Origin: Variovorax sp. S12S4
GTDB taxonomy: Bacteria > Pseudomonadota > Gammaproteobacteria > Burkholderiales > Burkholderiaceae_C
Direction: 5' to 3'
Length of the DNA: 64,000 bases
Assembly: GCF_023195515.1 (NCBI RefSeq)
Contig: NZ_JALPKR020000002.1
Span: forward strand, 868,001 to 932,000
This document shows, piece after piece, positions 1-64,000 of the stretch (positions are counted from its first letter, which is position 1; every line of letters begins with the position of its first letter). The position numbers and the translations under genes were made by a program. Below the pieces are notes generated by a model. It searched no databases and was not told the DNA's origin. It saw only the letters and a list, made by a program, of their open reading frames with translations.

Positions 1-648
1 CGCCTCGGGCGTGGCCCAGGTAAGCACGATGCGTTCCATGTCCATCACCGGCTCGGCAAAGCCGGCATGCACCAGCATGTCGCCCCAGTCGTGCATGTCG
101 GTGTATTCGTGGCCCGCCGCCGGCCAGCCAAGCCGCGCATGCAGGGCCCGCAGCTCGCGGACCGTGTCGGGGCCAAGGCACGAGAACATCAGGAAGCCGT
201 CGGTCGCCACCAGCCGGTGCCACTGTGCGATGAGCGCTTCGGGGTCGGCGGCCATGTGCAGCGACATGTTGGCCCAGAGCAGGTCGACGCCGTCCTCGGG
301 CGGCGCATCGAAGCGCGCCTTGCCACCCTGCCAGCGGCGCGCGCTCCACCAGGGTGATGCCAGCGCCTGGCTGGTTGCGGCGGCAAGGGCCGGTTCGGTT
401 TCGATCACGAAGCATGCGGCTTCGCGGTAGCGCCGGGCGACGAGTTCGTGCGCCTCAAGGCCGCCGCGAAGGGGCGACCAGTCGGCCCAGGTGCGCGGCT
501 GCGCCTTGATCCATTGCAGCCGGTCTTCCATGCGGCGCCCGATTTCCTCGTGCAGCCACGGCGAACCGTCGGCAGGCGCGAGCCGCGTCCAGCGTGCGGC
601 CGCCGTGGGATCGATGGTCGGCGGTCTTCTTGCGGGGTCGGTGGCCAT
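1..648 (-). CDS. BioC-like SAM-dependent methyltransferase, 3' end cut by window
   Basis: The reading frame from the ATG at 648 (MATDPARRPP...) stays open for 216 codons to the window edge, so the C-terminus is missing. The order of elements matches BioC/biotin-pathway-like class I methyltransferases: a Trp-rich N-terminus (RMEDRLQWIK), an acidic residue after the second strand (CFVIETEP), then DLLWANMSLHMAADPEAL and FLMFSCLGPDTVREL. The SAM-binding glycine motif I (usually DLGCGTG) is replaced by SPLRGGLEAHELV, so catalytic competence is uncertain. It is divergent from comF, whose start lies 23 bp away; a BioC-like gene next to comF fits a biotin-synthesis neighbourhood seen in related bacteria. 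The family call is fairly secure; the substrate is not. Confidence 0.7.
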   Translation of the reverse strand, partial: MATDPARRPPTIDPTAAARWTRLAPADGSPWLHEEIGRRMEDRLQWIKAQPRTWADWSPLRGGLEAHELVARRYREAACFVIETEPALAAATSQALASPWWSARRWQGGKARFDAPPEDGVDLLWANMSLHMAADPEALIAQWHRLVATDGFLMFSCLGPDTVRELRALHARLGWPAAGHEYTDMHDWGDMLVHAGFAEPVMDMERIVLTWATPEA

Positions 649-671
649 GGGGCCGTGAGTATATTGAGCCC

Positions 672-1388
672 ATGTTCAGCCGTTGGGCCCGTCGGCCTTT
701 GACCTCTCTGCTTGCACGGCTGCCCAGCCAGTGCGAGGTGTGCCGCGCCTGGCCTTCCCGGCGCGTTTGCGATGCCTGCGTGGCCCGCTTTGCGCCCCCG
801 GCCGACCGATGCGGCAGCTGCGCGCTGGCCGTGCCGCAGGGCGTGGTCCGGTGCGGCGAATGCATGGGCGATCCGCCACCGCTCGATACCTGCCTTGCGG
901 CCTGCGACTATGCGTGGCCGTGGCCCGAATGCATCGCCCAGTTCAAGTTCCGCGGCGAGGCGGGCTGGGCCGGGCCCCTGTCGACGCTGATGCGCAGCGT
1001 GCCCTGGGTGGAACCGGCGCTGGAAAACTGCGACACCGTGCTGCCGATGCCCATGGCCCCCGCCCGGCTGCGCGAGCGCGGCTTCAACCAGGCGCTCGAA
1101 CTGGCGCGCCGGCTGGCGCCCGCCAAGACCGACGCCACGCTGCTGCTGCGCACCCGCGACACGCCGGCGCAGATCGGCCTTGCGCGTGCCGAGCGCCTTC
1201 GCAACCTGCGCGGCGCCTTCGCGGTTGAGCCCCTGCGCGCGAACCAGCTGCAGGGCCGGCGTGTGGTGCTGGTCGACGATGTGATGACGACGGGTGCGTC
1301 GCTCTTTTCGGCGGCCGCGGCGCTGCGGCTGGCCGGCGCAGCGCACATCACGGCCGTGGTGCTGGCGCGGACCGCTGCGCCGCACTGA
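672..1388 (+). CDS. comF: ComF-family phosphoribosyltransferase-like protein
   Basis: A 238-residue ComF/GntX protein. The N-terminal zinc ribbon is visible as four Cys pairs (CEVC, CDAC, CGSC, CGEC within the first 65 residues). The C-terminal half has the type I phosphoribosyltransferase fold, with the PRPP loop VVLVDDVMTTGAS near residue 200 and the conserved RERGFNQALELA segment. ComF is needed for DNA uptake or its processing in naturally competent bacteria; in many others its role is unknown. The ATG at 672 was chosen because it directly precedes the hydrophobic start MFSRWARRP and gives the usual family length. Upstream in-frame codons would overlap the divergent methyltransferase. Confidence 0.9.
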   Translation: MFSRWARRPLTSLLARLPSQCEVCRAWPSRRVCDACVARFAPPADRCGSCALAVPQGVVRCGECMGDPPPLDTCLAACDYAWPWPECIAQFKFRGEAGWAGPLSTLMRSVPWVEPALENCDTVLPMPMAPARLRERGFNQALELARRLAPAKTDATLLLRTRDTPAQIGLARAERLRNLRGAFAVEPLRANQLQGRRVVLVDDVMTTGASLFSAAAALRLAGAAHITAVVLARTAAPH

Positions 1389-1416
1389 GCAGGCGCGCCG
1401 CCGCGACAATCGGCGC

Positions 1417-1878
1417 ATGTTCCATATCGTCCTGGTCCAACCCGAAATCCCGCCGAATACAGGCAACGTGATCCGCCTGGCGGCCAACACAGGCTGCGCG
1501 CTGCATCTGGTCGAGCCGCTCGGCTTTTCGATGGACGACCGGCTGCTGCGCCGCGCCGGGCTCGACTACCACGAGTACGCCGAGGTCAAGCGCCATGCCA
1601 GCTGGCAGGCCCTGCTCGACACCGAAAAGCCCGCGGCCGAGCGCATGTTTGCGCTCACCACCCGCGGCACCCGCGCCGTGCACGACGTTCGCTTCCAACC
1701 CGGCGACTGGCTGGTGTTCGGATCAGAGACGAGCGGGCTGCCGCCGGCGGTGCGAGAGGGTTTTGCCGAGCCCCAGCGCCTGCGCCTGCCGATGCGCGAG
1801 GGGCAGCGCAGCCTCAATCTTTCGAACGCGGTGGCAGTGACCGTGTTCGAGGCCTGGCGGCAGAACGGATTCAGCTGA
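1417..1878 (+). CDS. trmL: tRNA (cytidine/uridine-2'-O-)-methyltransferase TrmL
   Basis: A 153-residue SPOUT (trefoil-knot) methyltransferase that 2'-O-methylates the wobble base of tRNA-Leu isoacceptors. The family start MFHIVLVQPEIPPNTGNVIR is exact. The three knot motifs follow: NTGNVIRLAANTG, LVFGSETSGLP, and LRLPMREGQRSLNLSNAVAV. Length is standard. It starts 28 bp after comF and is probably co-transcribed. Upstream in-frame codons overlap comF and lack family similarity, so the ATG at 1417 is preferred. Confidence 0.95.
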   Translation: MFHIVLVQPEIPPNTGNVIRLAANTGCALHLVEPLGFSMDDRLLRRAGLDYHEYAEVKRHASWQALLDTEKPAAERMFALTTRGTRAVHDVRFQPGDWLVFGSETSGLPPAVREGFAEPQRLRLPMREGQRSLNLSNAVAVTVFEAWRQNGFS

Positions 1879-1911
1879 GCGGTTGTGTTCCTGCCGCCGG
1901 CCGAGGCGAAC

Positions 1912-2373
1912 TCAGCGGTAGCGGCGCACCACCGACTCCGCCACGCAGGCCGGCTTGGCCGCGCCTTCGAGCTCGATCGTGGTTTCCCAGGTCATCTGGA
2001 TGCCGTCGTCCGCAATCGGCTCGGCGGTCAGCAGCTTCATGCGCGCCCGCAGCCGCTTGCCGACCGGCACCGGCGACATGAAGCGCACCCGGTTCAGCCC
2101 GTAGTTCACGCCCATGCGCGACTCGACCACGTCCAGCGCCGTCTCGTAGAAGCGCGGCAGCAGCGACAGCGTCAGGAAGCCATGGGCAATCGGCCCACCG
2201 AAGGGGCCCGCCTTGGCCCGCTCGATATCGACATGAATCCACTGGTGGTCGCCCGTGGCTTCGGCGAACTGGTTCACCTGCTCCTGCGTGATGGTGATCC
2301 AGTCGCTCACGGCGACTTCCTGGCCAACGCAGGCGGCAAGATCCTGAAGGGTCTGGAATGTCTTTTTGGTCAT
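1912..2373 (-). CDS. MaoC-like hot-dog dehydratase
   Basis: A 153-residue single hot-dog MaoC protein, of the type annotated as (R)-specific enoyl-CoA hydratase or MaoC dehydratase. The hydratase motif is present: QFAEATGDHQWIHVD, with the catalytic Asp/His pair, followed by FGGPIAHGFLTLSLLP. The start MTKKTFQTLQDL at 2373 is preferred over the ATG at 2382 because it matches the usual family N-terminus. It is convergent with trmL (34 bp between stops). Substrate cannot be read from the sequence; short or medium enoyl-CoA is the usual range. Confidence 0.85.
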   Translation of the reverse strand: MTKKTFQTLQDLAACVGQEVAVSDWITITQEQVNQFAEATGDHQWIHVDIERAKAGPFGGPIAHGFLTLSLLPRFYETALDVVESRMGVNYGLNRVRFMSPVPVGKRLRARMKLLTAEPIADDGIQMTWETTIELEGAAKPACVAESVVRRYR

Positions 2374-2434
2374 GCGCGGCATTCTGGCGCCAAGGGTGCA
2401 GGGGCAGGTGTCGGCACCGCGACAGCCGAAAGCC

Positions 2435-3055
2435 TCAGCCCTCCAGCCACTCGCAGATCGGCTGCCACTGCTCCAGGTCGCGCTGCACACGCCCGGGCGC
2501 AATGTCGAACAGCGTGAGCCCGCGCGCCGCAAGCTGAACGTAGTTCTGCGTGTCGCGCAGCTCGCCCAGCACCGGCACGCCCAGGCTTGCGATGAACTCG
2601 TTCAGCCGGTCGGCGGCCAGGGTGCGGGCGTTCACGCGCATGCCCACGAGGCTGATCTTCGTTTTTTCGGCGCGGCGCTGCTCCATCAGCCGGTCCAGAA
2701 AATCGCGCGTGGCGTAGATGTCGAAGATGCTCGGCTGCAGCGGCACGATCACGCGGTCGGCCAGGGCCAGCACTTCCTTGAAGCGCCATCCGTGCAGGCC
2801 GGCCGGCGTGTCGAGCACCGCATGGGTGGTTCCGCGTGGCGGCCGCACCACGGCGCTGTCGCCCGTGGCCTCCCAGGTGGCGATGGGCCGCGCCTGCGGC
2901 GGCCGCAGGCCGAGCCAGAGGCGCGACGATTGCTGGCGGTCCACGTCGCCGAGCATCACGGCATGGCCGCGGCTCGCAAAATAGCCTGCGATGTTCGTCG
3001 CGAGCGTCGACTTGCCTACGCCACCCTTGGGGTTGGCGACCAGAACCACCGGCAT
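2435..3055 (-). CDS. ParA/MinD-family ATPase, orphan
   Basis: A 206-residue ParA-type ATPase with the deviant Walker A motif PKGGVGKST at residues 9-17, a switch I-like DVDRQQSS and a DTPAGLHG Walker B/switch II segment. The signature lysine needed for dimer activation is present. A strong ribosome site (GGAGGAG, about 7 nt upstream) selects the ATG at 3055 (MPVVLVANPKG). There is no parB or parS beside it, so this is not the chromosome-partition gene but one of the orphan ParA proteins that position cargo. The cargo is unknown. It lies 61 bp before the MaoC gene on the same strand. Confidence 0.85.
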   Translation of the reverse strand: MPVVLVANPKGGVGKSTLATNIAGYFASRGHAVMLGDVDRQQSSRLWLGLRPPQARPIATWEATGDSAVVRPPRGTTHAVLDTPAGLHGWRFKEVLALADRVIVPLQPSIFDIYATRDFLDRLMEQRRAEKTKISLVGMRVNARTLAADRLNEFIASLGVPVLGELRDTQNYVQLAARGLTLFDIAPGRVQRDLEQWQPICEWLEG

Positions 3056-3146
3056 GAGCATCTCCTCCAGAGCTGGAACAGCCCGCATCGTAGCGACACG
3101 AGGCGCGCCCGGCCGGCAGGAGCCGATCTTGAGCTATGTTCGCGGC

Positions 3147-3899
3147 ATGACGACAACAACATCCGCGGCCGCCGCCAACGCCGACTCCGGCGGCATCTAT
3201 GTGCTTGCGGCCCATCCGCACTGGCGCGATTCCCGCGTCAACCGCCGGCTCCTGGCCGCCGCCCGCTCGGTGCCCGGCGTCGAGGTGAACGACCTCTACG
3301 GCAGCTACCCCGACTTCTCCATCGACATCGAAACCGAGCAGGAGCGGCTTGCCAAGGCGAGCCTGGTGGTGCTGCTGCACCCGATCCAGTGGTATTCGAT
3401 GCCCGCGCTGCAAAAACTCTGGCTCGACGACGTGCTCGGCTACGGCTGGGCCTACGGCCCTGGCGGCACCGCCTTGCAAGGCAAGGACTTGTGGCTGGCC
3501 GTCACCACAGGCAGCCCCGAGCAGAGCTACCACCCGCAGAGCTATCACCGCTATTTCTTCGACGCCTTCTTGCCGCCCTATGAGCAGACCGCGGCGCTGT
3601 GCGGCATGCGCTTCTTGCCGCCGCTGGTCTTTCACGGCGCGCGCAGCGCCAGCGAGGCCGAGGTGGCAGCCCATGTCGACGTGTTCGCCCAGCGGCTCGG
3701 CAGCTACCCCGACTGGCCCGAACTGGAAGAGCTGGATGTGTGCGTGGCCTGCCCCGTGCCCGAGACCGATCGCCCCGCCGAGCATGACGAACCGGGCGCG
3801 GCGGCCTCCGGCGCCTTCCAATCCGCAATGACCCATGGCCTGGCTTTCATGTCCGCCGCCAACGAAGAAGAAAACAGCGGCGAGAAAGGCTCGGCCTGA
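3147..3899 (+). CDS. kefF: KefF-like NAD(P)H:quinone oxidoreductase, antiporter partner
   Basis: A 250-residue flavodoxin-like NQO1/KefF family protein. In enteric bacteria KefF is the cytoplasmic FMN subunit that activates the KefC K+/H+ antiporter. The family core is clear: IYVLAAHPHWRDSRVNRRLL, LVVLLHPIQWYSMPALQKLWLDD (split across the FMN/active site), then VTTGSPEQSYHP. The stop is 2 bp before the kefC ATG, so the two are translationally linked. The protein has an unusual C-terminal tail of about 60 residues after the oxidoreductase domain (from LDVCVACPVPETDRP), rich in Ala, Glu and Ser, which ordinary KefF lacks. Confidence 0.88.
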   Translation: MTTTTSAAAANADSGGIYVLAAHPHWRDSRVNRRLLAAARSVPGVEVNDLYGSYPDFSIDIETEQERLAKASLVVLLHPIQWYSMPALQKLWLDDVLGYGWAYGPGGTALQGKDLWLAVTTGSPEQSYHPQSYHRYFFDAFLPPYEQTAALCGMRFLPPLVFHGARSASEAEVAAHVDVFAQRLGSYPDWPELEELDVCVACPVPETDRPAEHDEPGAAASGAFQSAMTHGLAFMSAANEEENSGEKGSA

Positions 3900-3901
3900 G
3901 C

Positions 3902-5752
3902 ATGGAACACGCACCCGCCTGGCTGACCAGCAGCCTTATTTACCTGAGCGCCGCCGTGCTGGTGGTGCCGCTTTCCAAGGCCCTGGGCCTCGGCTCGATC
4001 ATCGGCTACCTCGTGGCCGGCATCGCCATCGGCCCCTGGGGGCTGGGGCTCGTCTCCAGCGTGGAAGACGTGCTGCATTTCGCCGAATTCGGCGTGGTGC
4101 TGATGCTGTTTCTCGTGGGCCTGGAGCTTGAACCCAAGCGCCTGTGGAACCTGCGCCGCCCCATCTTCGGCTGGGGCGCCGCGCAGGTGCTGAGCTGCGC
4201 GGCGGTGCTGTTTGCCGCGGGTTGGGCGGCCGGTGCCGAATGGCGCGTGGCGCTGGTGGCGGCGCTCGGCCTGGCGCTCTCGTCCACGGCCATTGCGCTG
4301 CAGGTGTTCGGCGAACGCAACCTGCTCAAGACGCCGAGCGGCCAAGCCGGCTTTTCGATCCTGCTGTTCCAGGACGTGGCGGCCATTCCCATCCTCGCGC
4401 TGCTGCCCCTGCTGGCGGGCGCCACGGCGGCCGAACAGTCGCTCAGCGGGCTCGACCGCACGCTCGAGGGTCTGAAGATCGTCGGCGTGATCGCCGGCAT
4501 CATCCTCGGCGGCCGTCTTGCCTTACGCCCGCTGCTGCGCTGGATCGCGCGCAGCGACACGCCCGAGATCTTCACCGCCGCGGCGCTGCTGCTGGTGGTG
4601 GCCATCGCGGCGCTGATGCAGTTCGTGGGCCTTTCGATGGCGCTGGGCGCCTTTCTTGCCGGCGTGCTGCTGGCCGAAAGCGAATACCGGCGCGAGCTCG
4701 AAACCGACATCGAGCCCTTCAAGGGCCTGCTGCTGGGCCTGTTCTTCATCGCCGTGGGCATGTCGATCAACTTCGGCGTGCTGATCGCAAGCCCCTGGCT
4801 CATGGCCGCGCTGGTGGTCGGCTTCATGGCCATCAAGCTGGTGGTGATCTATGCGCTGGCCAAGGCCATGGGCCTGGCCTACCAGGAGCGCCCCGTGTTC
4901 ACGCTGCTGCTGGCGCAGGGCGGCGAGTTCGCGTTCGTGGTGTTCCAGGCCGCGGGGCCCGACGTGCTGCCGCCCGAAATCACCTCGCTCCTGATCGGCG
5001 CCGTGGCGCTGTCGATGCTGCTGTCGCCGCTCTTGCTGGTGCTGCTCGACAAGTTCGTGCTGCCGCGCTACAGCCGCAACAACGGCGCGCAGCTCGAAGA
5101 AATCTCGGAGCAGCAGGACGCCAAGGTGCTGATCTGCGGCTTCGGCCGCTACGGCCAGATCGTCGGCCGCATGCTGATGTCGCAGGGCCTGCGCGTGACG
5201 GTGCTCGACCATGACGCCGACACCGTCGAAGGCCTGCGGCAGTTCGGCTTTCGCGTGTTCTATGGCGACGCGACGCGACTCGATCTGCTGCGCACCGCGG
5301 GCGCCGGCACGGCCAAGGCCATTGTGGTGGCGGTGGACGACATCGAGCAGTCGCTCAATATCGTAGACCTGGTGAGAGAGCACTTTCCGCAGGCACGCAT
5401 CATTGCGCGGGCCCGCAACGTGACGCACCTTTTCCAGCTGCGCGACCGCGGCGTGACCGATGTGGAACGCGAGGTGTTCGAATCGTCGCTGCGCAGCGCC
5501 CGCACCACGCTCGAGGCACTGGGCTGGCCCGCGCACGAGGCGCGCGAAACGGCCATGCGGTTCCGCCGCCGGAACATCCTGCTGAGCGAGGAGATCTACC
5601 CGCACTACAAGGACCGCGCCAAGCTCATTGCGGCCAACAAGGCAGGCCGCCAGCAGTTCGAGGAGCAGATGGCACGCGAGCGCGAGGAACGGCAGCGCCG
5701 CTCGGGCCGCGACTGGGACCGGTTCGACGAGACGGAAGAGGCGGACGGCTGA
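3902..5752 (+). CDS. kefC: KefC-type glutathione-gated K+/H+ antiporter
   Basis: A 616-residue CPA2 antiporter. Roughly twelve to thirteen membrane segments fill residues 1-385, with the family motifs HFAEFGVVLMLFLVGLELEP and the glutathione-gating loop region before LLGLFFIAVGMSINFG. A TrkA-N/RCK nucleotide-binding domain follows (KVLICGFGRYGQIVGRML, a GxGxxG Rossmann motif, near residue 403) and a charged C-terminal tail. It exports K+ in exchange for H+ when electrophiles deplete glutathione, acidifying the cytoplasm for protection. It starts 2 bp after kefF, and the pairing supports the functional call. It is convergent with the next gene. Confidence 0.93.
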   Translation: MEHAPAWLTSSLIYLSAAVLVVPLSKALGLGSIIGYLVAGIAIGPWGLGLVSSVEDVLHFAEFGVVLMLFLVGLELEPKRLWNLRRPIFGWGAAQVLSCAAVLFAAGWAAGAEWRVALVAALGLALSSTAIALQVFGERNLLKTPSGQAGFSILLFQDVAAIPILALLPLLAGATAAEQSLSGLDRTLEGLKIVGVIAGIILGGRLALRPLLRWIARSDTPEIFTAAALLLVVAIAALMQFVGLSMALGAFLAGVLLAESEYRRELETDIEPFKGLLLGLFFIAVGMSINFGVLIASPWLMAALVVGFMAIKLVVIYALAKAMGLAYQERPVFTLLLAQGGEFAFVVFQAAGPDVLPPEITSLLIGAVALSMLLSPLLLVLLDKFVLPRYSRNNGAQLEEISEQQDAKVLICGFGRYGQIVGRMLMSQGLRVTVLDHDADTVEGLRQFGFRVFYGDATRLDLLRTAGAGTAKAIVVAVDDIEQSLNIVDLVREHFPQARIIARARNVTHLFQLRDRGVTDVEREVFESSLRSARTTLEALGWPAHEARETAMRFRRRNILLSEEIYPHYKDRAKLIAANKAGRQQFEEQMAREREERQRRSGRDWDRFDETEEADG

Positions 5753-5763
5753 GCCCGCCCTTC

Positions 5764-5781
5764 GGCTGACCCCGGTCAGCC
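5764..5781. terminator. Hairpin between convergent kefC and amidohydrolase genes
   Basis: GGCTGACC-CC-GGTCAGCC is a perfect palindrome (7 bp stem with a 4-nt loop in RNA). It lies 12 bp after the kefC stop and overlaps the stop codon of the convergent gene. No T-run follows on either strand, so it is at best a weak or bidirectional transcription barrier. Confidence 0.45.
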
Positions 5782-6642
5782 TTCCAGCTTGAGCAGCCGC
5801 ACCGCGTTGCCCTTCAAGATGCCCGGCATCACCTCGGGCTTGAAGCCGGCGGTCTCGAAGTCCTTCATCCAGCGGTCGGGCGTGATCAGCGGGTAGTCGC
5901 TGCCGAACAGGATGCGGTCCTTCAGCAGCGTGTTGGCGTACTGCACCAGCTGCTTGGGAAAATACTTGGGGCTCCAGCCCGACAGGTCGATCCACACGTT
6001 GGGCTTGTGCGTGGCCACGCTCAGCGCTTCGTCCTGCCACGGAAAGCTGGGGTGCGCCATCACGATCTGCATGTCCGGAAAGTCGATGGCCACGTCGTCC
6101 AGGTGCATCGGGTTGCTGTACTCCAGCCTGAGGCCGCCGCCGCAGCGCATGCCCGAGCCGATGCCGCTGTGTCCCGTGTGGAAGATGGCCGGCAGGTTGT
6201 ACTCGGCAATCACCTCGTAGATCGGCCAGGCCATCTTGTCGTAGGGATGGTAGCCCTGCACCGTGGGGTGGAACTTGAAGCCCTTCACACCGTGCTCCTC
6301 GATGAGCCGCCGCGCCTCGCGCGCACCCATCTTTCCCTTGTGCGGATCGATGCTGGCAAAGGCAATCATGATGTCGCTGTTCTTCTGCGCGGCCTCGGCA
6401 ATTTCCTCGTTCGGAATGCGCCGGCGGCCCATGTTCGACTCGGCGTCGACCATGAACATCACCAGCCCGATCTTTCTTTCACGGTAGTACGCCACGCTCT
6501 CGGCAATGGTCGGACGGCCGCTCGAGCCGAAGTACTTGTCCGCGGCGCGGTCGTATTCCTCGCCGTAGTTGTCGAACGGGTTCCAGCAGCTCACTTCGGC
6601 GTGGGTGTGGATGTCGATCGCGATGAGGTTCTTGTGGTCCAT
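5776..6642 (-). CDS. Amidohydrolase_2 family protein (ACMSD-like)
   Basis: A 288-residue TIM-barrel amidohydrolase of the family that includes ACMSD and aromatic-acid decarboxylases. Metal and active-site signatures are visible: DIHTHAEV at residues 9-16, KFHPTVQGYHP, IFHTGHSG, MAHPSFPW, and the terminal catalytic FGSDYPL. The start MDHKNLIAIDIHTH has an ATG 12 bp after a purine-rich site (GAGACAACGAG). It is divergent from the crotonase/ligase operon across 104 bp that contain the operon promoter. That suggests a role in the same aromatic catabolism (decarboxylase or hydrolase). The exact reaction cannot be assigned. Confidence 0.8.
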   Translation of the reverse strand: MDHKNLIAIDIHTHAEVSCWNPFDNYGEEYDRAADKYFGSSGRPTIAESVAYYRERKIGLVMFMVDAESNMGRRRIPNEEIAEAAQKNSDIMIAFASIDPHKGKMGAREARRLIEEHGVKGFKFHPTVQGYHPYDKMAWPIYEVIAEYNLPAIFHTGHSGIGSGMRCGGGLRLEYSNPMHLDDVAIDFPDMQIVMAHPSFPWQDEALSVATHKPNVWIDLSGWSPKYFPKQLVQYANTLLKDRILFGSDYPLITPDRWMKDFETAGFKPEVMPGILKGNAVRLLKLEG

Positions 6643-6694
6643 CTCGTTGTCTCCAGTACGGGTAAGTCCCTAGGATTTGGGGCGCTCAAGTGCC

Positions 6695-6724
6695 TTGAAT
6701 TGATTATTTATCATAACCATAATC
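6695..6724 (+). promoter_or_regulatory. Promoter of aromatic-CoA operon overlapped by an inverted repeat
   Basis: A -35 box TTGAAT (6695-6700) and a -10 box CATAAT (6718-6723) are separated by 17 bp. Superimposed is an inverted repeat with arms GATTAT (6702-6707) and ATAATC (6719-6724). The stretch is AT-rich against a GC-rich background. The geometry suits a MarR dimer blocking RNA polymerase, and a marR gene closes this operon (13003-13494). The regulator-site pairing is inference. Confidence 0.65.
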
Positions 6725-6746
6725 CAACTCACACACGAATGCAATC

Positions 6747-7520
6747 ATGACCAATCCCGACCTCCAACTCGACATTCGCGACGAAGTCGCCATCGTTCGC
6801 CTGACGCGCGGCGCCAAACGCAATGCCCTTTCGGACGGGTTGATCCTCGCGTTGCGCAATACCTTCGAGACCCTGCCCTCCACGGTGCGCGCGGCAGTGC
6901 TCGACGGCGAAGGCCCGCACTTCTGCGCCGGCCTCGACCTGAGCGAACTGAAAGAGCGCGACGCGGGTCAGGGCATGCAGCATTCGCGCCTGTGGCATGC
7001 CGCGCTCGACCTCATCCAGCACGGCCCGGTGCCGGTGGTTGCCGCGCTGCACGGCGCGGTGGTGGGCGGCGGCCTGGAGCTGGCCAGCGCCTGCCACATC
7101 CGCGTGGCCGACCGCTCCACCTTCTACGCGCTGCCCGAGGGCTCACGCGGCATCTTCGTGGGCGGCGGCGGCTCGGTGCGCATTCCCAAGCTGATTGGCG
7201 TGGCCCGCATGACCGACATGATGATGACCGGCCGCGTCTACAACGCGGAAGACGGCGAGCGCGCCAACTTTGCGCAATACCTGGTCGACGAAGGCGCGGC
7301 CTTCGACAAGGCCTTCGAACTCGCCAAGCGCATTGCCACCAACGCGCCGCTCACCAATTACGCGCTCATGCATGCGCTGCCGCGCATTGCCGAGCAGTCG
7401 GCCGACCACGGCTTCTTTACCGAGGCGCTGATGTCCGGCATCGTGCAGAACGCGCCGGAGGCCAAGGAGCGCGTGCGCGATTTCCTCGAAGGCCGCGGCG
7501 CCAAGGTGAGCAAGGGATGA
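6747..7520 (+). CDS. Enoyl-CoA hydratase/isomerase (crotonase) family
   Basis: A 257-residue crotonase-fold enzyme. The CoA/oxyanion-hole segments are visible: KRNALSDGLI, HFCAGLDLSEL near residue 58, and a second glycine-rich strand AVVGGGLELASACHIRV, followed by FVGGGGSVRIPKLIG. It lies first in an operon and overlaps the feruloyl-CoA-synthase-like gene by the ATGA tetranucleotide. It is not a textbook feruloyl-CoA hydratase-lyase by its N-terminus, so the product could be either a hydratase acting on a cinnamoyl-type CoA thioester or a hydratase-lyase. The family call is secure; the substrate is inference from context. Confidence 0.88.
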   Translation: MTNPDLQLDIRDEVAIVRLTRGAKRNALSDGLILALRNTFETLPSTVRAAVLDGEGPHFCAGLDLSELKERDAGQGMQHSRLWHAALDLIQHGPVPVVAALHGAVVGGGLELASACHIRVADRSTFYALPEGSRGIFVGGGGSVRIPKLIGVARMTDMMMTGRVYNAEDGERANFAQYLVDEGAAFDKAFELAKRIATNAPLTNYALMHALPRIAEQSADHGFFTEALMSGIVQNAPEAKERVRDFLEGRGAKVSKG

Positions 7521-9370
7521 CCACGATCCGATACCGTCCGCTGGCGTTCGGCGTTACCCGCGCAGTGCTGCGCGAAGGCGCGCCGGGCACGCAGTACCTG
7601 CGCGCCGAAACAGAGCTCGGCCCTTATCGCGACCGCATGACCGACCGCCTGGCGCACTGGGCCGAAGCGGCGCCCGAGCGCACCTTCATCGCCCGCCGCG
7701 AGCGGCTGGCCGACGGCAGCACCGGCGATTGGCAGCGCGTGAGCTACGCCGAGGCGCTGCAGAAGGCCCGCAGCATCGGCCAGGCCCTGCTCGATCGCGG
7801 CCTGAGCCCGGACCGCCCGGTCGCGATCCTCAGCGAGAACAGCATCGAACACGCGCTGCTGGCCCTGGGCTGCCTCTATGCCGGCGTGCCGTATTGCCCC
7901 GTGTCGCCGCCCTACTCCCTGGTGAGCCAGGACTTCGAAAAGCTGCGCCACGTGCTGGAGACGCTCACGCCCGGCCTCGTGTTCGCCGCCGACGCCGCGC
8001 GCTATGCCCGCGCCATCCAGGCCGTGGTGCCGGCCGACACCGAAGTCGTCCTCGCCGAAGGCCAGCTCGAAGGCCGCGCCACCACCAGCCTGGACGCACT
8101 CGCCGCCACGCCCGCAACACCGGCCATCGACGCCGCGATGCGCGCCACCGGGCCGGACACCATCACCAAGTTTCTCTTCACCTCGGGCTCCACCAAGATG
8201 CCCAAGGCGGTGATCAACACGCACCGCATGTGGTGCGCCAACCAGCAGCAGCTGCGGCAATCGATTCCCGCGCTCGGCGAGGAGCCGCCGGTGCTGGTCG
8301 ACTGGCTGCCGTGGAACCACACCTTCGGCGGCAACCACAACGTGGGCATCGTGCTGGACAACGGCGGCACGCTCTACATCGACGACGGCAAGCCCACTCC
8401 CGGCGGCATGGCCGAGACGCTGCGCAACCTGCGCGAGATCGCGCCCACCATCTACTTCAACGTGCCGACCGGCTTCGAGGCCATTGCGCACGCGATGGAA
8501 ACCGATGCGGTGCTGCGCCGCAACCTGCTGTCGCGCGTGAAGATGTTCTTCTATTCCGGCGCGGCGCTCGCGCAGCCCATCTGGGACAGCCTGCACCGCA
8601 CGCAAGAAGCCGAAGTGGGCGAGCGCATCGTCATGGGCACGGGCCTGGGCATGACCGAGTCGGGCCCATTCGCGCTGTATGTCACCGGCCCCGAGGTCAA
8701 GTCGGGCGACATCGGCCTGCCCGCGGCGGGCATCGAACTCAAGCTGATCCAGGTCGATGGCAAGACCGAGGTGCGCTACCGCGGCCCCAACATCACGCCC
8801 GGCTATTGGCGTGCGCCAGAGGCCACGGCGGAGGCGCTGGACGAAGAGGGCTTCTTCTGCACCGGCGACGCGGTGAAGTGGATCGACGAGAACAACATCC
8901 ACCGCGGCTTGCGCTTCGACGGCCGCATTGCCGAGGATTTCAAGCTGGCCACCGGCACCTTCGTGAGCGTGGGCCCGCTGCGCGCAAAGATCATCGCGGC
9001 CGGTGCACCCTATGTGCAAGACGCGGTGCTGACCGGCATCAACCTCAAGGAAGTCGGTGCGCTGATTTTCCCCACGCAGAAGGTGCGCGAGCTCGCCGGC
9101 CTGCCGGCAGACGCAACGATGCAGCAGGTGCTCGAAAGCGCGCCGGTGCAGGCGCACTTCCAGCAGGTTGCCAACGAACTGGCGGCCATGGGCACCGGCA
9201 GCGCCAATCGCATTGCGCGGCTGCACCTGATGGCCGAGCCGCCTTCCATCGACAAGGGCGAAGTGACCGACAAGGGCTCCATCAACCAGCGTGCCGTACT
9301 CAAGCACCGCGCCCACCTGGTCGAGGCGCTGCATGCCGACACCCTGCCCTTCACCCTGAAGCCCCGCTGA
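7517..9370 (+). CDS. Feruloyl-CoA synthase-like acyl-CoA ligase
   Basis: A 617-residue AMP-forming ligase of the ANL superfamily. The P-loop-like A3 motif is LFTSGSTKMPKAVINTH near residue 220, followed by WLPWNHTFGGNHN, FYSGAALAQPIWD, GLGMTESGP (A5) and FCTGDAVKW (A7). The unusual KMPK version of A3 and the WNHTFGGNHN motif are typical of feruloyl-CoA synthases, which activate hydroxycinnamates with ATP and CoA. The ATG overlaps the preceding stop (ATGA at 7517). The rest of the operon can oxidise the side chain, but no vanillin dehydrogenase is present, so the substrate may be another phenylpropanoid or arylalkanoate. Confidence 0.88.
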   Translation: MTTIRYRPLAFGVTRAVLREGAPGTQYLRAETELGPYRDRMTDRLAHWAEAAPERTFIARRERLADGSTGDWQRVSYAEALQKARSIGQALLDRGLSPDRPVAILSENSIEHALLALGCLYAGVPYCPVSPPYSLVSQDFEKLRHVLETLTPGLVFAADAARYARAIQAVVPADTEVVLAEGQLEGRATTSLDALAATPATPAIDAAMRATGPDTITKFLFTSGSTKMPKAVINTHRMWCANQQQLRQSIPALGEEPPVLVDWLPWNHTFGGNHNVGIVLDNGGTLYIDDGKPTPGGMAETLRNLREIAPTIYFNVPTGFEAIAHAMETDAVLRRNLLSRVKMFFYSGAALAQPIWDSLHRTQEAEVGERIVMGTGLGMTESGPFALYVTGPEVKSGDIGLPAAGIELKLIQVDGKTEVRYRGPNITPGYWRAPEATAEALDEEGFFCTGDAVKWIDENNIHRGLRFDGRIAEDFKLATGTFVSVGPLRAKIIAAGAPYVQDAVLTGINLKEVGALIFPTQKVRELAGLPADATMQQVLESAPVQAHFQQVANELAAMGTGSANRIARLHLMAEPPSIDKGEVTDKGSINQRAVLKHRAHLVEALHADTLPFTLKPR

Positions 9371-9393
9371 CCCACATCCAGGAGACACACACC

Positions 9394-10158
9394 ATGAAGA
9401 TCGAAGGACAAGCAGCACTCGTCACCGGCGGCGCATCGGGCCTCGGTGAAGCCACCGCGCGCGAACTCTCGCGGCTGGGCGCCAAGGTGGCCGTGCTCGA
9501 CCGCAATGCGGAGCTCGCCGAAAAGGTGGCTTCGGAGATCGGTGGCGTGGCGTGTGTCTGCGACATCACCGACACCGAGAGCGTCAATGCCGCGCTCGAC
9601 AAGGCCGCGGCGGCGCACGGCCCCGCGCGCATTCTCATGAACGTGGCCGGCATCGGCAGCGCGAAGCGCATCGTCGGCAAGGACGGCAACCCGGCGCCGC
9701 TCGAAGACTTCGTGCGCGTGGTCAATATCAACTTGATCGGCGGCTACAACATGGCGCGCCTGTTCGCAGCGCGCTGCGCCAAGCTCGATGCGCTCGACAA
9801 CGGCGAAAAGGGTGTGATGCTCTTTACCGCGTCGGTGGCGGCCTTCGACGGCCAGGTGGGCCAGCAGGCCTACAGCGCATCGAAGGGCGGCCTGGTCGGC
9901 ATGACGCTGCCGATGGCGCGCGACCTGGCGCAGCACGCCATTCGCGTGTGCACCGTGGCGCCGGGCCTCTTTGCCACGCCGCTCCTGATGGAGCTGCCCG
10001 AAGCCGTGCAGCAATCGCTGGCTGCATCTATTCCGTTTCCGCCGCGCCTGGGCAAGCCTTCGGAATTCGCCGAGCTGGCCTGCCACATCGTGACCAACGG
10101 GCATTTGAACGGCGAAGTGATTCGCCTCGACGGCGCCTTGCGCATGGCGCCGCGCTGA
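9394..10158 (+). CDS. Short-chain dehydrogenase (3-hydroxyacyl-CoA dehydrogenase type)
   Basis: A 254-residue SDR with the nucleotide motif TGGASGLGEA at residues 10-19, NVAGIG, and the catalytic YSASKGG (Tyr/Lys). The sequence resembles the HSD17B10-like 3-hydroxyacyl-CoA dehydrogenases (ends HLNGEVIRLDGALRMAPR). An AGGAGAC ribosome site precedes the ATG at 9394, 23 bp after the ligase. It would oxidise the 3-hydroxyacyl-CoA formed by the crotonase in a beta-oxidation-like shortening of the side chain. Confidence 0.87.
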   Translation: MKIEGQAALVTGGASGLGEATARELSRLGAKVAVLDRNAELAEKVASEIGGVACVCDITDTESVNAALDKAAAAHGPARILMNVAGIGSAKRIVGKDGNPAPLEDFVRVVNINLIGGYNMARLFAARCAKLDALDNGEKGVMLFTASVAAFDGQVGQQAYSASKGGLVGMTLPMARDLAQHAIRVCTVAPGLFATPLLMELPEAVQQSLAASIPFPPRLGKPSEFAELACHIVTNGHLNGEVIRLDGALRMAPR

Positions 10159-10193
10159 TTCCAGCCCCTCGAAAAAATACAGGAGACAAGACC

Positions 10194-11183
10194 ATGACCA
10201 ATCGACGTCAGTTCGTGACAGCACTCGGCGGCGCAGCCGCATTCGGCGCCCTGCATCCGCTTGCCGCACTCGCCCAAGCCGTGCAGCAAGCAAAGATCTA
10301 CTACGGCTTTCCGGCCGGCAGCGCGGGCGACAGCGTGGCCCGGCGCGTGGCCGAGAAGCTCGGCGATACGCCGTTCTCGAAGACCAATGCTGTGGTCGAG
10401 AACAAGCCCGGCGCCGGCGGTCGCATTGCGCTCGAAACGCTCAAGACTTCGGTAGCCGACGGCTCGGTGCTGTGCCTCGCGCAGGCCTCCGCGCTGTCGA
10501 CCTACCCGCACATCTATACCAAGCTGAGCTACGGCCTTGCCGATTTCGCGCCCGTTTCCATCGGCGCCGTCATGACGCACGGCCTGGCGGTCGGACCGAT
10601 GGTGCCGGCCACTGTGAAGACGCTGAAAGACTACATCGCCTGGGCCAAGGCCAACCCCGGCCAGGCCAGCTATGGCTCGCCGGGCGCGGGCTCGACGCCG
10701 CACTTCCTCGGTGCGCTGCTCGGCCTGAACAGCGGCACCGACCTGCGCCACATTCCCTACCGCGGCTCACTGCCCGCCATCAACGACGTGGTGGGCGGGC
10801 AGATCGCATCGAGCATGACGCCGGTGGGCGACTACCTGCCCTTCGCCAAGGCCGGCAAGCTGCGCGTGCTCGCCACCTCGGGTGCGCAGCGCGTGGCCTA
10901 CCTGCCCGACGTGCCCACCTTCGTCGAGCAGGGCTTTCCGGAAATTGTGGCCGACGAATGGTTCGGCTTTTTCGTGCCCGCCAAGACGCCGGCCAGCGTC
11001 GTCGCCGCCGCCAGCACCGCGATCCAGGCTGCCCTCAAGGACAAGACCGTGGCCGATGGCCTGCTGTCGGTCGGCCTCATCGCGCACGGCTCCTCACCCG
11101 AAGACATGAAGAAATCGCTTCAGTCCGAATACGAACGCTGGGGCCCGCTGGTCAAGAAGATCGGCTTCACCGCCGAATCCTGA
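10194..11183 (+). CDS. Bug-family periplasmic solute-binding protein
   Basis: A 329-residue tripartite-tricarboxylate-transporter-type receptor (Bug/TctC). The N-terminus has a Tat-like signal (NRRQFVTALGGAAAFGAL) ending near AALA. Hallmark segments follow: YYGFPAGSAGDSVARRVAEKLG, VENKPGAGGRIALETLK, YGSPGAGSTPH, and VPTFVEQGFPE. A ribosome site AGGAGACAAG precedes the ATG. No TctAB membrane genes are adjacent, as is usual for orphan Bug proteins of Comamonadaceae. Position inside the operon implies binding of an aromatic or aliphatic acid related to the pathway; the ligand is unknown. Confidence 0.9.
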   Translation: MTNRRQFVTALGGAAAFGALHPLAALAQAVQQAKIYYGFPAGSAGDSVARRVAEKLGDTPFSKTNAVVENKPGAGGRIALETLKTSVADGSVLCLAQASALSTYPHIYTKLSYGLADFAPVSIGAVMTHGLAVGPMVPATVKTLKDYIAWAKANPGQASYGSPGAGSTPHFLGALLGLNSGTDLRHIPYRGSLPAINDVVGGQIASSMTPVGDYLPFAKAGKLRVLATSGAQRVAYLPDVPTFVEQGFPEIVADEWFGFFVPAKTPASVVAAASTAIQAALKDKTVADGLLSVGLIAHGSSPEDMKKSLQSEYERWGPLVKKIGFTAES

Positions 11184-11204
11184 TCCTCTGTTCCTGATAT
11201 CTCG

Positions 11205-12956
11205 ATGGATTACCGCCCCCGCCCCGAAGACAGCCGATTCATCCTGAACGCGGTGCTCGATGCGCCTGTGCGGCTGGGCGCGCTCGCGCCCTTTGCCGAA
11301 GTCGACGAGGCGCTGCAGGCCCAGGTGCTGGAGGAAGCCGCCCGCTTCGTGGCCGAGGCGGTGGCGCCATCGAACCGGGGTGGAGACGAGATCGGCTGCC
11401 GTTTCAGCCAAGGCGAAGTCACCACGCCGCCAGGCTTTCGCGAGGCCTACCGGGCACTGGTCGACGGCGGCTGGCCCAGCCTTTCGGCGGCGCCGGAAGA
11501 CGGAGGCCAAGGTTTGCCGACCGTGCTCGAAGCCGTCCTCTTCGAATGGCTGAGCGCGGCAAACCACGGGTTCACCATGGCACCCGGGCTTCTGCACGGC
11601 GCCTATGCCTGCCTCAAGCACCACGGCAGCGACGAACTGAAGGCCCGCTACCTTTCGAAGATCGCCACCGGCGAATGGCTCGCCACCATGTGCCTGACCG
11701 AAGCCCACGCAGGCAGCGACCTGGGCCAGGTGCGCACGCGCGCCGTGCCGCAGGCCGACGGCAGCTTTCGCGTGAGCGGCGGCAAGATCTTCATTTCAGG
11801 CGGTGAGCACGACCTGACGCCGAACATCGTGCACCTGGTGCTCTGCCGCTTGCCCGATGCGCCCGCCGGGCCCAAGGGCCTGTCGCTGGTGTTGGTGCCC
11901 AAGCAGCTGGAAGACGGCACGCGCAACGCGGTGCACTGCGAACGGATCGAAGAAAAAATGGGCCTGCACGGCAGCCCGACCTGCGTCATGCGCTTCGACG
12001 GAGCCACGGGCTGGCTGGTCGGCGAGGCGGGCCGCGGCCTGGCCGCGATGTTCGTGATGATGAACGCGGCGCGCCTGCATGTGGCGCTGCAGGGCGTCGG
12101 CCTGCTCGATGCCGCCTGGCAGAAGGCCGACGCCTACGCCGCGGAGCGCCGCCAGATGCGCGCGCCCGGCACAGTGCCCGCAAGCCGAGGCAGCGAAGCC
12201 GCCGACCTGATCGCCGAACATCCAGCCATCCGGCGCATTCTGGATACGCAACGCGCCTGGGTCGAAGCCGGGCGCACGCTCGCCTACCGCACCGCGCTGA
12301 TGCTCGACGTGGCCATGCACGATGCCAACGCCAAGGCGCGCGACCGCGCGCAGCGCTGGTGCTCGCTGGTCACCCCGGTCCTGAAGGCCGCCTGCACGCA
12401 GCAGGCATTCCATGGCGCGAGCGAATGCCTCCAGGTGTTCGGCGGCCACGGCTATGTGCGCGAATGGGGCATCGAGCAGATCGTGCGCGATGCACGCGTC
12501 ACCATGATCTACGAGGGCACCAACGAGATCCAGGCGATCGACCTGCTGGTGCGCAAGGTGCTGCCCGACGCCGGCGCCGCCATGTCGGCCGTGCTGCTCG
12601 AACTGCGCGACACGCTCGACGCCTCTCGGGAGGCCGATGCCGACGTGCAGCGGCGGCTCGCGCAGCTGCGCTACCTGGGCACCACCATTGCCATGGCCGC
12701 GCATGCCAACCCCGTGCTGCCCTATGAAGTGGCCGACGACTACCTGCGCGTGGTGATGCTCACCCTGATGGCCTGGGCCTGGGCGCGCATCGATGCGGCC
12801 GAGACACCCGATGCGGAACGCGCCGCCAGGGCCGGCCCCGCCGCGGCATTCCGGCGCTGGGTGCTGCCCGAGTTCGAAATGCGGCTGGGCATCGTCAAGC
12901 GCGCCTGCGAAGGCGTTGCCATGTCGCACGACGCTGCAAAAACCTCCGGTACTTAA
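11205..12956 (+). CDS. Acyl-CoA dehydrogenase
   Basis: A 583-residue FAD-dependent acyl-CoA dehydrogenase of the long form carrying an extra C-terminal domain. FAD/substrate signatures are MCLTEAHAGSDLGQVRTRA near residue 164 and KIFISGGEHDL. The catalytic-loop region MIYEGTNEIQAIDLLVRK lies near residue 440 with the Glu in place, followed by about 130 residues of extra helical domain. It is 21 bp after the Bug gene. In context it would introduce the alpha-beta double bond of an arylpropionyl-CoA before hydration, so the operon could handle saturated side chains as well as cinnamates. Confidence 0.9.
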   Translation: MDYRPRPEDSRFILNAVLDAPVRLGALAPFAEVDEALQAQVLEEAARFVAEAVAPSNRGGDEIGCRFSQGEVTTPPGFREAYRALVDGGWPSLSAAPEDGGQGLPTVLEAVLFEWLSAANHGFTMAPGLLHGAYACLKHHGSDELKARYLSKIATGEWLATMCLTEAHAGSDLGQVRTRAVPQADGSFRVSGGKIFISGGEHDLTPNIVHLVLCRLPDAPAGPKGLSLVLVPKQLEDGTRNAVHCERIEEKMGLHGSPTCVMRFDGATGWLVGEAGRGLAAMFVMMNAARLHVALQGVGLLDAAWQKADAYAAERRQMRAPGTVPASRGSEAADLIAEHPAIRRILDTQRAWVEAGRTLAYRTALMLDVAMHDANAKARDRAQRWCSLVTPVLKAACTQQAFHGASECLQVFGGHGYVREWGIEQIVRDARVTMIYEGTNEIQAIDLLVRKVLPDAGAAMSAVLLELRDTLDASREADADVQRRLAQLRYLGTTIAMAAHANPVLPYEVADDYLRVVMLTLMAWAWARIDAAETPDAERAARAGPAAAFRRWVLPEFEMRLGIVKRACEGVAMSHDAAKTSGT

Positions 12957-13002
12957 AGCTGACGGAACCCCGACTGGGCCGGCCGCGGGTTACGCTCGGG
13001 CC

Positions 13003-13494
13003 ATGCCTCGTCCATCCAAAAACAGTTCCGCCAAGGCAGAGCCGGCAGCGCCTGGCAACGGCAAGTCCGACCGGCTCGACGCCCGCATGCTCGAAGCCCT
13101 GGTCGGCTATAACGCGCGCCGCGCCTGGCTGATCATCAGCGGCGTATTCGCCGAACGCATGGCGCCCTACGGACTCAAGCAGATCGACTTTTCGGTGCTC
13201 TCGCTGCTGGCGCACAACCCGGGCGCCACGTCGCGCCAGCTGTGCAACACGCTCGACATACTGCCGCCCAACCTGGTGAGCCTGGTGGCCACGCTGGACA
13301 GCCGCGGACTCATCGAGCGCAAGCCGCATCCGCACGACGGCCGCGCCGTCGGCCTGCATCTCACCGAAGCGGGCGACAAGCTGATCCGCGAGGCCGAGCA
13401 GACGGTGATGCAGCTCGAGGCCGATGCCAGCGCACGGCTCACAGCGCGCGAGCGCGAAACGCTGATCCGGCTGCTGCAGAAGATCTACCTGTAG
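13003..13494 (+). CDS. MarR-family transcriptional regulator of the aromatic operon
   Basis: A 163-residue MarR protein. The winged helix is visible as QIDFSVLSLLAHNPGATSRQLCNTLDILPPN (two helices), then LVATLDSRGLIERKPHPHDGRAVGLHLTEAG, the DxR wing motif. A Lys/Ala-rich N-terminal extension of about 25 residues precedes the domain. The start is 46 bp after the acyl-CoA dehydrogenase. CoA-thioester-responsive MarR repressors are known to govern hydroxycinnamate operons, and an inverted repeat over the operon promoter at 6702-6724 is its likely target. Confidence 0.87.
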   Translation: MPRPSKNSSAKAEPAAPGNGKSDRLDARMLEALVGYNARRAWLIISGVFAERMAPYGLKQIDFSVLSLLAHNPGATSRQLCNTLDILPPNLVSLVATLDSRGLIERKPHPHDGRAVGLHLTEAGDKLIREAEQTVMQLEADASARLTARERETLIRLLQKIYL

Positions 13495-13518
13495 CCCTCC
13501 GCCTCCGGGGAGCTGCAG

Positions 13519-14181
13519 CTAGAGGCCGCGCTCCACCATGTCGATCAGGCGCTGCCCGAGCGCGTGGGCCGCTTCGGCGCCAATGCCTTTCAGCGGCCCG
13601 TCGATGATCAGCAGTGCCAGCCCGTGCACGGCCGACCAGGCCAGGTACTCGGCATCAGGCCGGCGCGAAGCCTCGAGCGCGCCCGCCTCCACGAGCCGGT
13701 CGATCGCGGCGCCCAGCAGCTGAAACGGCCCCATCCCGCTGGCGCCCACGCTCGCCGGGCCCACCTCGCCTTCGGCATCTTCGGACGAGACCACGAAAGC
13801 CGTGCGAAAAAGCCCCGGCTCGGCCTGCGCGAAACGCAGGTAGGCCGTGCCGATGGCCCGCACCTGCGCCCGCGCGAAGTCCAGCGGCGGCTGTTCGCGG
13901 GGCAGCACCGCCAGTTCCTTTTCCATGGAGACGGCGGCCGCCGAGAGCGCGGCCGCCCGCACCGCCAGCAGCAGTTCCCGCCGGCTTGCAAAGTGCCTGT
14001 ACGCCGCGTTGGGCACCACGCCCGCGCGCCGCGTCACCTCGCGCAGCGCCACCGCATCGGGGCCGCCGTCGCGCGCCAGCTCCACGCCCGCTTCGAGCAG
14101 CGCCCGTCGCAAGTCGCCATGCCGGTAGGTACTTCGGGCGGCAGGCGGAACGGGGGCGGGCGGAACGACGGGGGGGCTCAT
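13519..14181 (-). CDS. TetR-family regulator with WHG-type C-terminal domain
   Basis: A 220-residue TetR protein. The N-terminal HTH is YRHGDLRRALLEAGVELA through LREVTRRAGVVPNAAYRHF (residues 20-70), and the C-terminal ligand domain has the W...HG signature LAWSAVHGLALLIIDGPL. The ATG at 14181 (MSPPVVPPAP) was chosen because in-frame ATGs at 14193 and 14208 fall on the operator repeat. It is divergent from the VOC/MFS genes across 126 bp that hold two copies of a 13-bp palindrome, which argues for autoregulation and control of the exporter. Confidence 0.85.
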   Translation of the reverse strand: MSPPVVPPAPVPPAARSTYRHGDLRRALLEAGVELARDGGPDAVALREVTRRAGVVPNAAYRHFASRRELLLAVRAAALSAAAVSMEKELAVLPREQPPLDFARAQVRAIGTAYLRFAQAEPGLFRTAFVVSSEDAEGEVGPASVGASGMGPFQLLGAAIDRLVEAGALEASRRPDAEYLAWSAVHGLALLIIDGPLKGIGAEAAHALGQRLIDMVERGL

Positions 14182-14194
14182 CGGAATCTCCATG

Positions 14195-14239
14195 TGGACA
14201 GTGTCCATTATGTCTGCTATTCTTTGTGGACGGTGTACA
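14195..14239. promoter_or_regulatory. Two TetR-type operators, 32 bp apart
   Basis: TGGACAGTGTCCA (14195-14207) is a perfect inverted repeat about a central G. A second copy, TGGACGGTGTACA (14227-14239), differs at two positions. The 32-bp spacing is about three helical turns, placing both dimers on the same face. The pair sits immediately upstream of the tetR start and 69 bp before the divergent VOC gene. Confidence 0.7.
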
Positions 14240-14307
14240 CAAACTAGGTATTCCGTATTCGCGCAGGTCTTCTGCGCACCCTTTCTCCTCAGTCCAAAGG
14301 ATCTGCC

Positions 14308-14742
14308 ATGAAAGTCCAGTCTTATCTGTCGTTCGAAGGCCGCTGCGACGAAGCCATCGCGTTCTACAAGAAGGCGCTCGGCGCCGAAGTCGTGCAGCTC
14401 ATGCGCTACAGCGATGCGCCCGAAATGCCGGCGGGCGAAGCCGAAGCAGGTTGCGCCGGCGGCATGCCCGCCGCCGACAAGGTGATGCATTCCGTCTTGC
14501 GCATCGGCGAAACCGAGCTGATGGCTTCCGACGGACGGTGTTCCGGTCAGGCGGAATTCAAGGGCATCATGCTCGCCCTCAGCGCCAGCACAGACGCCGA
14601 GGCGCGCCAATGGTTCGACGCGCTGGCCGATGGCGGCCAGGTGATGCAGCCGCTGACGCCGACGTTTTTCAGCTCCAGCTTCGGCATGCTCACCGACCGC
14701 TTCGGCATCGGCTGGATGCTGGTGGTGGACTCACAAAAGTAA
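14308..14742 (+). CDS. VOC-fold protein, PhnB/YjdN-like
   Basis: A 144-residue vicinal-oxygen-chelate protein of the PhnB-like group (MKVQSYLSFEGRCDEAIAFY start, ADKVMHSVLRIGETELMASD core, TDRFGIGWML end). Such proteins resemble glyoxalase/bleomycin-resistance folds, but members have no settled enzymatic role. A good ribosome site (AAAGGATCTGCC) precedes the ATG. It is first in a probable operon with a second VOC protein, an MFS exporter and a DUF1428 protein, all downstream of the TetR operators. Confidence 0.85.
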   Translation: MKVQSYLSFEGRCDEAIAFYKKALGAEVVQLMRYSDAPEMPAGEAEAGCAGGMPAADKVMHSVLRIGETELMASDGRCSGQAEFKGIMLALSASTDAEARQWFDALADGGQVMQPLTPTFFSSSFGMLTDRFGIGWMLVVDSQK

Positions 14743-14760
14743 CCGCCGAAAGGAAACACC

Positions 14761-15180
14761 ATGTCTCCCATCCACGCTTACCTCACGTTCGACGGCAATG
14801 CAGCCGAAGCCATGCGCTTCTACGAGAAGACGCTCGGCGGCACCATGCAGATGATGATGACCATCGGCGAAGCGCCCGATACCGGGCAGATGCCGGACGA
14901 CGTCAAGAAGCGCATCATGCATGCGTCCCTTGCCTACGGCGACGGCATGCTCATGGCCTCCGACACCATGCCCGGACAGACCTACGAAGGCATGAAGGGC
15001 TTCGGCGTTGCGCTGACGCTCGAGACCGTTGCCGAAGCGCGCCGCGTGTTCGACGCCTTCGCCGAAGGTGGCACCGTCTCCATGCCTTTCGAGAAAACCT
15101 TCTGGGTCGAAGGCTTCGGCATGGTGACCGACCGCTTCGGCACGCCGTGGCTCATCAACGGCGGCAAGCCGCTGGTCTGA
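14761..15180 (+). CDS. Second VOC-fold protein, PhnB-like paralog
   Basis: A 139-residue VOC protein paralogous to its upstream neighbour (shared layout: YLTFDGNAAEAMRFYEKTLGG, IMHASLAYGDGMLMASDTM, FGMVTDRFGTPWLING). It starts 18 bp after the first VOC stop with a GAAAGGAAAC ribosome site. The two probably arose by tandem duplication and may form a heterodimer. Function unknown; sequestration or modification of a small toxic compound exported by the adjacent MFS pump is possible but unproven. Confidence 0.85.
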   Translation: MSPIHAYLTFDGNAAEAMRFYEKTLGGTMQMMMTIGEAPDTGQMPDDVKKRIMHASLAYGDGMLMASDTMPGQTYEGMKGFGVALTLETVAEARRVFDAFAEGGTVSMPFEKTFWVEGFGMVTDRFGTPWLINGGKPLV

Positions 15181-15217
15181 ATCCGCGTCACTCGCAAGCT
15201 GCAGGGAATCACTCTTC

Positions 15218-16723
15218 ATGACCGACACACTCGACAACAACCGCAAGCGCTGGCTCGCATTGATGGTGCTGTGCCTTGGCGTGCTGATGATCGTGCTCGA
15301 CACCACGATCGTGAACGTGGCGCTGCCTTCGATCCGCACCGACCTGGGCTTTACCGAGACCTCGCTGGTCTGGGTGGTGAACGCCTACATGCTGACCTTC
15401 GGCGGCTTCCTGCTGCTGGGCGGGCGGCTCGGCGACCTGTATGGGCACCGCAGGCTCTTCCTCATCGGCCTTGTGCTCTTCACGCTTGCGTCGCTGGCCT
15501 GCGGCATTGCCAATTCGCAAGGCGTGCTGATTGCGGCGCGCGCGGTGCAGGGGCTGGGCGGCGCGGTGGTTTCGGCCGTCTCGCTCTCGCTGATCATGAA
15601 CCTGTTCACCGAACCGGCCGACCGCGCGAAGGCGATGGGCGTGTACGGCTTCGTTTGCGCGGGCGGCGGCAGTATCGGCGTGCTGCTGGGCGGCCTGCTC
15701 ACGAGCTCGCTGAGCTGGCACTGGATCTTTCTGGTGAACCTGCCGATCGGCGTGGCGGTGTATGCGCTGTGCGTGGCGCTGCTGCCCAACGCGCGCGGCC
15801 AGGCGCACGGCGAAAAGCTCGACGTGGCGGGCGCCGTCACCGTCACGCTGTCGCTCATGCTCGCGGTCTACGGCGTGGTCAACGGCAACGAAGCCGGCTG
15901 GGGCTCCACGCAAACGCTGGGCCTGCTCGGCGCTGCGGTGGTGCTGCTCGCGATCTTCATCACCATCGAGGCACGCGTGCAGCATCCGCTGATGCCGCTG
16001 GGCCTCTTTCGCCTGCGCAGCGTGTCGGTCGCCAACGTGGTGGGCGTGCTGTGGGCGGCGGCAATGTTCGCGTGGTTCTTCATTTCCGCGCTCTACATGC
16101 AGCTGGTGCTGAACTACACGCCGATGCAGATCGGCCTCGCCTTCCTGCCGGCCAACATCATCATGGCGGTGTTCTCGCTCGGCCTCTCGGCCAGGCTGGT
16201 GATGCGCTTCGGCATCCGCAAGCCGCTTGCGGCCGGGCTCTGGCTCGCGGCCATCGGTCTTGCGCTCTTCGCGCGTGCGCCGGTCAACGGCAGCTTCGTC
16301 GTGGACGTGCTGCCCGGGATGATGCTGCTCGGCCTGGGCGCGGGCATGGCATTCAACCCGGTGCTGCTCGCGGCCATGAGCGAGGTCGACCCGGCCGATT
16401 CGGGCCTGGCCTCGGGCGTGGTGAACACCGCCTTCATGATGGGCGGCGCACTCGGCCTTGCCGTGCTGGCCAGTGCCGCCGCGGCGCGCACCGGCTCCAT
16501 GCAGGCAGCCGGGGCGCAGTTGCCTCTTGCCCTCACCGGCGGCTACAACCTTGCGTTTCTTGTCGGCGCCGTGTTTGCGGCGCTGGCGGGATTGCTCGGG
16601 GCATTGCTGCTTCGCACCGCATCTCCGGGGTCGACTCAGAACGACAAGAACAACAGCAACAACATCAACAACGAAGAGGCCGCGGCATCCGCAAGCACGG
16701 CAAACCGTGCGGCGGCATCTTGA
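15218..16723 (+). CDS. DHA2-family MFS drug exporter
   Basis: A 501-residue, roughly 14-segment EmrB/QacA-type transporter. Motif D1 is seen in VLMIVLDTTIVNVALPSI, motif A in GGRLGDLYGHRRLFL, and the antiporter motif C region in YGFVCAGGGSIGVLLGG. The polar C-terminal tail (NDKNNSNNINNEEAA) is Asn-rich. It follows the second VOC gene by 37 bp. Under TetR control it would export a toxic small molecule by proton antiport. Confidence 0.92.
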   Translation: MTDTLDNNRKRWLALMVLCLGVLMIVLDTTIVNVALPSIRTDLGFTETSLVWVVNAYMLTFGGFLLLGGRLGDLYGHRRLFLIGLVLFTLASLACGIANSQGVLIAARAVQGLGGAVVSAVSLSLIMNLFTEPADRAKAMGVYGFVCAGGGSIGVLLGGLLTSSLSWHWIFLVNLPIGVAVYALCVALLPNARGQAHGEKLDVAGAVTVTLSLMLAVYGVVNGNEAGWGSTQTLGLLGAAVVLLAIFITIEARVQHPLMPLGLFRLRSVSVANVVGVLWAAAMFAWFFISALYMQLVLNYTPMQIGLAFLPANIIMAVFSLGLSARLVMRFGIRKPLAAGLWLAAIGLALFARAPVNGSFVVDVLPGMMLLGLGAGMAFNPVLLAAMSEVDPADSGLASGVVNTAFMMGGALGLAVLASAAAARTGSMQAAGAQLPLALTGGYNLAFLVGAVFAALAGLLGALLLRTASPGSTQNDKNNSNNINNEEAAASASTANRAAAS

Positions 16724-16787
16724 GGGCACGCCCGTTCGGCGGCCCGCTTTTCTTTTCTACTTTCCTTTTCTTTCAAGGAGACTTCCA

Positions 16788-17147
16788 ATGGCTCGCTATG
16801 TCGATGGCTTTCTCGTTCCCGTTCCCTCGAACAACGTCGAGGCTTACCGCAAGCTCGCGCGCAAGGCCGGCAAGATCTGGATGGAATACGGCGCGCTCGA
16901 ATACGTGGAGTGCATTGCCGACGATGTGAAGCCCGGCAAGCTCACTTCGTTTCCGCAGAGCGTGAAGCAGAAGGCGGACGAAACGGTGGCGTTCTCGTGG
17001 ATCGTCTACAAGTCGCGCAAGCACCGCGACACGGTCAACGCCAAGGTCATGGCCGACCCGCGCATTGCCGCGATGGACCCGAAGACCATGCCCTTCGATG
17101 CGAAGCGGATGATCTTCGGCGGGTTCAAGTCGATCGTCGAGTTCTGA
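16788..17147 (+). CDS. DUF1428 family protein (YbaA-like)
   Basis: A 119-residue DUF1428 protein, recognisable from MARYVDGFLVPVPSNNVEAY, VAFSWIVYKSRKHRD, and MPFDAKRMIFGGFKSIVEF. It has an alpha-beta dimeric-barrel-like size. A textbook ribosome site (CAAGGAGACTTCC) precedes the ATG. It is 64 bp after the exporter and convergent with the next gene. Function of the family is unknown; it often accompanies VOC/PhnB-like genes. Confidence 0.88.
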   Translation: MARYVDGFLVPVPSNNVEAYRKLARKAGKIWMEYGALEYVECIADDVKPGKLTSFPQSVKQKADETVAFSWIVYKSRKHRDTVNAKVMADPRIAAMDPKTMPFDAKRMIFGGFKSIVEF

Positions 17148-17162
17148 CCGGGCGCGCCGGGC

Positions 17163-17921
17163 TCAGGCAAGAAACCCGTCGTAGACGAGCTTGAGCCCGG
17201 TCAGCAGCATGCCGAGGTACAGGAAGCGGTAGAACCATGTGGCGCTGATACGCCGCGCAATGCGAATGCCGACCCACACGCCGAGCGGCGCAAGAGGCAT
17301 CAGCACCGCCGATGTGGCCAGGGTGCGCAGGTCGATGAGGCCGAGCCAGGCGTACGGAATCCACTTGCTCAGGTTCACCACGAAGAAGAAGTAGGCCATG
17401 GTGGCCGTGAACACCACCGGCTTGAGCCGCAGCGGGATTACATAGGCGTTGATGGGCGGCCCGCCGGCGTGGGCAATGAAGCTCGTGAAACCCGAGACCG
17501 CGGTGAGCGCCGCGCCCACGGCGCGCGAAGGCAGCGGGTCGTCCGGCTTGGGCGGAAACACCAGCCGCTGCGCAAGAAACAGCAGCGTGAACACGCCGAC
17601 GATGCCCGCCACGGTGGGGGCCGAAAGCGTTCGGAACAAGAGCGTGCCGATGACCGTGCCGAGCAGCCCGAACGGAACCAGGAACTTGAGCAGCGCCCGG
17701 TCGAAGTCGCGCCGGAAGGCGGCAATCCCGAGCAAGTCCATCAACAGCAGCAGCGGCATCAGGATGGCCGCGGCCTGCGGCACCGTGACCGCGAGCGCCA
17801 TCAGCGGCACCGCGAGCGAACCGAAGCCGGCGCCGAACCCGCTCTTGCTGATGCCGAGCAACAGCACGGCCGGAACGGCAACCGCATAGAAGTGCGGATC
17901 GGTGATGACAGGAAAGAGCAT
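17163..17921 (-). CDS. TSUP (TauE/SafE) family anion exporter
   Basis: A 252-residue membrane protein with about eight hydrophobic segments. The TSUP repeats are recognisable: LLLGISKSGFGAGFGSLAVPL near residues 20-40 and SGFTSFIAHAGGPPINAYVIP near residues 145-165. The family moves sulfite, sulfoacetate, taurine-derived or related anions. The ATG at 17921 (MLFPVITDPHF) was chosen because upstream in-frame sequence lies in the hairpin-rich leader. No sulfur-metabolism gene is adjacent, so the substrate is unknown. Confidence 0.87.
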   Translation of the reverse strand: MLFPVITDPHFYAVAVPAVLLLGISKSGFGAGFGSLAVPLMALAVTVPQAAAILMPLLLLMDLLGIAAFRRDFDRALLKFLVPFGLLGTVIGTLLFRTLSAPTVAGIVGVFTLLFLAQRLVFPPKPDDPLPSRAVGAALTAVSGFTSFIAHAGGPPINAYVIPLRLKPVVFTATMAYFFFVVNLSKWIPYAWLGLIDLRTLATSAVLMPLAPLGVWVGIRIARRISATWFYRFLYLGMLLTGLKLVYDGFLA

Positions 17922-17931
17922 GGGAAGGCTG

Positions 17932-17990
17932 CGCAGAAAAAGCCCGCCGTGTGGCGGCGCAGAAAAAAGCCCGCCGTGTGGCGGGCGGTG
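17932..17990 (-). repeat. Tandem terminator-like hairpins in the TSUP gene leader
   Basis: A 26-27 bp unit (CGCAGAAAAA(A)GCCCGCCGTGTGGCGG) occurs twice in a row. The right copy forms a perfect hairpin GCCCGCC-GTGT-GGCGGGC (17969-17986) which, read on the minus strand, is followed by TTTTTT: a classical intrinsic terminator shape. The left copy forms the same core followed by TTTTT. They lie 10-70 bp upstream of the TSUP start, so they may terminate antisense transcription or attenuate the TSUP mRNA. Confidence 0.6.
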
Positions 17991-18046
17991 CAAGCGTAGC
18001 AGGACGGCGCCGGGCCTGCAGGATTCTTCGGGCACCTGTGCAAACG

Positions 18047-18089
18047 TGTGCGTAAACGCACAGCCGTGCCGGCCGCGGCTGCGCACACT
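18047..18089 (+). promoter_or_regulatory. Crp-type class II promoter of doxX
   Basis: TGTGCGTAAACGCACA (18047-18062) is a perfect 16-bp palindrome of the TGTG-N8-CACA type. A CACACT hexamer (18084-18089) has its centre 32 bp from the palindrome centre, the spacing expected for a -10 box with the activator at about -41.5. The same arrangement recurs at 21098-21140. The gene for a Crp-family regulator is 0.5 kb away. Confidence 0.7.
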
Positions 18090-18144
18090 GGAACTGCAAC
18101 CGCCGCACTCCGCGGCGGGCTTCAACATTCCTCAAGGATCTGCC

Positions 18145-18618
18145 ATGAACACCCAGGCCGTAGCCGCCGACTCCGCGCGTGCGCCGATCGCATCTTCGTT
18201 CGCTTCTCCCTCGCCCGCCACGCTGGACGATTCCGGCAAGCTGCTGCTGCGCGTGGCCATCGGCGTGCTGGTGCTGCTGCACGGTATTTTCAAGATTTCG
18301 GCCGGCGTGGGCTTCGTCAGCGCCATGCTGGTGAAGGCCGGCCTGCCGGGCGGGCTGGCCTACCTGGTATACGTGGGCGAGATCGTGGCGCCTCTGCTCA
18401 TGATTGCCGGCTTCTGGACCCGCGCCGCCGCCGGCGTGGTCGTCATCAACATGCTCGCGGCCTTTGGCCTGGTGCACATGGCCGACCTGTTCGCCCTGAC
18501 CAAGCAGGGTGGCTGGGCGCTGGAACTGCAGGGCCTGTACCTGTTCGGCGCGCTGGCCGTGGTGCTGCTGGGTGCGGGCCGCTTCAGCCTGGGCGGTTTG
18601 CGCGGCCGCTGGAACTGA
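18145..18618 (+). CDS. DoxX-family membrane protein
   Basis: A 157-residue protein with four predicted membrane segments after a polar Ala/Ser-rich N-terminus of about 35 residues. The DoxX pattern is LLLRVAIGVLVLLHGIFKI, then GGLAYLVYVGEIVAPLLMIAG and RAAAGVVVINML. DoxX-like proteins are linked to redox and thiosulfate/sulfur or quinone-related processes, but most have no defined activity. A ribosome site (CAAGGATCTGCC) precedes the ATG. The promoter carries a Crp-type site. Confidence 0.88.
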   Translation: MNTQAVAADSARAPIASSFASPSPATLDDSGKLLLRVAIGVLVLLHGIFKISAGVGFVSAMLVKAGLPGGLAYLVYVGEIVAPLLMIAGFWTRAAAGVVVINMLAAFGLVHMADLFALTKQGGWALELQGLYLFGALAVVLLGAGRFSLGGLRGRWN

Positions 18619-18636
18619 TCCGGCCAGGCCGCTGGC

Positions 18637-19362
18637 TCAACCCGCGTCGCCGCGCACTTGCGACACCATGCGCTCGAGCCGCGCGGCGTCGGCCACCAGC
18701 AGGGCCTTGCCGTCCTTGCGCAGCACGCCGCTGCGTACCAGCACATTGAGTTCGCGCGTCACCTGCTCGCGGTTGGTGCTGATCTGGCTGGCCAGGGCCG
18801 CGTGCTTGGGCGCCGGGTCGAGCCTCGACTGGTTGCCTTCCACGCCCGCGATTCGTGCGAGCCGCAGCAGCTCGGCATGCAGGCGGTTCTGCACACCCAG
18901 CGTGCTCAGGTCGATCACGCGTTCCGACAGCTGTCGCACCAGTGAAGCGAGCCGCTGCATCACGCGCTCGGCCACCACCGGCTCGTCGCGCAGCAGCGCC
19001 ATGAAGGAAAGCCGGTCGAGGCTGGCGAGGACGCTGGGTTCGAGGGTGACCACGTCGGCGGAGCGCGGCCCGCCGTCAAGGGCGGCAATGTCGCCGAAGT
19101 GCTCGCCGGCTTCCGAATCCCTGAAAGTCACCTGCCGTCCGTTGGCCGAATAAGTGGTCACCCGCACCCGCCCCGAGACCAGCAGGAACACGTCGCCTTG
19201 CTGCTCGGCGCGCAGCAGCAGCGGCTTGCCGGCCTCCACGCTGTGCCACAGGCACTGCTGCGCGAGCAGGTCCAGGCGCTGGTCGGAAAGCCCCTCGAGC
19301 AGCGCGATGCGGCGCAGCGCAAGGCTGGAACGAAGAGTGGTCGAAGGAGTGGTTGGGGCCAT
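18637..19362 (-). CDS. Crp/Fnr-family regulator, cAMP-binding type
   Basis: A 241-residue protein. The cyclic-nucleotide domain shows the phosphate-binding cassette FGDIAALDGGPRSADV (near residue 90), with the Arg-Ser pair that contacts the cAMP phosphate. Its HTH reads ASQISTNREQVTREL, where the Arg-Glu-x5-Arg spacing of Crp recognition helices is kept, in line with TGTG half-sites. There is only one Cys, so no Fnr iron-sulfur cluster. An alternative ATG lies at 19386. It is divergent from the adenylate cyclase gene (30-54 bp apart), suggesting that the two form a signal-producer/receptor pair. Confidence 0.88.
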   Translation of the reverse strand: MAPTTPSTTLRSSLALRRIALLEGLSDQRLDLLAQQCLWHSVEAGKPLLLRAEQQGDVFLLVSGRVRVTTYSANGRQVTFRDSEAGEHFGDIAALDGGPRSADVVTLEPSVLASLDRLSFMALLRDEPVVAERVMQRLASLVRQLSERVIDLSTLGVQNRLHAELLRLARIAGVEGNQSRLDPAPKHAALASQISTNREQVTRELNVLVRSGVLRKDGKALLVADAARLERMVSQVRGDAG

Positions 19363-19415
19363 GCCGGGTGAGAGGGGCGCGCGCATTATGCTCGGGTGCC
19401 CCTTCGAACCCGTTC

Positions 19416-21083
19416 ATGGACAGACGTTCCCCCCAAGCCCTTTTTTTGCCGAGACTGCCGACCCGGCGCAATCTCCGCTGGGCGAGCGGGCTGGTGCTGA
19501 TGGCCTATGTGACGGCGCATTTGCTCAACCATTCGCTGGGCATCGTCTCCTTTGCCGCGGCCGAGACGGTGCTGCGCGGCGTGCAGCACTTCTGGCACAG
19601 CCTGCCGGGCACGCTGCTGCTGTACGGTGCCGCCACCGTTCACCTGGCGCTTGCCGTGGCCGCGCTGTGGGAGCGCCGCACGCTGCGCATGCCGCCGCTG
19701 GAGGGCCTGCGCATTCTGCTGGGCTTCGCGCTGCCGCTGCTGCTGATCGCCCACGTGACGGCCATGCGCGGCGCCTACCAGGCTTACGGCATCGAAGGTT
19801 CCTATGCGCGCGTGGTTTGGGGCCGGTGGAACCTGCCGGGCGCCACGGCGCAGTTCACCATGATGTTCGCGGCCTGGATCCACGGCTGCATCGGCATGCA
19901 CTTTGCGCTGCGGGCACGGCCGGGCTACCGCCGCTTCTCCCATCTGCTGCTTGCCTTGGCAGTCGTGCTGCCCCTTGCCGCGGCGATGGGTTTCGTCTCC
20001 ATGGGACGCGAGTTCCAGTGGACCGGCGTGCCGCCCGCGGTGGTGCCGAACGCGGCCCAGGGCCGCACGCTCGACGCCGTGGAAACCGGCATCGAGGTCT
20101 TCTACGCACTTGGCCTGGCCGCCCTGCTGGCGGCGTTTGGAGCACGCCACTGGCTGGCGCGCCGGCCGCGCGGGCTTTCGGTTTCGCTGCGCTATCCGGG
20201 CCGCACGGTACAAGTGCCGCGCGGCTGGAGCGTGCTGGAAGCGAGCCGCTCGCACGGCATCGCCCATCTTTCGGTGTGCGGCGGGCGGGCGCGCTGCTCG
20301 ACCTGCCGCGTGCGCGTGCTCGGCCCTGCCGAACACATCGGCGAGCCGGGCCGTGACGAGCAGCGAACGCTGGAGCGCGTGCGTGCGCCCGGCGACGTGC
20401 GGCTGGCCTGCCAGCTGCGGCCCCGCGGCGACATCGAGGTCACTCCGCTGTTTGCGCCACCGCCCAACGGCGGCCGGCCCGCGCCGGTCAGCAGCTTCGG
20501 ACGCGAGCGCGACGTGGCCATCCTGTTCGTGGACCTGCGGCGCTGGTCGGGCTTGTCGGAGCGGCAATGGCCATTCGACCTGGCCTATGTGCTCGACCGC
20601 TACTTTGCGACGGTGGGTGCCGCCGTGCGCGAAAGCGGCGGCGTGCCTAACCAGTTCATCGGCGACAGCGTGATGGCGATCTTCGGACTCGAGACCGACC
20701 TGCCCACCGCATGCCGCCAGGCGCTACGCGCGACCGAGCTCATCGGCGAGCGCATGGACGCCTGGAGCGAAGGCTTCGAGGCCCAGTTCGGCCAGCGGCT
20801 GGACTTTGGCATGGGCCTGCACGCCGGGCGCGCGGCAGTGGGCGAAGTGGGCTACCTCGACACGACCACCTTCACCGCCATCGGCGAAGTGGTCAACACG
20901 GCAAGCCGGCTGCAGGACCATTCCAAGGCCGCCGCATCGCGACTGGTGGTTTCGCTGTTCGCGGCGCAGCAGGCCGGCCTGGCGCACCCCGCGGAGCAGG
21001 TCGATACGCTGGTGGTGCGCGGGCGCTCCGAACCACTTGCGGTGATCTGTTCGCAGCACGCCCCCTTGGCAGCGCCCCTGTAG
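19416..21083 (+). CDS. cyaC: CyaC-like membrane adenylate cyclase with heme-ligand His and 2Fe-2S domain
   Basis: A 555-residue three-part protein. Residues 20-245 form about six membrane helices with His at 35/39, 76, 113 and 156/162, resembling the tetra-His signature of diheme succinate:quinone oxidoreductase anchors. Residues 250-345 are a plant-type ferredoxin domain with C288-x5-C294-x2-C297...C332. Residues 365-550 are a class III cyclase domain: FVDLRRWSGLSE, QFIGDSVMAIFG, and FTAIGEVVNTASRLQ, with the class IIIb-like Thr. A protein of this build in Sinorhizobium meliloti (CyaC) is reported to be a quinone-responsive diheme adenylate cyclase. Divergence from a Crp gene supports cAMP as its product. 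Confidence 0.88.
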   Translation: MDRRSPQALFLPRLPTRRNLRWASGLVLMAYVTAHLLNHSLGIVSFAAAETVLRGVQHFWHSLPGTLLLYGAATVHLALAVAALWERRTLRMPPLEGLRILLGFALPLLLIAHVTAMRGAYQAYGIEGSYARVVWGRWNLPGATAQFTMMFAAWIHGCIGMHFALRARPGYRRFSHLLLALAVVLPLAAAMGFVSMGREFQWTGVPPAVVPNAAQGRTLDAVETGIEVFYALGLAALLAAFGARHWLARRPRGLSVSLRYPGRTVQVPRGWSVLEASRSHGIAHLSVCGGRARCSTCRVRVLGPAEHIGEPGRDEQRTLERVRAPGDVRLACQLRPRGDIEVTPLFAPPPNGGRPAPVSSFGRERDVAILFVDLRRWSGLSERQWPFDLAYVLDRYFATVGAAVRESGGVPNQFIGDSVMAIFGLETDLPTACRQALRATELIGERMDAWSEGFEAQFGQRLDFGMGLHAGRAAVGEVGYLDTTTFTAIGEVVNTASRLQDHSKAAASRLVVSLFAAQQAGLAHPAEQVDTLVVRGRSEPLAVICSQHAPLAAPL

Positions 21084-21097
21084 CAGTTGCCAAAAGC

Positions 21098-21140
21098 GGT
21101 GCGCAAACGCACAGCGCAGGCTGCGGCGCGGTTTCACACT
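21098..21140 (+). promoter_or_regulatory. Second Crp-type class II promoter
   Basis: GGTGCGCAAACGCACA (21098-21113) matches the doxX site at 14 of 16 positions, and a CACACT hexamer (21135-21140) again lies exactly 32 bp centre to centre. It is 63 bp before the start of the small secreted protein. Conservation of both elements and their spacing is the evidence for a shared regulator. Confidence 0.68.
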
Positions 21141-21202
21141 GCATCTGTGGCAACGACGAATGTCCGCCGACCACACCACTTTCAGTCAAGGGGACTCTCA
21201 CC

Positions 21203-21559
21203 ATGAACACGAAGCAACTCATCGCCGTTTCCGCCGCCGCACTCGCCATGCTGGGCGCCGCGGGTGCACATGCCGAAACCTACGAAGGCGTGCAGGCCCT
21301 CACGTCGTACGCCAACCGTGCGGACGTGCAGGCCGAAGCCGTGGCCGCTGCGCGCGGCGGCAACACGTATTCGGACAGCGCCGCCGAGGGCGTGGTGGCC
21401 GTCCAATCCACGCTCGACCGCAACGCGGTGCGCGCCCAGGCCGTGGCCGCCGCGCACGATCCGCTGCAAAGCCTGGACCGCCGCGCCTTCTATCGCGACC
21501 AGGTGCCATCGGCTTACAGCAAGCCCGCCGTTTCGTTCACGCAGCAAGCCGGCCTGTAA
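21203..21559 (+). CDS. Small secreted DUF4148-like protein
   Basis: A 118-residue protein with a clear signal peptide (MNTKQLIAVSAAALAMLGAA, cleavage predicted after AHA at residue 23). The mature part has two related segments, NRADVQAEAVAAARGG and DRNAVRAQAVAAAHDP, each an R-x-x-V-x-A-x-A-V-A-A-A repeat, as in the alanine-rich DUF4148-like exported proteins of Burkholderiales. A ribosome site (AAGGGGACTCTC) precedes the ATG. Function unknown. The Crp-type promoter and position after the cyclase gene make it a likely output of the cAMP signal. Confidence 0.75.
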   Translation: MNTKQLIAVSAAALAMLGAAGAHAETYEGVQALTSYANRADVQAEAVAAARGGNTYSDSAAEGVVAVQSTLDRNAVRAQAVAAAHDPLQSLDRRAFYRDQVPSAYSKPAVSFTQQAGL

Positions 21560-21568
21560 GGCAACCGC

Positions 21569-22606
21569 TCAGGCCCGCGCCACCTTCACGGTGGCCGCGC
21601 CAGCGGCTTCTTCGATGGCATAGCGCACCGGCAGAAAGCGCTCGATCACCGCGCAATTGGTTCGCGTGTGCTCCGTTACCTCGCTGCAGGTGAAGGCGGC
21701 CGCACCGCCGCTTTGCCATGTCGCCAGGCCCAGCAGCAGCGCCAACTGGTCGGCCAAGTGCGGCCCCACGGCCGCCTGGCTCTTCTGGAAGTCGCGCAGC
21801 TCCCTCACCAGCGCATGCGCCACCTGCTCTGCGCTGAGCGTCTTTTCGCCGAAGGCCGTGAAAACCTCGGTCGCGTGCTCGTAGGCCAGCGTGGCGAGCA
21901 GCGCGTTGCCCGGCCCTTCGTTCTGCCGCGCCGTGCCGACGCGCAGTTGCTCGCCCGACCAGCCCATCGCCTTGCCCAGCGTTTCCAGCTCGCGCGCGGC
22001 AATGTGCCGTGCGAGCCCCGGCGCCAGGCACTCGGCGTGGCCCGACAGCAATGCGCCGCGCTCGACCAGGTCGAAGGGCTTCAGCCCATCGGCCGACGGA
22101 ACGATGGTCACGTCGACCTCGCCGCCGCCGGCGGGATAAAAGCCGCAGCGGCGCAGCACCAGTTGCAGGTCCGCGCCCAGGCGGCGCACCAGCGGCGCAA
22201 AGGCGCGCTCCAGAAAGTGGAACGGCGGCGCCATTGGGTTGTGCGTGCCGCCGCGCAGCTGCACTCGGCTCGGCGTGCCGGCCAGCAGCAGCGGCGGCAG
22301 TACCGTTTGAAGCACCAGCATGCAGCTGCCCGCGCTCGCAATCGTGAAGCTGTAGTCGCCCGCACGCACCGGACCGGGCACGAAGCGCAGCGATTGCGAT
22401 CCGAGCTCGGCCCCTTCGACCTGCGCGCCGCTGATCTCGGCCGCCGCGTTGACGCACGCGAGATGCTGCCGCATCAGGCCCGGCTTGGCGCGGCCCGCGC
22501 GAATCTTCTCGATGGAGACGGGCTGGCCCGTTGCCACCGACAGCGCGAGGCTGGTGCGCAGGATCTGGCCTCCGCCCTCGCCTTGAGAGCCGTCGAGTTC
22601 AATCAT
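21569..22606 (-). CDS. rtcA: RNA 3'-terminal phosphate cyclase RtcA
   Basis: A 345-residue RtcA, which converts RNA 3'-phosphate to a 2',3'-cyclic phosphate via an adenylylated His. The family start IELDGSQGEGGGQILRTSLA is exact, followed by RAGRAKPGLMRQHLACVNAA, FYPAGGGEVDV, and the C-terminal SEVTEHTRTN containing the catalytic His. The ATG overlaps the stop of the RlaP gene (ATGA at 22606). It is the last gene of the minus-strand RNA-repair operon. In E. coli rtcA directly follows rtcB; here five genes separate them. Confidence 0.95.
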   Translation of the reverse strand: MIELDGSQGEGGGQILRTSLALSVATGQPVSIEKIRAGRAKPGLMRQHLACVNAAAEISGAQVEGAELGSQSLRFVPGPVRAGDYSFTIASAGSCMLVLQTVLPPLLLAGTPSRVQLRGGTHNPMAPPFHFLERAFAPLVRRLGADLQLVLRRCGFYPAGGGEVDVTIVPSADGLKPFDLVERGALLSGHAECLAPGLARHIAARELETLGKAMGWSGEQLRVGTARQNEGPGNALLATLAYEHATEVFTAFGEKTLSAEQVAHALVRELRDFQKSQAAVGPHLADQLALLLGLATWQSGGAAAFTCSEVTEHTRTNCAVIERFLPVRYAIEEAAGAATVKVARA

Positions 22607-23460
22607 GCGCGGCCTCCTTTCTTCACTGCGGACGCGGCCGCGTCGAAGCGCAGCACGGTCTCGCAAAGAAACGCATCGAGCCCGGTGCCATCGGCCTGCG
22701 GCAGCGGCGTGACAGGTTCGGCTGCGTTGGCCGCCAGTTCGCTTTCGATAAACGCGTGAATGCCCGGCCAGCGCGGGCTGGTCGCCGCTTCGCCGGCGCG
22801 CATCTTCACTTCGAGCAGCGCGTTGATTTCTTCGATCAGCGCGGTGTCGCGCACGGGGTCGAGCGTTTTCTGCGCCAGGTCGGCAAAGCGCATCGGCGGC
22901 ACCCCGGGCTGCGTGCGGATCCACCGCGCGGCCAGCAGCGGGCGCAGCACATAGAGGTATTTCTTGTAGCGCACCTCGTCGGCCTGCAGGTGCTCGCGGA
23001 AGTTCTTCTTTGCCATCGACGCGTAGTGATGCCAGCCGCGCGCGTTGGAGAACACCGCTTCGGAGAGCGCACGAAAACGCGGCATGGCCGCTTCGTCTTC
23101 GCGGTACACGACCGGCGAGCGCAGCCATTCGAGCAGCGTGGGGTTCGACTCGCGCATGAGGCCCAGCGCCTTGCGCAGGTCCCAGCCGTTCACGTCGAGG
23201 TCGCCACTGATCGGCAGCTCGATCACGTCACGCCGCGGGGTGACCGTGAGGTACCACGGCAGACGGTTCACGTAGATGAAGCGCACGTCGTAGTCGCTGT
23301 CGGGCGAGGCAAAGCCCCAGCCGCGGCTGCCGGATTCGCAGGCGAACAGCACCGTGACGTCGTGGCGCGTTTCGATGTCGCGCAGGGCATCCATGATCTG
23401 CACGCGCATGGCGGGATCGATGGGGTGCGCCGAGCGCAGGAATTCTTCTTTGTTGCTCAT
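22603..23460 (-). CDS. RlaP-type pol-beta nucleotidyltransferase
   Basis: A 285-residue nucleotidyltransferase of the RNA-ligase-associated pol-beta group. The catalytic signature is FACESGSRGWGFASPDSDYD near residues 40-58, a GS motif with the paired Asp residues, followed by VRFIYV. Then come KNFREHLQ and KKYLYVLRPLLAARWI. Families of this type sit beside RNA ligases and are proposed to add nucleotides to damaged RNA ends. It overlaps rtcA by 4 bp and follows the RNase Z gene by 33 bp, consistent with a repair role. Substrate unproven. Confidence 0.8.
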   Translation of the reverse strand: MSNKEEFLRSAHPIDPAMRVQIMDALRDIETRHDVTVLFACESGSRGWGFASPDSDYDVRFIYVNRLPWYLTVTPRRDVIELPISGDLDVNGWDLRKALGLMRESNPTLLEWLRSPVVYREDEAAMPRFRALSEAVFSNARGWHHYASMAKKNFREHLQADEVRYKKYLYVLRPLLAARWIRTQPGVPPMRFADLAQKTLDPVRDTALIEEINALLEVKMRAGEAATSPRWPGIHAFIESELAANAAEPVTPLPQADGTGLDAFLCETVLRFDAAASAVKKGGRA

Positions 23461-23493
23461 GAATAAAAATCTTCTTCTAGCCGCCGGATGTTC

Positions 23494-24462
23494 TCATTCA
23501 TCCGATCGGGCACGGGTGACAGCCACGTTGCCGGCGCTGTCGAGTTCAAAAACGTCCAGGTCGTTGGCCAGGAATGCGTTGCCGCGGTAGTGGGCCTGGG
23601 TCTCCACCATCAACGCGGCCACGCCCTCTTCGTTCTGATGGCGCGGACTCACGTGCGTCAGCACCAGGTTGGGCACTTTGGCGGACTGCGCAAACTCCGC
23701 CAGCAGGCGCGCGGAGCTGTGCATGGGGCCGGGCCCGACCTTGTCGAGCGCTTCCTGCGTGTAGGTGGCCTCGTGCACCAGCAGTTGCGCACCTTCGCAG
23801 GCCGCGCGCAGCAGCGCGGGCTCGGCGTTGTCGCCTCCCAGCACAGCGCTTGCCGTGTCGATTTGCGTCTCGGCAAAGTCGGCACTGCGCAGCACCGCGC
23901 CGTTGAAAGGTACGTCTTCGCCGTTCTGCAGCGCGCGCCATGCGGGCCCGGGCGGCAGGCCGGCCGCACGCAAGGCGTCGGCCTTGAGCCGCACGCGCCG
24001 GGTTTGCACCTGCACGCGGTAGGCGTGGCTGGGCACCCGGTGCCGCAGCCCATGGCGCTCGATGCGCAGGCCCGGGGCTTCGTAGACCAGCGCCTCGGTT
24101 TCCAGATCGACATGCTCCACTTCGTACGGCAGATGCAGGTCCGTCAACCGGTGCGTGGTTTCGAACCACTGCCACACCGGCAGCGGCGCGACCAGCTTCA
24201 GCGGCTTGGTGCGCTTGCCCATGCCCGCGCTGGCGAGCAGGCCCGGCAAGCCGTAGCAATGGTCGCCGTGCACGTGCGTGATGCAGACCGCCGCCATGTC
24301 ATGCAAGGACAGCCGCGTCTGCTGCAGCCGGTGCTGCGTGCCTTCGCCGCAATCGACAAGGAACCAGTCGGTGCCGAGCACGGTCTGCACCGCAAGGCCG
24401 GAGACGTTGCGCTGGCGCGTGGGGACTCCTGAGGACGTGCCCAGGAAGGTGAGCTTCAACAT
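23494..24462 (-). CDS. RNase Z-like metallo-beta-lactamase nuclease
   Basis: A 322-residue beta-lactamase-fold RNase. The N-terminus MLKLTFLGTSSGVPTRQRN and the metal motif CITHVHGDHCYGLPGLL are diagnostic of RNase Z/ElaC, as are VHEATYTQEA and LVLTHVSPRH further on. RNase Z cleaves tRNA precursors 3' of the discriminator base. The start at 24462 overlaps the stop of the zinc-ribbon gene. Presence inside an rtc operon, together with tRNA-like RNAs upstream, suggests a role in trimming damaged or mimic tRNAs here. Confidence 0.9.
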   Translation of the reverse strand: MLKLTFLGTSSGVPTRQRNVSGLAVQTVLGTDWFLVDCGEGTQHRLQQTRLSLHDMAAVCITHVHGDHCYGLPGLLASAGMGKRTKPLKLVAPLPVWQWFETTHRLTDLHLPYEVEHVDLETEALVYEAPGLRIERHGLRHRVPSHAYRVQVQTRRVRLKADALRAAGLPPGPAWRALQNGEDVPFNGAVLRSADFAETQIDTASAVLGGDNAEPALLRAACEGAQLLVHEATYTQEALDKVGPGPMHSSARLLAEFAQSAKVPNLVLTHVSPRHQNEEGVAALMVETQAHYRGNAFLANDLDVFELDSAGNVAVTRARSDE

Positions 24463-25160
24463 TCCCCGCTCTCCTCCTCGGCCCGGCGCGCCAGTGCCTT
24501 CGTTGCGGCATCCGCTGCTTCGCGTTCCCACGTTCCGTAGCTGCTCGTGCGGTTCGCTGCAAATGCCTGCAGCCGCTCGACCTGCTCGGGCCCGCCCCAC
24601 TTACCCATGACTTCGATGGCGACTACGCGGAGGCTCCGCCACTTGCTTTGCAGGGCAGCTTCCACTTGCGCGAGCGCGTCGGCGCCAGGCTTTTGCACCG
24701 CAAGCGCGCGCAACCGGGCCACCTCCTCACCCAGCAGGTTGGCGCCTTCGTTCCGAAGCGCCGCATCACGCAAGGCGCGACGGGCCTGCCGGCATGCACG
24801 GCATCGCACGGCGTGGCTGTACACCGAGCCTTGCGCAACCTCATGCCACCACTTCTGCTGCTTTGCCGTCCACACCTCCTGGGCGCGGCAATCGCGGCAG
24901 GTGAAAGCCTGGTCGAGGTAGAAATCCGGCACCTCGCCGAAGGTGGTGTTGTAGTGCGCAAGCCGCGACTTGTCGGCCATGACCATGCCAGGCACGAGTC
25001 CGCCCGCCGAGAGCTGACGGGCGTCCTGCGTGCGCAGCTGCGCCTTCAGCGCGGCGGCGCGTTCGAGGCGGTGCGCCTTGATTTCGGCGCGGCGTTGCTT
25101 GTTGCTTTTCACGGTCAGAACCTCGCGCCGGAGATATCCCTCATCGACGCCGTATTGCAC
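24456..25160 (-). CDS. Zinc-ribbon protein of the RNA-repair operon
   Basis: A 234-residue protein. Near residues 88-122 it has CRDC and CRAC pairs flanking WTAKQQKWWHEVAQGSVYSH, the pattern of a probable zinc-binding ribbon domain that often binds nucleic acid. The N-terminus is basic (KSNKQRRAEIKAHRLERAA). The C-terminal 80 residues look like an all-helical HEAT-like pair (KWRSLRVVAIEVMGKWGG). The ATG at 25160 overlaps the 3' end of the preceding gene by 20 bp; a GTG at 25112 is an alternative start. I do not recognise a characterised homolog. Tight overlaps on both sides tie it to RNA repair. Confidence 0.7.
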   Translation of the reverse strand: MQYGVDEGYLRREVLTVKSNKQRRAEIKAHRLERAAALKAQLRTQDARQLSAGGLVPGMVMADKSRLAHYNTTFGEVPDFYLDQAFTCRDCRAQEVWTAKQQKWWHEVAQGSVYSHAVRCRACRQARRALRDAALRNEGANLLGEEVARLRALAVQKPGADALAQVEAALQSKWRSLRVVAIEVMGKWGGPEQVERLQAFAANRTSSYGTWEREAADAATKALARRAEEESGEC

Positions 25161-25731
25161 TCATCCTCTCCAAAGCTTCATGCGCAATCAATTGCTCATT
25201 GGCCATGACCGCTGCTTGTGCCAATGAACTCAGCGCTATCGAATCGACGAACTCCAAGATGCTCTCCACCTGCTCAGGCTCCTGACGCGCACAAATCTCC
25301 TCGTCGTTCCACTGCTGAAGAAGCTGCGCGATTCCTGTGTGCGTCAGATCGCATAGCTCGGAATAGTGCGCCCGATGGAAAGCCGACAGGATGTCAGGAG
25401 GGAGCTCGTCCGCGACTTCCAATGCAGCTACGATTTCTTTCTGAGGCGGCGGACTCCCGCCTGCAAGAAATGCCGCGACCGCCTCGTCCCCGGCAGCTCG
25501 GCTCAGCCACATCCCGCGGATGTAGGCATCCCAAGCACAACGCAAAAGTGCAGTTGCGGGCGCAATGAGACCTTCCTGATAAAGGCGCGAAACAGCGGCT
25601 TGGTGTTGCCACACTACGTAGTAGCAGGTAGCGGCGAACTCACTTCGGCCGTCTCTAACAACGCCGATGCCATCGAATTTCGATGCAATCCAATCCGCAA
25701 TGTCACGGCTCTTTTTCAGTCGTTCATTCAT
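25141..25731 (-). CDS. DUF6988-like hypothetical protein, atypical base composition
   Basis: A 196-residue, mainly helical protein (MNERLKKSRDIADWIASKFD start; central LLRCAWDAYIRGMWLSRAAG; HYSELCDLTHTG). The LRxxWDAYIRGMWL segment resembles DUF6988 proteins of unknown function. Sampled lines are about 53% G+C, clearly below its neighbours, so it may be a later insertion into the operon between rtcB and the zinc-ribbon gene. It starts 2 bp after the rtcB stop and overlaps the next gene. The conserved D-Y-R and H-x-x-Y-S-x-L pattern hints at a buried polar site, but no activity can be assigned. Confidence 0.6.
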   Translation of the reverse strand: MNERLKKSRDIADWIASKFDGIGVVRDGRSEFAATCYYVVWQHQAAVSRLYQEGLIAPATALLRCAWDAYIRGMWLSRAAGDEAVAAFLAGGSPPPQKEIVAALEVADELPPDILSAFHRAHYSELCDLTHTGIAQLLQQWNDEEICARQEPEQVESILEFVDSIALSSLAQAAVMANEQLIAHEALERMSAIRRR

Positions 25732-25733
25732 TT

Positions 25734-26957
<1,224 letters not shown>

Positions 26958-27000
26958 ATTCTTTTCTCTCCGACTGTCTATCTATCTATTCTTACGACTG

Positions 27001-27060
27001 ATGGTGGACACGGTGGGATTCGAACCCACATCAATACGGCGACCATGGTGTTTGAGTCCG
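27001..27060 (-). ncRNA. tRNA 3'-half-like sequence before rtcB
   Basis: On the minus strand a perfect T-arm GTGGG-TTCGAAT-CCCAC (27013-27029) is followed by CGTGTCCACCA, which looks like an acceptor 3' strand ending in CCA. Upstream lies CTCAAAC, like a Leu-CAA anticodon loop. No complementary acceptor 5' strand (GGACACG) is found in the preceding 200 bases, so this is not a complete tRNA gene. It may be a tRNA 3'-half relic, a decoy, or part of the rtcB leader. The T-arm is certain; the rest is uncertain. Confidence 0.45.
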
Positions 27061-27241
27061 ATGGCCCAGTCGACGATTGGAAACGCGCGCCAGTGGCAGA
27101 CCCGTCATCTGAGCCAGCACCTGCATCCTCAACCTTGCTCGTCAACCGGCTGGCCCGCCGCATCCGGTGCTACCCGGACTGCCGGCAATAACAACATTTT
27201 TGGCAGTGGCGCTCCCTTCTGTGCCTGCGTGCCCGATATAC
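27061..27241 (-). other. Unassigned structured spacer between RNA array and rtcB
   Basis: No credible coding frame. Several short hairpins can be drawn on the minus strand, for instance TCCGG-GTAGCA-CCGGA and the distant pair AGCACC/GGTGCT. A D-arm-like GGCTCAG occurs near 27105-27113. It may complete the tRNA-like element at 27001-27060 or be an rtcB leader, but I cannot build a consistent fold by eye. Confidence 0.3.
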
Positions 27242-27371
27242 AAAAAAGAGGTGACGAGGAGCGACGGGTTGTGTACTGAGCTATCTGCCGAAACAGACCG
27301 GGGATTGAACCCGGGACCTTCACGGCCAAGACCATGACGCTCTATCCTGTAAACCCGCCTGCATTCACCTC
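27242..27371 (-). ncRNA. Y-RNA-like unit C: tRNA mimic opened in the D-loop
   Basis: Minus-strand reading. Terminal stem GAGGTGA/TCACCTC, internal loop ATGCA against GCTCCTCG, second stem GGCGGGTT/AACCCGTC, then T6. Inside is a circularly permuted tRNA: D-loop end GGATA, D-stem GAGC, anticodon-like stem TCATG/CGTGA, variable AGGTC, T-arm CCGGG-TTCAATC-CCCGG (27298-27314), acceptor-like stem TCTGT-TTCG-GCAGA (27284-27297) capped by TTCG, then TA and D-stem GCTC-AG. Every tRNA junction length is kept. The Y-type stem therefore replaces the middle of the D-loop. TROVE proteins bind such stems, and bacterial Y RNAs are known to mimic tRNAs. Confidence 0.75.
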
Positions 27372-27376
27372 AAAAC

Positions 27377-27506
27377 AAAAAAAGCAGCGACAAAAATCGA
27401 CGAAACGTTTTCGTGCTCTAACCACTGAGCTACGGTCTTTCGACCGGCGGGATTCGAACCCGCGACCCCGAGCGTTGAAGGCTGTAGTTCCGCCAGCATT
27501 CGCTGC
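27377..27506 (-). ncRNA. Y-RNA-like unit B: tRNA mimic opened in the anticodon loop
   Basis: Minus-strand reading. Terminal stem GCAGCGA/TCGCTGC, internal loop ATGCT against GATTTTTG, second stem GGCGGAAC/GTTTCGTC (two G-U pairs), then T7. The module has variable GGGTC, T-arm GCGGG-TTCGAAT-CCCGC (27447-27463), acceptor-like stem CGGTC-GAAA-GACCG (27433-27446) stacked without a gap, TA, and the textbook D-arm GCTC-AGTGGTTA-GAGC (27415-27430). A short CGA/TCG pair marks the anticodon stem, so the molecule is a tRNA cut in the anticodon loop and closed at the acceptor end by a GNRA tetraloop. Confidence 0.78.
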
Positions 27507-27609
27507 AAAAAACAGTGCGACGAGGATGGCAAGACGTAGACCACGCCGGAGAACCGGCGCCGGGAGTCGAACCCTGGTCGCACCAATGTAGTCCTGCCTG
27601 CATTCGCAC
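27507..27609 (-). ncRNA. Y-RNA-like unit A: reduced T-arm module
   Basis: Minus-strand reading. Terminal stem GTGCGA/TCGCAC, internal loop ATGCA against ATCCTCG, second stem GGCAGGAC/GTCTTGCC, then TG and T6. The module is reduced: T-loop hairpin GGG-TTCGACT-CCC (27562-27574) and capped stem CGCCGG-TTCT-CCGGCG (27544-27559), enclosed by GACCA/TGGTC. No D-arm or anticodon arm is left. Its T-run directly abuts the 5' end of unit B, so the units are packed head to tail. Confidence 0.7.
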
Positions 27610-27627
27610 AAAACCGCTCTCATCCCC

Positions 27628-27695
27628 GTTCGGCGACAAACAATCGATGCGAGGAAGAACATGGTTGGATGTACTCGCATCTGCATTCGCCGAAC
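27628..27695 (-). ncRNA. Y-RNA-like unit 0: minimal, no tRNA module
   Basis: Minus-strand reading. Terminal stem GTTCGGCGA/TCGCCGAAC (9 bp), internal loop ATGCA against GATTGTTTG, second stem GATGCGAG/CTCGCATC (8 bp), and an apical loop of about 20 nt starting TACA. It has the same skeleton as units A, B and C (YGA-ATGCN, 8-bp stem, TACA) but without a T-arm. It is 72 bp downstream of the TROVE stop. A TROVE-bound small Y RNA is the best guess. Confidence 0.68.
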
Positions 27696-27765
27696 GACGA
27701 CGTTCAATTCATTTCGAGTCGGGCACCACAGGCCGAAGCCTGGGGCGTCCTCTCTTTTTCTTCTC

Positions 27766-29319
27766 TCAGATCGAAGTCTCTTCGATCACACCCACCCAGT
27801 GCTCGGCGCCCAGGCCGCCCGCGGCATACACCGCCAGCAGCTTGAACACTTCGTCGCTGAAGCCGCCGATGTTCAGCACATCGTCGCGCTCCTGCGCCTG
27901 GGTGGTCGCATAGGGCTGGATGTCGATGCACACCAGCCGCGCCTTCGGATTGCGCTGCTTGAACGCCTCCCACTCCTGCATGGTCGCGGTTCCACGGCCA
28001 CGTGCAGCATCGGCCCACGATTCGTTGTCCGACACCAGCACCACCAGATCGGCTTGCGCCTTCTCCTTGTTCAGCAGCGCCAGCGGCGCGCTGCAAGAAG
28101 TTCCGCCGCCGCCCACCGCCGCCAGCTTGGCCGCGTTGGTCATCACCGAATCGCGTGGATTCAGCTTCAGCGGCACCACCTTCGTTTCGAAGGGCAGCAC
28201 ACGCGCATCCGCATTGCGGCGCAGCACGGCGGCAGCCACCAGCGCGGCCACGTCGATGCAGCGCACCGCCGAAGTCGCCGAACCGCGGTGGCCCGTCACC
28301 GGCGAGCTCATCGAGCCCGACACGTCGGGGCACACCACCACACGGCCCTCGAACACCGGCACGTTGGCCAGCGCGAGTTCCATCGCGTCCTGCAGCGCTT
28401 CCTTCACTGCAACCGGCACCTCGGCGCCTGTTGCGGTGTAGGCCGCCATCAGCTGGTACGGCAGCACGCGTGCCTTGGCCACGGCCTGCGGGTCACGCAG
28501 CTTGGCAGCCACCGCTTCCGCGAGGCCGGGCAGCTCGAACACGCCATGGCGGGCGAAGGTGTTCAGGTTCTGACGCACCATCTGCCACGATCCGCGCTGC
28601 GCGATCTGCGCCCAGGCCTGGGCGTCCAGCTCCAGCGCGGTCAGCATCTGGAATGGCACGTCGGGCACCGGTTGTGTCCGGTCGCGCTTGAAGCGTTCGA
28701 AAGCCTGCGTCACCGGAGGCAGCGCCTCCAGCGCATACGGACGATCGATCAGCCATGCGAACCATGCGGCGCGCCAGGCTTCGGCGGGCTTGGGGTGAAC
28801 CATCTTCACCACGTCGGCCAGCGACGGCGTGTTGCCCACGGCGGCATTGAGCAGCTGCGCCTCGGTCGCATCGAGCAGCCATTGCTGCACAAGCTTCTTC
28901 GGACGCGTGCCGAGCGACTTGCGGCCCACCGCGCCGCTGCGCAGCATCTGCACGAAGTTGCGCAGCATCTTGCCGTTGTCGACCACGCGACCGAACACCT
29001 TGGCGAGCAGCGCCACGTCGCGCACGGCGAGCGTGGCGGCCAACAGCGCGGGCATGTCCTTCATGTGGCCGGCAGAGCGTGCATACACGGCCGTCTTGGC
29101 GACGAACACCGGATCGACTTCACGGGCCAGCGCCAGCACGGTGTCGAGCTGGTCCTGCGCCTGTGCATAGAAGGTGCTGTTCAGGCAGCCGGTGGCCGCG
29201 AGCTGCGCCAGCTGGTGCTTGGGCGACAGCACGTAGGCCGCGCCGCCCGCTTCGTTGAGCGTATTGGCCAAAGGCAGCAGTGCGCCGCGCAGGCTCTGGA
29301 AGAGTTGAAGGTTGACCAT
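27766..29319 (-). CDS. rsr: TROVE-domain Ro60 ortholog (Rsr)
   Basis: A 517-residue Ro/Rsr protein. The N-terminal two thirds are the helical-repeat TROVE ring (for example HMKDMPALLAATLAVRDVAL and KMLRNFVQMLRSGAVGRKSL) that binds misfolded RNA ends and Y RNAs. The C-terminal vWA domain has the MIDAS triad DVSGSMS (near residue 355), GGGGTSCSAP and SDNES. A ribosome site AAGGAGAAGTCAC precedes the ATG. In Salmonella the rsr-yrlBA-rtcBA operon is activated by RtcR. Here the same order, a perfect sigma-54 promoter and divergent rtcR are kept. Confidence 0.93.
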   Translation of the reverse strand: MVNLQLFQSLRGALLPLANTLNEAGGAAYVLSPKHQLAQLAATGCLNSTFYAQAQDQLDTVLALAREVDPVFVAKTAVYARSAGHMKDMPALLAATLAVRDVALLAKVFGRVVDNGKMLRNFVQMLRSGAVGRKSLGTRPKKLVQQWLLDATEAQLLNAAVGNTPSLADVVKMVHPKPAEAWRAAWFAWLIDRPYALEALPPVTQAFERFKRDRTQPVPDVPFQMLTALELDAQAWAQIAQRGSWQMVRQNLNTFARHGVFELPGLAEAVAAKLRDPQAVAKARVLPYQLMAAYTATGAEVPVAVKEALQDAMELALANVPVFEGRVVVCPDVSGSMSSPVTGHRGSATSAVRCIDVAALVAAAVLRRNADARVLPFETKVVPLKLNPRDSVMTNAAKLAAVGGGGTSCSAPLALLNKEKAQADLVVLVSDNESWADAARGRGTATMQEWEAFKQRNPKARLVCIDIQPYATTQAQERDDVLNIGGFSDEVFKLLAVYAAGGLGAEHWVGVIEETSI

Positions 29320-29379
29320 GTGACTTCTCCTTGTGGCGTTCTTTTTGTTCGTTCGCTTTATTGAATGTGTGATCCTTAT

Positions 29380-29395
29380 TGCAACGGGTGTGCCA
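29380..29395 (-). promoter_or_regulatory. Sigma-54 promoter of the RNA-repair operon
   Basis: Read on the minus strand TGGCACACCCGTTGCA matches the sigma-54 consensus TGGCACRNNNNTTGCW at every defined position. It lies 60 bp upstream of the TROVE start. The 140 bp between it and the divergent rtcR start are AT-rich and contain several inverted repeats, where RtcR would bind. Confidence 0.9.
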
Positions 29396-29535
29396 GCCAG
29401 CAGCCTCGTAGCGCCAGCCGAATTTAAGTTGTTGATTTAAAAAAGATTTTTCTGTTTTCCTGCTGCCCACACCAAATTCAGCAGACTCAAACGGACAGCA
29501 GTTCTTATAATTTTGGATAGTCATTTATCCAGATA

Positions 29536-31149
29536 ATGAAGAAATCCACCGTCGTCATCGGTTTCCTCGGCACCCAGCTCGACGCCGGCCAAGGCACAGG
29601 CCGCTGGGAAAAATGGCGCCCGACCATCTCTCTTGCGCAGCACGAGGACATGGTCATCTCGCGCATGGAGCTGCTCTACACGCTCAAGCACAAGGCGCTG
29701 GCCGAGGTGGTCAAGGCCGACATCGCCACCGTCTCGCCGGAGACCACCGTCAACCTGGTGCCGCTCGACCTGGCGGACCCGTGGGATTTCGGCGAGGTGT
29801 ACGCGCGCCTCTACGACTGGGCGCGCACCTACACCTTCGACACCGAACGCGAGCAGTACTGGACGCACATCACCACCGGCACGCACGTGGCGCAGATCTG
29901 CATGTTCCTGCTGGCCGAATCGCGGGTGATTCCGGGCGTGCTGGCGCAGACCTCGCCGCCCAAGCGGCAGCGCGCGGGCAACCCGGGCGAAGTAGCGCTG
30001 ATCGACCTCGACCTGTCGCGCTACGACGCGATTGCGCGGCGCTTCGATGCCGAGCAGCGCGATGCGGTGGCCTTCCTGAAGAGCGGCATCGCCACGCGCA
30101 ATGCGCGCTTCAATGCGCTCATCGACGAGATCGAACGCGTGGCGGTGCGATCGCGCGCGCCGATCTTGCTGGTGGGGCCGACCGGTGCGGGCAAGTCCTT
30201 CCTGGCGCGGCGCATGTTCGAACTGAAGCAGGCGCGGCACCAGATGACGGGGCCGTTCGTGGAAGTGAACTGCGCCACGCTGCGGGGCGACGGCGCCGCG
30301 TCCACATTGTTCGGCCACAAGAAGGGCGCGTTCACCGGCGCGGCGGGCGAGCGCGCGGGCCTGCTGCGCACTGCGCACCAGGGCGCGCTTTTTCTGGACG
30401 AGATCGGCGAGCTCGGCCTCGACGAACAGGCGATGCTGCTCAAGGCCATCGAAGAGAAGCGTTTCTTCCCGGTGGGCGCCGACAAGGAAGTGGAGAGCGA
30501 CTTCCAGCTCATTGCCGGTACCAACCGCGACTTGCGCAGCGACGTGGCGGCCGGTCGCTTTCGCGAAGACCTGTTCGCGCGCATCAATCTCTGGACCTAT
30601 GACCTGCCGGGCCTGGCAAAGCGGCCGGAAGACATCGAGCCCAACCTCGACCACCTGCTGGCCATTCACGCGGCCGAAAACAACCGCGTGGTGCGCTTCA
30701 ACGCCGAGGCCCGCGCCGCCTACCTGCGGTTTGCGCAAAGCGCCGAGGCGCTGTGGTGCGGCAACTTTCGCGACCTGTCGGCCAGCGTGACGCGGCTCGC
30801 CACGCTGGCGGACGGCGGGCGCATTCCGGTCGCGCTGGTCGAAGCCGAGATTGCACGGCTTCGTTGGCTATGGAACCGCGAGAGCCCGAAAACCGATGGC
30901 AGTGGCGCCGAGGACGTGGACCTCGACGCATTGCTGGGCGATGAACGCGCGGCGGCGCTCGACCTGTTCGACCGGCTGCAATTGGAGGCGGTGGTGCGCG
31001 TGTGCCGTGAATCGCGCAGCCTGTCGGACGCGGGGCGGCAGCTTTTCCAGGCGTCGCGCGCGCAGCGCAGCGTGGTGAACGATGCCGACCGGCTCCGAAA
31101 GTACCTTGCGAAGCATGGGCTCGAGTGGAGCCGCATTGCCGCGGGCTGA
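29536..31149 (+). CDS. rtcR: RtcR, sigma-54 activator with CARF sensor
   Basis: A 537-residue bacterial enhancer-binding protein. The N-terminal 180 residues (KKSTVVIGFLGTQLDAGQG start; YWTHITTGTHVAQICMFLL) are the RtcR CARF-like domain, reported to sense tRNA fragments or cyclic-phosphate-ended RNA. The AAA+ domain has Walker A GPTGAGKS, the sigma-54 loop KKGAFTGA, and Walker B ALFLDEIGEL. A C-terminal Fis-like HTH follows (RSLSDAGRQLFQASRAQR). It is divergent from the TROVE gene and would drive the perfect sigma-54 site there. Confidence 0.95.
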   Translation: MKKSTVVIGFLGTQLDAGQGTGRWEKWRPTISLAQHEDMVISRMELLYTLKHKALAEVVKADIATVSPETTVNLVPLDLADPWDFGEVYARLYDWARTYTFDTEREQYWTHITTGTHVAQICMFLLAESRVIPGVLAQTSPPKRQRAGNPGEVALIDLDLSRYDAIARRFDAEQRDAVAFLKSGIATRNARFNALIDEIERVAVRSRAPILLVGPTGAGKSFLARRMFELKQARHQMTGPFVEVNCATLRGDGAASTLFGHKKGAFTGAAGERAGLLRTAHQGALFLDEIGELGLDEQAMLLKAIEEKRFFPVGADKEVESDFQLIAGTNRDLRSDVAAGRFREDLFARINLWTYDLPGLAKRPEDIEPNLDHLLAIHAAENNRVVRFNAEARAAYLRFAQSAEALWCGNFRDLSASVTRLATLADGGRIPVALVEAEIARLRWLWNRESPKTDGSGAEDVDLDALLGDERAAALDLFDRLQLEAVVRVCRESRSLSDAGRQLFQASRAQRSVVNDADRLRKYLAKHGLEWSRIAAG

Positions 31150-31193
31150 GCTATCCTCCGCCGCAACTCCGCCGCACTGGCGACACCCCGCGC

Positions 31194-32036
31194 ATGACAC
31201 CCATGAACTGGAAGCTGGCCTTGCTCGCGCTGCCCGTGTTCCTCACCGGCTGTGTTCAGTCGATGTTCTATTACCCCGACCGGGTGCGCTACGAAACGCC
31301 CGATGCGCTGGGGCTGCGATATGAGGCGGTGCAATTTGCCAGCGCCGACGGCACGCGCCTGAGCGGCTGGTTCATTCCCGCCGCAAGCCGCCAGAACCCG
31401 AAGGATGCCAAGGGCACGGTGGTGCATTTCCACGGCAACGCGCAGAACATGTCCGCGCACTGGCGCTTCGTTGCGTGGCTGCCGAAGCAGGACTTCAACG
31501 TGTTCGTGTTCGACTACCGCGGCTATGGCGAGTCCGAAGGCAAGCCGGAGCCCAAGGGCGTGTTCGAGGATTCCAATGCCGCGCTGGACCATGTGCGCTC
31601 GCGCGCCGACATCGACCCCGGGCGCCTTTTCGTCTTCGGCCAGAGCCTGGGCGGCACCAACGCCGTGGCGGCGGTGGGTTCGGGCAACCGGGCCGGCGTG
31701 AAGGCAGCGGCCATCGAAGCGACCTTTTATTCGTACTCATCGATTGCCAGCGAAAAGCTCCCGGGCGCCGGCCTTCTGGTAACTGACGAATACGCCGCAT
31801 CGAAGTACATCGCGGCCGTTTCGCCGATTCCGCTGCTGCTCATCCATGGCACGGCCGATGCGGTGATTCCGCATTCGCATTCGCGCCGCCTGCTCGAAGC
31901 CGCACGCGAGCCCAAGCGGCTGATCGAAGTGGCCGGTGCCGCTCATCTGGAGCCCATGACCCATCGCTTCGGCACCACTTACCAGCGCGCGCTGGTCGAA
32001 TTCTTCGACGCCGCGCTGCAATCACGGCAACCATGA
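31194..32036 (+). CDS. Lipoprotein alpha/beta-hydrolase
   Basis: A 280-residue alpha/beta hydrolase of the BEM46/YfhR type with a lipoprotein signal (LALLALPVFLTGC, lipobox Cys at residue 20). The catalytic triad can be read: VFGQSLGGTNA for the nucleophile Ser, IHGTADAVIP for the Asp region, and GAAHLEPM for the His. The oxyanion-hole HFHGNAQN is present. It is 44 bp after rtcR on the same strand and overlaps the next gene by ATGA. Substrate is unknown; the location suggests outer-membrane or periplasmic anchoring. Confidence 0.85.
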   Translation: MTPMNWKLALLALPVFLTGCVQSMFYYPDRVRYETPDALGLRYEAVQFASADGTRLSGWFIPAASRQNPKDAKGTVVHFHGNAQNMSAHWRFVAWLPKQDFNVFVFDYRGYGESEGKPEPKGVFEDSNAALDHVRSRADIDPGRLFVFGQSLGGTNAVAAVGSGNRAGVKAAAIEATFYSYSSIASEKLPGAGLLVTDEYAASKYIAAVSPIPLLLIHGTADAVIPHSHSRRLLEAAREPKRLIEVAGAAHLEPMTHRFGTTYQRALVEFFDAALQSRQP

Positions 32037-32980
32037 AGCACTTCGACGAAATCGCCACCCGCGAACCGCTGGCTTTTGCACGGCTCGTACCCGCGCTGCG
32101 AGCCGCCTTCGCCGCCGAGGCGCAGGTGCCACCGCGGCATGTGCACAGCATCGAGACGGCCGGCGGAAACAAGGGCACCGTGCTCATCATGCCGGCATGG
32201 AGCGACGCGGGGTTCCTCGGCATCAAGACCATCAACGTCTTTCCGGGCAACAGCGCGCGCGGCCTGCCCGGCCTGCATGCCACCTACGTGCTGTACGACG
32301 CGCGCACCGGCGTGCCGCTGGCGATGATGGACGGCAACGAGCTCACCGCGCGCCGCACGGCGGCCGCATCGGCGCTGGGCGCAGCGTTTCTGGCGCGGGC
32401 TGATGCACGCCGGCTGCTGGTGGTGGGCACCGGCCGCATCGCCAGGCTGCTGCCCGCCGCGCATGCGAGCGTGCGGCCCATCGACGAGGTGCAGGTGTGG
32501 AACCACCGGCCCGAAGGCGCCGAGGCCCTGGCCGCGCAGTGGCGCGAAGAGGGTTTGAATGCCCGTGCCGTCACCGCGCTCGAAGCGGCCGTGCGGCAAG
32601 CCGACATCGTGAGTTGCGCCACTCTCGCGACCGAGCCGCTGGTGCGCGGCGAATGGCTGAGCGCGGGCTCTCACCTGGACCTGATCGGCAGCTTCACCCC
32701 CGCCATGCGCGAGGCCGATGCCCGCTGCTTTGCGGGCGCGCGCACCTTCATCGACACCACCGAAGCATTGCAGAAAGCGGGCGAGCTGCTCGATGCAATG
32801 GCGGTCGGCACGCTGCGCGCCGATGAGGTGCAGGGCACGCTCGCCGCACTCTGCCGGGGCGAATGTGCGGGCCGCACAAGCAGCGGCGAGCGCACCGTTT
32901 TCAAGGCCGTGGGCAGCGCGCTCGAAGACCTGACGGCCTCCACGCTGGTCTGGCGGCATGCCGAATCGACGCCAGCCTAA
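32033..32980 (+). CDS. Ornithine cyclodeaminase/mu-crystallin family protein
   Basis: A 315-residue NAD(P)-dependent enzyme of the OCD family. Signatures: GGNKGTVLIMPAWSDAGFLG, the KTINVFPGN substrate loop, LMDGNELTARRTAA-type segment (here MMDGNELTARRTAAASALG) and the Rossmann motif VVGTGRIARLLPAA near residue 125. Members act as ornithine cyclodeaminase, alanine dehydrogenase or ketimine reductase. The exact reaction is not readable. It shares ATGA with the upstream hydrolase. Confidence 0.88.
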   Translation: MKHFDEIATREPLAFARLVPALRAAFAAEAQVPPRHVHSIETAGGNKGTVLIMPAWSDAGFLGIKTINVFPGNSARGLPGLHATYVLYDARTGVPLAMMDGNELTARRTAAASALGAAFLARADARRLLVVGTGRIARLLPAAHASVRPIDEVQVWNHRPEGAEALAAQWREEGLNARAVTALEAAVRQADIVSCATLATEPLVRGEWLSAGSHLDLIGSFTPAMREADARCFAGARTFIDTTEALQKAGELLDAMAVGTLRADEVQGTLAALCRGECAGRTSSGERTVFKAVGSALEDLTASTLVWRHAESTPA

Positions 32981-33115
32981 GGCTTAAGGCCTAGAAAACC
33001 GCGGCTGTTTGCCGGCATGGATAGCCATTTACTGACAAGCACATACGTCAAGCGGCTGATGGCACGCGTCTTGCGCCATGGCTAATCTGATGCCCATATT
33101 CCAGAGGCCAGCCCC

Positions 33116-33367
33116 ATGCTCACCATTCTTCAGAAAGCCACCATCCTCAGCAAAGCCGGTTTCGAGGTTCCCGCCTGCCCGGCCGAAGACCCGTCGGCAA
33201 ACTCGACCAGCGTGGTTTCGCAAAAGATGCACGAATGGGGCAAGGCCATCGAGACGATGTACGTGGCCTACGTGGCAGCCCGCGCGGCCAAGAGCCTGCG
33301 GGACGCCGAAGAGTCGCGCCAGACGGACATGCTGCGGCGGCTTTCGTTGACCGCCTGGGCTGCGTAA
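33116..33367 (+). CDS. Small hypothetical protein
   Basis: An 83-residue frame, MLTILQKATILSKAGFEVPACPAEDPSANSTSV..., with a well-placed ribosome site (AGAGG, 8 nt before the ATG) and a helical second half, HEWGKAIETMYVAYVAARAA, rich in Ala and charged residues. It has no recognised domain and no signal peptide. The 135 bp before it contain no other gene. Coding is plausible from codon composition and the ribosome site; function is unknown. Confidence 0.5.
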   Translation: MLTILQKATILSKAGFEVPACPAEDPSANSTSVVSQKMHEWGKAIETMYVAYVAARAAKSLRDAEESRQTDMLRRLSLTAWAA

Positions 33368-33410
33368 GGCGCATTCGCCCTTTCGCCAGCCGCCCGGGCC
33401 GCGTCAGCGC

Positions 33411-35201
33411 TCAGCCGAAGGTGAACGCGTAGGCCTGCGCGCCCGCGTCCAGAAACTCGATCTCGAACAGCCTGTCTTTCCCGTCAGTCCCATTGGTGGC
33501 TTGGCGCACCAGCTGATAGAGCTTCTGCGCATCGACGACCCCATAGCCCTGCGCGTCGGTGTCGGCGCCATGATCCGCCAGCGGCGGCTTGCCATCCACC
33601 AGCACCCTGAAGCGCACCGGCTTGCCGTTGGCCGAGGGGCCGAGCACCAGGTGCAGGTCGCGCGCCTGAAAGCGATAGGCGATGCGGCCGTTCGCACTGT
33701 TGAGCACCGCGCGCTCGGCCTCCACGGTCCAGTCGCCGGCCAGCGCCCACTGATTGGTGCGCAGCGAAGAAGCCGCCTGGTAGACCTTTGCATGATCTCG
33801 CACCACACCGCCGGGCGAGGCAAAACCGTGCGCGCGCTCGTGGCCCAGGTAGGTTTCGCCGGACAAGGCGGGCTCGGGGCCGGGCTGTGCCTGGGTACCC
33901 TGGCCCGAGGGAGCGACCAGCCCGGCAGGCACGCGAGCCTGTCCGGCCTCGGCCAGCAGTTGCTGGATGACTTGTTCGGCCTTGTCGTAGCGGCCCTCGC
34001 CGAACTGGTGATGGCGGACACGGCCCTCGGCATCGACGAAGTAGAACGCGGGCCAGGCGCGGTTGCCGAAGGCGCGCCAGATCGCGAAGTCGTTGTCCGT
34101 GGCTACGGGAAAGCCGATGCCCAGGTCCTTGGTCGCGCGGCGCACGTTGGCCGAGCGTTTTTCGAACGCGAACTCCGGCGTGTGGACGCCCAGCACGACG
34201 AGGCCCGCGTCCTTGTACTTCTCGGCCCATGCATTCAGGTAGGGCAGCGTGCGCAGGCAGTTGATGCACGAATAGGTCCAGAAGTCGACCAGCACCACCT
34301 TGCCGCGCAGCGCCTCGGGCGTGAGCGGCGGGGAGTTGATCCATTCGGTGGCGCCGGCCAGAGAAGGAAAGTTGCCCTCGACCCTGAGTTCGCGCGCAGG
34401 CACGGCGGCCGGGCGGTTGTCCGACACCCGCACGAAGCCCGCGTCTTCCTGCGCGGCAACCGGCTCCCCATGCGGCTTGCCGGGCTTGATCTTGTCCACC
34501 AGCGCCTGCTCCAGCGCCGAGGTGGTGCCGACCGACAGGCGCGCGAGCAGGCCGGTGTCCAGCCCCAGCGCGATGGCGCCCACGCCCACCAGCACGGCCG
34601 CGCCGGCGGCTCGCCGCACCCATTCGCCGCCATGCAGCGACCGCTTCATGACCGAGAACACGCGCCCGCCGAACAGCAGCGCGGCCGCCAGCGACGTGCA
34701 GGCACCCGCGGCATAGGCCAGCAGCAGAAGCGAGGTACCCACGCTCGCGCCATTGAGCGCCGCGCCGGTCAGGATAAGGCCGAGGATCGGGCCCGCGCAC
34801 GGTGCCCAGAGCAGGCCGGTGCCCACGCCCAGCATCAGCGGGGAAAACACCGCGCTCGGCGCCGCATTGCCTTGCGGCTCGGACATGCGCATGCCCAGCG
34901 CCACCAAGGGGCGGGTCATGCGGTCGGCGACGCTTGGAAACAGCAGCGTCACCCCGAACAGCGCGAGCATCGCAATGGCGGCATAGCGCCCGTACTCGTT
35001 GAGCGTGACGATCCAGCCGCCGCCCACCGCCGCCAGGGTGGCAACGGCGGCAAAGGCCAGCGCCATGCCCACCAGCATCGGCAGGCCGTGCGAGCGAAAC
35101 GGGCGGTCGGCGCGTGCGAACACGAATGGCAGCACCGGCAGGATGCAGGGGCTCAATATGGTGAGCACCCCGCCCAGGTAGGCGATGAGGAGGATGAGCA
35201 T
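33411..35201 (-). CDS. dipZ: DipZ: CcdA-type reductant conduit fused to TlpA-like thioredoxin
   Basis: A 596-residue fusion. Residues 1-235 are a six-segment CcdA/DsbD-beta membrane domain with the two redox prolines-cysteines (LSPCILPVLP and WAPCAGPI). Residues 280-425 are a TlpA/ResA-like periplasmic thioredoxin domain with the active site SCINCL after VVLVDFWTY. The last 150 residues form a carbohydrate-binding-like C-terminal domain (DWTVEAERAVLNSANGRIAY). It carries electrons from cytoplasmic thioredoxin to extracytoplasmic targets. It is followed by a sensor kinase on the same strand (28 bp away). Confidence 0.9.
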   Translation of the reverse strand: MLILLIAYLGGVLTILSPCILPVLPFVFARADRPFRSHGLPMLVGMALAFAAVATLAAVGGGWIVTLNEYGRYAAIAMLALFGVTLLFPSVADRMTRPLVALGMRMSEPQGNAAPSAVFSPLMLGVGTGLLWAPCAGPILGLILTGAALNGASVGTSLLLLAYAAGACTSLAAALLFGGRVFSVMKRSLHGGEWVRRAAGAAVLVGVGAIALGLDTGLLARLSVGTTSALEQALVDKIKPGKPHGEPVAAQEDAGFVRVSDNRPAAVPARELRVEGNFPSLAGATEWINSPPLTPEALRGKVVLVDFWTYSCINCLRTLPYLNAWAEKYKDAGLVVLGVHTPEFAFEKRSANVRRATKDLGIGFPVATDNDFAIWRAFGNRAWPAFYFVDAEGRVRHHQFGEGRYDKAEQVIQQLLAEAGQARVPAGLVAPSGQGTQAQPGPEPALSGETYLGHERAHGFASPGGVVRDHAKVYQAASSLRTNQWALAGDWTVEAERAVLNSANGRIAYRFQARDLHLVLGPSANGKPVRFRVLVDGKPPLADHGADTDAQGYGVVDAQKLYQLVRQATNGTDGKDRLFEIEFLDAGAQAYAFTFG

Positions 35202-35229
35202 GATCGGGGTCGTCCGTGAAAAGATGTGT

Positions 35230-36606
35230 TCAGTGCGCGGGCGCGGTGCCCAGCGTGAGCCGGGCTTCCAGCCCGCCTTCGGCGCGGTTGTTCAGCGTGA
35301 GCTCGGCGCCCATGGCCATGGCAAGCTGGTGCGCAATGGCCAGGCCCAGGCCGGTGCCGCCGGTGCTGCGGTTGCGCGAGCTCTCGACGCGGTAGAAGGG
35401 CTTGAGCACCGCTTCGAGCTCGTCGGGCGGAATGCCCGGTCCGTTGTCGAGCACGGCCACCACCAGCTTGCCGCCCTCGGCATGCACCTGCACGCGCACG
35501 TCGGTGCCGAACTTCAGCGCGTTGTCGATCAGGTTCATCAAGATCCTGCGCAGCGCGTTGGGTCGGCTCACGATGGGCGCGCCGGCCTTGCCTTCGAGCC
35601 GCACCTGCTGGCCCACGTCTTCATAGTCGGCCACCATGCTCTCGAGCAGCGCGTCGGCGTCGATGCGCAGCGGCGGCTCGGTCGCGCCGTGCAGCGTGCG
35701 TGCGTAGGTAACGCCCTCGCGCACAAGGGAGTTCATGGCGTCCAGGTCTTGCCGGAACTTCTCGCGGTCGTGCTCGTTGTCCATCAGGTCGGTGCGAAGG
35801 CGCATGCGCGTGATGGGCGTCTGCAGGTCGTGCGAAATGGCCGCCAAGATCTCGACGCGCTCGGCCATGTAGCCGGCGATGCGCTGCTGCATGGCGTTGA
35901 ACGCGCGTGCCGCATGCGCAACTTCGCTGGGCCCGTCTTCCGCGAGCGCCTGGCCTTTGAGGTCAGGCCCGAGCTCATCGGCGGCGGCGGACAGTTGCGC
36001 AAGCGGCCGCGTGACCAGCCTCACCGCATACCATGCGCAAATGGCCAGCACCAGCAGTTGAACGACCAGCAGCCACATCACCCAGCCCGACACAGGCATG
36101 CCCACGCGCCTGGCATGCACCACCACGGTAGACCCATCACCCAGCCGCACCTGGATCTGCAGCCCCTCGGGCGGCCAGGCCACCTCTCCCACCTTGACGA
36201 TCTCGAACGGGCGCATCGCTTCCACGATGGCGGCGGCAAACTGGCGCGAAGCGGGCGAGCCGGGCTCGGTACCCTCCGCGCTGCCGCCCAGCACAAAGCG
36301 GTAGTTGCGCCGCTCCAGCCGGTCGAGCCAGCTTGCGCGCTCGGCCGCGGGAAGGCGGTCGAGAATGGCGACCGAGCTGGCGATGTCGCGCTCGATGCCG
36401 ATCATCATCAGCTCGCGAAGCGCCATGTTCCGCTCGTAGCGAATCGCGGCGAAAGTGAGCAGTTGCGCAACGGCCAGGCCCACCACGATGATCAGCGTCA
36501 CGCGGTAGAACAGCGAACCCGGCAGCAGCCTGCGCCACCCCTTGGCGGCATTCGCGACATTCGCGGCACGGGCCGTGTTCGCAGAAGGGTTCGCAGGAGT
36601 GGGCAT
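35230..36606 (-). CDS. EnvZ/OmpR-type sensor histidine kinase
   Basis: A 458-residue kinase. Two membrane segments (YRVTLIIVVGLAVAQLLTF near residue 35 and VMWLLVVQLLVLAICAWYA near 175) flank a periplasmic sensor of about 120 residues. HAMP then DHp with H-box AAISHDLQTPITRMRL, N-box NLIDNALKFG, G1 DNGPGIPP, and G2 GGTGLGLAIAH follow. The cognate response regulator is probably the gene at 37268-38008, on the opposite strand beyond ohr. Context points to redox or peroxide stress as the signal. Confidence 0.9.
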   Translation of the reverse strand: MPTPANPSANTARAANVANAAKGWRRLLPGSLFYRVTLIIVVGLAVAQLLTFAAIRYERNMALRELMMIGIERDIASSVAILDRLPAAERASWLDRLERRNYRFVLGGSAEGTEPGSPASRQFAAAIVEAMRPFEIVKVGEVAWPPEGLQIQVRLGDGSTVVVHARRVGMPVSGWVMWLLVVQLLVLAICAWYAVRLVTRPLAQLSAAADELGPDLKGQALAEDGPSEVAHAARAFNAMQQRIAGYMAERVEILAAISHDLQTPITRMRLRTDLMDNEHDREKFRQDLDAMNSLVREGVTYARTLHGATEPPLRIDADALLESMVADYEDVGQQVRLEGKAGAPIVSRPNALRRILMNLIDNALKFGTDVRVQVHAEGGKLVVAVLDNGPGIPPDELEAVLKPFYRVESSRNRSTGGTGLGLAIAHQLAMAMGAELTLNNRAEGGLEARLTLGTAPAH

Positions 36607-36638
36607 GGGCGCTTTCTTCTATGGGCGGCGTGACCGGG

Positions 36639-37058
36639 TCACACCAGGTTGATGGCAACGTCGATGTTGCCTCGTGTGGCCTTGGAGTATGGGCAGGTCT
36701 GGTGCGCCGCGTCGGTCAGGGCCTGTGCCACTTCGCGGTCCAGGCCCGGCAGGCTCACGTTCAGGCGCGCCTGCAAGAAATACTCGCCGCCGGCCATGCC
36801 CAGGTCGACTTCCGCGTCCACCGCCAGGTCGGACGGCAGCGTGACCTTCATCTTGCCGGCCGCCTTGCCCATGGCGCCGATGAAGCAGGCGGACCAGCCG
36901 GCGGCAAACAGCTGCTCGGGGTTGGTGCCGGCGCCGGCGCTGCCGGGCGAAGAAAGCTTGATGTCCAGGCGGCCGTCGGAGCTGCGCGCTTCGCCGTCGC
37001 GGCCGCCTGAAGAGGTGTGGGTCTTGCCGGTGTAGAGGACTTTTTCGATGCGGGTCAT
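36639..37058 (-). CDS. ohr: Organic hydroperoxide resistance protein Ohr
   Basis: A 139-residue Ohr/OsmC-fold peroxidase. The two reactive Cys are in GWSACFIGAM and HQTCPYSKATRGN, as in Ohr rather than OsmC. The family start TRIEKVLYTGKTHTSSGGRDG is clear, with ATG at 37058. It reduces organic and lipid hydroperoxides using lipoyl-protein thiols. Unusually, there is no ohrR repressor beside it; instead it lies between a sensor kinase and a response regulator and has an element upstream shared with the thioredoxin gene. Confidence 0.93.
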   Translation of the reverse strand: MTRIEKVLYTGKTHTSSGGRDGEARSSDGRLDIKLSSPGSAGAGTNPEQLFAAGWSACFIGAMGKAAGKMKVTLPSDLAVDAEVDLGMAGGEYFLQARLNVSLPGLDREVAQALTDAAHQTCPYSKATRGNIDVAINLV

Positions 37059-37137
37059 GGTGATTCCTTGATGGAGGTTGACATACGTTGGTTTGCGAAC
37101 GAACGGATTGTTGGGCCGCCCCTGCCCTGCCAAACCG

Positions 37138-37188
37138 CATTGCGTATGCCTATGTATCCGCGCAAGAAATCAACACACTACGTTTCAC
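37138..37188. promoter_or_regulatory. Conserved regulatory element, copy 1 (ohr/response regulator)
   Basis: CATTGCGTATGCC (37138-37150) and CAACACACTACGTT (37171-37184) also occur, with nearly the same spacing (33 versus 34 bp), upstream of the thioredoxin gene at 38759-38806. The spacer also shares TGT.TC and GAAA/GGAAA blocks. The element sits between ohr and the divergent response-regulator gene. Confidence 0.65.
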
Positions 37189-37267
37189 TGTTCGCAGCCT
37201 TCGGGCGGCGGTGACGCTACATTGCGGCTGCGGCGCCTTCCGCGCCATCCTTCTCCTGTTCACTGCC

Positions 37268-38008
<741 letters not shown>

Positions 38009-38095
38009 CCGACGCAATGCACTGGCAGTTGGTCGGGTTGCGCACCTCGTGCGCCACGCCGCCCGCAAAAAAAAGCAGCGCAAACCAGAGCTTCT

Positions 38096-38680
38096 TCATT
38101 TGGCGCTCCCGCCCGGCGCCGAGGCAGCGGCCGCAACGGCCGAAGGTTCCGCAAGCAGCGCCTGGATCTTCTTCTCGGTGGCGCCGTAGCTGCCTTCGCC
38201 AAAGTGCGAGTAGGCGATGCGCCCCTCCTTGTCGATCAGGTACACAGCGGGCCAGTACTGGTTGTTGAAGGCCCGCCAGGTGCCGTAGCTGTTGTCCTGC
38301 GCTACGGCGTGCTTGATCTGCAGGCGCTGGATGGCGTCCTTCACGTTCTTCGTCGATTTCTCGAACGCGAACTCGGGCGTGTGCACGCCCACCACGGTCA
38401 GGCCCTTGTCCTTGTACTTCTCGTGCCACTCCTTCACGTGCGGCAGGTGGTTGAGGCAGTTGATGCAGGTGTAGGTCCAGAAGTCGACCAGCACCACCTG
38501 GCCGCGCAGCGCTTCGAGCTTGAGCGGTGGCGAGTTGAGCCATGTGTCGATGTTCTGGAACTCCGGCGCGGGGCGCACCACGCCCGCGGGCGTGTCGCCG
38601 CCGAGCCGTGGCGCGGCAAACGTCAAGGCGCCCACCGATGCGGCAATGGCCGCACCGATGGCAATGAGGGAGAGCTTCAT
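38096..38680 (-). CDS. Periplasmic TlpA-like thioredoxin-family protein
   Basis: A 194-residue exported thioredoxin-fold protein. The N-terminus MKLSLIAIGAAIAASVGAL is a signal peptide or anchor; the redox site TCINCL follows VVLVDFWTY. Its domain is a clear paralog of the thioredoxin domain inside DipZ (shared VVLVDFWTY.CINCL, KYKD.GL.V.GVHTPEFAFEK and FGEG.Y). The ATG at 38680 follows AGGAACCACC. It probably receives electrons from DipZ or acts in parallel under the same regulator. Confidence 0.88.
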   Translation of the reverse strand: MKLSLIAIGAAIAASVGALTFAAPRLGGDTPAGVVRPAPEFQNIDTWLNSPPLKLEALRGQVVLVDFWTYTCINCLNHLPHVKEWHEKYKDKGLTVVGVHTPEFAFEKSTKNVKDAIQRLQIKHAVAQDNSYGTWRAFNNQYWPAVYLIDKEGRIAYSHFGEGSYGATEKKIQALLAEPSAVAAAASAPGGSAK

Positions 38681-38758
38681 GGTGGTTCCTTCGTGCGATG
38701 CGCAAGGGCGCAGTTGATGACCTGTGGATTGTTTTTCGCCCACCGGCCACACGGCCCA

Positions 38759-38810
38759 CATTGCGTATGCCACTGTGTCGAGATTGGGAAACCAACACAC
38801 TACGTTGCAC
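38759..38810. promoter_or_regulatory. Conserved regulatory element, copy 2 (thioredoxin gene)
   Basis: CATTGCGTATGCC (38759-38771) and CAACACACTACGTT (38793-38806) repeat the blocks found upstream of ohr, in the same orientation relative to the minus-strand gene. It lies about 80-130 bp upstream of the thioredoxin start. Confidence 0.65.
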
Positions 38811-38883
38811 AACGACGGTCGCCCCGCGCCTGGCTTCGGAGCGCCGATCACCCATGAGTCGCAGGGCTTCTCGATCCGTCGGC

Positions 38884-38914
38884 TTGACCTCAAGTTAGGT
38901 TGAGGAAGCACATT
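38884..38914 (+). promoter_or_regulatory. SoxR-box promoter of small downstream gene
   Basis: CCTCAAGTTAGGTTGAGG (38888-38905) is the SoxR operator with perfect arms CCTCAA/TTGAGG. A -35 TTGACC (38884-38889) and a -10-like CACATT (38909-38914) are separated by 19 bp, the long spacer typical of MerR-family activation. The predicted transcript would begin about at the ATG of the next gene. The soxR gene is 250 bp away. Confidence 0.85.
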
Positions 38915-38921
38915 GCGTCGC

Positions 38922-39155
38922 ATGAACAGTGACCAGCAACCCTCCAGCCGTCCAGGCCGCATCGAGCAGGCGCTCGAAATCCATCGAAGCATTGCCGCAT
39001 GCAATGAGTACCTTGCACGCAGCGACAACGTTCATTCGTTGACGGCGGCATTGATGCTGCCTTGCTACCGCGTCGAGTTCGGCCGGCTGACGCTCGCGAT
39101 GTCTGCCGCGGAGAAGAACGAGCTGATGTCGTTGCTCCCCGCTGGGACGCAGTGA
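38922..39155 (+). CDS. Small SoxR-regulated hypothetical protein
   Basis: A 77-residue protein (MNSDQQPSSRPGRIEQALEI...) of unknown function with one Cys in IAACNEYL and one in MLPCYRVEFG. The SoxR-type promoter immediately upstream predicts transcription starting within a base or two of the ATG, so the mRNA could be leaderless. A TTG at 38913 with GAGG 7 nt before it is an alternative start if a longer transcript exists. The frame is convergent with soxR (10 bp between stops). Confidence 0.6.
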   Translation: MNSDQQPSSRPGRIEQALEIHRSIAACNEYLARSDNVHSLTAALMLPCYRVEFGRLTLAMSAAEKNELMSLLPAGTQ

Positions 39156-39165
39156 CGCGGCGTTC

Positions 39166-39654
39166 TCAGTCTTGCGCGGGCTCGAGCCTGACCATCAGTC
39201 GGCGTGCGCCCGGCCCTTGCGATGCCAGCTTGTCGGCGGGATTGCGGAGGCGGCATCGGTCGATGGACAGGCAGCCGCAGCCGATGCAGTCGTCCAGCGT
39301 GTCGCGCAGCTTCTTGAGCTGGGCCATGCGCTCGTCCAGCTCTGCGCGCCACGCGGCCGAAAGCCGTGCCCAGTCGGCTCGGCTGGGCGCGGCGGAGGTG
39401 GGGAGCGTGGCAAGGGCGTCGGCAATGTCGGCCAGCGCAATGCCGACGCGCTGCGCCACGCGGATGAAGGCCACCCGCCGGAGTACGTCACGTGCATAGC
39501 GGCGGTGGTTGCTCGGCGCCCGATGGCTCGCAATGAGCCCCTTCGACTCGTAGAAATGAAGGGTGGACACGGGCACCCCACTGCGCTGCGCGACCTCGCC
39601 CACCGAAAGGGTGGCGGAAAAGTCGGGCGGTTCTGCTGGCTTGGATTTCTTCAT
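39166..39654 (-). CDS. soxR: Redox-sensitive activator SoxR
   Basis: A 162-residue MerR-family regulator. The N-terminal HTH is SVGEVAQRSGVPVSTLHFYE, and the C-terminal 2Fe-2S ligands are CIGCGCLSIDRC (C-x2-C-x-C-x5-C), diagnostic of SoxR. It senses redox-cycling compounds through cluster oxidation. A SoxR box lies 14 bp before its own start and another before the divergent small gene at 38922. No soxS is expected outside enteric bacteria. Confidence 0.94.
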   Translation of the reverse strand: MKKSKPAEPPDFSATLSVGEVAQRSGVPVSTLHFYESKGLIASHRAPSNHRRYARDVLRRVAFIRVAQRVGIALADIADALATLPTSAAPSRADWARLSAAWRAELDERMAQLKKLRDTLDDCIGCGCLSIDRCRLRNPADKLASQGPGARRLMVRLEPAQD

Positions 39655-39667
39655 CGAGACCTCTCGA

Positions 39668-39685
39668 TCTCGACTTTAGTTGAGG
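39668..39685 (-). promoter_or_regulatory. Second SoxR box, before soxR
   Basis: Read on the minus strand CCTCAACTAAAGTCGAGA keeps the left arm CCTCAA and matches four of six positions of the right arm TTGAGG (TCGAGA). It lies 14 bp upstream of the soxR start, a position suited to autoregulation. Confidence 0.6.
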
Positions 39686-39751
39686 TTTTTCTTCCCTCAA
39701 AAACCCGCGCGGCGAATCAGGCCACGCAGCAGACCGCGCAGCGGTGGTTCG

Positions 39752-40957
39752 TCAGACGCGTTCCAGGATCACGGCAATGCCCTGCCCCACGCCGATGCAC
39801 ATGGTGCACAGCGCATAGCGTCCGCCGCCCTTATGCAGCTGGTTCACCGCGGTGGTGGCAAGGCGCGCGCCGCTGGCGCCCAGCGGATGGCCGAGCGCAA
39901 TGGCGCCGCCGTTGATGTTGACGCGCGCGTCGTCGTCCTTCAGGCCGAGCAGGCGCAGCACGGCAAGGCCCTGGGCCGCGAAGGCTTCGTTGAGTTCGAT
40001 GACGTCGATCTGGTCGATGGTGAGGCCGGTGAGCGCCAGCACCTTTTGAGTGGCAGGCGCGGGGCCGATGCCCATCACGCGCGGCGCAACGCCGGCGGTG
40101 GCCATGCCGACCACGCGGGCGCGCGGTGTGAGCCCGTGCTTGGCGGCGCTGGCTTCGTCGGCCAGCAGCAGCGCGCAGGCGCCGTCGTTCACGCCGCTGG
40201 CGTTGCCGGCGGTCACGGTGCCGTCGGGGCGCACCACGCCCTTGAGCTTGGCGAGCGATTCCAGGCTGGTTTCGCGCGGATGCTCGTCCTTGTTGACGAT
40301 GAGCGCATCGCCCTTCTTCTGCGGCACGGTCACGGGCACGATCTCGGCGTCGAAGAAGCCGGACTTCTGCGAGGCCACGGCGCGCAGTTGCGAGTTGAGC
40401 GCCATCAGGTCTTGCGCCTCGCGCTCGATCTTGTAGTCGGTGGCCACGTTCTCGGCCGTCTCGGGCATGGAGTCGACGCCGTACTGCGCCTTCATGAGCT
40501 TGTTGACGAAGCGCCAGCCGATGGTGGTGTCGTACACCGCGTTGTTGCGGCTGAAGGCGCTTTCGGCCTTGGGCATGACAAACGGTGCCCGGCTCATGCT
40601 TTCCACGCCGCCGGCGATCATCAGCCCGGCTTCACCGGCGCGGATGGCGCGCGCCGCGGTGCCCACCGCATCGAGGCCCGAGCCGCACAAGCGGTTGATG
40701 GTGGCGCCGCCGAGCTCGATAGGCAGGCCCGCCAGCAGCGCCGACATGCGCGCGACGTTGCGGTTGTCTTCGCCGGCCTGGTTGGCGCAGCCGTAGAGCA
40801 CATCGCTCACGGCTTGCCAGTCGACGTTCTTGTTGCGTTCCATCAGCGCCTTGAGGGGCACGGCGCCGAGGTCGTCGGTGCGCACGCTGCTGAGCGAACC
40901 GCCGTAGCGGCCGAAGGGGGTACGAACGGCGTCGCAGATGAAGGCTTGGTTGGTCAT
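39752..40957 (-). CDS. pcaF: 3-oxoadipyl-CoA thiolase PcaF
   Basis: A 401-residue thiolase that cleaves beta-ketoadipyl-CoA to succinyl-CoA and acetyl-CoA. The nucleophilic Cys is in [11 protein letters not shown], and the C-terminal motifs are [19 protein letters not shown] (His) and [10 protein letters not shown] (second Cys). The start [18 protein letters not shown] matches PcaF proteins. It is 31 bp after pcaJ on the same strand, which supports PcaF over the closely related PaaJ. Confidence 0.9.
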
Positions 40958-40988
40958 GTCTTTTGTCTCAAAAGTGAACGAATCCGCT

Positions 40989-41642
40989 TCAGGCGGCAAT
41001 GGGAAGGCCCACGAGCTTCTCGAGTTCTTCTCGGCTGAGGCCGTCGACCAGGTCGACGAGCTTCAGGCCCTGGGGCGTGCATTCGAGCGTAGCAAGGTCG
41101 GAGTACACCCGCTTCACGCAGCCGATGCCGGTGAGCGGATAGGTGCATTCCTGCACCAGCTTGCTCACGCCCTGCTTGGTGAGCAGGTCCATCATCACCC
41201 AGGTCTGCTTGGCGCCGATGGCCAGGTCCATGGCACCGCCGACAGCGGGAATGGCGTCTTTCTCGCCGGTGTGCCAGTTGGCAAGGTCGCCCGTGGCCGA
41301 CACCTGGAAGGCGCCGAGCACGCAAATGTCGAGATGGCCGCCGCGCATCATCGCGAAGCTGTCGGCATGGTGAAAGAACGAGCCGCCCGGCAGCAGCGTG
41401 ACGGGCTGCTTGCCGGCATTGATGAGGTCGTAGTCTTCTTCGCCGGCCGCGGGCGCGGGGCCCATGCCGAGAATGCCGTTCTCGCTTTGCAGGATGACCT
41501 CGCGGCCTGCTGGCAGGTGGTTGGCCACGAGCGTGGGCTGGCCGATGCCCAGGTTGACGACGGCGCCGTCGAAGATGTCCTGCGCCACGCGGGCGGCGAG
41601 CTGGTCCTTGGTGCGACGTTGGTAAGTGCTGCTCATGTTCAT
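40989..41642 (-). CDS. pcaJ: 3-oxoadipate CoA-transferase subunit B
   Basis: A 217-residue beta subunit of the CoA-transferase that activates beta-ketoadipate with succinyl-CoA. The catalytic Glu is in the motif LQSENGILGMGP. Other family blocks are LGIGQPTLVANHLP, GGAMDLAIGAKQTWVMMDL and PLTGIGCVKRVYSDLATLE. The ATG at 41642 overlaps the pcaI stop (ATGA); an in-frame ATG two codons later (41636) is an alternative. Confidence 0.92.
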   Translation of the reverse strand: MNMSSTYQRRTKDQLAARVAQDIFDGAVVNLGIGQPTLVANHLPAGREVILQSENGILGMGPAPAAGEEDYDLINAGKQPVTLLPGGSFFHHADSFAMMRGGHLDICVLGAFQVSATGDLANWHTGEKDAIPAVGGAMDLAIGAKQTWVMMDLLTKQGVSKLVQECTYPLTGIGCVKRVYSDLATLECTPQGLKLVDLVDGLSREELEKLVGLPIAA

Positions 41643-42340
41643 GCTGCCTTCTTGAAGCCGCCGGCTTGCGTCGCCACGCGTTCGATGCGCACCACCTGGT
41701 GCACGAAGATGCCCGGCGTCACGACGGTCTCGGGGTCGAGCGTGCCGAGTTCGGCAATGTCGTGCACGGTGGCAATGGTCTTCTTCGAAGCCATGGCCAT
41801 CACGGGGCCGAAGTTGCGCGCGGCCTTGCGGTAGACCAGGTTGCCCCAGCGGTCGCCGCGCTCGGCCTTGATGAGCGCCACGTCGCCGTGGATGGGGTAC
41901 TCCAGCACATATTGCTTGCCGTCGATCTCTCGCGTTTCGCGGTCGCCAGCGAGTTGCGTGCCGTAGCCCGTCGGGCAGAAGAAGGCGCCAATGCCGGCGC
42001 CCGCCGCGCGAATGCGCTCTGCCAGGTTGCCCTGGGGCACCAGTTCGAGCTCGAGCTTGCCGCTGCGGTAGAGCCCGTCGAACACCTGGCTGTCGGCCTG
42101 GCGCGGAAAGCTGCAAATGATCTTGCGCACGCGGCCGGCCTTGAGCAGCGCGGCCAGGCCGGTTTCGCCGTTGCCGGCGTTGTTGTTGACGACGGTGAGG
42201 TCCTTGGCGCCCTGCTCGACGAGGCCGTCGATGAGTTCGCCGGGAATGCCGGCGGTGCCGAAGCCGCCGATGAGAACCGTGGCGCCGTCCTGGATGCCTT
42301 CAAGGGCATCGGCGACCGAGCGCGCGATCTTGTTGATCAT
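41639..42340 (-). CDS. pcaI: 3-oxoadipate CoA-transferase subunit A
   Basis: A 233-residue alpha subunit. It shows the CoA-transferase family I glycine loop GATVLIGGFGTAGIPGELID, NNNAGNGETGLAALL, and GAFFCPTGYGTQLAG. It is first in the pcaIJF operon and divergent from pcaR across 140 bp carrying the operator. With PcaF it completes the last two steps of the protocatechuate/catechol beta-ketoadipate pathway. The upper-pathway genes are not in the window. Confidence 0.93.
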   Translation of the reverse strand: MINKIARSVADALEGIQDGATVLIGGFGTAGIPGELIDGLVEQGAKDLTVVNNNAGNGETGLAALLKAGRVRKIICSFPRQADSQVFDGLYRSGKLELELVPQGNLAERIRAAGAGIGAFFCPTGYGTQLAGDRETREIDGKQYVLEYPIHGDVALIKAERGDRWGNLVYRKAARNFGPVMAMASKKTIATVHDIAELGTLDPETVVTPGIFVHQVVRIERVATQAGGFKKAA

Positions 42341-42422
42341 GAAGCCTGTCTCCGGGAGTGAAGAAAGAAACCGAACTGCCTGCGATCCGCTCGGCCGACC
42401 CGATCGATCCTGCGAATCGCTG

Positions 42423-42456
42423 ATTTGTTCGTCTAAAGAACATTTGTTCGTATAAT
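42423..42456 (+). promoter_or_regulatory. PcaR operator overlapping pcaR promoter
   Basis: A 10-bp direct repeat ATTTGTTCGT occurs at 42423-42432 and 42442-42451. The second copy also completes an inverted repeat GAACA-TT-TGTTC (42438-42449). The -10 box TATAAT (42451-42456) abuts it. Direct plus inverted 10-bp repeats are the known operator form of PcaU/PobR/PcaR IclR-type regulators. Confidence 0.8.
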
Positions 42457-42480
42457 GAATTCTAAAGAGGATCACCCCGC

Positions 42481-43284
42481 ATGGCAACCCACGCTCTGAA
42501 AACCGCTACGCTCAGGACGCCCGAGGCACCCGCCCCCGGCGACAGCTACGTGCAGTCGTTTGCGCGCGGCCTGCAGGTGATTCGCTCGTTCAGCGAAAGC
42601 GCCCCCAGGCAGACGCTGAGCGAGGTGGCGGCCGCGAGCGGGCTCACGCGGGCCGGCGCGCGGCGCATTCTGCTCACGCTGCAGACCCTGGGCTATGTGG
42701 TGACCGACGGCAAGCTCTTCACGCTCACGCCGCGCATCCTCGACCTGGGCTTTGCGTACCTCTCGTCGATGCCTATATGGAACCGCGCCGAGCCGGTGAT
42801 GGAAGCGCTGGTGCAGCAAGTGCAGGAGTCTTGCTCGGCCGCTGTGCTCGACGCGACCGACATCGTCTATGTGATGCGCGTGCCGACCAAGAAGATCATG
42901 CACATCAGCCTGGGCGTGGGCTCGCGGCTGCCGGCGTACTGCACTTCACTGGGCCGGCTGCTGCTGGCCGACCTAGAAGATAACGAGGTGCGCGCGCGGC
43001 TCGAAGCCTCGAGCATCGAGCCGCTCACCAAGCACACGGTGACCGACATCGATGCGCTCATGACGAAGGTGGCGCAGGCAAGAAGGCAGCAGTGGTGCCT
43101 TGTGAACCAGGAGCTTGAGGAGGGTCTCATCTCGGTGGCCGCCCCCATCGTCAATCGGCAGGGCCGCATGGTCGCGGCACTGAACATCAGCGGCCAGGCC
43201 AACCGCACCAGCGCCAAGGTGATGCAGGAGACCATGCTCCCGGCGCTGATCGACGCCGCAAAGAAGGTCTCCCAACTGCTTTAG
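42481..43284 (+). CDS. pcaR: IclR-family regulator PcaR
   Basis: A 267-residue IclR-type protein of the PcaR/PcaU/PobR group. The N-terminal winged helix is SEVAAASGLTRAGARRILLTL, preceded by the SYVQSFARGLQVIRSFSES stretch typical of PcaR. The C-terminal effector domain ends LISVAAPIVNRQGRMVAALN. It activates pca genes in response to beta-ketoadipate. It is divergent from pcaIJF, and its own promoter is covered by the operator, which suggests autorepression. Confidence 0.9.
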   Translation: MATHALKTATLRTPEAPAPGDSYVQSFARGLQVIRSFSESAPRQTLSEVAAASGLTRAGARRILLTLQTLGYVVTDGKLFTLTPRILDLGFAYLSSMPIWNRAEPVMEALVQQVQESCSAAVLDATDIVYVMRVPTKKIMHISLGVGSRLPAYCTSLGRLLLADLEDNEVRARLEASSIEPLTKHTVTDIDALMTKVAQARRQQWCLVNQELEEGLISVAAPIVNRQGRMVAALNISGQANRTSAKVMQETMLPALIDAAKKVSQLL

Positions 43285-43291
43285 GCGCACT

Positions 43292-43311
43292 GGAGGGCGT
43301 GCTAGCCCTCC
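43292..43311. terminator. Bidirectional hairpin between pcaR and Bug gene
   Basis: GGAGGGC-GTGCTA-GCCCTCC is a perfect 7-bp hairpin 8 bp after the pcaR stop. It overlaps the stop codon of the convergent Bug gene. There is no T-run on either side. Confidence 0.5.
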
Positions 43312-44318
43312 GACTGGATGCCCTTCATGATGATCACGCCGCCCAGGCGCGCCGTGTCGGAGCGCATGCGCTTGGCCAGCGCATCGGGCGTGCCCGGCTG
43401 CGCCTGCCAGCCGGTCTTCAGCAGGGCCTGGCTCACATCGGGCGAGCTGGTCACTTCGACCAGCGCGGCATTCAGCTTGGCAACGGCCGCCGGCTTCATG
43501 CCCGCAGGCGCGGCCAGCGCGGTCCAGATCTCGAGGTCGGCGCCGCGCACGTCGGCATCGCGAATCGTGGGAAGCTCGTTGGCCAAGGGGCTGCGCTCGG
43601 GCGAGGTCACGCCAATGCCCTTGATCTTTCCCGACTTCACATGCGGCAGTGCCAGGCCGGGCGGCAGCAGCGCGAGCTGGATCTCGCCGGCCAGCAGGCC
43701 GGCAATGACTTGCGGGTTACCGGTGTAGGGCTTGTGCTGCGCGGTAATGGCGGCGCGGCTCTTGATGAGCTCCATGCCCAGGTGGCCCACCGTGCCCACG
43801 CCCGGCGTGCCGTACTTGCCGCTGCTGCTCAGGTTGCGCGTCCACAGCAGCAGCTCGGCCGCGGTCTTGCCGGGCGCGTTGCCCGAAACCACGAGCACCA
43901 GCGGTGCGGTGCCGATCATGCCGACCGGCAGGAAGTCTTTCTCGGGGTCGAAGCTGAGCTTGGGGTTGAGCAGCTTCGCAATCGTGAGATTGCCGTTGAT
44001 CAGTGCACCGATGGTGTGGTCGTCTGTGGCCTTGGCCACCTGGTCGGCCACGAGGTTGCCGCTGGCGCCCGGCTTGTTCTCGACCGTGACCGGCTGCCGC
44101 AGGATCTTCGACAGCGGCTCGGCGATGGCGCGGGCCGCCAGATCGGGCGATGCACCGGCGGGAAAGCCCACGAGGATGCGAACAGGCTTGGTGGGCCACG
44201 CGTCGCCGCCGGCCGCGCCGGCTGCGGGGCGCTGCTGCGCCAGGGAACCCGGCGCAAAAAGCGACGCGGCAAATGCTGCTGCGCCGCTTTCTAGCAAGCG
44301 GCGTTTGGTGATCTTCAA
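43302..44318 (-). CDS. Bug-family periplasmic solute-binding protein
   Basis: A 338-residue Bug/TctC protein with a twin-arginine-like signal (KITKRRLLESGAAAFAASLF). Family blocks: VRILVGFPAGASPDLAARAIAEPL, VTVENKPGASGNLVADQVA, GKYGTPGVGTVGHLGMELIK and the terminal TPDALAKRMRSD. The most plausible start is TTG at 44318, with GGAG 7 nt upstream, because no ATG precedes the signal in frame without running far upstream. No transporter genes are adjacent. Ligand unknown; the pca neighbourhood suggests an aromatic or dicarboxylic acid. Confidence 0.88.
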   Translation of the reverse strand: MKITKRRLLESGAAAFAASLFAPGSLAQQRPAAGAAGGDAWPTKPVRILVGFPAGASPDLAARAIAEPLSKILRQPVTVENKPGASGNLVADQVAKATDDHTIGALINGNLTIAKLLNPKLSFDPEKDFLPVGMIGTAPLVLVVSGNAPGKTAAELLLWTRNLSSSGKYGTPGVGTVGHLGMELIKSRAAITAQHKPYTGNPQVIAGLLAGEIQLALLPPGLALPHVKSGKIKGIGVTSPERSPLANELPTIRDADVRGADLEIWTALAAPAGMKPAAVAKLNAALVEVTSSPDVSQALLKTGWQAQPGTPDALAKRMRSDTARLGGVIIMKGIQSEG

Positions 44319-44557
44319 GGTGGCTCCAGAGAGTGAAGGAACTGGGAGATTGCTGACAATCTGCTTACACAACGTTACATGATCGTGCTGCGTTGCGCAA
44401 GTCGATGCGTATTCATCGATGTGGGCATGCATCGGCCTGTTGACGGCTGCGCAATCCGGTGCATTGGCCCTCGGATTTACCGTGTATCCGCAAGTTAACC
44501 GCCCACATACAATCCCTGCCGCATCTCCCTTTCCCCTCCTACGAGGTCTTGTCCGCA

Positions 44558-45685
44558 ATGCCCAAGAGCCCCCTCCCGCGCGCCCGTTTCAGCCTTACTC
44601 CTGCCGTGCGCGCCCTGCTCCTGGCAACCGCCTGCGGCATGGCACTGCCCGCGCTCGCCGCGGCCGAGCACGATGAAGTCGACCGGCTCATTCAGGCCGG
44701 CAAGCTCGACGAGGCGATGGGCCGCGCCGACGCCTTCCTGAAGGACAAGCCGAAGGACCCGCAGATGCGCTTCCTCAAGGGCGTGATCCAGCTCGACATC
44801 GGCAAGCGCGCCGAAGCCATTGCGGCTTTTACGCAACTCACGCAAGACGCACCCGAGCTTCCCGAGCCCTACAACAACCTGGCGGTGATCTACGCGAGCC
44901 AGAACCAGTTCGACAAGGCGCGCAGCGCGCTCGAAAGTGCGATTCGCACCAACCCGAGCTACGCCACGGCGCAAGAGAACCTGGGCGATGTGTACGCGCG
45001 GCTGGCCAGCCAGGCCTACAGCAAGGCATTGCAGCTCGACCAGAACAACACGGCAGTGCAGCCCAAGCTCGCGGTGATCCGTACCTTGTTCACTCCCACG
45101 CCGGCCGGCAAGCCCACGGCAGCGGTGGCGGCGGCAGCGCCCGCTGCCGTGGCGAAGGCACCCGTCGCGGCGGCACCGGTGCCTGCGCCCGCACCCGCTC
45201 CGGTCGCCAAGGCGGCGCCCCTCGCACCGGCGCCCGCGGTGGTTGCGAAAGCGCCGGAAGCTTCGGCACCGCCCGCTTCGGCACCTACGGCCGCACCCGC
45301 ACCCGCACCCGCATCCGCATCCGCACCGTCCGCAGCCTCCCCCGCCGCAACAGCCGAAGTGGAATCCGCCGTGCGCGGATGGGCTTCTGCGTGGGCGGGC
45401 CAGGACATGGACCGTTATCTCGCCGCCTACGGGCCCGACTTCAATCCCGGCGCCGGCCAAAGCCGCAAGAGCTGGGAAGAAGAGCGCCGCGCGCGCATCG
45501 TCGGCAAGTCGAGCATCAGCGTGAACATCGAAAACCTGGTGATCAACGTCAACGGCCAGGCGGCAACCGCCAAGTTCCGGCAGATCTACCGCGCCGACAA
45601 CCTCAACATCTCGAGCCGCAAGACGCTGGAGGTGCAGCGCTCCGGCAACCAATGGCAAATTCGCAAGGAAAGCGTCGGCGGATAG
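44558..45685 (+). CDS. Exported TPR protein with Pro/Ala linker and NTF2-like C-terminus
   Basis: A 375-residue exported protein. Signal peptide near residues 15-36 (VRALLLATACGMALPALA). Residues 40-165 contain about three TPR units (FLKGVIQLDIGKRAEAIAAF, LPEPYNNLAVIYASQNQFDK, TAQENLGDVYARLA). A low-complexity Pro-Ala linker of about 100 residues follows (APVPAPAPAPVAKAAPLAPA), then a C-terminal NTF2-like domain (VRGWASAWAGQDMDRYLAAY; WQIRKE). It ends by overlapping the L,D-transpeptidase start, which suggests a role in cell-wall biogenesis. Confidence 0.8.
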   Translation: MPKSPLPRARFSLTPAVRALLLATACGMALPALAAAEHDEVDRLIQAGKLDEAMGRADAFLKDKPKDPQMRFLKGVIQLDIGKRAEAIAAFTQLTQDAPELPEPYNNLAVIYASQNQFDKARSALESAIRTNPSYATAQENLGDVYARLASQAYSKALQLDQNNTAVQPKLAVIRTLFTPTPAGKPTAAVAAAAPAAVAKAPVAAAPVPAPAPAPVAKAAPLAPAPAVVAKAPEASAPPASAPTAAPAPAPASASAPSAASPAATAEVESAVRGWASAWAGQDMDRYLAAYGPDFNPGAGQSRKSWEEERRARIVGKSSISVNIENLVINVNGQAATAKFRQIYRADNLNISSRKTLEVQRSGNQWQIRKESVGG

Positions 45686-47112
45686 TGGCGGACATCGTCC
45701 GGCACGCCCGGCCACAGAACTCTCCGCTGCAACTCGGCCGCACAAGGCTTGCCGCGCTCCTGGCGGCATCGGCCCTGCTGCTGGCGGCGCCCGGCGCGTC
45801 CGGCGCGTCGACGCAGGCCCCATCGGGCAGCGCCAAGGCGAGCAGCGCGAAGCCCAAGTCGTCTGGCGCCGCACGCACGGCTGCACACGGGGCCGGCAAG
45901 GCAGCAAAAGCCGGTACCCGGAAGGCCTCCGCAGCCGCAACCAAGACAGCGGCGGCCAAGCCCGCACCGCGTAAAGCCGCTGCATCGGCCGCCATCCAGG
46001 AAGCCACGGGCGCCGAAGCCCGCCTGATTGCTGTCTATGAACTGTTCGGCCGCGGCAAGACGCGGCCTGCGCTCGCAAAGGCACGCGACCTGGTGCGCGA
46101 CTATCCCAACTTCCAGCTCGCCCAGCTCGTCTATGCCGACCTGCTGGCAACGCAGGTGCCGCCCGCCCACGCCTTCTCCGACGCCGGCATTGCGCGGCTG
46201 CGCAGCGATCCGGCCATGGCCGACCTGCGCGAAGAATCCCGGCGTCGCCTGCAGGCCCTGCGCGAGCGGCCGCCGGCCGGCACCGTGCCCTCCCAGTTCC
46301 TGGCGCTGTCGACGCGCAGCCGCTATGCCATTGCGGTCGATGCCTCGCGCTCCAGGCTTTACCTGCTCGAGAACTCCGACAAGGGACTGCAGCTCGTGGC
46401 CGACTACTACGTGTCGGTCGGCAAATCGGGCATCGACAAGGCCACCGAAGGCGATGCACGCACGCCGCTGGGGGTGTACTACATCACCAGCAGCCTGGAC
46501 CCCAAGTCGCTGCGCGACTTCTGCAGCGCCGGCGCGCTGCCCATCAACTACCCCAACCCGTATGACGTGCGGCGTGGCAAGACCGGCGGCGGCATCTGGC
46601 TGCACGGCACTCCGTCGCAGCAGTTTGCCCGCGCACCGCAGGCCAGCGACGGCTGCGTGGTCATGGCCAACCCCGACCTGAAGCAATTGCTGCGCAAGGT
46701 GCAGATCGGCGCCACGCCGGTAATCACGGCGCGAAGCCTGCAATGGATCTCGCCGCCGCAGGCCGAAAAGGAAGCCCAGGCGTTCACAAGCACCATCGCG
46801 GCCTGGAAAGAGGCGCGGGCCGCCGGCAATGAAGCGCAATTGAAGAAGTTCTATTTGCCGGATTTCCAGCGCAGCAACAATAAAAAATCCACTGAAGGAT
46901 TTGCAGCCCTCCACGACGAAGTGGAATACGCGCAGGGCAAGCGCGTCCAGTTCAAGGATGTGTCCTATCTGCATTGGCGCGACGGCGACGACACCATGGT
47001 CGCCACCTTCGGCGAGGTCTTCGAAGGCGAAAAGAGCGGGCGTACACGCCGCCAATACTGGCTGCGCCAAGGCAGCGATTGGAAGCTTTTTTACGAAGAA
47101 GTACTGGGCTAG
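45685..47112 (+). CDS. L,D-transpeptidase (YkuD domain) with NTF2-like C-terminus
   Basis: A 475-residue exported enzyme. The GTG start at 45685 overlaps the previous stop (TAGTG); an ATG at 45652 is an alternative. A signal segment (LAALLAASALLLAAPGASG) precedes an Ala/Lys-rich linker of about 70 residues. The YkuD catalytic motif is GGGIWLHGTPSQQFA ... ASDGCVVMANPDL, with His and the nucleophilic Cys. The last 120 residues are an NTF2-like domain (FTSTIAAWKEARAAGNEAQL) resembling that of the neighbour. Such enzymes make 3-3 peptidoglycan cross-links or anchor lipoproteins. Confidence 0.88.
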   Translation: MADIVRHARPQNSPLQLGRTRLAALLAASALLLAAPGASGASTQAPSGSAKASSAKPKSSGAARTAAHGAGKAAKAGTRKASAAATKTAAAKPAPRKAAASAAIQEATGAEARLIAVYELFGRGKTRPALAKARDLVRDYPNFQLAQLVYADLLATQVPPAHAFSDAGIARLRSDPAMADLREESRRRLQALRERPPAGTVPSQFLALSTRSRYAIAVDASRSRLYLLENSDKGLQLVADYYVSVGKSGIDKATEGDARTPLGVYYITSSLDPKSLRDFCSAGALPINYPNPYDVRRGKTGGGIWLHGTPSQQFARAPQASDGCVVMANPDLKQLLRKVQIGATPVITARSLQWISPPQAEKEAQAFTSTIAAWKEARAAGNEAQLKKFYLPDFQRSNNKKSTEGFAALHDEVEYAQGKRVQFKDVSYLHWRDGDDTMVATFGEVFEGEKSGRTRRQYWLRQGSDWKLFYEEVLG

Positions 47113-47193
47113 GTACCCACTTAGGCCCTCCTGCTGACGGGGTTGTGCCCGAAAAATGTGATTTTTTCCTCAGACGGAACACCAAACTTGGGT

Positions 47194-47286
47194 GTTACAT
47201 CTGGCTTCACATCGTCAGTGTTACGTAACACGTAACCCATTTGTTCCCGTAACAAGAATCTTTCGCACGTTCCGCGAAGCCGTAAC
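47194..47286. promoter_or_regulatory. Cluster of GTTAC/GTAAC motifs, candidate enhancer for the flp promoter
   Basis: Six GTTAC or GTAAC pentamers occur at 47194, 47220, 47225, 47232, 47249 and 47282, including a perfect 14-bp palindrome GTGTTACGTAACAC (47218-47231). Three more lie at 47433, 47475 and 47509. Nine in about 320 bp is far above chance. The cluster is roughly 140-230 bp upstream of the predicted sigma-54 start, a normal enhancer distance. Confidence 0.65.
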
Positions 47287-47323
47287 GTGCGTCCCACATT
47301 CATGGGATACGGGCGCTCGGCCA

Positions 47324-47364
47324 CAGAGGGAAGAATGCATTCCCAAGACGCCTGCTTCCCTCTG
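47324..47364. repeat. 10-bp perfect inverted repeat upstream of flp
   Basis: CAGAGGGAAG (47324-47333) and CTTCCCTCTG (47355-47364) are exact complements separated by 21 bases. It lies between the GTTAC array and the flp promoter. No T-run follows, so its function (terminator of the upstream gene or DNA-looping site) is open. Confidence 0.5.
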
Positions 47365-47396
47365 AGGGAGAAACTTCCAAGAGTTCGCCAGAAGGC

Positions 47397-47412
47397 TGGC
47401 CGCTATCGTGCT
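47397..47412 (+). promoter_or_regulatory. Candidate sigma-54 promoter of the Tad operon
   Basis: TGGCCGCTATCGTGCT has the invariant GG (47398-47399) and GC (47410-47411) separated by 10 bp, with TGGC kept at the -24 element. The -12 half (GTGCT) is weaker than TTGCA. It lies 124 bp before the flp start. A sigma-54 activator is encoded as the last gene of the same cluster. Confidence 0.6.
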
Positions 47413-47535
47413 TACACCTTCTTGCTAGCACAGTAACGGCAGTGCCTCACGGGTTCACCTCCTTGATACACGGAGTTACGCTGTATAACATTCACCTTGC
47501 CAGTCGTTGTAACAACTTTCAAAAAGGGGTAAATC

Positions 47536-47733
47536 ATGCTCAATTCAATTACTCGTTTTCTGCGTGACGAAGAAGGTGCCACCGCAATTGAATACGGAAT
47601 TATTGCGGGACTGATTTCGGTTGTGATGATCACGGCAATTATCGGAGACGGTGGAATCGGAAAAAGCCTAGAAGCCATTTGGGGAAGCATTAAATCCTCC
47701 ATTGCAACCGCCGCCACCCCGCCAGCACCTTGA
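47536..47733 (+). CDS. flp: Flp/Fap type IVb major pilin
   Basis: A 65-residue prepilin. The short leader MLNSITRFLRDEEG ends in Gly before ATAIEYGIIAGLISVVMITA, the Flp motif with Glu at +5 and Tyr at +6 that prepilin peptidase and assembly require. A strong ribosome site (AAAAAGGGGTAAATC) precedes the ATG, fitting the major structural subunit. The tail is Ala/Pro-rich. It is the first gene of a complete Tad locus. Confidence 0.95.
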   Translation: MLNSITRFLRDEEGATAIEYGIIAGLISVVMITAIIGDGGIGKSLEAIWGSIKSSIATAATPPAP

Positions 47734-47748
47734 GGTGTCGGAAAAGCA

Positions 47749-48249
47749 ATGAAATCAGTCTTTTTGATCTGGTTGCTACTCATTGCCATCTATGACTTCC
47801 GGCAGCGCCGCGTTCCCAATTGGCTTGTGCTTGCAGGTGCCTTCCTGGCTCTTGCGGCGCTTGCAACGGGAATGGCTCCCATCGAGCAAGACTGGACTGG
47901 CGCCCTGCTCGGCGCAGGCATCGGCTTCGGCTTTCTGCTTCTTTTCTATGCACTCAGAGTCATGGGAGCCGGCGACGTGAAGTTCGCCGGAGCTCTCGGA
48001 CTCTGGGTGGGCCTTTCTGCGCTGCCGCCGATATGGCTCGTCGGCAGCCTCCTTGCCGGTCTTCATGCCGCGCTTTGGCTCGCGCTCCAGCGCTGGCCCG
48101 TTTTCCCCCGGCTTTCGCTGGCGCTCTTCGGGCCGTCGTCTTCGCCGGAGGGCCAGCCGGCGCCAGCCCGGGTTCGATTTATTCCTTATGCGGCCTACCT
48201 CGCGCTGGCCGCCGCGGTGTGGATGGTTTGGGGTCGACAGGGTAGCTAG
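47749..48249 (+). CDS. tadV: Prepilin peptidase TadV/CpaA
   Basis: A 166-residue A24-family aspartic peptidase with about four to five membrane segments. The catalytic Asp residues are in AIYDFRQRRVPNW (near residue 16) and MGAGDVKFAGALG (near 75, the GxGD motif). It processes Flp and the pseudopilins. It starts 15 bp after flp. The short length lacking an N-methylation domain is normal for TadV. Confidence 0.93.
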   Translation: MKSVFLIWLLLIAIYDFRQRRVPNWLVLAGAFLALAALATGMAPIEQDWTGALLGAGIGFGFLLLFYALRVMGAGDVKFAGALGLWVGLSALPPIWLVGSLLAGLHAALWLALQRWPVFPRLSLALFGPSSSPEGQPAPARVRFIPYAAYLALAAAVWMVWGRQGS

Positions 48250-48314
48250 CCGCCCCGTCACCACGAGTTGTTCATCAATGACTCTCGAATGGCCCCTTCC
48301 TTGACCTGCCGCCC

Positions 48315-49361
48315 ATGATCAATCTCACCAAAATCGTTGCCGCCGTCCTCGTGCTCCTGGCCCTCGCGCTCGGCGGCTATGCATGGCTGCTCAGCCGGCA
48401 GCCGCCACCGCCGGTCGCGGTCGCCCCTTCGGCCACCGCCGCGGCCAAGACGGCCCAGGCGCAAACCTTCCGCGTGGTCGTGGCGTCCAAGCCCCTGCCC
48501 GCGGGCCGCGCGATTCCGGCCGACGCGCTTCGCGTCGAACGCCTGACCATCAATCCCGCAGGCGCTTTCCAGGAGACGGCGCCGCTTGCGGGCCGGGTGC
48601 CCGTCATCGACCTGGGCGAGGGCACGCCGCTGGTCGAAGGGCAGCTGGTGTCCGGCCTGGCCCTGCGCGTCGGCGAAGGCGAACGCGCGGTCGCCATCAA
48701 GGCCGACGAGGTCATGGGCGTGGGCAACAAGGTACGGCCCGGCGATTTCGTCGATGTCTTCCTGATGCTCAAGTCCGACGGCAAGGACATCGACCGCAGC
48801 CAGGCGCGCCTGCTGCTGTCGCGCAAGCGCGTGCTGGCCTACGGCGGCGCCTCCATCGACGGCATGCCCACCGGAATGGACAAGAACGGCGCGGCCCAGC
48901 AGCAGGCCCAGCGCGCCGAGGCCGCCCGCACCGCCGTGCTCGCAGTGCCCGTCGATGACATCAACCGGCTGACGCTCGCCGAGAGCAGCGGCCGCCTGCT
49001 TCTGGCGCTGCGCAACCCCACCGACATGTCGGAACCCGATCCGAAGCTTTTTGCCGAACTGCCCACGGCGCTGCAGCCGGTGGCGCAAAAAGCCGGCGAA
49101 GCCCGCAGAGCCCCGCTCGAAGGCCTGGACCGCGCCCAGGCCGGCATGACCGCCGTCGACTTTGTGACGGGCGGCAAGGCGGGCAGCTCGCGAGTGCCGA
49201 CCGTTGCCGCCGCAGCCCCGGCAAATCCCCGGCCCGCACGGGCGGTTCCCGCGGCGGACTGCAGGTCGAGGTCATTCGCGGCGACCGCAGCGAAACCATC
49301 AACTACTGATCAGCAACCAGTGGCACGCACATGCAAGCCACCCACGAAACGAACACCATGA
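48315..49361 (+). CDS. cpaB: Tad pilus assembly protein CpaB/RcpC, probable 3' frameshift
   Basis: An N-terminal anchor (KIVAAVLVLLALALGGYAWLL) precedes the SAF-domain region (VVASKPLPAGRAIPADALRVE) and the CpaB core (VAIKADEVMGVGNKVRPGDFVDVFL). After about residue 300 the frame reads an atypical Arg/Thr-rich tail overlapping cpaC, whereas the conserved CpaB ending (LQVEVIRGDRSETINY, stop at 49307-49309) is encoded in a different frame. A one-base indel near 49200-49255 would explain this. CpaB is a periplasmic partner of the secretin. Confidence 0.85.
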   Translation: MINLTKIVAAVLVLLALALGGYAWLLSRQPPPPVAVAPSATAAAKTAQAQTFRVVVASKPLPAGRAIPADALRVERLTINPAGAFQETAPLAGRVPVIDLGEGTPLVEGQLVSGLALRVGEGERAVAIKADEVMGVGNKVRPGDFVDVFLMLKSDGKDIDRSQARLLLSRKRVLAYGGASIDGMPTGMDKNGAAQQQAQRAEAARTAVLAVPVDDINRLTLAESSGRLLLALRNPTDMSEPDPKLFAELPTALQPVAQKAGEARRAPLEGLDRAQAGMTAVDFVTGGKAGSSRVPTVAAAAPANPRPARAVPAADCRSRSFAATAAKPSTTDQQPVARTCKPPTKRTP

Positions 49362-50725
49362 CGATCGCCCCTTGTGCGAAAACAACCGGCACGGCGCGCT
49401 TCACGCGCCCGACCCTTGCGGTGCTGTGCCTGCTGGCCTCGGGCGTCTGGGCGGTGGCGCCCGCAACGGCGGCCGATGCAGCGGCGGCGCCTGCGCGCGC
49501 TGCGCTTCAACTGCGCATCGATGCGGGCACGCAAAAGGAACTGCTGATCGGCAAGGGCATCGAGCGCATGGCCATTGCGGACGAAACCGTGGCGGGCGTT
49601 GCGCTCACCCGCCAATCGCCCAACTCGCCGGCGGCGCGCCTCATCGTCACCGGCAAGGCGGCCGGCCGCACCACGCTCATGGTCTGGGAAAAGGGCCAGG
49701 CCAACGCCATCGTCTATGCCCTTGAAGTCCGGCGCCGCACCTCCACGCTCAATGGCTCGCTCAACAGCATGGAGGCGCACCAGGAGGCGCGCGATGCGGC
49801 CATGTCGGCCGGCGGAGAAAAGTCGGCGCTGATCGATCGCTCGGTGGTCAATGTGCGCAGCAACACGGTGCAGGTCGAGGTCAAGATCGTCGAGTTCAAC
49901 CGCAGCGTGCTCAAGCAGGCCGGCCTCAACATCTTCAGCACGCGTGCCAACTCCAACGGCTTCAGCTTCGGCGTGTTCACGCCGTCGTCGCTGCGTTCGG
50001 CCTCGTTCGCTCCGGACGGCTCGCTCAGCGGCGAACACAACAACCCGCTCGCGCAGGCATTCAGCCTTCTGTTCAATTTCGGCAAGGCCGGCATTGGCCT
50101 GAACGTGGGTTTTCTCGAGGGCAACGGCATGGCCCGCGTGCTCGCGGAACCGACGCTGGTGGCGCTCTCGGGCCAGAGCGCAAGCTTTCTGGCGGGCGGC
50201 GAACTGCCCGTTCCGGCGCCCCAGGGCCTGGGCACCACGAGCATCGAATACAAGCCCTTCGGCATCGGCCTCACCCTCACGCCCACGGTGCTGTCGAACG
50301 ATCGCATCGTGCTCAAGGTAGCGCCGGAGGCCAGCGACCTGGACTACACCAACTCGCTCAGCATCGGCGGCGTGGCCGTGCCCGCCATCAGCACGCGGCG
50401 CGCCGACACCACGGTGGAACTCGGCGACGGCGAGAGCTTCATCATCGGCGGCCTCGTGAGCCGCACCACCACGTCGAACGCCGACAAGGTTCCGCTGCTC
50501 GGCGACATCCCGGTGCTCGGAACCTTCTTCAAGCAGAACAAGTACCAGATGAGCGAGAAGGAGTTGGTGATCCTCGTCACGCCGCACCTGGTGAAGCCGA
50601 TCGCGCGCGGCACCGATCTGGGCCCGTACCTTCCCGGCGGCGCCGAGCAGCGCGACGGACCTGTATGGCGCGCTCATCTTCTGGGGCCCGCTTCGGGCAC
50701 CACTGTTCCGGGCTTCTCACGTTGA
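49331..50725 (+). CDS. cpaC: Tad secretin CpaC/RcpA
   Basis: A 464-residue outer-membrane secretin. After a signal (TLAVLCLLASGVWAVAPATA) come the N-domain (LLIGKGIERMAIADETVAGVAL), then the secretin core (VQVEVKIVEFNRSVLKQAGLN, LAEPTLVALSGQSASFLAGGELPVPAP, GIGLTLTPTVLSNDRIVLKV, GESFIIGGLVSRTT, VPLLGDIPVLGTFF). This is the secretin through which Flp pili exit. Start may be 49331 or the ATG at 49358. The ending, GTTVPGFSR, overlaps the region before tadZ. Confidence 0.93.
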   Translation: MQATHETNTMTIAPCAKTTGTARFTRPTLAVLCLLASGVWAVAPATAADAAAAPARAALQLRIDAGTQKELLIGKGIERMAIADETVAGVALTRQSPNSPAARLIVTGKAAGRTTLMVWEKGQANAIVYALEVRRRTSTLNGSLNSMEAHQEARDAAMSAGGEKSALIDRSVVNVRSNTVQVEVKIVEFNRSVLKQAGLNIFSTRANSNGFSFGVFTPSSLRSASFAPDGSLSGEHNNPLAQAFSLLFNFGKAGIGLNVGFLEGNGMARVLAEPTLVALSGQSASFLAGGELPVPAPQGLGTTSIEYKPFGIGLTLTPTVLSNDRIVLKVAPEASDLDYTNSLSIGGVAVPAISTRRADTTVELGDGESFIIGGLVSRTTTSNADKVPLLGDIPVLGTFFKQNKYQMSEKELVILVTPHLVKPIARGTDLGPYLPGGAEQRDGPVWRAHLLGPASGTTVPGFSR

Positions 50726-50760
50726 CTGAAACAAACCCCACAGATCCGGTGGCAGACGCC

Positions 50761-52047
50761 ATGAACGCTCCCCGCGACAGCCTTCCAGACATCGGTGCGG
50801 AGACCTACCTCTTCGCATCGCCCAACAGCGGCCACATCAACTGGCTGACCGATGCACTCGCCCGGCTGGGCACGGTGGTGAACCTTCCCGCCGAGGCCAA
50901 GTCGCTGGACGAGCGCATGGCCATGCTCGGCCCCGCCGCGGTGTTTCTCGATTTTTCGGGCGACCACGCCGCGGCGGCAAGCGAGCTTCACCAGCGCCTC
51001 AAGCGCGAATGGCCCACGCTGCCGGTGCTGGCCACCGGCGTTTCGGCGGAGCCCGCTTCCATGCTGGCCGCATTGCGCGCAGGCGTGGACGACTTCGTGG
51101 ACATGGCCGCGCCGCCGACGGACGCGGTCAACACGCTGCGCAAGCTGCTCGAGCGCCAGAGCAGCCTGCCGGGCCGCACGCGCGGACGCACGCTGGCCCT
51201 GCTCGGCGCGCGCGCCGGCATCGGCGTGACCACGCTCGCGGCCAGCCTGTCGCTCGTGCTCAAGGACCAGCTGTGCCAGGCCGGCGCCCTGCCCCAGGCC
51301 GGCCGCAACACGCGCGGCGGCGTCGCGCTGCTCGACCTCGGGCTTCCGGCGCGAGACGGTCTGCTTTATCTCGACACGCAAAGCGGCTTCAGCTTTGTCG
51401 ACGGCGTGCGCAACCTGCGCCGCCTCGACCAGACGCTGCTGCACACGGCGCTGGCCCATCACGCGAGCGGTGTGGCCGTGCTCCCGCTTCCCGCGAGCCT
51501 TGCGCAGGTGCGCGAGATCTCGCATGCGGATTCGGTGGCGCTGATCAAGCGGCTCGGTGATTTTTTCGATTTCCAGATTGCCGACCTCGGAGGCTTTTCG
51601 ACGCTGGACTTCGTCGCGCAGACGGTGAAGGCGGCGCCGCGCAGCTGGGTGGTGTGCGACCAGAGCATCGGTGCCATCGTTTCCACGGCGACCATGCTCA
51701 AGGAACTGCGCACGCGCGGTGTGGAGACCCAGCAGCTGTCGCTCGTGGTCAACAAGTTCGACAGCCATGTGGGCCTGTCCGCCAAGGACGTTGCCGAACG
51801 GCTCGAACTGCCGCTGCACCACGTGGTGCCGGCGCGCAGCACGCAACTGCTGGCGGCGGCAAGCCGCGGCGAAATGCTGGTGCGCACCGCGCGCAACGAC
51901 GCCTATTCGCAAGCCGTGGCCGAACTGGCGCGCGGCCTGCACCAGGAATTCGTGTCCGGCACAGGCCAGCCACCGGCCAAGGAATCCCGCTGGGCGGCGC
52001 GCATGCCGCGAATTGCCGGTCTCTGGAAAAGCTCTAGCGAAGGTTGA
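50761..52047 (+). CDS. tadZ: TadZ/CpaE pilus-localisation ATPase-like protein
   Basis: A 428-residue two-domain protein: an atypical receiver (residues 10-135, FLDFSGDHAAAASELHQRLK, and GVSAEPASMLAALRAGVDDFVDMA) and a MinD/ParA-like domain. The P-loop reads LLGARAGIGVTTLAASLS, lacking both the deviant and the classical lysine, as in several TadZ proteins, so it may bind but not hydrolyse ATP. It recruits the Tad machine to a pole. Start MNAPRDSLPD at 50761; an overlapping TTG at 50722 is possible. Confidence 0.88.
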   Translation: MNAPRDSLPDIGAETYLFASPNSGHINWLTDALARLGTVVNLPAEAKSLDERMAMLGPAAVFLDFSGDHAAAASELHQRLKREWPTLPVLATGVSAEPASMLAALRAGVDDFVDMAAPPTDAVNTLRKLLERQSSLPGRTRGRTLALLGARAGIGVTTLAASLSLVLKDQLCQAGALPQAGRNTRGGVALLDLGLPARDGLLYLDTQSGFSFVDGVRNLRRLDQTLLHTALAHHASGVAVLPLPASLAQVREISHADSVALIKRLGDFFDFQIADLGGFSTLDFVAQTVKAAPRSWVVCDQSIGAIVSTATMLKELRTRGVETQQLSLVVNKFDSHVGLSAKDVAERLELPLHHVVPARSTQLLAAASRGEMLVRTARNDAYSQAVAELARGLHQEFVSGTGQPPAKESRWAARMPRIAGLWKSSSEG

Positions 52048-52056
52048 ACCGCCCTT

Positions 52057-53376
52057 ATGTCCAACGATCTCGAATTCGCCGACGACGACCAGGCGTTCAT
52101 CAACTCCCAGCAGTTCCAGGACATCAAGAGCTGGACGCACGACCATCTGCTGAGCCGCATCGAAGAGCTCGGCGCGGAGTTCGGCCGCTGGTCGCGCGCC
52201 TCGATCCAGCAGTTTGTCGAACTGGAAGTCGACAGCTTCGTGCGGCTGCGCCGGGTGCCGATCAACGACCGCGAGATGCAGCTCATCTCCGACGCGCTGA
52301 CCAAGGAGCTGGCGGGTTTCGGCCCGCTGGAAGACCTGCTCAACGATTCGGCCGTCGAAGACATCCTGATCAACGGCTACCAGAACGTGTACGTGTCGCG
52401 CCACGGCATGCTCGAGCGCGAGACGGTGCGCTTTGCCGATGCGGAGCACGTGATGCGCATCGTGCGCCGCATTCTTGCGCCGCTCGGCCGGCGGCTGGAC
52501 GAATCCAACCCGATGGTCGATGCGCGCCTGCCGGACGGTGGCCGCATCAACGTGATCATCGAGCCGCTGGCGATCGACGGGCTCTCGGTTTCCATTCGCA
52601 AGTTCCGCAAGGAGCCGCTCACGCCGGCCGACATGGTGAAGCTCGGCACCTTCGACGCGGGCATGGCGCAGCTGTTGGAGATCGCGGTTCGCGCGCGCTG
52701 CAACATTCTTGTGAGCGGCGGCACCAGTTCGGGCAAGACCTCTCTGCTCAATGCGCTGGCCACCTTCATTCCGCCGCGCGAGCGCGTCATCACCATCGAA
52801 GACACGGCGGAGCTTTCGCTCGGCACCAGCCACGTGGTGCGGCTCGAAAGCCGCCCGGGCGGATTCGACGGCACCGGCGTGGTGTCGATCCGCGACCTGC
52901 TGCGCAACAGCCTGCGCATGCGGCCCGACCGCATCATCGTGGGCGAGGTGCGCGGCGCCGAAGTGATCGAGATGATGCAGGCAATGAACACGGGCCACGA
53001 AGGCTCGATGGGCACCATCCACGCCAGTTCGCCGCGCGAGTGCCTGTACCGCCTTGAAATGCTCGCAGGCTTTGCGGGCTACCAGGGCAGTGAAGTGAGC
53101 CTGCGCCGGCAGATTGCCAATGCCATCGATTTCATCGTGCAGATCGGGCGCCTCTCGAATGGGCAGCGCCGCATCCTCTCGCTGAGCGAAGTCACGGGTG
53201 TCAACGACAACGTGGTGGCCATGCAGGAGCTCTATCGCTACGAGCCCATCACGTCGCCCGACGGCGAGGAGCGCGACCGCTGGATATCGCTGGGCATTGC
53301 GCCGCATTCGCCCAAGATCACGCGCTTCAGGCAGTCGCTGACACGCGCGCAGCAGGGAGACAACAACCGTGCGTGA
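52057..53376 (+). CDS. tadA: Tad pilus motor ATPase CpaF/TadA
   Basis: A 439-residue type II/IV secretion ATPase. Walker A is SGGTSSGKTSLLNALAT near residue 225; the Asp box and Walker B are ITIEDTAELSLG and MRPDRIIVGEVRGAE; the His box is GHEGSMGTIHASSPRECLYR. It powers Flp pilus extension and retraction. The N-terminal 150 residues contain the ADLLNDSAVEDILINGY-type CpaF block (FGPLEDLLNDSAVEDILING). It overlaps tadB by 8 bp. Confidence 0.96.
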   Translation: MSNDLEFADDDQAFINSQQFQDIKSWTHDHLLSRIEELGAEFGRWSRASIQQFVELEVDSFVRLRRVPINDREMQLISDALTKELAGFGPLEDLLNDSAVEDILINGYQNVYVSRHGMLERETVRFADAEHVMRIVRRILAPLGRRLDESNPMVDARLPDGGRINVIIEPLAIDGLSVSIRKFRKEPLTPADMVKLGTFDAGMAQLLEIAVRARCNILVSGGTSSGKTSLLNALATFIPPRERVITIEDTAELSLGTSHVVRLESRPGGFDGTGVVSIRDLLRNSLRMRPDRIIVGEVRGAEVIEMMQAMNTGHEGSMGTIHASSPRECLYRLEMLAGFAGYQGSEVSLRRQIANAIDFIVQIGRLSNGQRRILSLSEVTGVNDNVVAMQELYRYEPITSPDGEERDRWISLGIAPHSPKITRFRQSLTRAQQGDNNRA

Positions 53377-54367
53377 AATGCTGCTCGCGGTGGCCTGCCT
53401 CGCGCTGCTGTTCGCAGCCGCGGGGCTGCTGCTGTGGCAATGGGCCAAGGGCCGCCAGGCACGCCAGGCGGCTGCGCGGCACCTGAACCAGCAGATCCAG
53501 GCCAGCACGGCCGCCGGTGCACCGACGCCGATGCCCATCCCCTTGCGGGACCCGGCCAACGACCACCTCATGGCCGGCGTGACCTCGGACCCATGGCTCA
53601 ACGCAGACGCAGGCACTCCGGCCGCCGCACCCGCAGGGTTGCTCGAGAAGGCCTTGCCCGAATGGCTGATCGGCGTGATCGCTCCGCGCACGGCCGCGCT
53701 GGGGCTGGCCGCCGTCGTGGCTGCGGCCGCACTCGCCGGCCTGCTTGCCGGCTGGGTATCGGGCCTGAGTGCGCTCGCGCTGCTGGCTGTTCTCTCGGCG
53801 TTCGCGGTCTGGCTGCGGCTGCAGAAGTTCCGCCGCAAGCTCGTGAGCCAGCTGCCCGGGTACATCGACGCGATGGTGCGGCTGATCACCATCGGCAACT
53901 CCACGCAGGCGGCTTTCCAGCTTGCGATTGCCACCACCGAGGCGCCGCTGCGCGGCCAGCTGGAGCGCTCTGCAGCGCTGGTGCGCGCGGGCATGGACCT
54001 GGACCGCGCCCTGCACCAGACGGCCAGCAATGTGCGCATCGAGGAAATGTTCCTGCTGGCGTCCATCCTCGGCCTGGGCGTGCGCTACGGCGGGCGCTCC
54101 GACCTGCTGCTGGAGCGCGTGGGCAACTTCATGCGCGATCGCGAGCAAGCCGAGCATGAGCTGCTCGCCCTGTCGTCCGAAACCCGGCTTTCGGCCTGGA
54201 TTCTCGGGTTGCTGCCGGTGAGCGTGGGCGCCTTCTTCATCCTCACCAATCCCGGCTACTTCATGGGAATGTGGAACGACGGGACCGGCCGCATCATGGT
54301 CCTCTCGGCCGCAGGCTTTCAGCTGTTCGGTGCGGCGCTCCTTTACCGGCTGGCGAAACTCACATGA
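53369..54367 (+). CDS. tadB: Tad inner-membrane platform protein TadB
   Basis: A 332-residue T2SSF-domain protein. A GTG start at 53369 is chosen because AGGGAGA lies 8 nt upstream and it overlaps tadA, as is usual. Membrane helices lie at residues 4-25, 110-150 and the C-terminal 270-330. The cytoplasmic T2SSF core is QLPGYIDAMVRLITIGNSTQAAFQ ... EMFLLASILGLGVRYGGRSDLLL (split). It overlaps tadC by ATGA. Confidence 0.92.
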   Translation: MREMLLAVACLALLFAAAGLLLWQWAKGRQARQAAARHLNQQIQASTAAGAPTPMPIPLRDPANDHLMAGVTSDPWLNADAGTPAAAPAGLLEKALPEWLIGVIAPRTAALGLAAVVAAAALAGLLAGWVSGLSALALLAVLSAFAVWLRLQKFRRKLVSQLPGYIDAMVRLITIGNSTQAAFQLAIATTEAPLRGQLERSAALVRAGMDLDRALHQTASNVRIEEMFLLASILGLGVRYGGRSDLLLERVGNFMRDREQAEHELLALSSETRLSAWILGLLPVSVGAFFILTNPGYFMGMWNDGTGRIMVLSAAGFQLFGAALLYRLAKLT

Positions 54368-55329
54368 CCTTCACCACCAACCAGCTGGCGATCATCAGCC
54401 TGGCGCTGCTGGCCCTGGGCCTCATGGCCGGTGCCGGCGCGCTGATTGCGGCCGAGCTGCGGCGCTCGCGCAGCGGCAAGGTCATCGGCCGCGCCATCCA
54501 GCAGGTCACCACGGCGCCGGGCGGATCCGCGGTGTCCGTCGATGCGGCCGACGTGTTCAACGCCTCGGCAAAGCCGGACATCGAGTTGCCGTTTCACTGG
54601 CTCGATTCGCGGATCGGCCGCGCACTCGTGGCCAACGAGGACCGCAACCTCATCGATCAATGCGGCTTTTCCTCGAAGCGGGCGCAGCTGGTCTTCCTGG
54701 TGGCCCGTATCCTCTTCACGTTCCTTCTTCCCTTTGCCGTCTACGTGCTGTGGAGCGCGGGCCGGTCGCAGCGCACGGTCACCATCGTGCTGGCGGTCGC
54801 GTTCGTCATCGGCTTCATGGCACCCAAGTGGGTGCTCGGCCGCATCGCCGCCAAGCGCCGCGAGCGGGTGAACCAGGAACTGCCGCTGTTCATCGACCTG
54901 CTTCGCCTTCTGCAAGGCGTGGGGCTGAGCCTGGACCAGAGCCTGCAGATCATGGTCAGCGACTTCTCGCACGTGCTGCGCGTGCTCGGCTACGAGCTGA
55001 CCTTTGCCAACAACCAGTACAGCCGCGGCCGCAGCCGCGAGCATTCGCTGCAGCGCCTTGCAACCCTGCACAAGAACGAGAACCTCCGCGGGCTCGTGTC
55101 CTTGCTGGTGCAGGTCGACAAGCACGGCGGCGCCGTGCAGGAGCCGCTGCGCGTCTTCAGCGACCGGCTGCGCGAACACCGGCGTTCCGAAATGAAGGAA
55201 CGCATCGGAAAAATCACCGTGAAGATGACCGCGGTGATGGTGACCACGCTGCTGCCGGCGCTGGTCATCGTCACTGCGGGGCCGGCCTTTCTGGCCATCT
55301 TCCGTTCACTGGGAACCGCCGCCAAATGA
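54364..55329 (+). CDS. tadC: Tad inner-membrane platform protein TadC
   Basis: A 321-residue T2SSF-domain partner of TadB. N-terminal helix IISLALLALGLMAGAGALIAA; core NQELPLFIDLLRLLQGVGLSL and FANNQYSRGRSREHSLQRL; C-terminal helices KMTAVMVTTLLPALVIVTAG. ATGA overlaps on both sides (tadB, tadD) indicate tight translational coupling. Confidence 0.92.
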   Translation: MTFTTNQLAIISLALLALGLMAGAGALIAAELRRSRSGKVIGRAIQQVTTAPGGSAVSVDAADVFNASAKPDIELPFHWLDSRIGRALVANEDRNLIDQCGFSSKRAQLVFLVARILFTFLLPFAVYVLWSAGRSQRTVTIVLAVAFVIGFMAPKWVLGRIAAKRRERVNQELPLFIDLLRLLQGVGLSLDQSLQIMVSDFSHVLRVLGYELTFANNQYSRGRSREHSLQRLATLHKNENLRGLVSLLVQVDKHGGAVQEPLRVFSDRLREHRRSEMKERIGKITVKMTAVMVTTLLPALVIVTAGPAFLAIFRSLGTAAK

Positions 55330-56261
55330 AGCCACTCGACCTTTGCGCAAGCCCGCGTCCTGCTTGCCGCCTGCTGGCCATCGCCTGCGCGGCGGCTGCG
55401 GCGTTTGCCCTCACCGGCTGCGCCGGCCCCAAGGACCAGTACGCCGCCAGCGCCGATGCGCAGCAACGCATGGCCGCCGAAGCCGCCGCGGACACCAAGG
55501 CCGGTGCGGCCGTGGACACCCAGCCCACCTATCTCAAGCTCGTCGAGCAGATGCAGAAGGAAGACCTGTGGTTTGCATCGCTCGCGCACATCGACGCCCT
55601 GGAGCAGCGTTGGGGCGTGTCGCCCGAATCCACACGCACGCGCGCCGAAGCGTTGCGCCACACCGGACAGGCCGCAGCCGCCGAAGCCGCCTACAAGCGC
55701 CTGCTGGCCACGCCGCTGGCAAGCGCGGGCTACCGTGGCCTCGGCCTTCTGGCGGGCATGCGCGGCAACTATGCCGAGGCGGTCCAGCTGCTGGCGCAAG
55801 CGCAGCGCCGCACCCCGACCGATGCGCTGCTGCTGAGCGATCTCGGCTACGCGCACCTGGGCGCCGGCCAGATCGAGGAAGCGCGGCTGCCGCTGATGCA
55901 GGCCCTGCAACTGCGCCCCGACAGCACCCAGGCGCAAGCCAACCTCGCGCTCTATCTCGAAGTGACCAACCAGCCCGACCGGGCGGCAGCGCTGATGGAC
56001 GCGCACCGCATGCCCCAGCCCACGCGCGCGGCCGTACGCGAAGCCGCACTGCAGATGCGCGCATCGGGCAGGCTGCCCGCACCCGTTGCTGCTGCCGCAG
56101 CGGCGAGCACTCGCGTCGAACCCGTTGTGGCACCCCTTGCGCTCAAGCCGTCCCGATGGACCGGTGCGGGCGGCATGAGAACCGCGAGCCAGACCAACCC
56201 TTCGGCCTCCGCACCTGAAGCGCCGCTTTCACTGAACTCGACCTCGCGAGGTACACCATGA
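55326..56261 (+). CDS. tadD: Tad lipoprotein TadD with TPR repeats
   Basis: A 311-residue lipoprotein: lipobox FALTGC (Cys at residue 32) and about three TPR units (SAGYRGLGLLAGMRGNYAEA, ALLLSDLGYAHLGAGQIEEA, STQAQANLALYLEVTNQPDR). The C-terminal 80 residues are Pro/Ala-rich and low complexity. TadD is needed for secretin assembly or stability in other Tad systems. It starts at an ATGA overlap with tadC. Confidence 0.88.
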   Translation: MKPLDLCASPRPACRLLAIACAAAAAFALTGCAGPKDQYAASADAQQRMAAEAAADTKAGAAVDTQPTYLKLVEQMQKEDLWFASLAHIDALEQRWGVSPESTRTRAEALRHTGQAAAAEAAYKRLLATPLASAGYRGLGLLAGMRGNYAEAVQLLAQAQRRTPTDALLLSDLGYAHLGAGQIEEARLPLMQALQLRPDSTQAQANLALYLEVTNQPDRAAALMDAHRMPQPTRAAVREAALQMRASGRLPAPVAAAAAASTRVEPVVAPLALKPSRWTGAGGMRTASQTNPSASAPEAPLSLNSTSRGTP

Positions 56262-56644
56262 ACCACCAGCTTGCCGAGCGGATCGCGTTGACGGCCGCAT
56301 TCTTCTTCATGACGACCACCGCTTGGGCGCAAGCCGTGCCGCCAGCGTCGCACCCCACGGAGGCGCAGAAGACGCAGGAGGCGCGGGAGGTCGAAGCTGA
56401 GGCCGAGGCTGAAGAGTTCGAATCGCCGCCACCGCTGCTGATGGGCGATGCCACGCAGAGCCTGCTCGCCTGGCAACGCAGCGGAGAAATCGCCTCGCGC
56501 ACACCCCGGCCCATTGCCGGCAGCGTGGCCAGCCGCAGCTATGAGCGCTACATCAAGAGCTTCGAGCACCCGATCCCCGAGCACCTCGGCTCCACGGTGA
56601 GCAAGTCGAAGGGCGGCGGCGCCTCTTCTTCCGGAGGACGGTAG
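56258..56644 (+). CDS. DUF3613 protein of the Tad cluster
   Basis: A 128-residue exported protein (signal MNHQLAERIALTAAFFFMTT, cleavage near WAQA). It has an acidic stretch (AREVEAEAEAEEFE), then TQSLLAWQRSGEIASRTPRPI and ASRSYERYIKSFEHPIPEHL, the DUF3613 core found beside tadD in beta-proteobacterial Tad loci. Function unknown; probably a periplasmic accessory. The ATG overlaps the tadD stop. Confidence 0.85.
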   Translation: MNHQLAERIALTAAFFFMTTTAWAQAVPPASHPTEAQKTQEAREVEAEAEAEEFESPPPLLMGDATQSLLAWQRSGEIASRTPRPIAGSVASRSYERYIKSFEHPIPEHLGSTVSKSKGGGASSSGGR

Positions 56645-56680
56645 GCAAAACGCCGACCCTCGCCGCGCAAGAGAACCACA

Positions 56681-57166
56681 ATGGAAACACGCAGCCACGC
56701 AAACCCCGGACGCGCCCAACACGGCGTGTACGCGATCGAGTTTGCGTTCGTGTTCCTGATCATCTTTGCGCTGCTGTACGCGGTGATTTGCTACGGCTTC
56801 TTGTTGACGATGCGCATGAGCCTGCAGAACGCGGCGGAAGACGGCGCCCGTGCAGGGCTGCGTTACCAGAGCAGCCTCGAAGCCAGAAAAACCAAGGCCA
56901 ACGACATTGCCGTAGAGCGCAGCGACTGGCTGCCCGCGGGCCTGAAAGCGAACCGGAACGTCGAGGCAAGAATCTGCCTGGCTGGAACGGACGACTGCTC
57001 GCAGGCGGCGCCCCCATGCGGCCCGGAATGGAACAACCGGTGCCAGGTGGTCGTGACCGTTGCTGTCAGTGGGATAGACACGCTGTTTCCCGCGTTCCCG
57101 AGCTTTGCGGTTCCCGCACGGATTGCGGGCCAGGCCAGCATGCTGCTCGACGGGAGGTCGTTGTGA
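56681..57166 (+). CDS. tadE: TadE-type pseudopilin
   Basis: A 161-residue minor pseudopilin. The processing-like motif YAIEFAFVFLIIFALLYAVI carries the Glu at +5 seen in TadE. Downstream are NAAEDGARAGLRY and a Cys-containing periplasmic domain (CLAGTDDCSQAAPPCGPEWN, four Cys, likely two disulfides). It overlaps the next gene by GTGA. Confidence 0.9.
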   Translation: METRSHANPGRAQHGVYAIEFAFVFLIIFALLYAVICYGFLLTMRMSLQNAAEDGARAGLRYQSSLEARKTKANDIAVERSDWLPAGLKANRNVEARICLAGTDDCSQAAPPCGPEWNNRCQVVVTVAVSGIDTLFPAFPSFAVPARIAGQASMLLDGRSL

Positions 57167-57651
57167 AGCCCGGCCGGCTCAAGCTCGAACGGGCCATGGC
57201 TCGCCGCCAGCGAGGCGTGGCCGCCATCGAGTTTGCGCTCGTCTTCGGTGTTCTGTTCCTCGGCATCTATGGGCTCGTGACGTTCTGCGGCGTTTTGTAT
57301 GTGCAGCAGGTCATCTCTCGCGCGGCCGAAGACGGGGCGAGAGCCGCTCAGTCTTTCCGCAGCGACACGCCGGCCGCAGAACTGCAGACGAATGTTCGAA
57401 CGGCGGTGTACCGGTCGCTGGCACTCTCGACGATTACCCCCGCTTCCGCAGGCAGCGCGCCTTCTTCAAAAGAAACTTGGCTTCGCGCGAAGATGGCGTC
57501 ACCGGAAGTGACAGTTTCGACTGGAGAAATCGCGGTGAGGGTGACATACCCCTACCGCGAAAACCCGCTGCTGCCGGCCGTTCCGCTGACCGGCAGCTGG
57601 ATGCCTGAGCACCTGCTTGGCAAGGCCACGGCCGCCAGATCTTCTTCATAA
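57163..57651 (+). CDS. tadF: TadF-like pseudopilin
   Basis: A 162-residue TadE/F-family protein. GTG start at 57163 overlaps the tadE stop, with GGGAGG before it; an ATG at 57196 (MARRQRG) is an alternative. Motif VAAIEFALVFGVLFLGIYGL then SRAAEDGARAAQ mirrors tadE, so the two are tandem paralogs. It lacks the Cys-rich segment of its neighbour. Confidence 0.85.
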   Translation: MKPGRLKLERAMARRQRGVAAIEFALVFGVLFLGIYGLVTFCGVLYVQQVISRAAEDGARAAQSFRSDTPAAELQTNVRTAVYRSLALSTITPASAGSAPSSKETWLRAKMASPEVTVSTGEIAVRVTYPYRENPLLPAVPLTGSWMPEHLLGKATAARSSS

Positions 57652-57655
57652 GCAG

Positions 57656-59731
57656 ATGCGAACGATGCGCGCATTCAATCGAAGAACAGCACGGCGGCAA
57701 CGCGGGTCGGTGGTCATCACTTCGGTCATCGCATTGAGCCTTCTGGTCATCGTGCTTGTCGGCGTTGAGTTGGGCTACATGTTCTTTCTGAAACGCGAGC
57801 TTCAGAAGACGGCTGATCTTGCTGCGCTGGCGGGTGCGCAGGCCTTGCTACCCGCAAGCTGCGGCGAGGCAACAACCGCGGCAGTGGCGAATGGTGGGCA
57901 AAACATGCCGCAACTGATGACGCCGATCACAGCAGCAGAAGTCCAGTGCGGCAACTGGGACCCGACCCTGCGCCCAGCGCCCCTTCACTTTGGCACACCG
58001 GAGAGCGGGCAGATCCTCAATGCCGTGCGGGTAACACTCACCAGGACCGCACCACGCCTGCTGCCGAATCTGCCGGGCAATCAGTCTTCCGCCATCAGCG
58101 TCGAAGCACTCGCAGCCAAGAAGCAGCCACTCGCCTCACTGAGTATTCGCAGCACGATCGCAGCCATCGACACCCAGCGTTCGTTGATCTTGAACGCCCT
58201 CTTCGGCGGAATGCTCGGGGGTGCCGTCGATGTTTCTGTCGGCGGCTGGCAAGGGTTGCTCGACACCAATATCAAACTGCTCGATTTCCTCGACCAGCTC
58301 AAGCTGGATCTCAACATCAATGCCGCCAATTACGACGAAGTGCTTGGCACCAATGTAAACGCCGGCATCCTTCTGCAAAGCATGATCACGGTCATGGAAC
58401 GCGGCGGCACCAGCGCCAGTGTCGCGGTGCAGGCGTTGCAGCAACTTCTGACAGCGTCGGCCGGGTCGGCCCAGCCTCTCACCGTCGGTGAACTGCTGAA
58501 CATTGCTACAGGAACGGAGGCCGCGGGATTGCAGACCGACCTGCAGCTCTTTCAACTCGCTCAGGGTGTGGTGCAACTCGCGAATGGCAAGAACGCACTG
58601 GCCGCCGATCTTCCGGTGAATGTTCCCGGGATTGCCGGTGTCACCGCCAAGGTCCGTGCGATCGAGCCACCGCAGGTTTCGGCGGTTGGGGATCCTTCCT
58701 TGATCAACGCAAGTCTGGGTGTGAACGATCCCAACAAGATCTATGTGCGGACGGCACAGATTCGGTTGTTGCTTTCTCTGAATCTGAGCGGTTTGGGAAC
58801 GGTTGTTTCGGACGTCGCATCGGCCGCATTGAGCGCACTGACTCCGATCGCCAATTTTCTGAAAACTGTGGCGAGCCTAGACCTTCCGAACATCGTTCCG
58901 AATCTGGTTGGCACCATCGCGTGCGGCGGCTTTCTCTTGCCTGAGTGCGCGGAAATGCAAGTGATCTATACCTCGGCATTGACTACGCCCATCGACGTCA
59001 GCGTCAGCTCCGGCAACGGTTCGGCCCTTGTAACGGACCACACATGTGGCGCAAGCGACAGTAAGACACTCGACGTTCAGGCCTCGACCAGCATTGCGCG
59101 GCTCAACATCGGCAGAGTGTCGAACGCTCTCTCATCTTCCCAAGCCGCGACGGCGGAGCCCGTCGAAATCCTCGAGATCGGCTATCGCGTAGCCAAGCCT
59201 TCCTTTTGCCTGCTTTCAGTGCTCTGCACCGGCACGAAATGGAAGAACGCAGCAGGCACGTTCGTGAACGACGAAACGAGCGCCAAAAAGAACATCATTT
59301 CGGGCTTGGGGCTGGTGATCAATTCGGACGTGGGAGGAAGCGCCAGCAACCGAACCCTGACCTATACCGCACCCGCTGCCGAAAATCTGCCCGAGATCGA
59401 TGCCGCGCCGTATGACGGCGCCGGTGCTGATCCTTCATTCCAGCCAATCAGCGCGCAATCGCTGGTCCAGAGCCTAGGCCCCACACTCGCCGGCATACAA
59501 ATCATGCCGTATTCAAGCGCCGCCAGCGGCATTCTCGGACCGCTGCTCAACGGCACTTTGAACATCGTGAGCGGCCTGCTCAACACCGTAGAGACCATCA
59601 TCACGAATGCGCTCTCTCCTTTGCTCGATCCCGCAGTCAACCTGCTTCTGGATTCGCTCGGCATCGACCTCGCCAAAGCGGAGGTCGGGGCTCGCCTTTC
59701 CTGCAACCGGGGCGCCGAGCTTGTCTATTGA
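57656..59731 (+). CDS. tadG: TadG-like pilus-associated protein
   Basis: A 691-residue protein with a TadG N-terminus: [20 protein letters not shown] then [23 protein letters not shown], followed by a long extracytoplasmic part rich in Asn, Ser, Leu and Val that I cannot divide into known domains. TadG proteins usually have a vWA-like region; none is evident here. Sampled stretches are lower in G+C than the rest of the operon. The stop overlaps the TTG start of the regulator gene. TadG is thought to be a secreted or anchoring component. Confidence 0.75.
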
Positions 59732-61179
59732 AATACGTATTCCCCTGTCATGAGCGCTCCCCCAACTTCGACGAACTCGACCTCTTTGTCTGGGAAGGCA
59801 AGGCCGACATCCTCGACCGTATCGCGCGGTGCATGGCGAGCTTCGACGTGGAGGTGATTCGCGCCGATGGCATGCCGGCGCCGCAGCAGGAGCGCGGCAC
59901 TGCCCTTCGGCCTTCGGTTGCCATCATCAGCGTCACGGTCATCGACAGCGGTGCGCTGGCGCATGCGACGGAGTTGCTGCAGGGCATGCCGGTGATCTGG
60001 GTGGCGGCGGCTTCGCGCGAGCGCGATTCGCGCACTTACCCGCCGGAGTACCTGCACGTTCTGCCGTATGACTTCACCTGTGCCGAGCTGCGCACGATGG
60101 TGGCAAAGCTGGTGCGGCAACTGCGGGCGCGCGACGTAGCGCCGCAGGCGCCCGATGTGCTGGTGGCGCATTCAGACGCGATGAAATCGCTGCTTGCCGA
60201 AGTGTCCGCCTTTGCCGACTGCAACCACAGCGTGCTGGTGCGCGGCGAAACGGGCGTGGGCAAAGAGCGCATTGCACAGCAGTTGCACCTGGGGCACCAG
60301 CACTACAGCAAGGGCGCGTTCGTGGCGGTGAACTGCGGCGCCATTCCCGACGGTCTGTTCGAATCGCTTTTCTTCGGCCACACCAAGGGCTCGTTCACCG
60401 GCGCGGTGCATGCGCATCGCGGTTATTTCGAGCAGGCGACGGGCGGCACGCTGTTTCTCGACGAGATCGGCGACTTGCCCAAGTACCAGCAGGTCAAGCT
60501 GCTGCGCGTGCTTGAAGACAACGCGGTCACGCGGCTGGGTGCCACGGCGCCGGTTCGCGTCGACTTTCGGCTGGTGGCCGCGACCAATCGCAACCTGCGC
60601 GAGATGGTGGCCAATGGCGACTTCCGTGCCGACCTGTTCTACCGGCTCGCGGTCATCGAACTGCATGTGCCCAGCCTCGAGGAGCGCGGCGAGATCGACA
60701 AGATCGCGATCTTCAAGGCACTGCTCGCCAACGTGCTGGGCGACGAGCTCGAGGCCTTGGGTGAAACGCCGCACTGGCTGAGCGATGCGGTGGCGGAAAC
60801 GTACTTTCCCGGCAATGTGCGGCAACTGCGCAACCTGGCCGAGCGGGTGGGCGTGATTGCACGGCAGCTGCATGCATGGGACCAGAACCTGATTCAGCGC
60901 GCCATTGCACTCACGCGCGGTACGCCGACGCCCACGCCGGGCTCGGCCGAAAGAAACGGACACAACGGCGGCGCCAACGGCGTGGCGCTCGACAGCAACG
61001 GCGACCGCAAGGGATGGAACGGCAGCGAGCGCAACCGCATCATCGCGGCGCTGGAAATCAACGACTGGAAGCGTCAGGACACCGCGCAGCATCTGGGCAT
61101 CAGCCGCAAGGTGCTATGGGAAAAGATGCGCAAGTATCAAATCCTCGACGGCGAGCCAGGCATCCCCGAGGACGCCTGA
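59728..61179 (+). CDS. Sigma-54 activator coupled to the Tad operon
   Basis: A 483-residue enhancer-binding protein. The N-terminal 140 residues are a receiver-like domain without an obvious phosphoacceptor motif. The AAA+ domain has Walker [11 protein letters not shown], the sigma-54 loop TKGSFTGA (Ser in place of the first Ala), and Walker [14 protein letters not shown]-terminal Fis-type HTH is preceded by a Gly/Asn-rich linker ([20 protein letters not shown]). The TTG start overlaps the tadG stop (TTGA). It probably activates the flp promoter at 47397-47412. Confidence 0.85.
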
Positions 61180-61194
61180 GCCCCTCGCCGCTCG

Positions 61195-62751
61195 TCAGCG
61201 CTCGGCCAGGCGGGCGGTGCGACGCAGCGGCGGGTTCGCCGCAGCCGCGGTGGCACCGCGATCGACAACAGGCTCGCTGGCACAGCTCGCGTTACTCGAA
61301 ATGCACAGCGCGGTGAGCAGGCCGTCCTCGCTCAGGGCCGGCCGGCTCGGCGGGCCGAAGATGCGGTCGATCCACGCGTTGCTGGCTTCGGGATCGATGC
61401 GCAGTTCGCCGGTGGTGCGCGCCAGGCGCAGCTCCGAAATGCGCAGGTCGAACACGGCGTCGACATAATCGAACAGCAGGTTGTAGTAGTCGAGCTGCGC
61501 ATCGAGCACGGCGGGCAAGGTCTCGCGCCCGAACTCCATCAGGCGCCGCCGGCCGCGAAAGGCCTGGCCCGATGTGCTGACCGCTTCCATCAGCTGACGC
61601 TCGCGCTCGCGGCCGGACACCGTGCGCGCCCACGAGGCCGAAGTGAGCTCCAGCAGATTGAGCTTCACGCCTTCGAGCTTGGCTTCCTGGTTGGCAACCT
61701 CGGCCAGTGCGGACTTCAGGCGCAACTGGCGATCGAAGCCGTTGCCGAAGTTCCAGTTCAGCTCGAAGGCGGCGCGTGTCGGGTCTTGCGACGACACGCC
61801 GCGCGGGTCCTTGCTCTTCACGAACACCGCATCCACCGTCGGATAGATGCTGGCCTCCTGCTGGTCGACGAGCGCCTGGGCCCGGGCGACGCGGCCCTTG
61901 GCCTCGGCTATCTCGGTGCTGCGCTCTTCGGCGCGGCGCAGGGCCTCTTCATGCGAAGCGATGCGCCAGAACGTGGGCGCGGCGAGCACAGGCAGCGAAT
62001 CGGTGTTGGGCGTGAACTTGAAGTAGGTGTTGAACTTGGCCACCGCCTCGTCGCGCTGCGCCTGAAAGTCGGATTCGCGCGCAGCCACGCTGGCCCGGCG
62101 CGCGGCCGCCATGTTCAGGTCGTTCTCGCCCGCGGCACCGAGTGCAACGCGCCGGGCCTCGGCCTTCGACAACTCGGCCACCACTTCGGTGGACTTGCGC
62201 GCGATCTGCTTCTTCAGGTCGAAGCGCTGCACCTGCAGGTAGGCGGTCAGCGCGTCGAGCACCACCTTCTGCGACGTGGTCACCACCGCCTCGTCGTCGG
62301 CCTGGTTGCCGGCTTCGGCCGCGCGCACCGCCGCGCTCATGGCGCCGCCGTCGATCAGGCTCACGCGCGCCTCGGCGGTCAGCACGGTGTAGTTCTCGGT
62401 CTTGGCGTTGGCCGCGCCGCTGTTGTAGTTGCCCGAGGCGGTGCCCATCTTGAAGCGCGGAAAGCGCGCCTTCTTGGCAGCGTCCACGCTGAAGCTGCTG
62501 GTGTTGGCGGCCGCCTGCGCGGTCTGCACTTCAGGGTATTCCTGCGACAGCGCGACCAGCGCCTGCTTCACGCGCTGCGCATAGCTTGCGGCGCCGATCG
62601 ACGGAGTGGAAAGGCGGCGCGCCGGCACCAGTTGCGCGGGCGGCTCCTGCGCAATGGCGGCGCCCGGCGGCAGCGCAAAGCTCGCGCTCAGCGCTGCACA
62701 GAGAACGCCGCGGCCCATGCGGCGCGGGCTTGCCGATTTGCTGCTCCTCAT
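61195..62751 (-). CDS. TolC-family outer-membrane protein of a type I secretion system
   Basis: A 518-residue TolC-type protein with a signal peptide (GVLCAALSASFALPPGAAIA) and two repeated outer-membrane-efflux units dominated by long amphipathic helices (QALVALSQEYPEVQTAQAAAN; EVANQEAKLEGVKLNLLELT). The C-terminal 70 residues contain two Cys (CISSNASC). ATGA overlap with the upstream HlyD-type gene ties it to a type I exporter whose ABC transporter lies beyond the window edge. Confidence 0.88.
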   Translation of the reverse strand: MRSSKSASPRRMGRGVLCAALSASFALPPGAAIAQEPPAQLVPARRLSTPSIGAASYAQRVKQALVALSQEYPEVQTAQAAANTSSFSVDAAKKARFPRFKMGTASGNYNSGAANAKTENYTVLTAEARVSLIDGGAMSAAVRAAEAGNQADDEAVVTTSQKVVLDALTAYLQVQRFDLKKQIARKSTEVVAELSKAEARRVALGAAGENDLNMAAARRASVAARESDFQAQRDEAVAKFNTYFKFTPNTDSLPVLAAPTFWRIASHEEALRRAEERSTEIAEAKGRVARAQALVDQQEASIYPTVDAVFVKSKDPRGVSSQDPTRAAFELNWNFGNGFDRQLRLKSALAEVANQEAKLEGVKLNLLELTSASWARTVSGRERERQLMEAVSTSGQAFRGRRRLMEFGRETLPAVLDAQLDYYNLLFDYVDAVFDLRISELRLARTTGELRIDPEASNAWIDRIFGPPSRPALSEDGLLTALCISSNASCASEPVVDRGATAAAANPPLRRTARLAER

Positions 62752-64000
62752 GGTTCGCGAAACGCTTCGCGCCGCAGCTTGAGCACGGGGCGAAGGATGT
62801 ACCAGATGAACGGATCGGTTCCCACTTTCAGGTCGACCTCCGACTCCATGCCGGCGGTGACGCGGTTGTCCTGATGGCCTACATAGGCCTGCCCGGTGCT
62901 CACCAGGATGCGGTAGTAAGGCGCCGCGTTGGCAACGGCCGGATCGCGGTCGGCATCGGCGGCCACCAGCGTGACCTTGCCGTCGATGGCGCCGTAGCGC
63001 AGGTAGTCGTAGGCGGTGATCTTCACGCGCGCCGCCTGCCCCACTTCGACAAAGCCGCGGTCGTTGGGGTTCAGGCGCGCCTCGATCATGACCTCGTCCT
63101 TGTCAGGCACCACTTCCATGATGGCTTCGCCAGGCTTGATGACCCAGCCCGGACTGGCACTGCGCAGGCCCTTCACGATGCCGTCGGCCGGCGCCTTGAC
63201 GATGGTGCGGGAGCGCTGGGTGCGCGCGCGCGCAAGGTCTTCGCTCAGGCTTGCGAACTGGCGCTCCACGGTGGCCAACTCGTCGGAGGCGCGGCGGCGA
63301 AAGCGCCCTTCGGCTTCGGCCATCTTGGCCTGTGCCTCGGCAATGGCGGCACTGGCGGAAATGGCGCCCTGGCGTGCCACGGCCAGTTCGCTTCGCACGC
63401 CCTCTACCAGCCTGCGCTTTTCGAGCACCTCGACCTGCCCGACAAGTTTTTCAGCCAGCAGCTGCTCCGAAATCTCGAGCTCCTTCTGCATCAGCGCCAG
63501 GCGGTCGTTCAGGCCCTTGACCTTGGCCTGCTGTTCGAGCTCCTTGCTGCGCGCCTGTTCGAGCCCCGACACCGCACCGGCCATCACGCCGCGCTGCTCG
63601 AGCGCGCGTGCTTCATAGGCACCGGTTTCGCCGTCGAGCACGCTCTCGTCGATATCCGCCGCAAAGCTCTCGCGCTTGAGCGGCTTGCCGCGGCTCTCGG
63701 CAATCAGGCGGATGCGCGTGGCTTGGGTGGCCGCATAACGGGCGGTGAGCTCCTCGAAGTTGAGGCCGCTGCCGCCCAGGTCGATCTCGACCAGCGACTG
63801 GCCCTGCTTCACGCGGTCGCCTTCCTTCACCAGCACGCTGCTGACGATGCCGCCTTCCAGATGCTGGATCGACTTGACGCGGTCGGACGGAATCACGCGG
63901 CCGGGCGCCACCACCACCGTCTCCATCGGAAAACCCAGGCCGACCACCGCCAGCACGGCCACCACGCCGCCGATCACCCACTGTCGGCGCCGGCCCTCGG
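62748..64000 (-). CDS. HlyD-family membrane-fusion protein, 5' end cut by window
   Basis: At least 417 residues of a type I secretion adaptor; the frame is open at the right edge, so the N-terminus is missing. A membrane anchor (GGVVAVLAVVGLGFPMETVV) is followed by the lipoyl-like half (VIPSDRVKSIQHLEGGIVSS, VKEGDRVKQGQSLVEIDLGG), a long coiled coil (AKVKGLNDRLALMQKELEIS), and the second lipoyl half (VKAPADGIVKGL). HlyD adaptors join the ABC transporter to TolC. The substrate is probably encoded outside the window. Confidence 0.9.
   Translation of the reverse strand, partial: EGRRRQWVIGGVVAVLAVVGLGFPMETVVVAPGRVIPSDRVKSIQHLEGGIVSSVLVKEGDRVKQGQSLVEIDLGGSGLNFEELTARYAATQATRIRLIAESRGKPLKRESFAADIDESVLDGETGAYEARALEQRGVMAGAVSGLEQARSKELEQQAKVKGLNDRLALMQKELEISEQLLAEKLVGQVEVLEKRRLVEGVRSELAVARQGAISASAAIAEAQAKMAEAEGRFRRRASDELATVERQFASLSEDLARARTQRSRTIVKAPADGIVKGLRSASPGWVIKPGEAIMEVVPDKDEVMIEARLNPNDRGFVEVGQAARVKITAYDYLRYGAIDGKVTLVAADADRDPAVANAAPYYRILVSTGQAYVGHQDNRVTAGMESEVDLKVGTDPFIWYILRPVLKLRREAFREP

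Follow-up and report, generated by a model that had tools for sequence, protein, structure and literature searches.

Four Y RNA-like units with unlike modules and an additional tRNA-like RNA in an RNA repair operon of Variovorax

Introduction

Which RNAs does a bacterial RNA repair operon produce next to the Ro60 ortholog Rsr, and what distinguishes four neighboring units that are built on one skeleton? Y RNAs reportedly lie near Ro60 in more than 250 species, and at least one Y RNA per species is said to carry a tRNA-like module.

According to PMC7790460, the Salmonella rsr-yrlBA-rtcBA operon is induced by tRNA damage via RtcR, and activation of RtcR by tRNA fragments has been reported. PMC8394870 describes RYPER, in which Rsr is bound by the stem of the Y RNA and PNPase by its tRNA-like domain, lists YrlA as substrate of DusA and TruB, and refers to the structure of Salmonella YrlA (PDB 6CU1; family Rfam RF02553). 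After circular permutation, this structure can be superposed on tRNA (PMC11472068). In Anabaena, an inducible tRNA operon is co-regulated with rtcB (PMC10272220).

A preliminary description of the Variovorax DNA analyzed here had proposed Y RNA-like units with diversified modules in an Rsr/RNA repair operon. Folds and alignments support this proposal and reveal four unlike designs.

Results

The units reside in an RNA repair operon with a candidate sigma-54 promoter

The window, that is, the entire 64 kb stretch of DNA under study, is a piece of a 5.97 Mb genome whose closest named relatives, judged by Rsr, are Variovorax. The RNA repair operon on its minus strand has the order rsr, array, RNA E, rtcB, DUF6988, zf_Tbcl, RNase Z-like, rlaP and rtcA. 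The genes and the promoter are:

29536..31149, plus strand: rtcR, sigma-54 activator, divergent from the operon (Pfam RtcR 4.7e-82, Sigma54_activat 1.1e-49)
29380..29395, minus strand: candidate sigma-54 promoter TGGCACACCCGTTGCA, 60 nt 5′ of rsr (exact match)
27766..29319, minus strand: rsr, Ro60 ortholog with TROVE and Ro60-type vWA domains, 517 aa (Pfam vWA_Ro60 4e-19, TROVE 5e-7)
25734..26957, minus strand: rtcB, RNA ligase (Pfam RtcB 4e-128)
25150-25734, minus strand: DUF6988 gene, adjoining rtcB on its 3′ side
23494..24432, minus strand: RNase Z-like protein of the same operon (NCBIfam RNase_Z 224 bits, curated cut-off of 293 not reached)
22603..23460, minus strand: RlaP, RNA-repair nucleotidyltransferase (Pfam RlaP 1.8e-91)
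21569..22594, minus strand: rtcA, RNA 3′-phosphate cyclase (Pfam RTC 3.1e-79)

The Rsr protein scored 75.8 bits against the NCBIfam Rsr model, far under its cut-off of 900. For comparison we used the best 80 of 112 rsr relatives, which had been retrieved with exact peptide patterns taken from this Rsr. In all 74 relatives in which rtcB was found, it is located downstream on the same strand. Genes for the RNase Z-like protein, RlaP and RtcA were detected in 11, 37 and 59 of the 80 relatives, respectively; these numbers undercount the later operon genes because the relatives' stretches cover at most 5 kb on either side of rsr. A tblastn search (E 1e-8) of the stretches around the 80 named loci gave no relative of DUF6988, and this gene may be a recent insertion.

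The element TGGCACACCCGTTGCA is the sole mismatch-free one among three sigma-54 matches in the window. With one mismatch allowed, the three sites compare with 3.66 expected, which is chance level, so that the argument for the promoter is carried by its position. The pattern TGGCAY-N5-YTGCW was found within 400 nt of rsr in 47 of the 79 relatives with enough upstream DNA, as against none in 160,000 bases of background. A scan of positions 26950-27800 gave no sigma-70-like promoter, in agreement with the earlier view that the spacings leave no room for separate promoters. From the sigma-54 site and the gene order we infer that the array is expressed from one transcript.

In several relatives, the 5 kb preceding rsr contain rows of tRNA genes with the same orientation as rsr, with 17 tRNAs in L027, 10 in L029, 5 in L032, 8 in L033, 20 in L050 (plus one additional call on the opposite strand) and 23 in L070. 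It looks as if a spare tRNA set accompanied the repair operon.

Four units share one skeleton

Direct reading of the minus strand confirmed the four units between rsr and rtcB and their spacings of 18, 0 and 5 nt. The terminal stems are perfect in all four units, and each of them repeats the common skeleton, with its GAATGC loop, TACA and a second stem that is 8 pairs long or longer. The terminal stem reads GTTCGGCGA/TCGCCGAAC in unit A (27695-27687 with 27636-27628), GTGCGA/TCGCAC in unit B (27609-27604 with 27520-27515), GCAGCGA/TCGCTGC in unit C (27506-27500 with 27390-27384) and GAGGTGA/TCACCTC in unit D (27371-27365 with 27254-27248). Terminal tracts of six to seven T had been ascribed to units A, B and C. 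In fact, they belong to B (T6, 27512-27507), C (T7, 27383-27377) and D (T6, 27247-27242), whereas A has only T4.

A hand-made descriptor of the common skeleton detected 266 units in the 80 loci and the window (81 loci). As controls, 240,174 bases of shuffled sequence gave 2 matches and the coding sequences of rsr (124,740 bases) gave 12, so that a small number of the 266 may be false. When the Rfam YrlA model was applied, unit C passed the cut-off (72.4 bits, cut-off 69), B (39.3 bits) and D (23.3 bits) remained under it and A was unmatched. The model encodes a C-type module, and the standing of C as a putative Y RNA rests on this match. All four units have the Ro-binding lower stem, the GAATGC internal loop and the second stem, and the gene of a Ro60 ortholog, rsr at 27766-29319, adjoins them.

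The upper halves follow four designs

The predicted designs of the units are:

27626..27697, minus strand: unit A, terminal stem of 11 pairs, second stem of 8 pairs and small loop, without tRNA-like module (fold)
27507..27609, minus strand: unit B, GACC/GGTC closing helix, T arm and 7-pair acceptor-like hairpin (fold, 23-row alignment A7)
27377..27506, minus strand: unit C, YrlA design, tRNA mimic opened in the anticodon arm (Rfam RF02553, fold)
27242..27371, minus strand: unit D, full cloverleaf whose opening lies in the D loop, 5′ of G18G19 (fold, 31-row alignment A3)

Unit A had no Rfam match. Unit B possesses neither a D arm nor an anticodon arm, and unit C combines a T arm, a 5-pair acceptor with GAAA cap and a D arm. 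The outermost module helix of unit D is the D stem (GAGC/GCTC), followed by a hairpin with a 4-nt loop at the anticodon position, the variable region, a T arm and a UUCG-capped acceptor; the GG after TACA is the equivalent of G18G19. Among the units, tRNA would thereby occur in two or more circular permutations.

Unit types in the relatives were assigned by scores of R2, a covariance model trained on 31 D units that undercounts other unit types; descriptor-based typing marks many D units with a TCCGANY T loop as lacking a T loop. R2 produced 288 matches, 281 of which reach 24 bits, a cut chosen after the scores were known that removes 7 matches; all 281 lie on the rsr strand within 1.6 kb of rsr. 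Unit D of the window scored 119.9 bits, being itself a training row, and unit A 34.5 bits. The D type occurs in 38 of 81 loci. Seven of these 38 (L008, L019, L020, L021, L036, L045 and L067) were outside the training set and scored 85.6-116.8 bits, as compared to at most 61.8 bits for any non-D unit. The hairpin loop at the anticodon position comprises 3-6 nt in all 37 parsed D units (one unit, L019, was left unparsed) and 4 nt in 31 of them. With a loop of this size, the D hairpin should not decode.

Many relatives' D units display a class II long variable arm and Leu-type D-arm motifs, and the D unit of L064 is class I by reading. In many Variovorax D units, that of the window not included, the T loop reads TCCGANY instead of TTCGANY; the C in place of U55 would rule out pseudouridine 55 in these units. 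A further Y RNA design precedes the bare unit A in L031, L033, L035, L036, L048, L053 and other Burkholderiales. These first units are approximately 100-113 nt long and have a branched top without T loop on a terminal stem of 8-14 pairs (counted up to 14).

As far as could be checked, the cloverleaf opened in the D loop is a new design of Y RNA. A survey of the open-licence literature by title and start of abstract found no description of such an RNA, which is weak evidence of novelty.

The modules of B, C and D have T arms and resemble tRNAs

In alignments with doubled tRNAs, units B, C and D reached best scores of 45, 72 and 47, respectively. The corresponding control maxima were 30, 41 and 31 with 200 shuffled tRNAs and 33, 38 and 31 with reverse complements. 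Unit A, with a score of 18 against controls of 18 and 20, was not above background. All three units with higher scores contain T arms.

The D modules of relatives were aligned to 114 doubled tRNAs, leaving out ARAGORN calls inside Y arrays. Six of these 13 modules (L029, L033, L072, L085, L064 and L023) were clearly above the controls, and the other seven (L048, L057, L041, L014, L044, L043 and L025) were not, so that the tRNA likeness of these seven rests on structure and motifs. The D-arm motif TGGYGRA occurs among 118 tRNAs in Leu genes only (6 of 10). None of the 118 tRNAs contains the D units' exact GGTAGACGC, and five Leu genes contain the nearly identical GGCAGACGC. The likeness of D to tRNA-Leu in the D-arm motif, the near-identity to GGCAGACGC and the long variable arm is best taken as a resemblance of sequence and not as shown descent. 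Descent of class II D modules from a tRNA-Leu of the same lineages gained no support from these alignments, in which true tRNA-Leu genes did not stand out.

ARAGORN calls a D-type Y RNA at L025:7082 a tRNA-Leu(cag) and reports two tRNA-Cys(aca) at Cardiobacterium Y RNAs (L068:4326 and 4489). Such Y RNA units may be misannotated as tRNAs.

Homologs of units A, B and D accumulate compensatory changes

A lack of compensatory changes in related loci had been named as an observation that would speak against the array. The opposite was found in homologs of A, B and D, where such changes are located in both Y stems, in the B and D modules and in the A stems.

For unit D, 97.2% of cells are paired in 31 rows and 19 of 28 pairs changed on both sides. 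The covariation score of 0.471 compares with 0.204 ± 0.011 in shuffled and at most 0.094 in slid alignments. The weakest helix is the D stem with 86.1% paired, in which the fourth pair is A-G in class II units and non-standard in 16 of 29 rows. One pair of this outer stem (columns 32-142) covaries, with C-G in 17 rows and A-U in 13. Unit B (23 rows, 95.4% of cells paired, two-sided change in 11 of 28 pairs) scored 0.208 as compared to 0.111 ± 0.009 in shuffles; its closing helix is 84.8% and its acceptor-like hairpin 89.5% paired, the outermost acceptor pair being broken in 11 of 22 rows. Unit A (alignment A8, 23 rows, 97.9% of cells paired, 8 of 19 pairs changed on both sides) scored 0.351 versus 0.124 ± 0.013 in shuffles. 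In the number of its pair types it does not exceed the shuffles, 441 of 500 of which reach that number. The slid controls for A, B and D, with values of at most 0.097 against scores of 0.208-0.471, take account of the relatedness of the rows, which the shuffle controls ignore.

The strong compensatory change indicates that A, B and D, as judged from their homologs, are Rsr-type Y RNAs rather than pseudogenes. By its pattern of change in the aligned sequences, the array is real, conserved and functional.

Arrays of four units are common among relatives

According to R2, the 80 loci contain one unit in 8 cases, two in 9, three in 22, four in 23, five in 15 and six in 3. The idea that four units exceed the usual set did not survive this count, as 41 of the 80 relatives have at least four units and four is the commonest number. 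Arrays of 3-6 units also occur in two Neisseria and two Cardiobacterium loci (5′ of rsr), in Labrys and in several Verrucomicrobia, and an acidobacterial MAG has two units.

The locus with the most similar Rsr (L006, 97% identical) harbors A and C only, counted as two units by the descriptor and one by R2, and L007 has A, B, C and, by reading, a damaged D. Single units are thus dispensable. One extra unit is present in L008 and L012. In a search of 321 genomes of the class, R2 matched four at E 1e-4, including the source genome itself; the other three, at 43-57 bits, carry Y RNAs that are not clearly D. This search scored 10 candidates per genome, and absences in it are weak evidence.

The number of units is ordinary for the group, and the design is new as far as checked.

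A further tRNA-like RNA precedes rtcB

Between the array and rtcB, outside the region covered by the preliminary description, lies a further element:

27002..27234, minus strand: RNA E, conserved tRNA-like RNA of approximately 232 nt (alignments A2, A5 and A6)

The predicted cloverleaf of RNA E consists of a 7-pair acceptor with G3:U70 and A73-CCA, a D arm, a T arm and, at the anticodon position, a 5-pair stem with an 18-nt loop. The variable region is composed of a small hairpin and a giant arm of approximately 130 nt. RNAalifold calculated 68 pairs from 14 sequences, 26 of them with compensatory change. With distant copies included, 41 of the 68 pairs are compensatory in 22 distinct rows of an alignment that was fitted to the model. 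The covariation score was 0.314, compared to 0.131 ± 0.006 in shuffled and at most 0.093 in slid alignments.

No Rfam family reached its cut-off for RNA E, in the window or in the distant copies L133-L136. The tRNA model RF00005 scored 18.4 bits (cut-off 29) for 27005-27059, and ARAGORN found neither tRNA nor tmRNA there with introns allowed. Matches of the Rfam tmRNA model (RF00023) sit under the cut-off in units B and C, not in E. Three known kinds were considered as identities of E, namely tmRNA, a tRNA with intron and a group I intron; none of the Rfam families attained its cut-off at this place. No common reading frame was noticed by eye in the copies.

G3:U70 is the identity element of alanyl-tRNA synthetase. 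It is present in 18 of the 20 rows of A6 with readable acceptor and also in L157, and absent from L149 and L151; three ordinary tRNA rows and the truncated L136 were set aside in this count. Since the window and named rsr loci contribute 14 of the 18 rows, the count overstates the independent support. The pairs neighboring G3:U70 covary. The conserved pair suggests, as a prediction from sequence, charging of RNA E with alanine, and the RNase Z-like protein of the operon would suit maturation of its 3′ end.

Nearly full-length RNA E with at least 90% identity is found in 7 of 41 genomes of the genus, the source genome included, and two more match over 35 nt only. Among the 80 named loci, 14 contain RNA E with at least 190 bits, and 12 of these 14 are in the training alignment. 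L015 holds a probable remnant (34 bits) and L021 a copy without 3′ end. In the 14 loci, which were chosen by rsr, E is located 8-52 nt before the rtcB match in seven cases and farther away in seven; in L058 it precedes rsr. In L012, L013, L014 and L016, 583-848 nt separate E from the rtcB match, and by reading another ATG frame begins between the two in L016. Genes may insert at this place.

Wider searches covered 321, 399 and 398 partly overlapping genomes at the level of class, order and phylum and scored 6 (R1) or 5 (R3) candidates per genome, absences being weak evidence. Clear copies were obtained from G284 (110.9 bits), G280 (106.6), G073 (104.4), G510 (122.2), G455 (98.3), G637 (89) and G862 (139.6). 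An eighth copy, in G072, lies at a contig edge with its 5′ end lost or changed (40.9 bits with R1, 85 with R3). The eight genomes carry eight different family labels. All remaining matches stayed at or below 36.1 bits; those of 73-94 nt in length (20 of 26 low matches in the class search, all 11 in the order and phylum searches) are probably ordinary tRNAs. An exact pattern of the E core had no match in viral contigs.

The gene rtcB is present in the stretch of six of the eight genomes, directly after E in G280 and G073, after E in G455, and before E in G284, G510 and G862. In G637, three Y RNAs follow E, and neither rtcB nor rsr was found in 16 kb; neither was found in the 6 kb of G072. Rsr occurs in the stretch of G280 only. 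In G284 (L133, 940-4317), rtcB is followed by a row of 13 tRNAs in which E lies between tRNA-Leu(taa) and tRNA-Leu(gag), and 3, 13 and 4 tRNAs are found in the stretches of G510, G455 and G862, respectively. The position beside rtcB, mostly without Rsr in the stretch, ties RNA E to RNA repair loci and not to Rsr as such.

RNA E is more novel than the array. No description of it was found in the open-licence literature surveyed by title and start of abstract, which is weak evidence of novelty.

Discussion

The sequence, the covariation of A, B and D, the operon position and the promoter match, together with the predicted folds, make it likely in our view that a sigma-54/RtcR-induced operon would produce Rsr and a set of Rsr adaptor RNAs with differing modules. 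By analogy with Salmonella, tRNA cleavage would lead RtcR to fire the sigma-54 promoter. The transcript would yield Rsr and RNAs sharing one kind of Rsr handle, and the single units may be released by termination at their U-tails, by trimming or by cutting. Homology suggests that every unit binds Rsr via its Ro-binding lower half, and the upper halves would decide what reaches the Rsr ring. Unit A, without a module, may merely occupy or gate Rsr. Unit B would offer a minihelix of T arm and acceptor, unit C an L-shaped tRNA tethered by its anticodon end, and unit D a full cloverleaf tethered by its D-loop elbow, so that the two tether points would show different faces of the tRNA shape. The short-loop caps at acceptor and anticodon positions imply that C and D would look tRNA-like to tRNA-binding proteins and be neither charged nor decoding. 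Judging from Deinococcus, the exoribonuclease PNPase is a likely partner, and so are tRNA-gripping enzymes or nucleases.

Alternatively, the tRNA modules might act as decoys, which occupy an anticodon-loop stress nuclease or the CARF sensor of RtcR while Rsr only stabilizes them. YrlA has been proposed as a possible competitive inhibitor of a nuclease (Hughes et al. 2020, PMC7790460), and unit D retains a hairpin at the anticodon position. However, this hairpin has a loop of 3-6 nt and not the 7-nt anticodon loop, and A and B have no anticodon arm at all, which leaves the decoy function rather unlikely. We give slightly less credence still to an action in cis, where a chain of stems and U-tracts would grade the amount of transcript reaching rtcB and Rsr on the nascent RNA would serve as autoregulator. 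The terminal stems of B, C and D are indeed followed by T6-T7, and wherever rtcB was found among the relatives (74 of 74), it lies downstream on the same strand. Attenuation does not need distinct conserved tRNA-like modules, though, and long inserts separate the two sides of the terminal stems. A terminator scan flagged none of the three tails, but its 3-8 nt loops could hardly have caught them. Decayed tRNA genes or an integration scar are strongly disfavored and can be practically dismissed: the T-arm and D-arm sequences are plainly tRNA-like and ARAGORN takes a relative's D unit (L025) for tRNA-Leu, but the recurring position beside rsr in 81 loci and the covariation argue against decay.

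The adaptor reading can be extended to the operon as a whole, and we put this forward tentatively as a possibility with less than even chances. The repair operon might constitute a kit of tRNA mimics, in which Y RNAs in two permutations face different Rsr partners and an Rsr-independent RNA E represents a new class of tRNA-like RNA. RNA E could be cut by tRNA-end enzymes, charged with alanine via G3:U70 and serve in the damage response as tmRNA-like rescue RNA, as sensor or as RtcB substrate.

One kind of Ro-binding stem with four different tops provides a natural panel for the role of bacterial Ro60 and Y RNAs beside RtcB. The cloverleaf opened in the D loop broadens what counts as a Y RNA, given that unit D stays under the cut-off of the Rfam model and a relative's unit of this design is mistaken for tRNA-Leu by ARAGORN. 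Confirmation of RNA E would establish a new RNA family, linked to RNA repair instead of Ro60.

Among known RNAs, tmRNA has a large insert and a closing tRNA-like end that includes G3:U70, a T arm and A73-CCA. RNA E is alike in all these respects and differs from tmRNA by a D arm with a stem and by the stem at the anticodon position. YrlA (RF02553) and unit C agree in the Ro-binding stem, the T arm, the capped acceptor and the D arm. In contrast to YrlA, unit D has its opening in the D loop and retains a hairpin at the anticodon position, and many relatives' D units have a long variable arm; B lacks a D arm, and A has no module. With the Salmonella operon, as presented in PMC7790460, the locus has rtcR, rsr, Y RNAs, rtcB, rtcA and control by RtcR in common, but there are two Y RNAs in Salmonella and four here. 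Beside this Salmonella-type set, the Variovorax locus holds RNA E and the genes for the RNase Z-like protein, RlaP, zf_Tbcl and DUF6988. With the Deinococcus radiodurans Y RNA and RYPER (PMC8394870 and PMC4726728), the units described here have in common the combination of a predicted Rsr tether and an effector module.
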